NCBI GenBank assembly: GCA_937916845.1
Contig: CALFSK010000036.1
Location: forward strand, 1 to 34,465
Reading direction: 5' to 3'
From: an uncultured Lactobacillus sp.
GTDB taxonomy: Bacteria; Bacillota; Bacilli; Lactobacillales; Lactobacillaceae
DNA: 34,465 bases
The notes below the pieces were generated by a model. It did not search any database. It had not been told where the DNA came from and saw only the letters and a list, made by a program, of their open reading frames with translations. Shown in pieces: positions 1 to 34,465 of the stretch (position 1 is the first letter of the stretch; every line of letters starts with the position of its first letter). Both the position numbers and the translations under genes were made by a program.

Positions 1-54
1 ATCGCACGTAAGATTCCGGTTCTTGAAATGGGGGTTCGATTCCCTCCGGGCGCA
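1..54 (+). tRNA. tRNA-Arg (anticodon CCG), 5' end outside the window
   Basis: This is the 3' two thirds of a tRNA. The anticodon arm is a 4-5 bp stem (AAGA at 10-13 with TCTT at 21-24) around the loop TTCCGGT, which puts anticodon CCG at 16-18 and gives an Arg tRNA. The T arm carries GGTTCGATTCC, and the acceptor 3' strand CGGGCGC ends with discriminator A54. CCA is not encoded. The acceptor 5' strand and D arm lie left of the window. An intrinsic terminator follows within 10 bases. Confidence 0.9.
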
Positions 55-60
55 TGACTT

Positions 61-88
61 AGCTGAGATTATATCTCAGCTTTTTTTA
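61..88 (+). terminator. Intrinsic terminator of tRNA-Arg
   Basis: A perfect 9-bp stem, AGCTGAGAT at 61-69 and ATCTCAGCT at 73-81, has a 3-base loop and is followed by seven T. It directly follows the tRNA and should end its transcript. Confidence 0.9.
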
Positions 89-377
89 TACCCAAATATC
101 ATTTTTTAAACGATACCGCTTCCACTTTCATATAGTAACGAACTTTTAAACGAACCACAAGTTTGCCACCTGGTGCGTTCACCTAATATTTAAGCTCCCC
201 AACTTGAATATCGGCGGGGATTTAGCTATGCTATGTTTTAGGTAGGCTACCGAGACGGCCCGCGTAAAAGCGCGCGAAAAAAGAGACCGGGTCCGCCCGA
301 TCTCTAGCCGTATATGATAGAAACCTAAGTATACCACGTTGGGCAATAAAACGGTATTTTGATTTTGAGGTTTTTCT
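89..377. other. Non-coding stretch between the tRNA terminator and clpP control region
   Basis: I see no credible gene here. The notable structure is a hairpin at 282-305 (AGAGA-c-CGGG, loop TCCG, CCCG-a-TCTCT). Read on the minus strand it is followed by six T, so it has the form of an intrinsic terminator for leftward transcription. No leftward gene lies to its right before clpP, so any transcript it ends would be a short unannotated RNA starting within or near the clpP promoter region. Confidence 0.5.
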
Positions 378-394
378 TTTGACCTTTACTGACC
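378..394 (+). promoter_or_regulatory. CtsR operator upstream of clpP
   Basis: TTTGACC at 378-384, a 3-base spacer, then ACTGACC at 388-394. This is the reverse-strand reading of the CtsR heptad direct repeat (RGTCAAA-n3-RGTCAAA), with two mismatches in the second heptad. CtsR is the heat-shock repressor that controls clp genes in Firmicutes. The box overlaps the likely -35 region of clpP, as expected for repression. Confidence 0.8.
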
Positions 395-418
395 TTAGCG
401 GTAAACTACATTTATATT
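389..418 (+). promoter_or_regulatory. Probable clpP promoter
   Basis: A weak -35 CTGACC (389-394) and a -10 TATATT (413-418) are separated by 18 bases. The -35 lies inside the second CtsR heptad. The transcript would start near 425 and carry a strong AGGAGG Shine-Dalgarno at 451-456, 9 bases before the ATG. Confidence 0.5.
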
Positions 419-465
419 AGCAAGTAGCTAATCATTAATATTGAAACTTTAGGAGGCTAACAGTT

Positions 466-1056
466 ATGTATCCAGTTCCGACAGTTATCGAACAGTCATC
501 ACGCGGCGAACGCGCTTATGACATCTATTCACGACTATTAAAAGACCGTATCATCATGCTCTCCGGTCCAATCGAAGACAACATGGCTAACGCCATCATT
601 GCCCAGTTACTATTCTTAGATGCCCAAGATTCAGGTAAAGACATCTACCTTTATATCAACTCTCCAGGTGGCGTTGTCACTGCCGGCTTAGCTATTTATG
701 ACACGATGAACTTCATCAAGTCTGACGTTCAAACGATCGTCATGGGAATGGCTGCTTCAATGGCCAGTGTCTTGGCTTCGTCTGGTACTAAGGGCAAGCG
801 TTTTGCTTTACCTAACTCCGAAATCTTGATTCATCAACCATCCGGTGGTGCTCAAGGTCAACAAACGGAAATCGAAATCGTTGCCGAAGAAATCTTGAAG
901 ACTCGTAAGAAGATCAACCAGATTTTAGCCGACAATGCCGGTCAATCCGTTGAAAAGTTGAACCACGATACGGAACGTGATAACTACCTAACGGCTCAAG
1001 AAGCCAAGGATTACGGTTTGATCGATGATATCATGGAAAACAACAACTTGAAATAA
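466..1056 (+). CDS. clpP: ATP-dependent Clp protease proteolytic subunit ClpP
   Basis: ClpP is the serine peptidase that forms the double heptameric chamber of Clp proteases. It works with AAA+ unfoldases such as ClpX, ClpC or ClpE in the cytoplasm to remove damaged and regulatory proteins. At 196 residues the protein has normal family length. The catalytic triad is visible: Ser98 in GMAASMAS, His123 in ILIHQPSGG and Asp172 in ERDNY. The oxyanion/substrate loop SPGG is at 66-69. The N-terminal [13 protein letters not shown] is the usual axial-loop region. The ATG has AGGAGG upstream. The gene is monocistronic, between a CtsR-controlled promoter and its own terminator, so heat-shock induction through CtsR is expected. 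Confidence 0.98.
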
Positions 1057-1067
1057 TCGATTTTTAA

Positions 1068-1100
1068 ACTGAACTAGCTTAGGCTGGTTCAGTTTTTTTG
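1068..1100 (+). terminator. Intrinsic terminator of clpP
   Basis: An 11-bp stem (ACTGAAC-TAGC at 1068-1078 with GCTG-GTTCAGT at 1083-1093) has a 4-base loop and a run of seven T. It lies 12 bases after the clpP stop. Confidence 0.9.
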
Positions 1101-1175
1101 TTATTCAACACTACTTGTATCCACCTACCGAGTGCCGCATACTAGCATTATCACAACTAAAAAGGACTGTTATTA

Positions 1176-2147
1176 ATGACCAAAGTTTACATTGCTGGTC
1201 AGTTGCCAGCTAAAGCAACCGCACTACTTGAACAAACAGCGCTCCAAATCGAAACGTATCAGGGCACGCAGTTAATTGACCACGCTACCTTGAAAGCCAG
1301 CATCGCCGATGCGGATTATCTCATCACCCCACTCTCAACCACGGTCGACCGTGACATTTTGGACCACGCCCCCCATTTAAAATTAATTGCTAACTTTGGC
1401 GCGGGGACTAATAACGTGGACACGGCTTACGCTGCCACCCTAGGAATTCCGGTCACCAATACCCCGGGCGTCTCATCGGTAGCGACCGCTGAATCGACAA
1501 CCGGACTCATCATCGGGTTAGCCCACCGAATTGCGGAGGGGGATCACTTGATGCGGACTACCGGTTTTGCGGGCTGGGCCCCGCTCTTCTTCTTAGGTCA
1601 CAACTTGCAAGCTAAAACGCTCGGCATTGTCGGCATGGGCCAAATCGGCCGCGAAGTTGCCAAACGTATGCATGCTTTTGATATGCCAATTCTTTATACG
1701 CAACGCCACCGCTTACCAATTAGCGTTGAAACTCAGTTGGGGGCAACTTACGTCTCATTAGAAGATTTGCTCGCACAATCAGACGTGGTTTCCTTACACC
1801 TACCACTGAATAAAAATACAACGCACATGATTGACGCAACCGCCTTTAAACAAATGAAACCAAGTGCTTACCTCGTTAACGCAGCTCGGGGACCAATCGT
1901 TGATGAAGCTGCCCTAGTGACCGCACTACGGACTGAGCAAATCGCGGGAGCCGCGCTTGACGTCTACGAACACGAACCTGACGTTGAACCAGCATTAAAA
2001 TCGATGGCTAACGTGTTGTTAACGCCGCATTTAGGTAACGCAACCGTCGAAGCACGCGACGGCATGGCGACCATCGTTGCCCAAAATGTGATTGCTGCTA
2101 GTCAACATCAGCCAATTCAATTTATTGTCAATGGCGTTCAAAATTAG
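1176..2147 (+). CDS. D-2-hydroxyacid dehydrogenase (NAD-dependent)
   Basis: This cytosolic enzyme interconverts 2-oxoacids and D-2-hydroxyacids using NAD(P)H. It belongs to the family of phosphoglycerate dehydrogenase, glyoxylate/hydroxypyruvate reductase and D-lactate dehydrogenase. The Rossmann motif GMGQIG is at 153-158, followed by a basic stretch (TQRHR, 175-179) where NAD/NADP choice is made. Catalytic residues are visible: Arg238 in NAARGP, Glu267 in EHEP and His285 in TPHLGN. At 323 residues it is too short for a SerA with an ACT domain, so a 2-ketoacid or glyoxylate/hydroxypyruvate reductase is more likely; the exact substrate cannot be read from sequence. The basic residues after the Rossmann strand could favour NADP. 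AAAGGA lies 11 bases before the ATG. It stands alone between two terminators. Confidence 0.9.
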   Translation: MTKVYIAGQLPAKATALLEQTALQIETYQGTQLIDHATLKASIADADYLITPLSTTVDRDILDHAPHLKLIANFGAGTNNVDTAYAATLGIPVTNTPGVSSVATAESTTGLIIGLAHRIAEGDHLMRTTGFAGWAPLFFLGHNLQAKTLGIVGMGQIGREVAKRMHAFDMPILYTQRHRLPISVETQLGATYVSLEDLLAQSDVVSLHLPLNKNTTHMIDATAFKQMKPSAYLVNAARGPIVDEAALVTALRTEQIAGAALDVYEHEPDVEPALKSMANVLLTPHLGNATVEARDGMATIVAQNVIAASQHQPIQFIVNGVQN

Positions 2148-2148
2148 C

Positions 2149-2186
2149 AAAAAAGGATTTGAGACGACGGCCTCAAATCCTTTTTC
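2149..2186. terminator. Bidirectional intrinsic terminator
   Basis: AAAAAAGGATTTGAG and CTCAAATCCTTTTT form a 14-bp stem around a loop at 2164-2171. T runs follow on both strands. It ends the dehydrogenase from the left and the 33-residue peptide gene (2209-2310) from the right. Confidence 0.85.
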
Positions 2187-2208
2187 AGTTAACAACGTAG
2201 CTTGTAGG

Positions 2209-2310
2209 TCAGTGTTTCAATAAGTTTTTCACGGTCTTCGTTAGGTCAACAATCTGGTGCACGAGCACCACAATAATTACAATTTTTTCCCACAGCTTCA
2301 ATTCTTTCAT
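2209..2310 (-). CDS. Small hydrophobic peptide, type I toxin-like (33 aa)
   Basis: I do not recognise this as a named gene, but it has all the parts of an expressed small ORF. It starts MKELKLWEK, has a single short membrane-spanning stretch IVIIVVLV at about residues 10-17, and ends in a polar, basic tail with several Lys and a final Lys-His. GGGGGA lies 7 bases before the ATG, a perfect TATAAT -10 lies about 30 bases upstream, and a bidirectional terminator follows. Length, one hydrophobic segment and a charged C-terminus match type I toxin peptides such as Fst/TxpA-like families. No antisense RNA gene could be shown. It could instead be a small membrane regulatory peptide. Function is inferred only from composition. 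Confidence 0.65.
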   Translation of the reverse strand: MKELKLWEKIVIIVVLVHQIVDLTKTVKNLLKH

Positions 2311-2340
2311 TCGTCATTCCCCCAATTAATTAGTTATTTC

Positions 2341-2369
2341 ATTATATAACTAACTTTTACTGATATAAA
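2341..2369 (-). promoter_or_regulatory. Probable promoter of the 33-aa peptide
   Basis: On the minus strand a perfect -10 TATAAT (2341-2346) has a weak -35 TTTATA 17 bases upstream. It starts a short leader with the GGGGGA ribosome site of the peptide gene. Confidence 0.5.
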
Positions 2370-2374
2370 TAGAT

Positions 2375-2426
2375 CAAAAAATCTGGCTGGTAGTCCCGGT
2401 AAGATTCCAGGACTGCCAGCCAGATT
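2375..2426 (-). terminator. Strong minus-strand terminator downstream of element A / oppA
   Basis: A 17-bp stem (2380-2396 with 2410-2426, including CTGGCTGG/CCAGCCAG and AGTCC/GGACT) has a 13-base loop. On the minus strand it is followed by six T. It is the first good terminator for leftward transcription after oppA, about 470 bases beyond the oppA stop, so the oppA mRNA, or a separate RNA, would include element A. Confidence 0.8.
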
Positions 2427-2504
2427 ATTTAAGATCTAAAGGAAAAAATAATTACTAATTAACTGCTAGAGCAGCGCTAGGGCCAATAAAATTATTAAGC
2501 TTCC

Positions 2505-2850
2505 CGCTTCCAGTCGTCCGTGATTTCATCTGCACGTGGCGACCGGTTCAAGCCAAAAAGCGGTTATGAACCCCACATTCACGGCAGATTCATCATGGAC
2601 GATCTTCAGCTATATTGAGGTTGCTAACAACTTGGTTAGTTTGTTTGACAGTAGTCTTAGCGTAGCCGGCAGAACCAGTGGGCCGTGTCGGCACTGTTAG
2701 CTGGCGTTTTTTTGCCAGGTTACAGTGCGGGGCGACTTGAAAGACTCGCCCTTTGAGGCTTTCAAGCGAGGCGAAAGACCGTTGTTTGTCTGTAGCCGCC
2801 CCCATGGCCCACTGATTCTGCCGGCGAAGCTCCGAAAAGGCTGGCTTCTT
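2505..2850. other. Large structured palindromic element A (possible ncRNA or 3' UTR)
   Basis: This is an about 346-base non-coding stretch dense in paired segments. The left domain has ATCTGC (2528-2533) with GCAGAT (2584-2589) and CGTCC (2515-2519) with GGACG (2597-2601), enclosing a hairpin GGTTCA/TGAACC (2545-2572). The right domain is a 20-bp stem with one mismatch (2665-2684 with 2806-2825). It encloses a hairpin with a GTTTTTTT loop (2691-2728), the junction GCGA (2732-2735), an 8-bp hairpin CTTGAAAG/CTTTCAAG (2736-2766) and further sequence. A small GAAGC/GCTTC hairpin follows (2826-2848). Short ORFs across it are by-products of the palindromes. Element B (8641-8987) has the same plan, and a terminator lies on the minus-strand 3' side. 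Confidence 0.6.
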
Positions 2851-2893
2851 AGCGATACAGCAATTGAACTAGTTTCCTCAATAAATCGTTCAC

Positions 2894-4546
2894 TTACTGG
2901 GCAACGTACGCATACTTATAATTCCACTGAGTACCGGCTGTGTTGTGAATAATACCTTTGACCTTCGGATTTTGCAAGTAGGAATAAACCGTCTGATAAA
3001 GCGGTGTAATCCCTTGGTCCTGCATAATCGTCCGTTCCGCCTGAAGCATATCTTGCCAGCGGGCGTTCGTATTATTCGCATCCTGATCTTGCGCCTTTTT
3101 CACTAGTGAATTATACGTTGAACTGTTGTACTTCCCATAGTTATAGCCACTATTCGACGTCATAATCTGCAAGTGTGAAATTGGGTCGTTAAAGTCGGCA
3201 CCCCAACCACTTAGGTAAATATCAAAGTTTCCCGATTGGGCCCGGCTCTGAGCAACCTTGGCTGGAATGTTAGATAAATCGACCGTCAAGCCACTCAGAT
3301 TCTTTTCCAGCGCGGACTTCAAATACTGTGAAATTGGCTTGTTAGGCTCATCATTAGACGTTAACATGTGTAACGTTAACTTCTTCAAACCGGTCTCTTT
3401 CAACCCTTGCTGCCATAACTGCTTTGCTAGCGCAGTATCGTAAGACGTCGAATCTTTAACGACTGATTCATCCGAGAAGTCTTTGCCACTCTTAGGATCA
3501 TTAGCTAAGTCCTTTGGTACGAACGTCTGAGACGTGGTCGAGGCATCCCCGATCACGTTTTTAACTAACGTGTTACGGTTGATCGATAGTGAAATTGCCT
3601 GACGAATCTTTTCGTTGTTTAACGCCTTTTTAACCGTGGCGTTGCTATCTTTAAAGTTATAGACCAAGAACGCGGTGATGGAATATGGATAAGTCGTGTA
3701 ATCACTATTGCTCTTCATATTCTTAACTTGTTCGCTGGCCAACTGCGTTAAGTCCAATTTTTTCTCTTGGAAGAGGTTCAACGTTGTGGTTGTACTTTCG
3801 TTGACCGTGTAATTGATCTTTTGTAAATGAACGGCTTTTTTATCCCAATACTGGTCATTCTTAACGAATTGCCATTTGTTATTAGTCCCCGTCCAACCGG
3901 TTAACTTGAATGGCCCACTGTAAAGCATGTATTGAGCCTTCGTCGCGTAATTACTGCCCCACTTCTTAACCGCTTTTTCACTGATTGGTCCAAATAGTGG
4001 GTACGTCATTAATTTCTTAAAGTAACTAATTGGTTTCTCCAAAGTGACGATAAACGTGTGCTGACCCTCAGCTTTTACACCAAGTGTGCTTGGAGACTTC
4101 TTACCAGCAACGATTGCGTCAGCATTTTGAACACCTGAGAATAGGTAGGCGTACTGCGATTTAGTGGCCGGTGTCACCGTGCGTTTCCATGAATAAACAA
4201 AATCCTGTGCCGTAATTTTGGAACCATCGCTCCATTTGGCATCTCGAATCGTAAAGGTATACGTCTTCCCATCTTTAGAAACCTTCGTCGCTTTAGCTAA
4301 GCCCGGTGTGATACTACCGTTCTTGCCCAAGCGGTATAAGCTTTCAAAAATATTCCCGGTACTGCCATAACCGGACATGTTGGAAATATCAATTGAATCA
4401 AGTGAACTTGGATAAGATAAATTTAAGACTTGATTGCTGGCGTACTTTCCGTTGCCCGTGCTTTGACCACTCTGCTTGCCACAGGCTGCCAACACCGTCA
4501 CTAACAATAAACTAAAAATAACCGTTAACACTGATCGCTTTTTCAA
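2894..4546 (-). CDS. oppA: Oligopeptide ABC transporter substrate-binding lipoprotein (OppA family)
   Basis: This is an extracytoplasmic peptide-binding protein (SBP family 5) that hands peptides to an Opp permease. The signal peptide has K2-K3-R4, a hydrophobic core and lipobox LAAC, so Cys22 would be lipidated and anchor the protein to the outer face of the membrane. The mature part is normal length (550 aa precursor), with an N-terminal LNLSYPSSLDSID strand typical of the family. The start is TTG at 4546 with GGGG about 9 bases upstream. No permease or ATPase genes are adjacent, so it is an orphan receptor that probably works with an Opp system elsewhere. A promoter, Met/Cys-rich leader peptide and terminator precede it, suggesting control by sulfur amino acid supply. 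That would suit uptake of Met- or Cys-containing peptides (inference). Confidence 0.92.
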   Translation of the reverse strand: MKKRSVLTVIFSLLLVTVLAACGKQSGQSTGNGKYASNQVLNLSYPSSLDSIDISNMSGYGSTGNIFESLYRLGKNGSITPGLAKATKVSKDGKTYTFTIRDAKWSDGSKITAQDFVYSWKRTVTPATKSQYAYLFSGVQNADAIVAGKKSPSTLGVKAEGQHTFIVTLEKPISYFKKLMTYPLFGPISEKAVKKWGSNYATKAQYMLYSGPFKLTGWTGTNNKWQFVKNDQYWDKKAVHLQKINYTVNESTTTTLNLFQEKKLDLTQLASEQVKNMKSNSDYTTYPYSITAFLVYNFKDSNATVKKALNNEKIRQAISLSINRNTLVKNVIGDASTTSQTFVPKDLANDPKSGKDFSDESVVKDSTSYDTALAKQLWQQGLKETGLKKLTLHMLTSNDEPNKPISQYLKSALEKNLSGLTVDLSNIPAKVAQSRAQSGNFDIYLSGWGADFNDPISHLQIMTSNSGYNYGKYNSSTYNSLVKKAQDQDANNTNARWQDMLQAERTIMQDQGITPLYQTVYSYLQNPKVKGIIHNTAGTQWNYKYAYVAQ

Positions 4547-4603
4547 TCTTTTTCGCCCCTTTTTTTAATATTCAACTTACTGACCCTTAATTTGACCGGA
4601 AAC

Positions 4604-4647
4604 AAAAAACGCCCGCTTAGAATCTCGTCAGATTCCAAGCAGGCGTT
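4604..4647 (-). terminator. Leader (attenuator) terminator ahead of oppA
   Basis: On the minus strand the stem AACGCC-t-GCTT-g-GAATCT pairs with AGATTC-t-AAGC-g-GGCGTT around the loop GACG and is followed by a T-rich run. Two single mismatches interrupt an otherwise 16-bp stem. It lies after the leader peptide stop (4677) and 58 bases before the oppA start, on the path between promoter and gene. Transcription must pass it to reach oppA. Confidence 0.85.
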
Positions 4648-4676
4648 TCAAAAATAACGTTTTGAGCTCAATGCCG

Positions 4677-4784
4677 TTAATTTTGATGCACTAGAGACGC
4701 TTGTAATTCAACGCAAATAACCATGTTGTTAGGTTCACAACATGGGCAGCACATCATCATTTGTTGGTTAGCTGACTTTTGCAT
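4677..4784 (-). CDS. Met/Cys-rich leader peptide of oppA (35 aa)
   Basis: A 35-codon ORF starts MQKSANQQ and then reads MMMCCPCC at residues 9-16, with one more Met (21) and Cys (24) later. GGAGAG sits 8 bases before the ATG, and a near-consensus promoter lies just upstream. Codons 14-16 (CCA TGT TGT) are exactly the 5' arm of a perfect 9-bp hairpin (4737-4745 with 4721-4729). The Shine-Dalgarno bases AGAGACG (4790-4796) can pair with CGTCTCT (4693-4699) near the end of the ORF. A terminator stands between it and oppA. Runs of regulatory codons, nested hairpins and a terminator are the classical ribosome-mediated attenuation layout. I infer sensing of charged tRNA-Met and/or tRNA-Cys. It could alternatively be a small Cys-rich protein with its own function. 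Confidence 0.8.
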   Translation of the reverse strand: MQKSANQQMMMCCPCCEPNNMVICVELQASLVHQN

Positions 4785-4817
4785 GATTACGTCTCTCCGA
4801 TTTCATAAGATGTGTAC

Positions 4818-4847
4818 AGTATAGATTTAGCCACTTACTTTTGTCAA
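4818..4847 (-). promoter_or_regulatory. Promoter of the leader peptide-oppA unit
   Basis: On the minus strand a perfect -35 TTGACA (4842-4847) and -10 TATACT (4818-4823) have an 18-base spacer. Transcription would start near 4811, leaving about 27 bases before the leader peptide ATG. Confidence 0.85.
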
Positions 4848-4880
4848 GTAGTTTTATCATCAAAAATTCATTTTCTAATT

Positions 4881-4919
4881 AAAAATGCTGCACTACCCTT
4901 AGTAGTCACAGCATTTTTT
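4881..4919 (-). terminator. Intrinsic terminator of the rapZ-yvcK-whiA operon
   Basis: On the minus strand AAAAATGCTG-tg-ACTAC pairs with GTAGT-g-CAGCATTTTT around a 5-base loop, ending in T. It begins 4 bases after the whiA stop. Confidence 0.85.
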
Positions 4920-4923
4920 CTGA

Positions 4924-5856
4924 TTAAGCATCTTTTTGGATTTGTTCTGCGAATTGATTGATTTTCCGTAGCCGGTGATTAATCCCCGACTTCGAGATTG
5001 GGCCCCCAGGAACGAGGGTCCCCAACTCTTTCAAACTCACTTCACGGTGTTCCAAACGCGTTACGGCCACTTCTTGTAGCTTTGGTGGTAATTGCTTCAA
5101 TCCAACCGTCTCGTCGATCAACAAAATATTTTCAATTTGTTTACTAGACGCGTTGGCCACCTTATCCATATTCGCGTTTTCACAGTTCACTAACCGATTA
5201 ACCGAATTACGCATGTCGCGCATAATCCGGACATCTTCAAACTTCAACATGCCAGTAGTCGCACCAATCAACGATAAAAAGTCCGCGATTTTCTCAGCTT
5301 CCTTGATATAGGTGATAAAGCCACCCCGGCGATCGGTCGTCCGTGAATTCAGTCCGTACTGATTCATCATTTCTGAAATCATCCGGTTATGTTCTTCATA
5401 CAGGGAATAAATCTCCAAATGATAACGCGACGTTTCCGGATTATTGACAGAACCGCCCGCTAAAAAGGCCCCCCGCAAATACGAGCGAACCGCTGCATCG
5501 TCGGTCAAGACTTCCGTTGGCGCAACTTCTACAATTTGATAGTCCTTTAAAATTCCTAAATCAGCAAGCACCATGTCGGTCCCCGTTTTTAGGCGAACGA
5601 TGTACAAGTTATTCTTGTTAAGTTTCATCTTACGACGAACGATAAGTTCACTCGCTACGTCGTAAAATTGTTTGAGCAACCGGTAAATACGCCGCGCGAT
5701 GGCCGGATTTTCGGTTTGAATATTCAGAATAAAATGGTGATTGGCCAAGCTAATCGTCCCATTCATTCGAATCAATGCCATTAGTTCGGCTTTGGCATTC
5801 TCGCGATGGACAGTAAGGTTGGTAAGTTCTTTCTTAACTTCACTGGCGTATGACAT
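4924..5856 (-). CDS. whiA: WhiA, DNA-binding sporulation/cell-division regulator homologue
   Basis: WhiA combines an N-terminal degenerate LAGLIDADG homing-endonuclease-like fold with a C-terminal helix-turn-helix. The N-terminal domain covers roughly residues 1-200, including [16 protein letters not shown]. The C-terminal HTH has [13 protein letters not shown] close to the end. At 310 aa it has normal family length. In non-sporulating Firmicutes the protein influences cell division and chromosome segregation; it is a nucleoid-associated factor and regulator rather than an enzyme. It is the last gene of the conserved rapZ-yvcK-whiA unit, 12 bases after yvcK, and so is probably co-transcribed with it. 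Confidence 0.96.
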
Positions 5857-5868
5857 ACACAGGCCCCC

Positions 5869-6870
5869 CTATCTTAAAATATCGGAATGACCAACTAAAT
5901 TCATCAGTTCCGCGACCACTTGATCACCATCATGAAAGGCCCCGTTATCCCGAAGCTTTAAAAAGTTCGAGGAGATCACCTTGCAGTGTTGGTCCCGCAG
6001 GCCACGAAAATCGTGACTGACTTGGCGGGAAACTTCGTTAAATTTATGGAAATCCATGTAATCGGCAGGAACTTTTTCCGTGTTCACTAACACGGTGTTA
6101 ATAAAGTTCTCTCCGAGGTGCCGGTTCAAGACCCGCACGTGATCGGCGTCCGAAAAATTATCGGTTTCGCCCTTTTGCGTCATAATGTTACAAATATAAA
6201 CGACTTCAGCGTCGGTTGCGCACACTGCCCGCCCAATATTATTAATCATCAGGTTAGGCAAAATGCTCGTAAATAAGCTCCCGGGGCCAAGAACGATTTG
6301 GTCAGCTTCCATGATAGCGTCAATTACTGGTTGCACGGCGGTCGGTTCGTTACCGTCCTTATCCGTGACCCACACTTTTTGCAGGGACTTATGGGCGGCC
6401 GTAATTTCAGCTTCACCGACCAACTCAGTACCATCCTTAAAACTGCCGTGTAAGGTCAAGGCTTCATTAGCCGCTGGGTAGACGTGTCCATCCACTTGCA
6501 TCATTCTCGACAGTTCTTGGACCGCATCAAACACCCCGGACTTCATTTCAGTCAATGCTGCGATGATCAAATTACCAATCGCGTGCCCCGCAAAGAATTG
6601 GTCATCACCTTGAAAACGGTACTGAAAAATATCTTTGTAAATGTGTGGTAAATTCGATAATGCAACCATGACGTTTCGAATGTCACCAGGTGGCACGACG
6701 TTGACGTAATTCCGAATAATCCCGGACGACCCGCCATCATCAGCAACCGTCACAATTGCCGTGATGTCAACGGCTTGCTTACGCAAACCGTTCAGGACAA
6801 CTGGTAAACCAGTTCCCCCGCCAATCACGACGATTTTTGGCCGCTGAGTTTTAAACGTATATTTTCTCAT
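5869..6870 (-). CDS. yvcK: YvcK/GlmR family regulator of cell-wall precursor carbon flux
   Basis: This is a member of the CofD-like/YvcK family. In Bacillus the protein binds UDP-GlcNAc and stimulates entry of carbon into GlcN-6-P and peptidoglycan synthesis, and it is needed on gluconeogenic carbon sources. The N-terminal nucleotide-sugar fold is visible as [16 protein letters not shown] (residues 14-29), followed by [11 protein letters not shown] and PPGDIRN. The [15 protein letters not shown] motif lies in the C-terminal half. Length is 333 aa, normal. It overlaps the end of rapZ by 4 bases (ATGA type), which indicates translational coupling. The family is annotated as uridine diphosphate-N-acetylglucosamine-binding. 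Confidence 0.95.
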
Positions 6871-7751
6871 GAGCGATTAACTGTTTCCTTTCGTTTTTCG
6901 ATATCGCGGTGGCTAATGTGAACCTTATAGTTCTTACCTAAGGCTTCACCGATGCGTTGAGCCAGGGCGACTGAACGGTGTTGGCCACCGGTACAGCCAA
7001 TCGCAATCGTCAAGCTCGTTTTGCCTTCCGCTTCGTAGCCAGGCATGATGCTCTCCAGCATGCCGAGGAATTGCTGGTAAAATTTCTCCGTTGCCGGTTG
7101 ATTCATTACGTAGTCAGAGACTGGTTTTTCCAACCCAGTATGGTGTTTTAACTCCGGCACGTAGTACGGGTTAGGCAAGAACCGGACGTCCATGACAATA
7201 TCCGCATCAATCGGTAAACCATATTTAAACCCGAAGGATAACATTTCAATGTGGAACGTTTCATCGGGACTCGTTTCAAATTTATCAAAAATGGATTTGC
7301 GCAATTCACGTGGCGTTAGCGCCGACGTATCAATCACGTAAGACGCACGGTCCTTTAGCGGTGCTAAGAGTTCACGTTCCTTACGAACACCGTCCATAAT
7401 CCGCCCCTCCATCGCTAATGGGTGGGAACGCCGGGTCTCCTTGTAACGTGAGACCAACTCTTCGTTAGTGGCGTCTAAGAACAAGATTTTGGTTGAGACA
7501 AAGTCAGTATTATCGACGTTTGCCAACATATCCATAATTTCATCATAAAAAGCGCGTGATCGTAAATCAATCACCAGGGCAACTTTTTCAATCTTACCAG
7601 ACTCTTCTACTAATTCTGAGAACTTCGGTAATAAGGCTGGCGGCATATTATCAATACAGAAATAGCCGAGATCTTCAAAACTCTGGACGGCAACTGTCTT
7701 CCCAGCGCCACTCATTCCAGAGACAATGACCAATTGTAACGAATCTGCCAT
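6867..7751 (-). CDS. rapZ: RapZ family nucleotide-binding protein (YvcJ)
   Basis: This is an ATP/GTP-binding P-loop protein. In E. coli RapZ is an RNA adaptor that senses glucosamine-6-phosphate; in Bacillus the homologue YvcJ hydrolyses nucleotides and affects competence. The Walker A motif GMSGAGKT is at residues 12-19 and is followed by [11 protein letters not shown]. The C-terminal RapZ domain has [11 protein letters not shown]. At 294 aa it is full length. The first gene of the operon with yvcK and whiA, it has GGGAG 9 bases before the ATG and a probable promoter upstream. The context points to control of amino-sugar/cell-wall metabolism together with YvcK. Confidence 0.96.
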
Positions 7752-7782
7752 GTTTTTGCTCCCTTTAGTCCATAATGTTGGT

Positions 7783-7812
7783 AGTATAACATACCGGGTG
7801 TGTCATGACCAA
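7783..7812 (-). promoter_or_regulatory. Probable promoter of rapZ-yvcK-whiA
   Basis: On the minus strand a -10 TATACT (7783-7788) lies 18 bases after TTGGTC (7807-7812). It is about 35 bases upstream of the rapZ start, with no other gene between. Confidence 0.55.
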
Positions 7813-7832
7813 TTTTAGTCGCCGGCATGCCT

Positions 7833-7884
7833 AAAACAATGGGCCAACCCAGTACGTTTAAGCACCGGCCGACCCATGTTTGTT
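7833..7884 (-). terminator. Possible terminator of the DUF308 gene
   Basis: A GC-rich imperfect inverted repeat, ATGGG-CC at 7839-7845 with GG-CC-ga-CCCAT around 7867-7877, ends in TTGTTTT on the minus strand. It lies between the DUF308 stop (7911) and the rapZ promoter. Confidence 0.45.
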
Positions 7885-7910
7885 CATCGTTAATTCAGTT
7901 AAATAACAAT

Positions 7911-8447
7911 CTAGTTGCGCCGTGCAAACGCGATTAAGATCGCGTTGATCCCAAAGACTGCGAAGTAGAAGCTGACCAAAACGTTAAACGTAAAGGCAGC
8001 GACGACCGGGCTGAATAATAGCATGAGCCCTAATACCAGCGTGATAATATCAAAAATCAGTGAAAGGATGTAATACCCCATCCCAAAGACCTTCAAGTGT
8101 GACGCGACTGTTAATCGCTCGATGGAATCGATCAAGAACCAGAATGCAAAGAGGTAACCGAGTACCAAAATCCCCGTTGGTGCGTGGAATAAGAATAACA
8201 ATCCCACTAAAATATCGATAATGGCAAAAACCAGGGCAAAGTTCGCACGAAGTCCCGTTTCACGTCGCAACTTGGTATAACCTGCAATGGTGGTAATCCC
8301 ACTAATAATCGCAGCAATCGCGAATAGGAAGACCAAACTCAACAACGCGGCCTTCGGTTGTTTCATAACAAAATAGGCGGCAACGAGGAACACGATCCCG
8401 GTCATAAACTCTGTCCAGTCGAATCCCCAACGATGATCGTCAAACAT
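7911..8447 (-). CDS. DUF308/HdeD-like multipass membrane protein
   Basis: This integral membrane protein has about six hydrophobic helices, each of about 20 residues, interrupted by short polar turns such as KLRRETG. It resembles DUF308/HdeD-family proteins, several of which are linked to acid stress; its biochemical role is unknown. The longest frame opens at 8528, but the ATG at 8447 (MFDDHRWG) has GGAG 9 bases upstream, and a good promoter sits inside the would-be N-terminal extension. I therefore choose 8447, giving about 178 residues. The chosen protein begins with a short polar segment and then a first helix at TGIVFLVAAYFV. It is probably a single-gene unit between two terminators. Confidence 0.8.
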   Translation of the reverse strand: MFDDHRWGFDWTEFMTGIVFLVAAYFVMKQPKAALLSLVFLFAIAAIISGITTIAGYTKLRRETGLRANFALVFAIIDILVGLLFLFHAPTGILVLGYLFAFWFLIDSIERLTVASHLKVFGMGYYILSLIFDIITLVLGLMLLFSPVVAAFTFNVLVSFYFAVFGINAILIAFARRN

Positions 8448-8478
8448 AAGCAACATCTCCAATATACTATTTAACTCC

Positions 8479-8507
8479 ATCATACCAGTTGATGAAAGAG
8501 TTTCCAA
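8479..8507 (-). promoter_or_regulatory. Promoter of the DUF308 membrane protein gene
   Basis: On the minus strand -35 TTGGAA (8502-8507) and -10 TATGAT (8479-8484) have a 17-base spacer. The start point would be near 8472, downstream of the upstream ATG at 8528, which supports the shorter protein start. Confidence 0.7.
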
Positions 8508-8558
8508 TTTTTGTAACGGATTTAACAATGCTTTAAAATTTAGCGCCTAGAACCCACA

Positions 8559-8594
8559 AGAAAACACCAAGATGCCTTCACCTTGGTGTTTTCT
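8559..8594. terminator. Hairpin terminator between DUF308 gene and element B
   Basis: A perfect 13-bp stem (AGAAAACACCAAG with CTTGGTGTTTTCT) has a 10-base loop and a T-rich 3' side on both strands. For leftward transcription it would end argGH plus element B before the DUF308 promoter. Confidence 0.7.
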
Positions 8595-8640
8595 AATTTT
8601 TACGATATCAATTTTAAGTTGAAAAAAATTAACTTTTCCG

Positions 8641-8987
8641 CGTCGCCGGTCAGAACCGGTGTGCTATGAAGGGACGGCTTCAGCCATAGTGCGGTCTGAA
8701 GCACTCAGCACACCAATTCTGCCCAACTCCGCTAAGCATATCTTTAACATCACTGTCGAAGAATACTCATCTAAACTGGTTGAATAGCCAGAGGTTGTCA
8801 CTGATAGCATCGGTCGTGATGGTGGTGTTGGCCGATGATTTTTCGGCCTTACACCACGGACGGTCCGGGACAATTGCGTTTTTTGCAATCGTTCCGGGCG
8901 AGGGTTAAGACCGCTTCCCAGGCTTAACCCGGTCCCACGACCGCATGTTATCAGTGACAACCGGACTGGCTAGTTAGTAACTAGTCC
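8641..8987. other. Large structured palindromic element B (possible ncRNA or 3' UTR)
   Basis: An about 347-base non-coding stretch just downstream of argH. The left domain has CAGAA (8651-8655) and GGTGTGCT (8658-8665) paired with AGCACACC (8707-8714) and TTCTG (8717-8721), enclosing GCTTCAG/CTGAAGC (8677-8702). The right domain is a 26-bp near-perfect stem (8793-8818 with 8936-8962, one wobble and one bulge). It encloses GTGGTGT/ACACCAC (8822-8857), a hairpin with a GTTTTTT loop (8865-8897), the junction GCGA (8898-8901) and the 8-bp hairpin GGGTTAAG/CTTAACCC (8902-8930). The plan matches element A at 2505-2850 although primary sequence differs. The ORF running through it is an artefact of the palindromes. 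Confidence 0.6.
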
Positions 8988-10384
8988 TTGTTTACTGATT
9001 GATAAGCATCGAGTTGTTTCTGTGCCCGCTTTAATTCTAGTTTAATTTGGTCGAAACCAGTTCCACCAAGTGAGTGCCGCCGTTCGACAGCTACCTTGGC
9101 ATCCAAGTCATGGTAAACGTCTTCTTGAATCAACGGCGAAATTTCTTGGTATTCACTCAATGGAATATCTTGTAATGGCCGGTTCTTCTTCAATCCATCG
9201 AGGACCAACTTACCCACGATTGCATGAGCCTGACGGAATGGAATCCCCTTATTAGCTAAATAGTCGGCCAACTCAGTGGCATTTGAGAAATCGTTTGTCG
9301 TTGCGTGTGCCATGCGGTCTTCATTAACGGTCAAGGTCGCCAGCATCCCGGTAAAGACGTGCAAACTCGTTAATATGGTCGTTACGGTGTCAAAGGCGCC
9401 TTCCTTATCTTCCTGTAAATCCTTGTTATAAGCTAACGGAATAGCCTTCATGACGGTCAACAGGCCCATTAAGTTCCCGTAGACCCGACCAGACTTACCA
9501 CGAATCAGTTCGGCCATATCTGGATTCTTCTTCTGGGGCATAATTGAACTCCCAGTTGAGAATTGATCACTCAAGCTAATGTACTTAAATTCATAACTGC
9601 TCCAGCTGACGATTTCCTCACAAAAACGTGATAGGTGCATCATCAGAATCGAAGCGTTACTCAAGAATTCAAGGACAAAGTCCCGGTCAGAAACGGCGTC
9701 CAGACTATTGTGATAGACCTGACTGAAGCCCAATAATTTGGCGCTGTATTCACGGTCAATTGGGAAAGTCGTTCCGGCTAAGGCCGCAGCTCCTAACGGT
9801 GAAATATCCGTATGTTGCATGTTGAATTCGAACCGTTCCATGTCACGCTTAAACATTTGGTAATAAGCTAACAAGTAGTGCGCGTACGAGATTGGTTGGG
9901 CGTGTTGTAAATGCGTATACCCAGGCATCACGGTCTCAACGTTTTCACTGGCCTTATCCACCAAGACTTCTTCAAGGGCATGTAACCGATCTAAAATTTT
10001 AGGTAACTGGTGTTTCATATAAAGGTGAAAATCCGTTGCAACTTGGTCGTTCCGTGAACGAGCGGTGTGTAATTTACCAGCTACCGGACCAATTTCTTCC
10101 GTTAGCAATGATTCAATATTCATGTGAATATCTTCATTGACGGTTGAAAATTCCAGTTTACCTTGCTTCAAGCGTTCGTCTAAAGTTTCAAGACCCGCTA
10201 CGATTTTGTCCACGTCTTCGGCGGGTAAAATACCCGTCTTCTTTAACATTTTGACGTGTGCAAGTGAGCCGGCAATGTCTTCAGCAGCTAGCAATTGATC
10301 GAATCCGATTGACGCACCAAAATCATCCACGTACTTGGCACCGGTCTCAGTGAACCGGCCACCCCATAATTTTTTTGTACTCAT
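8981..10384 (-). CDS. argH: Argininosuccinate lyase
   Basis: This is the last step of arginine synthesis: argininosuccinate is split to arginine and fumarate by a cytosolic homotetramer of the fumarase/aspartase superfamily. The signature [10 protein letters not shown] is at 278-287, with catalytic Ser280 in its flexible loop. [13 protein letters not shown] lies at 106-118, and THLQHAQP (157-164) supplies the conserved His residues. At 467 aa it is full length. The ATG overlaps the argG stop by one base (TAATG), so the two genes are translationally coupled. The stop is followed directly by structured element B, not by a simple terminator. Confidence 0.98.
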
Positions 10385-11625
10385 TAGGCGTGTTCCTTGT
10401 TGATTTTTGCTTTGGCGTCTGCTTGGACCTTGGCCTGAACTTGAGCGTTAACCTGAGTTGGTAAGCCCCATAACTTGATAAAGCCAACCGCAGCCTGTTG
10501 ATCAAATGAATCTGCCGCAGTATAAGTTGCTAAATCTTTATCGTATAAGGAATTTGGTGATTTCCGGCCTTCCGTAATCACATTGCCTTTAAAGAGTTGA
10601 ACCCGAACGACGCCGTTAACAACTTGTTGCGTCTGCTTCAAGAAGGCAACCATGGCTTCCATCAATGGTGAGAACCATAAGCCGTTGTAAATCGTATCAG
10701 CTAATTTTTGTTCGATGATTGGCTTGAAGTGGGCTAATTCCCGTTCAAAGGTCAAGTCTTCCAAATCCTTGTGGGCCTTTAATAAGACGGTCGCTGCGGG
10801 TGCTTCATAAACTTCACGTGATTTAATTCCGACTAACCGGTTTTCAATGTGGTCGATCCGGCCAATCCCGTGTTCGCCAGCAATTTTGTCTAATTTAATA
10901 ATTAAGTCGGCCAAGTTCATTGCTTCACCGTCTAAGGCAACTGGAACCCCTGCTTCAAACGTAATTTCTAACGTCGTTGGCGTATCGGGAGTATCAGCTA
11001 ACGCCTTCGTCCGATCAAAGGCATCGGCTGGTGCGCCTTCCCAAGGGTCTTCCAAGATACCACATTCGTTGGCCCGGCCCCATAAGTTTTCGTCGATTGA
11101 ATATGGGCTGTCCAAGTTGATTGGTACGGGAATGTTGTGTTTCTTAGCGTAATCAATTTCTTCTTCACGTGACCAGTGCCAGTCACGAACGGGTGCTTCA
11201 ATTTTAATATCTGGTGCCAATGCGTGAATGGCAACTTCGAAACGAACTTGGTCGTTCCCTTTACCGGTACAACCATGCGCAATCGCAACCGCGTGTTCCT
11301 TTTTAGCAAGGTCAACGAGCTTCTTGGCAATCAATGGCCGTGATAAAGCAGAAACTAATGGGTATTCCCCTTCGTATAACGTGTGTCCTTGGAGGGCAAT
11401 CAAGGCGTATTCTTCTGCAAATTCTTGTTTTGCATCAATCATGTAAGACGCAACGGCGCCAAGCTTTAAAGCCTTGTCCTTGATGGCATCCATGTCTTTA
11501 CCTTCACCAACATCGATTCCACAAGCGACCACGTCGTAGCCCTTGTCCTTCAACCAACTGATTGCAACGGATGTATCTAACCCACCAGAATAAGCAAGAA
11601 TAATTTTTTCGTTTTGTTCGACCAT
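10384..11625 (-). CDS. argG: Argininosuccinate synthase
   Basis: The enzyme joins citrulline and aspartate at the cost of ATP to form argininosuccinate, the step before ArgH. The N-type PP-ATPase loop SGGLDTS is at residues 13-19. Later motifs [14 protein letters not shown] and [12 protein letters not shown] are typical of the citrulline/aspartate-binding regions. The protein has 413 aa, normal length. GGAGGG lies about 9 bases before the ATG. It is the first gene of the argGH operon. The 190-base upstream region is very AT-rich and holds ArgR-like sites, so arginine repression is likely. Confidence 0.98.
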
Positions 11626-11639
11626 TGATATAACCCTCC

Positions 11640-11780
11640 GTAAATAATTATTTTCGTATTTCTCAATGACAGTATCGTACCACCCGTTTTAATGTTATGC
11701 AACTATTTTTATAAAATATTCGTCATTTTCCAAATATTCACTTATTTTACGGATATTTATACATTTATTCATTAATTTTT
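11640..11780 (-). promoter_or_regulatory. argG upstream control region with possible ARG boxes
   Basis: On the minus strand this AT-rich stretch holds several TGAAT-A-ATG/TATAAAT-like half sites around 11745-11780, resembling the ArgR box consensus TNTGNATWWWWATNCANA. A weak promoter TTGCAT - 17 bases - TACGAT lies closer to the gene. Site boundaries are uncertain and no box is a full match. Confidence 0.35.
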
Positions 11781-11808
11781 GCATCGTATGGTTATAAACC
11801 CACTCAAC

Positions 11809-11859
11809 CAAAAAAGTGCGCTACCCCATTCTCAATCACTGAAAATTGGGTAGCGCACT
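11809..11859 (-). terminator. Intrinsic terminator of luxS
   Basis: On the minus strand AGTGCGCTACCC pairs with GGGTAGCGCACT (12 bp, plus extension), followed by six T. It begins 25 bases after the luxS stop. Confidence 0.9.
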
Positions 11860-11883
11860 GATTTATTTTAATTTTAGTAACCC

Positions 11884-12360
11884 TTATTCAACCACTTTAC
11901 GGACGAATGGGTCTGATGAAATTCCTTGTGAAAGAATCAATTTAGCCCATTCCTTAGCAGAAAATAGGGAGTGGTCCTTGTAGTTCCCACAACTGTCGAT
12001 GGTTGTGCCTTGCACGTCTTCCCACTTAGCAGGACCCGCAATAAATTCTAACGAGGACTTCAACGCCTTAGCCACTTCAACCGTGTCGTGTTCACCCCAA
12101 GTAATCAAATGGAAACCAGTCCGGCAACCAAATGGTGAACAGTCGATAACCCCGTCCATCCGGTCACGCAATAACCCGGCCAACATATGCTCAATCGTGT
12201 GTAAGCCCGCCGTATCGATGGCAGCCTTATTAGGTTGAACTAACCGTAAATCAAAGTTGGTGATGGCATCGCCCTTAGGACCATGTTCCACCGTAATTTT
12301 ACGAACGTAAGGTGCTAAAACTTTGGTATGATCTAACGTAAAACTTTCTACTTTAGCCAT
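11884..12360 (-). CDS. luxS: S-ribosylhomocysteine lyase LuxS
   Basis: LuxS splits S-ribosylhomocysteine into homocysteine and DPD, the precursor of autoinducer-2, in the activated methyl cycle. The metal site is His54 and His58 in HTIEHML together with Cys124 in IDSCGN. Glu57 is the general base, and Cys79 in FGCRTGF is the second catalytic residue. I choose the ATG at 12360 (MAKVESF; 158 aa) because GAGGAG lies 8 bases upstream. The longer frame adds three residues from a GTG that is too close to this site. It follows uvrA after 58 bases with no terminator in between, so it may be partly co-transcribed. Confidence 0.97.
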
Positions 12361-12418
12361 TAAAAACACTCCTCTAGTTAAAATTACATTACAAGTTCAG
12401 TGTAGCACACTCAGTCAA

Positions 12419-15274
12419 TTATTTGGCAGTCTCCGCTGCTTCCCGTGCCCGGTCGCGTTCGAGGACCGGCTTTAAATACTGACCGGTATAACTCTTTGGT
12501 TCTTCCGCAACTTCTTCAGGAGTCCCAGTTGCGACGACGGTACCACCTCCGTCACCACCTTCTGGTCCTAAATCGATCAAATAATCGGCCGACTTCACGA
12601 CGTCCAAGTTATGTTCAATAATTAAGACCGTGTTACCCGCGTCAACGAGGCGGTTTAAGACCCCAATCAAGCGCCGAATATCTTCACTATGCAACCCGGT
12701 CGTTGGTTCATCTAAGATGTAGAAGTTCTTACCAGACTGTTGCTTATGGAGTTCAGACGCTAACTTCATCCGTTGGGCTTCCCCACCGGAAAGGGTCGTC
12801 GCTGACTGGCCAAGTTTAACGTAGCCAAGGCCAACGTCGACCAAGGTCTGAAGCTTCCGCCGAATCTTAGGAATTGGTTCAAAGAAGGTGAGCGCTTCGG
12901 ACGCTGTCATTTGTAAAACATCGGCAATGTTTTTGCCCTTATATTCAACTTCTAGCGTTTCAGAATTATACTGTTTGCCATGACAAACTTCACACGGCAC
13001 AAAGACGTCCGGTAAGAAGTTCATTTCAATCTTCAAGATACCATCACCATGACAAGCTTCACAACGACCGCCCTTGATGTTGAAACTAAAGCGGCCCTTT
13101 TGGTAACCCCGTAACTTAGCCTCGTTCGTTTGGGCAAATAGATCACGGATATTGTCAAAGACCCCGGTATAGGTCGCTGGATTACTCCGTGGCGTCCGCC
13201 CGATTGGACTTTGATCAATGTTCACTAGCCGTTCAATATTCTTGACCCCGCTAATACTCTTATACTGACCGGGTTTTTCAGAATTACGGTTGAGCTTTTG
13301 TGCCAACGCCCGCTTAAGCACGTCGTTGACTAACGTTGATTTACCAGAGCCAGAAACCCCGGTCACGACCACAAACTCCCCGAGTGGAAAATCTACGGTA
13401 ATGTCCTTCAAGTTGTTTTCAGCGGCGCCGGTCACCTTGATCTTTTTACCGTTTCCAGGACGGCGCTTTTCTGGTACCGGAATAAACCGTTTGCCGGCCA
13501 AGTATTGTCCCGTCAAAGATTTCCGGGAACGTGCTACCTGCTTAGGCGTTCCGGCGGCCATAACTTCACCACCGTTTTCGCCAGCTCCAGGACCAATGTC
13601 GATCAGGTAGTCCGCGGCCCGCATGGTATCCTCATCATGTTCAACCACGATCAGCGTATTGCCAAGGTCCCGCATCTTTTTCAATGAGCTAATTAACCGG
13701 TCATTATCACGCTGGTGCAAGCCAATTGAAGGCTCATCCAAAATGTAGAGCACCCCGGATAAGTTCGACCCAATTTGGGTTGCTAACCGAATCCGTTGCG
13801 CTTCCCCACCGGATAGCGTCCGTGCTGAACGACTAAGCGTTAAGTAAGCCAAGCCCACGTTACGTAGGAAGGATAAGCGGTCCTTAATTTCTTTTAAAAT
13901 TGGTTGGGCAATGACTAAGTCCTGTTCGGAGAACTTCAACCCCTTAAAGAAGTCGATTTCTTTCCCAATCGCCAAGTCTGAAACCATTCCGATGTGTTCG
14001 CCGCCGACCTTAACGGAAAGGGCTTTACGGTTCAAACGGAAACCATGACAAGTCTGGCAAGTTAATTCAGTCATGTACTTGCGCATCACGTCACGGGTAA
14101 AGTCACTGTTCGTTTCGTGATAACGCCGGTCAACATTGTTGATAACCCCTTCAAAGACGGCGTCAACATCCCGAACCCCACCAAAATCATTTTGATAATG
14201 GAAGTGGAACGTCTTGCCATTGGAACCATATAAGACAGTCTGTTGGTCAGCCTTAGATAAGTTCTCGTAAGGCACGTCCAACGGAATCTTTAACTGTTCG
14301 CAAGCTTGTTTCAACATTTCTGGATAGTACTGTGAACTGATTGGGTTCCAAGGCGCCAACGCACCTTCCGCCAACGTCATCGTCTTATCCGGAACAACTA
14401 AGTCTTCGTCAACTTCCAGCTTAACCCCTAAGCCTTCACAATCTGGGCAAGCGCCTTGAGGGGCGTTAAATGAGAATAACCGGGGTTCAAGTTCGCCCAC
14501 GGTAAACCCACAGACCGGACAAGCGTAGTGTTCAGAAAACAGAATTGGGTCGCCGCCAATCACGTCAGCAATGGCGTACCCGCCGCTCAATCGGAGTGCG
14601 GCTTCAAATGAGTCGAACAACCGGGAGCGGTCGCCGGGTTTAACAACGATCCGGTCAATCACGATTTCAATCGTGTGTTGTTTATTTTTATCTAAATCAA
14701 AGTCTTCACTAATATCACGAATGTCGCCGTCCACTCGAACCCGGACAAAGCCTTCACGCTTGATCTTTTCAAAAACCTTTTTGTGTTCACCCTTTTTCTG
14801 GCGCACAATCGGTGATAAAATTTGTAGTTTTGTTCGCTCAGCCAGCTTCTGAACCCGGTCAACCATCTGTTCAACGGTTTGACTCGCAATCGGCGTTCCG
14901 TCATTTGGACAGATTGGTTGGCCCACTCGTGCCCATAGTAACCGTAAGTAATCATTGATTTCGGTAACCGTTCCGACGGTCGACCGCGGGTTCTTTGAGG
15001 TCGTCTTTTGATCAATGGAAATTGCCGGGCTTAACCCGTCAATCGAATCCACGTCGGGCTTTTGCATCTGCCCTAAGAATTGCCGAGCGTACGCTGATAA
15101 ACTTTCGACGTAACGCCGTTGCCCTTCCGCATAGAGTGTATCAAACGCTAACGAGCTTTTCCCAGAACCGGACAAGCCGGTAATGACCACTAACTTGTTG
15201 CGGGGAATCGTTACGTCAATGTTCTTTAAATTATGCGCCCGCGCACCGTGGATGATAATCTTATCATTTGCCAA
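12419..15274 (-). CDS. uvrA: UvrABC excinuclease subunit A
   Basis: UvrA is the damage-scanning ATPase of nucleotide excision repair; as a dimer it loads UvrB at lesions. It has two ABC ATPase modules. The first carries Walker A GLSGSGKS at residues 33-40, and the second GVSGSGKST in the C-terminal half. Each module has an LSGGEAQR signature. Zinc-finger cysteines appear as CPVCG and CPDC in the first half, with CQTC, CEAC and CEVC motifs elsewhere. The length is 951 aa, as usual. It starts 11 bases after the uvrB stop with AGGAGG near the ATG, so uvrB and uvrA form one operon. Confidence 0.98.
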
Positions 15275-15285
15275 AAAAAGACCTC

Positions 15286-17289
15286 CTAGCTGATCTGTGC
15301 TTTCAATTCCATGACCGTATCACGCAAAGTTGCGGCTTGTTCAAAGTCGAGTTTCTTGGCAGCGGTCTTCATTTGTTCTTCTAATTTGCTAATCATATCA
15401 AGTTGTTGTTCGTGCGTCATATCGTCGAAGTCGGTTTCTAAGAAGTCATCCTTCTTACCGCTATCTTCCGTCTGTTTGGTCGACGCGATTAATTCAGGAA
15501 TGGCCTTCTTGATTGTCTGTGGCGTAATGTGATGATCTTCATTATACTGCATCTGAATCTTACGCCGGCGTGCCGTTTCGTCAATGGCCGCCTGCATCGA
15601 ATCAGTCGTGTGATCCGCATACATTATAACCGAACCGTGTTCGTTACGCGCAGCCCGACCAATCGTTTGAATAAGTGACCGTTCATTACGTAGGAAACCT
15701 TCCTTATCGGCGTCCAAAATGGCAACCAACGAAACTTCAGGAACGTCAATCCCTTCACGCAACAAGTTAATTCCGACTAACACGTCGAACTTACCTAATC
15801 GCAAGTCCCGGATAATCTTCGTCCGTTCCAAAGTCTTGATGTCACTATGCAAGTACTGGACCTTGATTCCCAAATCCTTTAAATAGTCCGTCAAATCTTC
15901 AGACATTTTCTTAGTCAACGTTGTCACAAAGACCCGTTCATCCCGCTCAATCCGTTTATTGATTTCGCCGACAAGGTCATCGATTTGTCCCATAATTGGA
16001 CGGACTTCAATCGTTGGGTCTAACAAACCGGTTGGCCGAATAATTTGTTGGATTACGTGCTTTGTCCGGTCCATTTCGTATGGTCCGGGCGTCGCTGACA
16101 TGTAAACGACTTGATTAATGTGTTGTTCCACTTCTTCAAGCTTTAACGGCCGGTTATCCAGCGCACTCGGCAACCGGAACCCGTAATCGACTAACATTTG
16201 TTTACGGGCACGGTCACCGTTATACATCCCGCGTACTTGCGGCATCGTCACGTGAGATTCATCGACCACCATTAAGAAATCTTTGGGGAAGAAGTCTAAT
16301 AACGTGTACGGTGGTTCACCAGGTTTACGACCATCCATAAAGCGTGAGTAGTTTTCAATCCCACTGGTGTAGCCCATTTCTTTAAGCATTTCAATATCAT
16401 AAGTTGTCCGTTGCTTTAAACGCTGGGCTTCAAGCAACTTGCCATCCGTTGTCAATTCCTTGAGACGGCCATCCAATTCATTTTCGATGCCATTAATCGC
16501 GTGTTCCATAATCGCGTCGTTCGTCATAAAGTGGGTCGCTGGGAAAATAGCAACGTGATCACGATCACCTACGACTTCACCCGTCAACGCATCGATTTCT
16601 CGAATCCGGTCGATCTCATCGCCAAAGAATTCTACTCGTAACGCGTGGTCATCCCGTGAAGCTGGGAAAATTTCGACCACGTCGCCGTGGACTCGGAACC
16701 GGCCCCGTTGAAAATCAATATCATTACGATCAAATTGAATATCCACTAATTTACGTAACAAATCATTACGGTCAATCTGCATCCCGACCCGTAATGAAAC
16801 AACGTGATTCTTATACTCAGTTGGGTCCCCTAAACCAAAGATACTGGAAACGGAAGCCACTACGATGACGTCGTTTCGTTCAAGTAAGGAACTGGTTGCG
16901 GAATGTCGCAACTTATCAATTTCATCATTAATCGCGGAATCTTTTTCAATGTAAGTATCACTCGAAGGAACGTACGCTTCTGGTTGATAATAGTCGTAAT
17001 AACTGACGAAGTATTCAACCGCGTTATTCGGGAAAAACTTTTTAAATTCGCCGTAAAGCTGACCGGCCAACGTCTTGTTATGTGAAAGAATCAGGGTTGG
17101 CTTATTAACTTGGGCAATGACATTCGAAATCGTGAACGTTTTCCCGGTCCCGGTCGCACCCATCAAAACTTGTTCTTTTTCCCCCGCTTCAATTCCAGCT
17201 GTTAACTGCTGGATAGCTTGGGGTTGATCACCAGTTGGTTGATAGTCCGAAACTAAGTCAAACTTGTTGTTATTTACTCGATCAATCAA
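15286..17289 (-). CDS. uvrB: UvrABC excinuclease subunit B
   Basis: This helicase-like subunit verifies DNA damage and recruits UvrC for incision. Walker A GATGTGKT is at residues 44-51. The beta-hairpin that wedges into DNA reads [20 protein letters not shown] around 98-117. Helicase motifs DESH and QTIGRAARN follow, and the C-terminal UVR domain ([19 protein letters not shown]) binds UvrC. The 667-aa length is normal. The start codon is TTG with AAAGGAGGAG upstream. A LexA-like site lies about 120 bases upstream, suggesting SOS control, though a terminator stands between that site and the gene. Confidence 0.98.
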
Positions 17290-17352
17290 ACGTGACTCCT
17301 CCTTTGAGACTCATCTTTATTTACAATAATCGTTACTAGAAGTTCACACTTC

Positions 17353-17381
17353 AAAAAAGATAGGCAGCCGTGCTCCCTATC
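17353..17381 (-). terminator. Intrinsic terminator of the HD-domain gene
   Basis: On the minus strand GATAGG-g-AGC pairs with GCT-g-CCTATC around the loop ACG, followed by six T. It lies 50 bases after the HD gene stop and 65 bases before the uvrB start. Confidence 0.8.
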
Positions 17382-17411
17382 CCTTTAAAACCGCTATTTA
17401 TTTTAGCACAT

Positions 17412-17425
17412 CGAACATACTTTCG
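17412..17425. promoter_or_regulatory. LexA/DinR-like SOS box
   Basis: CGAACATACTTTCG differs by only two bases from the palindromic Gram-positive LexA consensus CGAACATATGTTCG. It sits between the HD gene and uvrB, a classical SOS gene. It is upstream of the terminator at 17353-17381, so how it would act on uvrB is unclear. Confidence 0.5.
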
Positions 17426-17428
17426 CCA

Positions 17429-18076
17429 TTAATCGGATTGCTGATTCGTCGTTAAAATCTGACTCGTCAACGCCCGCAAATGATCCTGATTCGTAAATGG
17501 TTCGGCCAACATTTCTGGCAAAACAGCCTTTAAGAAATATTGCACGCTCGCCATCTGCTTAAACGCCACAATCGTTTTCAAACTTTCACGGTAAATATCC
17601 GTAAAGACCGGCTCTGGATTACCTTTTTGAATTTCACCAAAGGATTCATACAGTAAGTCGATCTTATCCGCAACGGACAAAATCTGTCCTTCTAACGTGT
17701 CGTCTTTCCCTTCAGACAACCGGCGGGAGTACGCTGCTTGAAATTCGGCCGGAATTTCATTATGGACAAAGTTTTGGGAGAGTTCGTGCTCCACATCTGC
17801 CAGCATCGTCCGCAGTGTTGGGGTGGCGTATTTTACCGGCGTCTTAATATCACCAATAAACCGTTCGTTATAGTCATGGTTGAGAGCTTTCTCGTACAAA
17901 GCGCGCCAGTTCACCTGTTGACCGGCATTTTCTTCAACGTCGCCTAAAAACTGGGCCGTTTCCGCCACCTTGAATGAATGGGCTGCCACGGAATGATTCT
18001 GATACTTAAAGAACCCCGGAGCCCGCTGAATCGTTTCTAAGTTACTCAAGCTTTGTAAATATTGATGCATTCCCAT
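17429..18076 (-). CDS. HD-domain phosphohydrolase (YfbR-like)
   Basis: This is a metal-dependent phosphohydrolase of the HD superfamily, most like YfbR 5'-deoxynucleotidases that dephosphorylate dNMPs. The HD residues are visible: His33 in VAAHSF, His67-Asp68 in NHDYNE and Asp137 in VADKID. The protein has 215 aa, mostly helical, with no membrane segment. Two starts are possible. ATG at 18076 has GGTGG about 6 bases upstream, and an in-frame ATG two codons later is equally plausible. It stands alone between terminators. The true substrate cannot be assigned; the deoxynucleotide role is by family analogy. Confidence 0.75.
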   Translation of the reverse strand: MGMHQYLQSLSNLETIQRAPGFFKYQNHSVAAHSFKVAETAQFLGDVEENAGQQVNWRALYEKALNHDYNERFIGDIKTPVKYATPTLRTMLADVEHELSQNFVHNEIPAEFQAAYSRRLSEGKDDTLEGQILSVADKIDLLYESFGEIQKGNPEPVFTDIYRESLKTIVAFKQMASVQYFLKAVLPEMLAEPFTNQDHLRALTSQILTTNQQSD

Positions 18077-18182
18077 AATAAGCCACCATCCTTCACGCCG
18101 TTAGTTTGGCCTAAGTGTAACAAAGGCCCTTTCAGGACGCAACCAAACCGCAAGCGGCACTACCGGATTGCGCTAAGGAGGC

Positions 18183-18230
18183 AAAATCGGGATTCAGAAA
18201 TCATTTAAGACTTTCCGAATCCCGATTTTT
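18183..18230. terminator. Terminator of the MFS transporter gene
   Basis: A 13-bp stem (AAAATCGGGATTC with GAATCCCGATTTT) encloses a 21-base loop, with T on both strands. It lies 7 bases after the MFS stop codon at 18237. Confidence 0.8.
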
Positions 18231-18236
18231 CTAGCT

Positions 18237-19433
18237 TTAAGCTTGTTTAATTTTATTAGATTGCCCTGGTAACCGTAGCATGAATGCCATCAAGTACGAC
18301 ACAATCAAGAAAACGGCCACGACAATGTATGGGTAATGGTAATTCATGTCTAATAACATCCCGGACATAATCGGCCCAACAATGTTCCCAACACTGGTCA
18401 GTGACATGTTCAAACCATTGATCAGCCCCTGATTGGATTCACTGGCTTTCGTTAGTAACGTAGTAATGGCCGGCCGCAACAAGTCAAACGCGGAGAAAAT
18501 AACTAAGGTTGCAATCATGACTTCTAGCTTCGTGTGGGCTTGGGTAATCCAAATCGTGCAGATGGCCGCAGCGGCAAAGCAAACCCGGATAACCCGCCGC
18601 TCACCAAAGCGTTGAACAAAGGTGTCAAACAACGCCACTTGTAGAAACAGCGAGATCAACCCGTTGAGCGTCAACACTAACGCGATGTTATTTAGACTAA
18701 AATGAAAGACTTCGTTCACGTAAATACTATAAATACTTTCAAATCCTTGTAATCCAAACGAAGAAACCAAAATCATTGTAAATAGGATAATGATGGGTAG
18801 CGTCCAGAACGCGCGTGACATGGGATGGTGTGATTCAGGTGCATTTTCCGCATTATCTTCGCGGTCGGGATCAATGTCACGATCCGCCGGCAATAAGACG
18901 ACTAGGACGATAGCGCTCAATAACCCTAAACCCCCGGCGACCCAAAACGGCGTCTTATAACTGATTCCAGCTAGAATACCACCAATTCCCGGGCCTAAGA
19001 TTAAGCCCCCACTAAATGCGGCTGATAACCAGCCAATCACGCGGGCGCGTTGACGTTTCGTCGTAATGTCCGATGCTAACGCCATGGCGGTAGGTACAAC
19101 CATCGCAGCGGAAAGTCCGCCCACGATTCGAGAAACGTTGAAGACCCACAACTGATTGGTCAAGGCGAATAGAAACTCCGAAACCATGTAAAGTATCAGG
19201 CCAACGGTCAAAACTGGTTTACGACCAATGCGATCCGAGACCCGACCAATAATGGGTGAAGCCACAAATTGGGCCAACGCGAATAACGCGTTCATAATTC
19301 CCATATCAGTCGCCGTTAAATGAAGCTCGTTCTTAATAAACGGCATGACGGGAATCACTAAACTAATTCCTAAACAGACTAAAAATTCACTAAACACTAA
19401 AATAAAAATGGCACGTTTCGTTTGCCGACTCAT
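18237..19433 (-). CDS. MFS transporter, DHA1-type (TetA/multidrug-like)
   Basis: A 12-helix proton-coupled exporter of the major facilitator superfamily. Motif A GRVSDRIGRK lies in the loop between helices 2 and 3 (about residues 63-72). The loop between helices 6 and 7 is long and acidic (DRDIDPDREDNAEN). This pattern, and IPVMPFI after helix 1, resemble tetracycline/multidrug efflux pumps, but the substrate is unknown. I choose ATG 19433 (MSRQTKRAIF; 398 aa) because GAGGTG lies 6-8 bases upstream. The frame can be extended to a TTG at 19466 without a ribosome site. It faces the VanX-like gene across a 165-base divergent promoter region. Confidence 0.88.
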   Translation of the reverse strand: MSRQTKRAIFILVFSEFLVCLGISLVIPVMPFIKNELHLTATDMGIMNALFALAQFVASPIIGRVSDRIGRKPVLTVGLILYMVSEFLFALTNQLWVFNVSRIVGGLSAAMVVPTAMALASDITTKRQRARVIGWLSAAFSGGLILGPGIGGILAGISYKTPFWVAGGLGLLSAIVLVVLLPADRDIDPDREDNAENAPESHHPMSRAFWTLPIIILFTMILVSSFGLQGFESIYSIYVNEVFHFSLNNIALVLTLNGLISLFLQVALFDTFVQRFGERRVIRVCFAAAAICTIWITQAHTKLEVMIATLVIFSAFDLLRPAITTLLTKASESNQGLINGLNMSLTSVGNIVGPIMSGMLLDMNYHYPYIVVAVFLIVSYLMAFMLRLPGQSNKIKQA

Positions 19434-19598
19434 AGGCTTCACCTCGATATAAATACTTTTATGCAACGCTATCCATCATATCAAGGCTAATTATTAAAAG
19501 CTAGTTTAAAGTTTGTCAGTTTATGAATTCGCTTTCTCAGCAAATAACATGAATCTTCGTTACAATTAATTTAATCAAACAGACAGGGAGGCCGTGTT

Positions 19599-20156
19599 AT
19601 GCAAACCGAAGCCATGGGGTTTACAAACATCCAAAAGCTCGACCCCGATATCATTATTGATCTCCGTTACGCGACAACTAACAACTTCACTCATCAGGTG
19701 GTTTACGACTTTACAACCGCCATTGTTCGAACCGGGACGGCTCAAAAGCTTGCTCGGGCTAGCGAACTCGTCAAGGACCAGGGCTTCCGCCTCAAAATTT
19801 GGGACGCCTACCGCCCAGTCAGTGCACAAGAGCACCTCTTTGAGGTTTATCCCGATCCCGAATTCGTCGCAAAACCCAACCCGAATTTTAGCCACCAAAA
19901 GGGCGTCACGTTGGATTTAACGCTGACCGATGCGCAGGGTAAAGAATGTCCCATGCCAACCGCTTTTGACGATTTCACGGCAGCCGCGCACCGGGATGCC
20001 CCCCGAACGCCCCTGCAAAATCACTACTACCAAATTTTAGATGCAGCGATGACCGCAGCGGGCTTTATCGGTTACGAGAATGAATGGTGGGACTATCGCG
20101 ACGCCGCAATGGATCAGTACCAACCGTTAGCGGCTGATCCGAATGACTACGCTTAA
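19599..20156 (+). CDS. D-alanyl-D-alanine dipeptidase, VanX-like (M15D)
   Basis: This zinc dipeptidase hydrolyses D-Ala-D-Ala. In lactobacilli with D-lactate-ended precursors, such enzymes keep D-Ala-D-Ala out of the wall; in vancomycin-resistance operons VanX does the same. DAYRPVSAQ gives transition-state Arg72. His99 and Asp106 (spacing as in VanX His116/Asp123) are two zinc ligands. Glu162 is the catalytic base in the EWWD motif. The third zinc ligand, His184 in VanX, is Asp165 here. There is no signal peptide, so it is cytoplasmic. GGGAGG lies 7 bases before the ATG and a TACAAT -10 lies about 45 bases upstream. Length is 185 aa, near normal. Confidence 0.9.
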   Translation: MQTEAMGFTNIQKLDPDIIIDLRYATTNNFTHQVVYDFTTAIVRTGTAQKLARASELVKDQGFRLKIWDAYRPVSAQEHLFEVYPDPEFVAKPNPNFSHQKGVTLDLTLTDAQGKECPMPTAFDDFTAAAHRDAPRTPLQNHYYQILDAAMTAAGFIGYENEWWDYRDAAMDQYQPLAADPNDYA

Positions 20157-20181
20157 TTGATGTCAGATTAACACCACTCAA

Positions 20182-20213
20182 AAAACCATTCAGAAATATT
20201 TCTGAATGGTTTT
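20182..20213. terminator. Perfectly palindromic bidirectional terminator
   Basis: A 32-base perfect palindrome (AAAACCATTCAGAAAT and its complement) has A/T ends, so it can terminate both the dipeptidase gene and leftward transcripts from pgm. Confidence 0.85.
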
Positions 20214-20216
20214 CTC

Positions 20217-20343
20217 TATTGTTATGGTCGAAACGTGCGACCAAAAGGCAGTTTGTTCCGCTTAACCCGAAATCAGCGACCATTCCAAACCCAGGAATAA
20301 TCGCTGATTTCACGTTAATGCTCACAAACTAACCGCCTTTTGG
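20217..20343 (+). repeat. Palindromic intergenic repeat, copy C
   Basis: This is an about 127-base repeat, nearly identical over its length to the reverse complement of 23408-23533. It folds as one long hairpin: CCAAAAGGC/GCCTTTTGG at the base, then AGTTTGT/ACAAACT, then AAATCAGCGA/TCGCTGATTT and ATTCC/GGAAT near the tip. It sits in the convergent gap between the dipeptidase gene and pgm, next to a terminator. No coding potential is seen. Confidence 0.85.
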
Positions 20344-20376
20344 CACACTCTCACTTTTTGCGCCGACTAGCGGCGA

Positions 20377-22104
20377 TTATTCTTTAATAAATGCTTGAAT
20401 GGCAGCTTCAAACTGTGCCAACTTATTATTGGCTTCAGCAAGGCTATTGCCAAGCGTCCCAATGTAAAACTTGATCTTAGGTTCAGTCCCAGATGGGCGA
20501 ATTGCGATCCAAGTTCCGTCGGTCAACTTGTACTTCAACACGTTAGCTTCTGGCAAGGCAATTGGTGCCGTATGCCCGTCAGCAAACGTTTCAGTCTGGC
20601 TCTGGAAATCTTCGGTAGAATCAACCGTATAACCGGCAAAGTCGGTTGGCGCTTCTTCACGGAACTTCGTCATCAAAGCCGCAATCTTTTCGCTACCGCC
20701 AACCCCATCAAATTCTTCAGAGGTCGTCTTTTCACGGAAGTACCCGTATTCTGCAAAGAGATCTTGTAAACCATCGTAAAGGTTCTTACCTTGTTGCTTG
20801 TAATAAGCAGCAACTTCGGCTAAGAGTACCGTGGTTTGAATGGCATCCTTGTCGTGAACGAATGGTTTGATCAAGTAACCGTAGCTTTCTTCAAACCCAA
20901 ACATGTAAGTATGTTCGCCGGTAGCTTCGAAATGTTCGATCTGTTCAGCGATGTACTTAAACCCAGTCAAAACGTTGATCATCTGAACGCCGTAAGATTT
21001 GGCAATCTTAGTCGCAAATTCAGAGGAAACGATCGACTTCACGGCTGCGGCGTTGTCAGGCAACGTCCCTGCATCCTTGTTTGCTTGTAAGATGTAGTGC
21101 AATAAGACAGCCGCAATCTGGTTTCCCGTCAATAAGACGTATTCCCCATCGGGTTGTCGAACCGCAGTTCCTAAGCGGTCAGCATCAGGGTCAACGGCGA
21201 TCAAAACGTCAGCGTCTTCCTTTTTGCCTAAGTCAATGGCCATCTTAAAGGCTTCTGGAAATTCAGGGTTGGGGAACTTAACCGTTGAGAATTCTGGATC
21301 CGCAACGGCCTGTTCTTTAACGACACTGAAATTCTTGAAACCGGCATTCTTCAAGGCTTTTTCGCCTAACATCCGGCCCGTTCCGTGTAATGGTGTAAAG
21401 ACCAACTTCATGTCCTTACCCACTTCATCGACTAGCTTTTGGTTAATCGTAACTTCCTTGACCTTTGCCAAGTAAGCTTGATCCACATCATCACCAATGA
21501 TGGTTTCCGTATGGTCCGCTAATAATTGGGCCTCATCCGCAACTTCAATGGCGAATAAGTCAGCGACTTTCCGAATATAAGACGTGATTAAATCCGATTC
21601 CTTTGGTGGCATTTGGCCCCCATCTTCACCGTAGATCTTATAACCGTTATATTGTTTAGGATTATGACTAGCCGTAATCATGATACCGGCATAAGTGTGT
21701 AAATGCCGAACCGTGAAGGACAGTTCTGGGGTTGGCCGTAAACTTTCGAATACGAACGATTTGATACCATGCAACCCTAAGACCCGTGCTGATTCGTGTG
21801 CAAAATCTTTCGAATGATGCCGGGAGTCAAAACTAATGGCTACACCACGTTCCTTTACATCGGCAGGCAGCGTGTCCATGAAGCGTGCTAAACCTTCCGT
21901 AGCTTGGCGAACCGTGTAAATATTCATCCGATTAATGCCGGGTCCAAGAACGCCACGCATTCCTGCCGTCCCAAACTCCATCGGTTCATAAAAAGCATCT
22001 TCCAAGGCCGCGTTATCACCGGCCATGGCCGTCAATTCTTGCTTTAAGCTTGATTCAAGTGTAGCTTGGTTTTTCCAGGTATTATAAGTATCCTGCCAAC
22101 TCAA
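20377..22104 (-). CDS. pgm: Phosphoglucomutase / phosphomannomutase (alpha-D-phosphohexomutase)
   Basis: The enzyme interconverts glucose-1-phosphate and glucose-6-phosphate, feeding UDP-glucose synthesis (galU is nearby) and sugar catabolism. The phosphoserine loop TASHNP gives catalytic Ser146 (numbering from the chosen start), the metal loop is DPDADR, and the sugar-binding loop is GFEESYGY. The phosphate-binding loop RPSGTEPKIKFY closes the C-terminus. I choose TTG 22104 (MSWQDTY; 575 aa) because GGGGATG lies 6 bases upstream. The promoter lies inside the longer frame. The ATG at 22113 has GGGG immediately before it and is less likely. A cre-like site between promoter and gene suggests CcpA control. 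Confidence 0.93.
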   Translation of the reverse strand: MSWQDTYNTWKNQATLESSLKQELTAMAGDNAALEDAFYEPMEFGTAGMRGVLGPGINRMNIYTVRQATEGLARFMDTLPADVKERGVAISFDSRHHSKDFAHESARVLGLHGIKSFVFESLRPTPELSFTVRHLHTYAGIMITASHNPKQYNGYKIYGEDGGQMPPKESDLITSYIRKVADLFAIEVADEAQLLADHTETIIGDDVDQAYLAKVKEVTINQKLVDEVGKDMKLVFTPLHGTGRMLGEKALKNAGFKNFSVVKEQAVADPEFSTVKFPNPEFPEAFKMAIDLGKKEDADVLIAVDPDADRLGTAVRQPDGEYVLLTGNQIAAVLLHYILQANKDAGTLPDNAAAVKSIVSSEFATKIAKSYGVQMINVLTGFKYIAEQIEHFEATGEHTYMFGFEESYGYLIKPFVHDKDAIQTTVLLAEVAAYYKQQGKNLYDGLQDLFAEYGYFREKTTSEEFDGVGGSEKIAALMTKFREEAPTDFAGYTVDSTEDFQSQTETFADGHTAPIALPEANVLKYKLTDGTWIAIRPSGTEPKIKFYIGTLGNSLAEANNKLAQFEAAIQAFIKE

Positions 22105-22126
22105 AGAGACCATCCCCAATTCTAAT

Positions 22127-22142
22127 TTGTTAGTGCTTACAA
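22127..22142. promoter_or_regulatory. Possible CcpA (cre) site in the pgm leader
   Basis: TTGTAAGCACTAACAA on the minus strand matches the cre consensus WTGNNARCGNWWWCAW with one mismatch. It covers the region just after the predicted start point of pgm, where binding would block transcription. Confidence 0.5.
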
Positions 22143-22146
22143 AACT

Positions 22147-22173
22147 AGTATACAACATTGTCCCACTCGACAA
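22147..22173 (-). promoter_or_regulatory. Probable pgm promoter
   Basis: On the minus strand -10 TATACT (22147-22152) has TTGTCG as -35 with a short 15-base spacer. The start near 22140 excludes the upstream ATG codons of the longest frame. Confidence 0.5.
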
Positions 22174-22281
22174 AGTAAAATTTACTAAGAATATTGTCCG
22201 GTAAGCCTTTCTTTATTAAAAATCTGCTGAAGAGACCGGGATTGTTGAGCGTCTCTTTGTTCGGTCACCGTTTTAACTTGG

Positions 22282-22287
22282 TATAAT
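22282..22287 (+). promoter_or_regulatory. -10 element for the DUF3290-DUF421 pair
   Basis: A perfect TATAAT at 22282-22287 gives a start near 22294, with TTGTTC at 22257-22262 as a distant, poor -35. The ATG at 22289 would lie at or before the start of the RNA, so translation begins at 22310 behind AAGGAGG. Confidence 0.6.
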
Positions 22288-22309
22288 TATGTTTATTAAG
22301 GAGGCTATT

Positions 22310-22762
22310 ATGACTTTTTATTCATACGGGTATTTGACCCACCAAAACAGCAATCATATCCTATTTCAGCTCGCAGTCATCAGTATCATTATTGTAATTA
22401 TCGCATTCTTAAGTTGGCTTTGGTACCGTCATAAAACCGATTTAAAGTACCGGGACCTGTTTATCATCATGGTATTGGTCCTTTTTCTACTAGTTGGCAT
22501 TCAAGTTAACGAATGGCAAACGCTCCAATCCAGTTTCACCCAAAAATCCCAAGTCACCCAGATCATGCAACGGGTGGCCAAGGAAAAAGGCGTTGCAAAA
22601 ACGGCGGTGTGGTCTAACACTAGTACGGTCAGCAGTGGGATGCTGATCAAAATTCAGGATCAAATCTATAACGTGACCGTTAACCCAGACGGCAACAGCT
22701 ACACGCTGACCACGGCCACCCCGATTCAGCAACCACTCAACTACGTAAAGGGGGAAAAATAA
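22310..22762 (+). CDS. DUF3290 family membrane protein
   Basis: The function is unknown. The protein has about 150 residues with two N-terminal hydrophobic helices (LAVISIIIVIIAFLSWLW and LFIIMVLVLFLLVGIQV) and an extracytoplasmic or cytoplasmic C-terminal domain of about 90 residues rich in Ser/Thr. This matches DUF3290 proteins, which usually pair with a DUF421 gene as here. The start at ATG 22310 has AAGGAGG 6-7 bases upstream. The stop overlaps the next start by one base (TAATG), so the two products are probably made together and may form a complex. Confidence 0.8.
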   Translation: MTFYSYGYLTHQNSNHILFQLAVISIIIVIIAFLSWLWYRHKTDLKYRDLFIIMVLVLFLLVGIQVNEWQTLQSSFTQKSQVTQIMQRVAKEKGVAKTAVWSNTSTVSSGMLIKIQDQIYNVTVNPDGNSYTLTTATPIQQPLNYVKGEK

Positions 22763-23394
22763 TGTTTTCTTACTGGGACGTTACCATTAAACTGGCCCTT
22801 GGGCTGTTAACCATTATTTTACAAATCAATTTATCCGGTAAAAGCAATCTAGCCCCCATCAGCGCACTAGACCAGGTTCAAAATTACGTTTTAGGGGCCA
22901 TTGTCGGTGGCATGATTTATAGCACCAGCGTCACCGTTCTCCAATACATCTTAGTGCTCTTAATTTGGACCATCCTCGTATTAGTCCTGCGCTTCTTGAC
23001 GCATCACAATCGTTACGTGAAAGGTCTCATCGACGGTAAGCCACAGCTACTGATCAAAAATGGTGAACTGCTCGTTGCCACCGCGCTCCGCAATGGCATG
23101 AGCGCTAACGATTTGACCTTCCGCTTGCGAACCGAGGGCATCACCGATATTCGCCACGTTAAACGGGCCGTGTTAGAACAAAACGGTCAGTTGACCATTA
23201 CCCAGGCTGGTGACGACACCATTAAGTATCCCATGATTGTCGATGGGCAAGTCAACGTGGACGCTCTTGAAACGAGCCAGCACGACCGCCAGTGGCTTGA
23301 TGACCAGCTAGCTGCTAAGCACTACCAAGTCAGCGACATTTACTTAGCAACTTACACCAATCAACAACTCGTTCTATTTCCCTATCAACGCTAA
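22762..23394 (+). CDS. DUF421 family membrane protein (YetF-like)
   Basis: Three N-terminal membrane helices (about residues 7-25, 40-55 and 60-80) are followed by a soluble YetF-type domain. That domain includes GKPQLLIKNGELL and MSANDLTFRLRTEGITDIRHVKRAVLEQNGQLTI. DUF421 proteins are common in Firmicutes and their function is unknown; some are induced by stress or sporulation. The 210-aa length is normal. It is translationally coupled to the DUF3290 gene, followed by repeat copy D and a terminator. Confidence 0.85.
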   Translation: MFSYWDVTIKLALGLLTIILQINLSGKSNLAPISALDQVQNYVLGAIVGGMIYSTSVTVLQYILVLLIWTILVLVLRFLTHHNRYVKGLIDGKPQLLIKNGELLVATALRNGMSANDLTFRLRTEGITDIRHVKRAVLEQNGQLTITQAGDDTIKYPMIVDGQVNVDALETSQHDRQWLDDQLAAKHYQVSDIYLATYTNQQLVLFPYQR

Positions 23395-23407
23395 TAAAGA
23401 GAGTGGT

Positions 23408-23533
23408 CCAATGGGCGGTTAGCTTGCGAGCATTAACGTGAAATCAGCGATTATTCCTGGGTTTGGAATAGTCGCTGATTTTGGGTTAAGCGGAACAAAC
23501 TGCCTTTTGGCCCACGTTTCGACCATAGCAATA
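23408..23533 (-). repeat. Palindromic intergenic repeat, copy D
   Basis: This is the inverted copy of the repeat at 20217-20343. It differs by a small number of substitutions and one single-base indel. The most divergent part is the outer stem, where copy C has CCTTTTGG and D has CCCATTGG on the matching strand. The inner stem AAATCAGCGA is kept. It lies in the convergent gap between the DUF421 gene and trxB, again beside a terminator. Confidence 0.85.
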
Positions 23534-23535
23534 GG

Positions 23536-23573
23536 AAAAGCCAACCAGAATTTTTTTCTGATTGGCTTTTTGA
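23536..23573. terminator. Terminator between the DUF421 gene and trxB
   Basis: AAAAGCCAACCAGAA pairs with TTCTGATTGGCTTTT (one wobble) and ends in T on both strands, serving the convergent genes. Confidence 0.85.
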
Positions 23574-23607
23574 GTTTTATCCCTAGCTCTTTTCTGATAA
23601 CTATTTT

Positions 23608-24546
23608 TTAGCTGTTCACTTTGTCGCCTAACGCACTAATGTAAGTGTAGACGCCTTGACCGGCAGTCCCACCTTCACCAACGGCGGTTGCAACTTGGCG
23701 AAGATCCTTCTTACGAACATCACCGACTGCGAAAATTCCAGGAACTTTCGTTTCCATGTGATCGTTCGTTTCGATCCAGCCATTTTCATCCGTAATTCCA
23801 AGATTACCGAATGGTTTTGTGATTGGGTTAATCCCCACGTAAATGAAGACCCCGTCAACGGCAATTTTACTGTCTTCACCAGTTTTATTGTTGTTGACCT
23901 TAACGCCCGTTACCTTCTTGTCGTCACCGACAATTTCCGTAACGTTGCTATTCCAAACAAATTCCATCTTCGGGTTCGCAAACGCCCGGTCTTGTAAAAT
24001 TTGTTGGGCCCGTAATTGGTCCCGACGGTGAATTACCGTCACTTTGTCAGCTAATTGTGTCAGGTAGCTACCTTCTTCAATTGCTGAGTCACCGCCACCG
24101 ATAACGACGACGTGCTTATTTCTGAAGAACGCCCCATCGCAGACCGCGCAGTACGAAACGCCCCGGCCACCATAGGTATCTTCACCTGGCACGCCTAACT
24201 TACGGTATTCAGAGCCCGTCCCAATGACAATTGCCTTGGTTTCAAAAGTATCACTATCGGTTTTAACGATCTTGATATCGCCTTGATCTTCAACCGATTC
24301 AACACTCCCATATGCGTATTCGGCCCCAAACTGGGTTGCCGATTCATACATATCCTTGGCGAGATCCGGTCCCAAAACTGATTTGAACCCCGGATAATTT
24401 TCAATTGCGGCGGTATTATTCATTTGGCCGCCATAGATCCCACGATCTAATAGCAGTACGGATAAATTGGCCCGTGAAGCATAGAGAGCGGCGGTCATCC
24501 CGGCCGGCCCCGCACCAATAATAATCACGTCGTAACGCTTTGCCAT
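23608..24546 (-). CDS. trxB: Thioredoxin reductase
   Basis: This cytosolic flavoenzyme uses NADPH to reduce thioredoxin. FAD-binding GAGPAGMTAA lies at 11-20 and the redox-active CAVC (Cys133, Cys136) precedes DGAFF. The NADPH-binding GGGDSA is at 150-155, and the second FAD motif GVFAVGDVR lies near the C-terminus. The protein has 312 aa, the low-molecular-weight type. GGAAGGGG lies before the ATG. It has its own good promoter (24585-24613) and sits downstream of the galU terminator, so it is a single-gene unit. Confidence 0.98.
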   Translation of the reverse strand: MAKRYDVIIIGAGPAGMTAALYASRANLSVLLLDRGIYGGQMNNTAAIENYPGFKSVLGPDLAKDMYESATQFGAEYAYGSVESVEDQGDIKIVKTDSDTFETKAIVIGTGSEYRKLGVPGEDTYGGRGVSYCAVCDGAFFRNKHVVVIGGGDSAIEEGSYLTQLADKVTVIHRRDQLRAQQILQDRAFANPKMEFVWNSNVTEIVGDDKKVTGVKVNNNKTGEDSKIAVDGVFIYVGINPITKPFGNLGITDENGWIETNDHMETKVPGIFAVGDVRKKDLRQVATAVGEGGTAGQGVYTYISALGDKVNS

Positions 24547-24584
24547 TTTAAAAGACCCCTTCCACTTAAATTACTATGTGGCTT

Positions 24585-24613
24585 AATATACCCCCAAAAT
24601 TTACATTTGTCGA
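24585..24613 (-). promoter_or_regulatory. Promoter of trxB
   Basis: On the minus strand -35 TCGACA (24608-24613) and -10 TATATT (24585-24590) have a 17-base spacer; each differs from consensus by one base. Confidence 0.75.
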
Positions 24614-24669
24614 CTATGTTGTTTGTACACACCGGAAAAGTTTGTTTTGGCAGGTTCGTTGATAAAGAC

Positions 24670-24701
24670 GAGGGGTCCGCAAAGTTACTCGCGGATCCCT
24701 C
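24670..24701 (-). terminator. Terminator of galU
   Basis: GAGGGATCCGC pairs with GCGGACCCCTC (one mismatch, 11 positions) around a 10-base loop on the minus strand, followed by GTCTTT. It begins 8 bases after the galU stop. Confidence 0.75.
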
Positions 24702-24708
24702 AGTTTAA

Positions 24709-25629
24709 CTATTTCGTATTCTTTTTAACAGGCTTAGTCGTTGCGCTGTCTTCTTTAGTCAGCTTTGAACCTAAGTCTTTAATGTAGGCCCGTAAATCAT
24801 CCTTAACATCTGGATGAGTCAACCCGTATTCGATGGTGGTCTTCAAGTAACCGAACTTGTAACCAACGTCATGACGGGTCCCCTTAAATTCATGGGCAAA
24901 CACGCGCTGCGTCTTGTTTAAGGTATCGATGGCATCCGTTAATTGGATTTCATCACCCTTACCAGGTTTTTGATGTTCCAAAACGTCAAAAATCTCTGGT
25001 GTCAATAAGTAACGACCAATGATTGCTAAATCACTAGGTGCGTCTTCGGGACTTGGCTTTTCAACAAAGTTGTTGACGTTGTATAAGCCGGGCTCCTTTT
25101 CACTTTCAGGATTAATGACACCATACTTCGAAACTTCCTCGTGAGGAACCTTCATAACGGCTAACGTTGAAGCATGGGTCTTATCGTAACTATTCATTAA
25201 CTGCTTCGTCAACGGAACTTTATCTTCCATCAAGTCATCACCTAACATGACAACGAATGGTTCGTCGCCGACAAAGGCCTTCGCCGTTAACACGGCATCC
25301 CCGAGGCCACGTGGGTGTGATTGACGGATAAAGTATAAGTTGATATCCGTGGTTTCTTGAACTAGCTTCAACATCTCTTCTTTGTGCTTAGCACGTAAGT
25401 TATCTTCAAGCTCAGGATTGGAGTCATAGTAATCTTCAATACTTCGCTTACTTTTCCCAGTAACGATCACAATATCCTCAATTCCGGATTTGCGTGCTTC
25501 GTCGACAATGAACTGAATCGTTGGTTTGTCGACGATTGGTAACATTTCCTTCGGCATTGCTTTCGTAGCTGGCAAGAAACGAGTTCCTAACCCAGCTGCT
25601 GGAATAACGGCTTTTCTAACTTTTGACAT
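24709..25629 (-). CDS. galU: UTP-glucose-1-phosphate uridylyltransferase
   Basis: The enzyme makes UDP-glucose from glucose-1-phosphate and UTP, supplying glycolipid, teichoic acid and exopolysaccharide sugars. It acts one step after the pgm product. The nucleotidyltransferase signature [18 protein letters not shown] is at 14-31. Later [10 protein letters not shown] binds the metal and nucleotide, and [12 protein letters not shown] is the GalU-type motif. The 306-aa length is normal, with a basic C-terminal tail. AGGAGG lies upstream of the ATG. It follows gpsA after 48 bases. Confidence 0.97.
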
Positions 25630-25677
25630 GTGATAATCCTCCTAAAATAGTGAAATATTAACTATTGACGACCAAAC

Positions 25678-26694
25678 TTATTGAAGCTCAGGTTTCCCCT
25701 CACGCCGCATCAATTGCGGAATGACCTGCTTGATGTCAGCATTATTATATAATACATCATAAATTGCTTCAGTAATTGGCATTTCAATACTTTGTTGCTG
25801 AGCTAATTCGTAAGCGGCCTTCGTTGATGGGATACCTTCAATAACCATTCCCATCGTATCAATGACCGTCTTCAAGTCTTTGCCGGAACCAAGTTCGTTA
25901 CCGGCACGCCAGTTACGTGAATGCACACTGGTGGCCGTCACGATCAAGTCACCGACACCTGACAAACCGATAAAGGTCAGTGGTTGCGCCCCTAGCGCGA
26001 CCCCTAAACGACTAATTTCGGCAAGTCCCCGGGTCATTAAAGCAGCCTTGGCATCATCACCGTAGCCGAGGCCGTGTAACGCACCTGCGCCTAAAGCAAT
26101 GATGTTCTTCAAAGCAGCACCTAATTCAACCCCAATGACATCATTATTGGTGTAAATTCGGAAGTAATCGTTCATGAATAGCTGTTGCACAAACGTGGCA
26201 GCTTTCGTATCTTCACTAGCAGCCGTAATCAGCGTAATATCACGTTTAGCCACTTCTTCAGCATGGCTTGGGCCGGATAAGACAACGATGGCTTGTCGTA
26301 AGTCAGCTGGAATTTCTTCAGCTAACACTTGTGACAAACGCTTGTGCGTCTCTAATTCTAGCCCCTTGCTAGCGTGAATAATGATTGGTTTTTGATTCGT
26401 TTGGCGTAAAACAGCCGCAACCTGTTGGGCCACGCTACGGATTGCCTTAGTTGGGACTACAAATAAAACGGCAGCAACCCCGTCTAAAGCAGCAGCTAAA
26501 TCAGTATATGCTGTGAGTGATTCTGAATAGTGAAAATCTGGAACGTAATGTTGATTCGTATGGTGGTCATTTAATTCTGCAGCTTGTGCTTCAGAATTTG
26601 ACCATAACCGTACGTCATTCCCGTTTTCGTCCAATAAGTTTGCTAGGATGCTGCCCCAAGAGCCCGCACCTAAAACCGCAATTTTTTCTGTCAT
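25678..26694 (-). CDS. gpsA: Glycerol-3-phosphate dehydrogenase [NAD(P)+]
   Basis: The enzyme reduces dihydroxyacetone phosphate to sn-glycerol-3-phosphate for phospholipid and teichoic acid synthesis. The Rossmann motif GAGSWG is at 9-14. The catalytic-Lys region [20 protein letters not shown] and the signature [10 protein letters not shown] are present. Length is 338 aa, normal. It lies 20 bases after lgt with GAGGGT before the ATG, so it is probably co-transcribed with hprK and lgt. Its product also feeds the phosphatidylglycerol substrate of Lgt. Confidence 0.97.
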
Positions 26695-26714
26695 TCGAAT
26701 AACCCTCTAATCTA

Positions 26715-27560
26715 CTATTTTTCTGTAACAACTTTTTGACCAGAGCCGTCGAGGTACCAGCGTGCGTTGGCTAAATGACGTCGCCGCCAAATAATCAAGC
26801 CAACACTACCTATAAACAGGACAACCGATAACGCCTGCGAGATCCGGATAACGTTAAATAACATTAACGAATCGGTTCGCATGCCTTCCGTAAAGAAGCG
26901 GCCAAACGAGTACCAAGCGACATACGTTAAGAAAACGTCGCCTTGTTTATATAACCCGGTCCGGTGGCGGGTCGTCATTAAGACGACAAAGCCTAAAAGA
27001 TCCCAAACCGATTCATATAAAAAGGTTGGCTGCCGGTAAGCACCGTTGATATACATCTGTTCAATCAACCAGTTCGGTAAATGTAAACTCTGCAAAAAGC
27101 TCAGACTGGTAATCCGGCCAAAGGCTTCTTGGTTCATGAAGTTACCCCACCGGCCAATTCCTTGCCCCATGATCACGGTCGGCGCCGCAACATCGAGCAT
27201 TAACCAAACTGGCACAAAACGGGATCGGCAGAATAGTACGACCACGATGCCCGCCCCAATCAGGCCACCATAAATCGCAATTCCGCCATCCCAAATCCGA
27301 ATAATCTCACCCGGATTTTGACTGTAATACGACCACTGGAACACGACGTAATAGAGTCGTGCAGCAATCAAGGTAAATGGTAAAGCCCACAAAATCATGT
27401 CATAAATGTCATCGGGACGAATCCCACGTTTCTGACCTTCATGTACTGCTAACGCAACCGCAATCACTACGGCACTCGCAATAATTACCCCATACCAGTG
27501 AACTTCAATTGGTCCCAATCTTAATGCGATTGGATTGAGTGCCCCTAAAACGGTTTTCAC
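26715..27560 (-). CDS. lgt: Prolipoprotein diacylglyceryl transferase
   Basis: This multipass membrane enzyme transfers diacylglyceryl from phosphatidylglycerol to the lipobox Cys of prelipoproteins such as the OppA in this window. The Lgt signature [13 protein letters not shown] is at 136-148, HWYG (21-24) lies in the first periplasmic-side segment, and about seven hydrophobic helices are visible. Length is 281 aa, normal. It is 18 bases downstream of hprK. The hprK-lgt pairing is conserved in Firmicutes. Confidence 0.97.
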
Positions 27561-27578
27561 GCTATTGCCATCTCCTTA

Positions 27579-28526
27579 TTACTTGTGAGAATCGTGCGCA
27601 GAATTTTCTTTAATCAACGAGTTTAAGTTGTCATCAAAGACCTTGGTGGCATCATAGCCCATACTTTCGGACCGGAAGTTCATCGCGGCCGCTTCAATAA
27701 TGATGGCTAAGTTACGCCCAGTCTTAACCGGAATTGAAATTTCCGGAACTTCAACGTCAAAGAATTTCCGGGACTGTTCTCCATTCCCTAGTCTATCAAA
27801 TTGCTTATCAGGCGTCCAACTCTCTAAGTGAACAATTAGATCAATATCCGTATCCTGACGAACAGCGCCAGCACCGAACAAATTCATCACGTCAATGATC
27901 CCAATACCACGAATCTCGAGCAAGTGATTCAAGATCTTAGGTGCTTCACCGACCAACGTTTGTTCATCTTGTTGGTAAACGTCAACCCGGTCATCAGCAA
28001 TCAACCGGTGACCACGTTTAACCAGTTCTAGCGCCGTTTCACTCTTACCAACACCAGAATCACCGGTAATCAGAACCCCTAAGCCATAAATATCAACGAG
28101 CACGCCGTGAACGGACTGGCGTTCCGCAAGTTTGCCTTCTAAGTAGTTCGTCATGTTACTCAAGATTCGTGAAGATGTCATCTTGGTCCCTAAAATGGGA
28201 ACCCCATTTTCCTGACCTGCTTGAACCAGTTCATCAGGAACTGGCAGCCCCGTTGAGATAACAAATGCCGGGGTCGTTAACTGGCACATTTTACGAAAAA
28301 TCATTAAACGTTCATCATGACTCATATTTTTTGAATAGGCGGTTTCAGTCTTACCTAATAACTGAACCCGTTCACGCGGATAGTAGTTGAAATAGCCGGT
28401 CAAAGCCAGTCCCGGTCGTGAAATATCACTAGTCGTAACAGCTTTATCAGCCAACAAATCAGCACCATGGTAGACGTCTAAGCGTGTATTTTTCACCAAA
28501 TCGGCAACGGTTACACTTTCTGCCAA
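27579..28526 (-). CDS. hprK: HPr kinase/phosphorylase
   Basis: This bifunctional enzyme phosphorylates HPr at Ser46 and removes that phosphate. It sets CcpA-dependent catabolite repression and PTS activity in response to fructose-1,6-bisphosphate, ATP and phosphate. Walker A GDSGVGKS is at 155-162. The C-terminal HprK signature covers FFDVEVPEISIPVKTGRNLA and IIEAAAMNFR. At 315 aa it is full length. The start is TTG at 28526 with AGGAGGG upstream. The phosphate operon and the cre-like site at pgm make it functionally relevant within the window. Confidence 0.97.
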   Translation of the reverse strand: MAESVTVADLVKNTRLDVYHGADLLADKAVTTSDISRPGLALTGYFNYYPRERVQLLGKTETAYSKNMSHDERLMIFRKMCQLTTPAFVISTGLPVPDELVQAGQENGVPILGTKMTSSRILSNMTNYLEGKLAERQSVHGVLVDIYGLGVLITGDSGVGKSETALELVKRGHRLIADDRVDVYQQDEQTLVGEAPKILNHLLEIRGIGIIDVMNLFGAGAVRQDTDIDLIVHLESWTPDKQFDRLGNGEQSRKFFDVEVPEISIPVKTGRNLAIIIEAAAMNFRSESMGYDATKVFDDNLNSLIKENSAHDSHK

Positions 28527-28554
28527 GTAAATCCCTCCTAAGTCGTTCAGCCAT

Positions 28555-28620
28555 TAAAAAAGTGTGGTCGGCATGGTCCGGTAATGCTATTGCATTACTT
28601 TTTCAAGCCTCCACACTTTT
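28555..28620 (-). terminator. Terminator of the pspC/holin-like pair, just ahead of hprK
   Basis: On the minus strand AAAAGTGTGG pairs with CCACACTTTT and encloses an inner hairpin GTAATGC/GCATTAC; six T follow. It ends only about 30 bases upstream of the hprK start. Confidence 0.8.
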
Positions 28621-28670
28621 GACTGAAAACGGATTATTCCTATCTTCTAATCTTAGCACTTTAAAGCGCT

Positions 28671-29036
28671 TTAATCACCATTGACTCCACTCTTCGCAAA
28701 AAAATTAGATACAATCACATTTGCCAGTGACATTAAGATTGAGACTAACACGGCCATCCCAAAACTAGAAAACCCAAAGTTAGCCTTCCCGACAACGTAT
28801 GACGTCATCTGAAGCATGAATCCGTTGATCACAATGCTAAACAAGCCTAACGTAATTAGCGTGATTGGTAGCGACAATAATACCAAAAAAGGTTTAATCG
28901 CTGCGTTTAAAATCGCCAACACAAAACTTGCTAACAGTGCGATCCAGACGTTCGCCACGTGGAAGCTCGATTGAAAGAACCCCGCAATGGCAATGAATAA
29001 GATTGTATTTATTAAAATTCGTTTCCAAAAACCCAC
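28671..29036 (-). CDS. Small 4-TM membrane protein, phage-holin family 4 / YvlD-like
   Basis: This 121-residue protein has four hydrophobic helices (about residues 8-22, 28-45, 55-75 and 88-110) and few charged loops. It resembles the holin superfamily IV / YvlD proteins that are often found beside PspC genes in Firmicutes cell-envelope stress clusters. The start is GTG at 29036 with GGAG about 10 bases upstream. It follows pspC after 15 bases. The role is unknown; the holin name reflects fold similarity, not lysis. Confidence 0.8.
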   Translation of the reverse strand: MGFWKRILINTILFIAIAGFFQSSFHVANVWIALLASFVLAILNAAIKPFLVLLSLPITLITLGLFSIVINGFMLQMTSYVVGKANFGFSSFGMAVLVSILMSLANVIVSNFFAKSGVNGD

Positions 29037-29051
29037 TGGTCTATCACTCCA

Positions 29052-29378
29052 TTAATCGCGGTGACGCGGTTCGTCTTCTTCGTGCACGTTATGAATCTCT
29101 TTACGCCCCTGAGGCTGCGACTGTTTCGTCGTTCCACCGTCCTGAGTTGCGCGCCGCATTTGTTCAAAGAATCCGGCATTTTCAGGCTTACTTGGCATAA
29201 TGGTCATCAAAACAAGATAGAGTAATATCCCAAAACCGTGTGAGGCAATGGTCAATAGGACAAAAAGCACTCGTAAAACGTTAGCGTTCCAGTTTAAATA
29301 CTCCGCAATCCCACCAAGTACTCCGGCGATAACGCGGTTATTCGATTTAGTTAATTTTCTTTTAGTATTAGTTTTCAT
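29052..29378 (-). CDS. PspC domain protein
   Basis: The protein has about 108 residues. The N-terminal PspC domain starts with a basic patch, then RVIAGVLGGIAEYLNWN and two hydrophobic helices (LRVLFVLLTIASHGFGILLY and following), ending at TIMP. The C-terminal 45 residues are polar, rich in Gln, Glu and His. PspC proteins are membrane sensors of envelope stress. The ATG at 29378 has GAGGTG 7 bases upstream; the longer frame adds five residues without a site. It is operonic with the holin-like gene. Confidence 0.85.
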   Translation of the reverse strand: MKTNTKRKLTKSNNRVIAGVLGGIAEYLNWNANVLRVLFVLLTIASHGFGILLYLVLMTIMPSKPENAGFFEQMRRATQDGGTTKQSQPQGRKEIHNVHEEDEPRHRD

Positions 29379-29425
29379 AATTAGACACCTCAATAAGTTT
29401 AGTCTAATTATATCTTACTAATTGT

Positions 29426-29458
29426 AAAAGCCGGTTGCAAACTAGACGAACCGGCTTT
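29426..29458 (-). terminator. Terminator of the pst-phoU operon
   Basis: AAAGCCGGTT pairs with AACCGGCTTT around a 12-base loop on the minus strand, with T at the 3' side. It begins 20 bases after the phoU stop. Confidence 0.85.
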
Positions 29459-29477
29459 AAAGATTATTTACGATTAA

Positions 29478-30152
29478 CTAAACTAGATTGGAGCTTTCTG
29501 GATTTAATTCAATAATTTCACCAGTATTTAGATAGACGATCCATTCACCAATGTTTGTGACCAGTGCCCCGATGCGCATCAAGTAGCTGGCCACGTTCAA
29601 ATAGTCGGTGGACCCAATCACCGTTTCCGGATGACGCTCCATCTTTGAAATCCCTTTGGCGTTGATCTTATCAAACATCTCGCCAACCTTAGCGTCACGT
29701 GCGGCGACTTTCCGCGCGGCGATGTCATCGCTCTTAACGTAGGCGGACAACATCTCTTCAACCATTGAACGAACCCGGTTCCCCATTTCAGAGAGTGCGG
29801 CTTCGATCTCAGGTACCCGAACGTGTCCTTTGACCCGAATCGTTGCGTGCGCAATGTTACGGGCATAGTCTGCCATCCGTTCCAATTCTGATACGGCCTT
29901 CAAAATCGTGACAATTTCCCGTAAATCAGAAGTCACGGGTTGATATAAGGCAATCATTTCAAATGATTTTTGTTCCAACTCAACTTCACGTTGGTTGATT
30001 TTTGCATCATTGTCGATAATTTCTTGGGCCAAATCTCGATCATGATCGATAAAAGCTTTAACCGCCTTTTCAATCGTTTCGCTAACCATCATACCCATTT
30101 CGGTAAAATTAGCGTCAATATCATTTAACTCGTCATCAAATAGTCGTCGCAT
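29478..30152 (-). CDS. phoU: Phosphate transport system regulator PhoU
   Basis: PhoU is a cytoplasmic helical-bundle protein that restrains Pst uptake and signals phosphate sufficiency to the PhoR sensor kinase. Two PhoU three-helix repeats are visible (residues about 15-105 and 118-205), each carrying E/D-rich metal-binding segments such as ELERMADYARNIAHA. The length is 224 aa, normal. GGAGGATAAATC precedes the ATG. It is the last gene of the pst operon, 11 bases after the second pstB. Confidence 0.96.
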   Translation of the reverse strand: MRRLFDDELNDIDANFTEMGMMVSETIEKAVKAFIDHDRDLAQEIIDNDAKINQREVELEQKSFEMIALYQPVTSDLREIVTILKAVSELERMADYARNIAHATIRVKGHVRVPEIEAALSEMGNRVRSMVEEMLSAYVKSDDIAARKVAARDAKVGEMFDKINAKGISKMERHPETVIGSTDYLNVASYLMRIGALVTNIGEWIVYLNTGEIIELNPESSNLV

Positions 30153-30163
30153 GATTTATCCTC

Positions 30164-30919
30164 CTAACCAAATCGTCCTGAAATATAGTCATTGGTTTCT
30201 TGTTTAACCGGATTCATGAAAATCTGTTTCGTATCGTTAACTTCAATCAGTTCACCATTCAAGAAGAATGCCGTCCGATCAGAAATTCGTGAAGCCTGCT
30301 GCATATTATGCGTAACAGTTATGATAGTGTAATCGTGACGCAAATTCAATAGCGTCATTTCAATCATGTGACTTGATACCGGGTCAAGCGCGCTAGTCGC
30401 TTCATCCAACAAGATAATGTCCGGTTCCACGGCTAACACCCGGGCGATGCACACCCGTTGCTGCTGACCGCCAGAGAGCGCTAAGGCGTTGAGGTGTAAC
30501 CGATCCTTAACTTCATCCCAAATGGCCGCTTGCTTTAAACTCTTTTCAACCGCGGCATCCAAGCGTTCCTTGTCACGAACCCCCGCTAACCGGAGGCCGT
30601 ACACGACATTTTCGTAAATTGAGAATGGGAACGGGTTGGGTTGTTGAAACACCATCCCAATTTCCTTCCGCAATTGAACGGTGTCGGTCGTAGGCGCATA
30701 AATATTGGTGTTGTTAAATTCAACGTTCCCCGTTACCGTAACACCCGGAATTAAATCATTCATCCGGTTTAAGCAGCGCAGAAACGTTGATTTTCCACAA
30801 CCAGAAGGCCCAATTAAGGCTGTAATGCCCTTTTCTTGGAAATCAATATCAATGCCGTTGAGGGCCTCTTTCTTACCATAGAACAAGTGTAAGTTTTCTG
30901 TTTTCAAAATCGTACTCAT
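30164..30919 (-). CDS. pstB: Phosphate ABC transporter ATPase PstB (second copy)
   Basis: This ATPase of the high-affinity phosphate importer couples ATP hydrolysis to PstCA. Walker A GPSGCGKS and signature LSGGQQQR are followed by Walker [14 protein letters not shown] and the H-loop HNM. ATG 30919 (MSTILKTEN; 251 aa) is chosen because AGGAGG lies 6 bases upstream. The longer frame opens with a TTG inside the Shine-Dalgarno of this gene. It follows the first pstB after about 10 bases. Tandem pstB paralogues are common in lactobacilli. Confidence 0.95.
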
Positions 30920-30929
30920 GGCGGCCCTC

Positions 30930-31739
30930 CTATCCAAAGTTCCCGGAAATATAGTCGTTGGTTAGATCAACCTGCGGATTGGTAAAGATGTCACCAGTCT
31001 CGGCGTATTCGAGTACCTTACCAAGGTTGAAAAACGCGGTATAGTCACTGATCCGTGACGCTTGTTGCATGTTATGCGTCACGATGATAATCGTATAGTT
31101 TTGTTTTAATTCTAATAAGGTATCTTCAACTTGGCTCGTTGAAATTGGGTCTAGCGCACTGGCCGGTTCATCCAGTAACAAGATGTCCGGTTTGATTGCA
31201 ATCGCCCGCGCGATGCACAGCCGTTGTTGTTGACCACCTGACAAGGCCAAAGCACTCTTGTTCAAATCATCTTTGACTTGGTCCCACATGGCGGCCTGGC
31301 GCAAGGATCGTTCGACGATTTCATCGAGATCCTGCTTCTTGTTCATCCCACGTTGGCGCAGCGCAAACGCAATATTTTCATAAATCGATTTAGCAAACGG
31401 ATTGGGCCGCTGAAACACCATACCGATGTGGCGGCGCATTTCGTAAACGTCAATCTCATTACTATTAATATCCAACCCACGATACATAATCTTGCCCTTA
31501 ACCGTGGCAATCCGGTCATTCATCCGGTTAAGTGACCGTAAGTAGGTCGATTTCCCGGAACCAGACGGGCCAATCAAGGCGCTGATTTTGTAGCGTTCAA
31601 ACTGTAAATCGCCTTCAGAAATTGCTTCAGACTTCCCGTAAAACACCCGTAAGTCTTCCGTCGAAAGCGCAATTTCATGGTCTTTAGGATCGAATTTCAT
31701 AATATTCCGTTGATCCGTAGTCATTGAGTTATCTGCCAT
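30930..31739 (-). CDS. pstB: Phosphate ABC transporter ATPase PstB (first copy)
   Basis: A second PstB-type ATPase: Walker [17 protein letters not shown] signature, [13 protein letters not shown]alker B and HNM H-loop. It carries a roughly 20-residue N-terminal extension ([20 protein letters not shown]) before the ABC core that the other copy lacks. ATG 31739 has AAAGGAGG 8 bases upstream (269 aa). It lies 15 bases after pstA. The two copies differ clearly in sequence, so they are old paralogues, perhaps tuned to different conditions. Confidence 0.95.
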
Positions 31740-31753
31740 CAAAAAGGCCTCCT

Positions 31754-32638
31754 TTATTCAGCGGTTAAATGTTTGTAGAGTCGTTTGCCAAGCCAGCGTG
31801 CTAAGAAGTTAAATAGCAGTACCGCAATGATCAGCACGGCGGATGCACCAGCTGAAACGGCCTTGGCATCTGGCATAATTCCTTCAGAGTTAATCTTCCA
31901 AATGTGCACCGCCAACGTTTCAGCTGGGCGAAGGGGACTCAATGGACTACTAATATCGAAGGGATTCCAGTCACTAAAGTCTAGTGCAGGAGCGCTTTGA
32001 CCCGCGGTGTAGATTAACGCCGCGGCTTCACCAAAGATTCGTCCGGCACTTAACACGACCCCGGTAATAATACTAGGTAGCGCGGCCGGTACAACGATCT
32101 TAGTCACGGTTTCCCACCGTGATAGGCCTAATGCGTAGCCCGCTTCACGTTGATCATCCGAAATGTTGGCCAGTGCTTCTTCAATGCTCCGTGTCAAAAT
32201 TGGGAGGTTAAAGACGGTCAGTGCGAACGCGCCGGACAGAATGGAAAAGCCCAGTTTGAATTGCACAACGAAGAACAAGTACCCAAATAACCCAACGACA
32301 ACGGAAGGCAACGAACTCAAAATTTCAATCGTTGTCCGAATCAAGCCCGTAAACGTATTTTGGGGTGCATATTCATTTAAGTAAATCCCGGCACCTAGCG
32401 AAATCGGTAAGGAAATCAGCAGGGCTAAGAATAACAGGTAAAAGGAGTTAAACAATTGAATGCCAATCCCACCGCCCGCTTCAAAAGCCAAGGCCGGCGA
32501 CGTTAGGAAATGCCATGAAATGTGTGGGACCCCTTCGACCAAAATGAAACCTAATAGCGCTACTAGGATAATAACGACCAGAGCAGCGACACCGTATAAG
32601 ATGCCTGTCGCAATTTTATCAACTCGTTTAGCGTTCAT
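31754..32638 (-). CDS. pstA: Phosphate ABC transporter permease PstA
   Basis: This is a membrane permease subunit that pairs with PstC to form the phosphate channel. Six hydrophobic helices are visible. The EAA-type cytoplasmic loop EAGYALGLSRWETVTKIVVPAALPSI contacts PstB. The length is 294 aa, normal. The start overlaps the pstC end by 11 bases, indicating coupling. Confidence 0.96.
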   Translation of the reverse strand: MNAKRVDKIATGILYGVAALVVIILVALLGFILVEGVPHISWHFLTSPALAFEAGGGIGIQLFNSFYLLFLALLISLPISLGAGIYLNEYAPQNTFTGLIRTTIEILSSLPSVVVGLFGYLFFVVQFKLGFSILSGAFALTVFNLPILTRSIEEALANISDDQREAGYALGLSRWETVTKIVVPAALPSIITGVVLSAGRIFGEAAALIYTAGQSAPALDFSDWNPFDISSPLSPLRPAETLAVHIWKINSEGIMPDAKAVSAGASAVLIIAVLLFNFLARWLGKRLYKHLTAE

Positions 32639-33557
32639 GGTTTAATTTCCCCTTTCGTCCGATATAGCGGATCACTAAGTTGAAGACTAATGACATTAAC
32701 AATAGGATCATTGCCAGTGACCACAGGGCGTTGTTTTGTAGTGACCCCATGACCGTGTTCCCGATTCCCATAGTTAAGATACTAGTCAACGTGGACGCCG
32801 GAGAAACTAAGTTTTGTGGTAAAAGCGTTGCGTTCCCGATAACCATTTGAACAGCCAAGGCTTCCCCAAAAGCCCGGGCCATCCCAAAGACAATGGCGGT
32901 TAACATTCCCGGAATGGCTGCTCGTAAAACCACTTTATAAATCGTTTGCCAGCGGGTCGCACCCAATGCTAATGAGGCTTCCCGATAATAACGGGGTACC
33001 GCGTTTAACGCATCGGCACTCATGGAGGTAACGGTCGGTAAAATCATAACGAACAAGACGAACGTCCCAGATAAAATCCCGTAACCACTACCGCCAAATG
33101 TATGGCGTACGAACGGTACGACAACTTGCAGGCCAATGAACCCGTAAACAACGGATGGAATTCCAACTAACAATTCCGTTACTGGCCGTAAAATCTTGGC
33201 CCCACGCCGAGGTGAAATCTCGGTCATGAAGACCGCCGTCCCAATTGCGAACGGCGTTGCAATCAAGGCTGACAGAATCGTAATTAGAAACGATCCTAAA
33301 ATCATTGGCAGTGCCCCGACCGCTGGCTGACCATTCGTACCGTTAGTCCCAGGATTCCACTGAGTCCCACTTAAGAATTGCCATAGGTTGATGTGGTTTT
33401 GGAAGAAGGTTGCCAACCCCCGTGATGCTACAAAGTAAAAGATTAAAAAGACAATCCCAACAATCAACGCCAGGCAAAACAAACTGATAATTTTGCCCCG
33501 CCGTTCAATCTTAGTCGCGATTGACTTTTTTAATAGACTTTCTCGAATTTTATCCAT
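32628..33557 (-). CDS. pstC: Phosphate ABC transporter permease PstC
   Basis: This is the partner permease of PstA, with six helices after a basic cytoplasmic N-terminus (about residues 1-24). The EAA loop reads EASLALGATRWQTIYKVVLRAAIPGM. At 309 aa it is normal length. GAGGGGGAG lies before the ATG, and the start is only 10 bases after the pstS stop. Confidence 0.96.
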   Translation of the reverse strand: MDKIRESLLKKSIATKIERRGKIISLFCLALIVGIVFLIFYFVASRGLATFFQNHINLWQFLSGTQWNPGTNGTNGQPAVGALPMILGSFLITILSALIATPFAIGTAVFMTEISPRRGAKILRPVTELLVGIPSVVYGFIGLQVVVPFVRHTFGGSGYGILSGTFVLFVMILPTVTSMSADALNAVPRYYREASLALGATRWQTIYKVVLRAAIPGMLTAIVFGMARAFGEALAVQMVIGNATLLPQNLVSPASTLTSILTMGIGNTVMGSLQNNALWSLAMILLLMSLVFNLVIRYIGRKGKLNHER

Positions 33558-33567
33558 GCGCTCCCCC

Positions 33568-34443
33568 TCATTTCACTGACGAAATTTTACCGGCCGCACT
33601 CCGCTGTACTTGCATATCATGGACCGAAATATAACCTAACTGTTTGACCAATTTCTTTTGAACAGCGGTTGATAAAATGTAATTGATAAATTTTTTTGTT
33701 AACTGATTTGGATGGTTGCTCGTATATAAATGTTCGTAGGACCAAATCTGCCACCGGTTCGTTCGCACGTTGGCTTCCGTTGGCCGCACACCGTCAACGT
33801 TAACGACTTGGACACTCTTGTTGAAGTACGAAAACGCAACGTAACTAATGGCACCAGGCGTACTAGCAACGATTGAACGTGCCAGCCCAGATGAATCTTG
33901 TTCCTGTGAATCCGCACTCTTTTGGCCCTTTAACGCGTAGGTTTCAAACGTCTTACGCGTTCCCGAACCTTGTGCACGGTTAATTAACGTAATGGGGATG
34001 TTCTTGCCCCCAACTTCACGCCAATTTTTGACTTTTCCCGTGAAGATCTGAATGAGTTGTTGTTGTGTCAAATTAGTCACGCCAACTGATTTGTTGACAA
34101 TCGGTGCAATCCCAACGACCGCAACTTGATGGTCCTTGAGCTTGCGCGCATCGATTCCCGGTTGCTCTTCAGCAAAAATATCCGAGTTACCGATTGCGAC
34201 GGCATCCGATTGAATTTGACTAAGGCCGGTACCAGACCCGCCGCCTTGCACGTTAATAAAAATACCTGTCCGCGTGGAACTGTATTGCTCACCCGCAGCT
34301 TCTACTAATGGTTGTAAAGCGGTGGAACCAACTGCGGTGATTGACTCGCCAGCGTCCGTTCGTACTCGGTGGGTGTAACCGAAGCCGATTAAGACGCCAA
34401 TCAAGATCAGTCCTAGTAATTGGATGACCCGACTTTTTTTCAT
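33568..34443 (-). CDS. pstS: Phosphate-binding protein PstS
   Basis: This is the extracytoplasmic phosphate receptor of the Pst importer. The N-terminus is MKKSRVIQLLGLILIGVLIGFGY, a hydrophobic anchor or signal without any Cys, so no lipobox. The phosphate-binding loops are GSTALQPL and RAQGSGTRKTFE. IGNSDIFAEE is also typical. The ATG at 34443 has TAGGAGG about 9 bases upstream, and the longer frame includes that ribosome site. The gene therefore appears complete (291 aa) at the window edge. It is the first gene of pstSCAB-B-phoU; the promoter and any PhoP boxes lie outside the window. Confidence 0.95.
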   Translation of the reverse strand: MKKSRVIQLLGLILIGVLIGFGYTHRVRTDAGESITAVGSTALQPLVEAAGEQYSSTRTGIFINVQGGGSGTGLSQIQSDAVAIGNSDIFAEEQPGIDARKLKDHQVAVVGIAPIVNKSVGVTNLTQQQLIQIFTGKVKNWREVGGKNIPITLINRAQGSGTRKTFETYALKGQKSADSQEQDSSGLARSIVASTPGAISYVAFSYFNKSVQVVNVDGVRPTEANVRTNRWQIWSYEHLYTSNHPNQLTKKFINYILSTAVQKKLVKQLGYISVHDMQVQRSAAGKISSVK

Positions 34444-34465
34444 AACAAAATACCTCCTACCCATT

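Follow-up and report, generated by a model that had tools for sequence, protein, structure and literature searches.

The leader region upstream of oppA

The window, by which we mean the whole stretch of 34,465 nucleotides analyzed here, belongs to a genome that is Lactiplantibacillus-like, judged by its relatives. It carries a gene for an oppA-type peptide-binding lipoprotein preceded by a compact leader, and all leader parts lie with oppA on the minus strand. The features are listed below in the order of transcription, with the evidence on which each rests.

4818..4847, minus strand: sigma-70-type promoter, with TTGACA (4847-4842), an 18-nt spacer and TATACT (4823-4818); 11 of 12 consensus matches
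4795..4798, minus strand: Shine-Dalgarno sequence GGAG of the leader ORF, 10 nt 5′ of the ATG, a rather long spacing
4789..4796, minus strand: 5′ strand of helix P1, AGAGACGU, overlapping the Shine-Dalgarno sequence and pairing with 4700-4693; from covariation
4677..4784, minus strand: leader ORF, 35 codons and a stop, MQKSANQQMMMCCPCCEPNNMVICVELQASLVHQN; from the ORF list, alignment and peptide profile
4737..4760, minus strand: MMMCCPCC, codons 9-16, the proposed regulatory codons; from the codon table of 22 copies
4737..4745, minus strand: 5′ strand of helix P2, CCAUGUUGU, codons Pro-Cys-Cys, pairing with 4729-4721
4721..4729, minus strand: 3′ strand of helix P2, ACAACAUGG; from predicted fold and alignment
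4699..4707, minus strand: proposed antiterminator strand AUUACAAGC, codons 26-29, pairing with 4640-4632 (8 of 9 bp); from invariant columns and ribosome-masked folding
4693..4700, minus strand: 3′ strand of helix P1, GCGUCUCU, codons 29-31; from covariation
4648..4686, minus strand: P3, a predicted hairpin that spans the leader stop codon and pairs 4686-4675 with 4659-4648
4632..4640, minus strand: proposed antiterminator partner GCUUGGAAU in the terminator 5′ arm; invariant, whereas the opposite terminator arm drifts
4604..4649, minus strand: intrinsic terminator, a hairpin (4649-4606) and a T run from 4609; 20 pairs by a permissive count
2894..4546, minus strand: oppA-type peptide-binding lipoprotein gene, the proposed target, with a TTG start; SBP_bac_5, E 9.7e-80

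The promoter, the 35-codon ORF with MMMCCPCC at codons 9-16, the terminator and oppA had all been named in an initial annotation of this DNA, and each of them is present in the window. The ribosome site that it called good has its GGAG at a rather long spacing. Across the alignment of leader copies, GGAG is found in all except L022 (GAAG), with L016 reading GGGAG. The promoter match alone is not significant, as a simple scan of 1 kb gives one promoter-like site against a shuffle mean of 2.0; both hexamers, TTGACA and TATACT, are kept in 22/22 leader copies. The leader RNA is predicted to fold better than 200 of 200 shuffled sequences (z -5.97). Between the 3′ end of whiA and the leader promoter lies an inverted repeat, AAAAATGCTGTGACTACTAAGGGTAGTGCAGCATTTTT (window 4881-4919, minus strand), which looks like the whiA terminator.

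A T-box (RF00230, with stem I carrying the specifier loop and the GGGTGGNACC antiterminator) or another known RNA family was considered for the leader and rejected for want of a match. In the window, every Rfam family, among them the T-box, stays below its cut-off, and none of six weak matches near the leader is a T-box, in agreement with the initial statement that no T-box motif is present. Elsewhere in this genome the T-box model gives 31 matches at E<=1e-4, none of them in the oppA leader.

Conservation of the leader in Lactiplantibacillus

The search of related lactobacilli that the initial annotation had proposed finds leader and ORF in 21/21 Lactiplantibacillus genomes, compared with a leader DNA match in 0/20 genomes from other genera. 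The 21 genomes provide 22 copies, genome G001 having two, and an oppA orthologue with 74-100% amino acid identity follows the leader in all 21. The ORF is open in 22/22 copies with start codon and frame kept; a variable N-terminus gains and loses codons, and beyond it the peptide runs through the CCPCC block to NMxICVxLQAS. A profile of the peptide, searched against 397 genomes of the family, matched 25, comprising 21/21 from the genus and four weak matches elsewhere (L053-L056), which lie over long unrelated ORFs and were set aside as chance matches.

Conservation is not uniform along the peptide. Cys codons 12, 13, 15, 16 and 24 are kept in 22/22 copies, as is CCPCC, and Cys codon 13 varies only synonymously (TGC in 11 copies, TGT in 11). 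Met codon 10 is likewise found in 22/22 copies, with full MMM in 18/22; among the deviants at codons 9-11, L017 and L018 read Leu-Met-Asn and L019 reads Ser-Met-Thr, so that a single Met codon precedes its Cys run. Residues 20, 21, 23-25 and 27-30 are as invariant as CCPCC, residues 22 (Ala/Val) and 26 (Glu/Gly/Lys) vary, and Ile23-Cys24 is invariant without a conserved RNA partner. The expectation that the Met/Cys run would be conserved and other codons would drift is borne out for CCPCC, but MMM is looser and other residues are invariant as well.

The 114 invariant columns of the leader point to selection, because the four-fold sites of oppA and whiA in other species are only ~30-52% identical to those of the window; the close sister L002 is the exception, with 79% and 83% (oppA, whiA). 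The terminator is kept in 22/22 copies. The 23 nt of its arm and loop, CTGCTTGGAATCTGACGAGATTC (window 4620-4642), are letter-perfect in 22/22 copies from 21 genomes, and no further match within 3 mismatches exists in these 21 genomes. The conserved loop within CTGCTTGGAATCTGACGAGATTC is not accounted for by the attenuator model set out below.

RNA helices and terminator arms

Helix P1 joins AGAGACGU at the ribosome site to GCGUCUCU in codons 29-31, with 95.2% of the alignment cells paired; slid versions of the helix reach only 25-49%. Changes affecting both partners are seen in 10 cells, where shuffles average 2.0 (0/500 as high), and the substitutions can be followed directly in the alignment, where one pair occurs as AU, UA, CG, GC and UG and another as CG and UA. 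With 2 covarying pairs and 6 pair types P1 is ordinary, 195 and 222 of 500 shuffles being as high, and the P1 statistics that stand out are the percentage paired, the cell count, in which the cells are those of related sequences, and the score only.

P2 is a helix of 9 bp, CCAUGUUGU/ACAACAUGG, invariant in 22/22 copies and thus mute on covariation either way. P3 is predicted in 22/22 copies and shows a paired change, CCAAU/AUUGG, in L013 and L014. The two arms of the terminator differ in their stability over time, with 1/16 variable columns in the 5′ arm and 6/16 in the 3′ arm. A steadier 5′ arm is what one would expect if this arm has a second partner.

A predicted antiterminator switch

Folding was calculated on transcripts cut before the terminator 3′ arm, with everything up to the ribosome masked. 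The probability of the CAAGC:GCUUG pairing at the core of the proposed antiterminator is 0 to 0.20 in 22/22 copies when no ribosome is present. It rises to >=0.75 in 21/22 with a ribosome at C12 (L020 0.32) and in 21/22 with a ribosome at C15 (L005 0.60), and is <=0.06 in 20/22 with the ribosome at the stop codon (0.82 in L009 and L011). The stalled-ribosome mask rules out P1 by construction, which has to be borne in mind when these values are read.

A two-state test (free<=0.1, stalled>=0.9) is passed by 15/22 real copies, L020 just on the line, compared with 4/400 sequences with a shuffled terminator arm and 0/400 with shuffled codons 17-stop; the latter shuffle also destroys P1, which makes the shuffled terminator arm the fairer control. 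The stalled value alone (>=0.9) is not rare in shuffles, being reached by 43 and 31 of 400. When total pairing of the arm is followed through three states (free<=0.25, stalled>=0.75, stop<=0.35), 10/22 copies qualify against 10/400 shuffled arms. A stop-state cut-off of <=0.1 is missed by the real sequence too (0.25), and the looser and two-state criteria were used instead.

We regard formation of the antiterminator AUUACAAGC:GCUUGGAAU with a stalled ribosome, as predicted by these foldings, as likely but unproven. The energy of the duplex is ordinary (225/1000 shuffles are as good) and was not used as an argument, and the helix never varies and thus has no covariation support. Only a portion of the terminator arm is taken up by the antiterminator. 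Any such switch must be kinetic because the complete terminator should win at equilibrium.

A second copy in the place of a T-box

The second copy in genome G001 (L022) encodes MQMMCCPCC, has the same terminator and precedes a different transporter, an amino-acid ABC operon (L031) with two permeases, an ATPase and a receptor. Nearest to that receptor are 2yjp (E 2.2e-77) and 1xt8 (E 4.2e-70), which we take to be cysteine-binding proteins of Neisseria and Campylobacter. The receptor is found in 4/21 genomes of the genus (E<=1e-40), and the other three receptors are 81-85% identical to it. In those three genomes the operon is preceded by a T-box, matched by cmscan in L076 (E 4.8e-19) and L077 (E 1.3e-15), both below the gathering score, and by a like sequence in L078.

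All three T-boxes have the specifier context GAA-G-AUG, that is, AUG. These specifiers were taken from the cmscan alignments except in L078, where a regular expression was used; this expression gave a second candidate in L078 and L077, and in the window genome it overlooked many T-boxes or read them wrongly. Specifier reading was checked on ten aligned T-boxes of that genome: seven gave AUG, one CGC and one (L124) UGG after UAA, and one (L138, thrS-like, with the weakest score) did not fit. Those reading AUG include the T-boxes before metA-, metN-, metE- and metC-like genes, and the CGC one precedes argS, the gene names being our reading of the sequences. By these comparisons, the leader peptide of one species occupies the place held by a Met T-box in its relatives, a swap within the genus. 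In L. paracasei, too, a cysteine-type transporter is described as preceded by a Met T-box, and the authors assume that cysteine is imported for methionine synthesis (PMC6004538, accessible text).

Cysteine-codon leaders before cysteine biosynthesis genes

A second group of leaders, here called type B, came to light upstream of cysteine biosynthesis genes. Strong cysE matches occur in 6/21 genomes of the genus and not in the window genome; the cysE profile TIGR01172 never reaches its curated cut-off in the genus, and the six matches at E<=1e-56 were accepted as cysE. Four of the operons were opened (L178-L181); in each, cbs-cblB-cysE is preceded by another promoter, GAGGAGG, an ORF of the form M(S/T)Q...NNCCCRTxRxxRCSxC and a terminator, which contains GGGCGCG in three and GAGCGCG in one. 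Rough folding of these four finds the terminator arm paired upstream when stalled in 4/4 and when free in 2/4, and was not used to argue for a switch. The possibility that the oppA leader is itself a type-B leader (NNCCCR...RCSAC, GGGCGCG terminator) was dropped, its sequence being different.

A profile built from three type-B peptides recovers the same six genus genomes at E<1e-12 (G002 weakly, 0.03), whereas the window genome gives none at E<=0.05. Among 397 family genomes it matched 64 at E<=0.05. In all 30 loci returned among these profile matches (L182-L211), the gene that follows is cysteine/cystathionine synthase-like (28, including five judged by the motif NPGGS) or cystathionine lyase-like (2).

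Type-B leaders extend to plasmids of L. paracasei and L. rhamnosus, where the leader stands before the same operon (cysK-ctl-cysE) in the three records opened of 587 matched. Two of these three carry AAGGGCGCGAAA-N16-TTTCGCGCCCTT, a motif given for cysK2-ctl1-cysE2 of L. paracasei FAM18149 (PMC6004538). According to the accessible text of that report, this operon is expressed more highly in Cys-deficient than in Met-deficient medium and has a terminator and high coverage of its 5′ UTR, and neither a T-box nor a sensor was identified, with premature termination proposed by the authors. For T-box leaders the same text notes that RNase III fragmentation may also raise 5′ UTR coverage, and some of the coverage in L. 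paracasei may be of this origin. By comparison through the related plasmids rather than through FAM18149 itself, we infer that the Cys ORF could be the sensor of cysK2-ctl1-cysE2.

Some hints come from expression data on Lactiplantibacillus plantarum. The 25 genes raised at pH 5 include lp_0783 (log2 2.61) as well as cysE, cblB and cbs (3.18-3.69) (PMC7645587, in the part accessible). We take lp_0783 to be the present oppA by its position, without comparison of sequences, because lp_0786 is clpP in the accessible source text and, in the window, clpP lies two genes away from oppA. Co-regulation of lp_0783 and cblB is not constant, since the two change in opposite directions in a cadmium proteome (+2.77 and -3.54; PMC5430759, accessible text).

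Proposed mechanism and alternatives

The best account of the oppA leader, and one that we hold with considerable confidence, is that of a translation-dependent attenuator sensing the charging of tRNA-Cys, perhaps with that of tRNA-Met. Without a ribosome, or once the leader is fully translated, P1 and P2 would form; AUUACAAGC would then be unavailable, the terminator would fold and transcription would end before oppA. A ribosome waiting at codons 9-16 would instead hold P1 and P2 open, and the freed AUUACAAGC could capture the nascent GCUUGGAAU of the terminator 5′ arm, so that RNA polymerase would read into oppA. The presumed outcome is more peptide uptake as a source of sulfur amino acids. 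What the sequences show is that the parts exist and are conserved, that P1 covaries and that the same leader stands before another transporter; that the ORF is translated and the terminator works in vivo, that the antiterminator forms and that Cys or Met is the signal are steps that we infer.

Ribosome-mediated attenuation by Met/Cys was the reading of the initial annotation, to which the helix at the Shine-Dalgarno region and the alternative antiterminator are additions. Sequence comparison gives good support to the mechanism class, attenuation tied to sulfur amino acids, through the conserved Met/Cys run, the covarying Shine-Dalgarno helix, the second copy and the second Cys-leader family. 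The part given to methionine has weakened, as the Met codons are looser than the Cys codons (18/22 against 22/22). Cysteine is the likelier signal, and methionine a possible one, because the Cys codons are strict, recur in the type-B leaders and lie in part at positions that no conserved helix includes. Two further points weigh against the account: Met genes of the window genome are already served by Met T-boxes, so that a Met leader would be redundant, and RNA polymerase outruns ribosomes in Firmicutes, which argues against tight coupling. Reporters have nonetheless been used to examine a Leu attenuator in Staphylococcus aureus, that of ilv-leu (PMC5794164, accessible text).

Could the leader respond to methionine, with the stall at Met codons 9-11 and the Cys codons kept for RNA structure? 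The presence of Met at codon 10 in 22/22 copies and of MMM in 18/22 would fit, as would the Met T-box found in three relatives before the transporter that has the second leader copy. We nevertheless think this unlikely. Codons 9 and 11 are lost in L017, L018 and L019, the last keeping one Met before the Cys run, and Cys12 and Cys13 lie outside P2 and are still present in 22/22, codon 13 changing only synonymously. Three aligned type-B peptides have the Cys run without a Met run, a point tempered by one further type-B ORF, L211, which starts MMMLM.

The amino acid sequence may matter in another way, if the nascent peptide MMMCCPCC...NNMxICVELQAS were itself the sensor and arrested the ribosome with a ligand (a metal, an oxidized thiol or an antibiotic), operating the same RNA switch. 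Invariance of CCPCC and of residues 20, 21, 23-25 and 27-30 exceeds what a codon sensor needs; Ile23-Cys24 in particular, invariant without a conserved RNA partner, counts against codon sensing because a codon sensor needs no such residues, and CC-P-CC could bind metal. The rise of lp_0783 in acid together with copper ATPases (PMC7645587, accessible part) and its rise in the cadmium proteome (PMC5430759, likewise) would also fit. Much of the conservation, on the other hand, coincides with P2, P1 and the antiterminator strand, residues 22 (Ala/Val) and 26 (Glu/Gly/Lys) vary, and type-B leaders before cysteine genes share the Cys codons and not the peptide sequence, all of which makes this explanation improbable in our view. 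Still harder to sustain is a stand-alone small protein or terminated small RNA, in which the terminator would end the unit and oppA would have its own promoter downstream. It could explain why 23 nt of terminator arm and loop are identical at 22 sites in 21 genomes, like the seed of a trans-acting RNA, but the leader stands directly before oppA in 21/21 genomes, its second copy stands ahead of a cysteine-receptor-like transporter, the 21 genomes contain no free-standing copy, and the simple scan finds a single promoter-like site in 1 kb. Attenuation responding to tRNA-Cys charging remains the reading that we prefer.

Relation to known systems

In the trp, his and leu attenuators of Escherichia coli and Salmonella, a short ORF with regulatory codons and a terminator are combined with an alternative folding set by the ribosome. 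The oppA leader likewise has a short ORF, proposed regulatory codons and a terminator, with the alternative folding predicted here; unlike these systems, it uses Met and Cys codons, precedes a peptide-receptor gene and has a covarying helix over its own Shine-Dalgarno region. Cys runs in a short upstream ORF are also found in the leaders of Mycobacterium cys operons (PMC1262725) and in uORFC-8-2 before cysS of Rhodobacterales (PMC8632094). The latter shares a terminator with the oppA leader, whereas the mycobacterial leaders have no obvious one. Both belong to other phyla and other genes, and the accessible parts of the two reports describe no Met run and no Opp gene.

Within the Firmicutes, leader peptides are reported to replace T-boxes (PMC2965389 and PMC5794164, each in its accessible part). 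Staphylococcus aureus ilv-leu (PMC5794164) and hisS/hisZ of bacilli (PMC2965389) resemble the oppA leader in having codon runs and a terminator where a T-box is expected, but concern Leu or His and biosynthesis or synthetase genes rather than Cys/Met and transport. Met and Cys T-boxes of Lactobacillaceae (PMC2494555 and PMC6004538, accessible text) let tRNA charging control sulfur amino acid uptake by termination, as we propose for the oppA leader; they differ in that the RNA itself reads the tRNA, and the oppA leader lacks T-box elements. The L. paracasei cysK2-ctl1-cysE2 leader (PMC6004538, accessible text) would, by our reading, also be a Cys-codon leader with a terminator, although its ORF and RNA sequence are unrelated to those of oppA and its operon is biosynthetic.

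The mechanism class is thus already known, and Cys leaders are on record in Actinobacteria and alpha-proteobacteria (PMC1262725 and PMC8632094, accessible parts). In a largely open-access literature search, none of the titles and abstract openings among the matches listed mentions a leader peptide upstream of oppA or of cys genes in lactobacilli. As far as that search shows, three things look new: the Opp receptor as target, a helix at the ribosome site of the leader itself, and a pattern of Cys leaders across the family. We lean toward a broader view in which the cysteine regulon of Lactobacillaceae is run largely by leader-peptide attenuators and not by Cys T-boxes. Type B would govern cysK/cbs-ctl-cysE in many genera, an independent type A would govern oppA throughout Lactiplantibacillus, and in one species type A would have replaced the Met T-box of a cysteine-type transporter. 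If true, the L. paracasei operon repressed by Cys would thereby gain the sensor that it lacks, in a concrete and testable form. Control by tRNA sensing in lactobacilli has mostly been described in terms of T-boxes, and the leader before a peptide receptor, the copy in the place of a T-box and the second Cys-leader family would mean that a large part of the cysteine response in this lineage runs through leader peptides.

The window genome also holds an oppA-like paralogue, L124 (C67:104700-106680), with a T-box whose specifier reads UGG (Trp), and judging from these sequences its various Opp receptors may be under the control of different amino acids.
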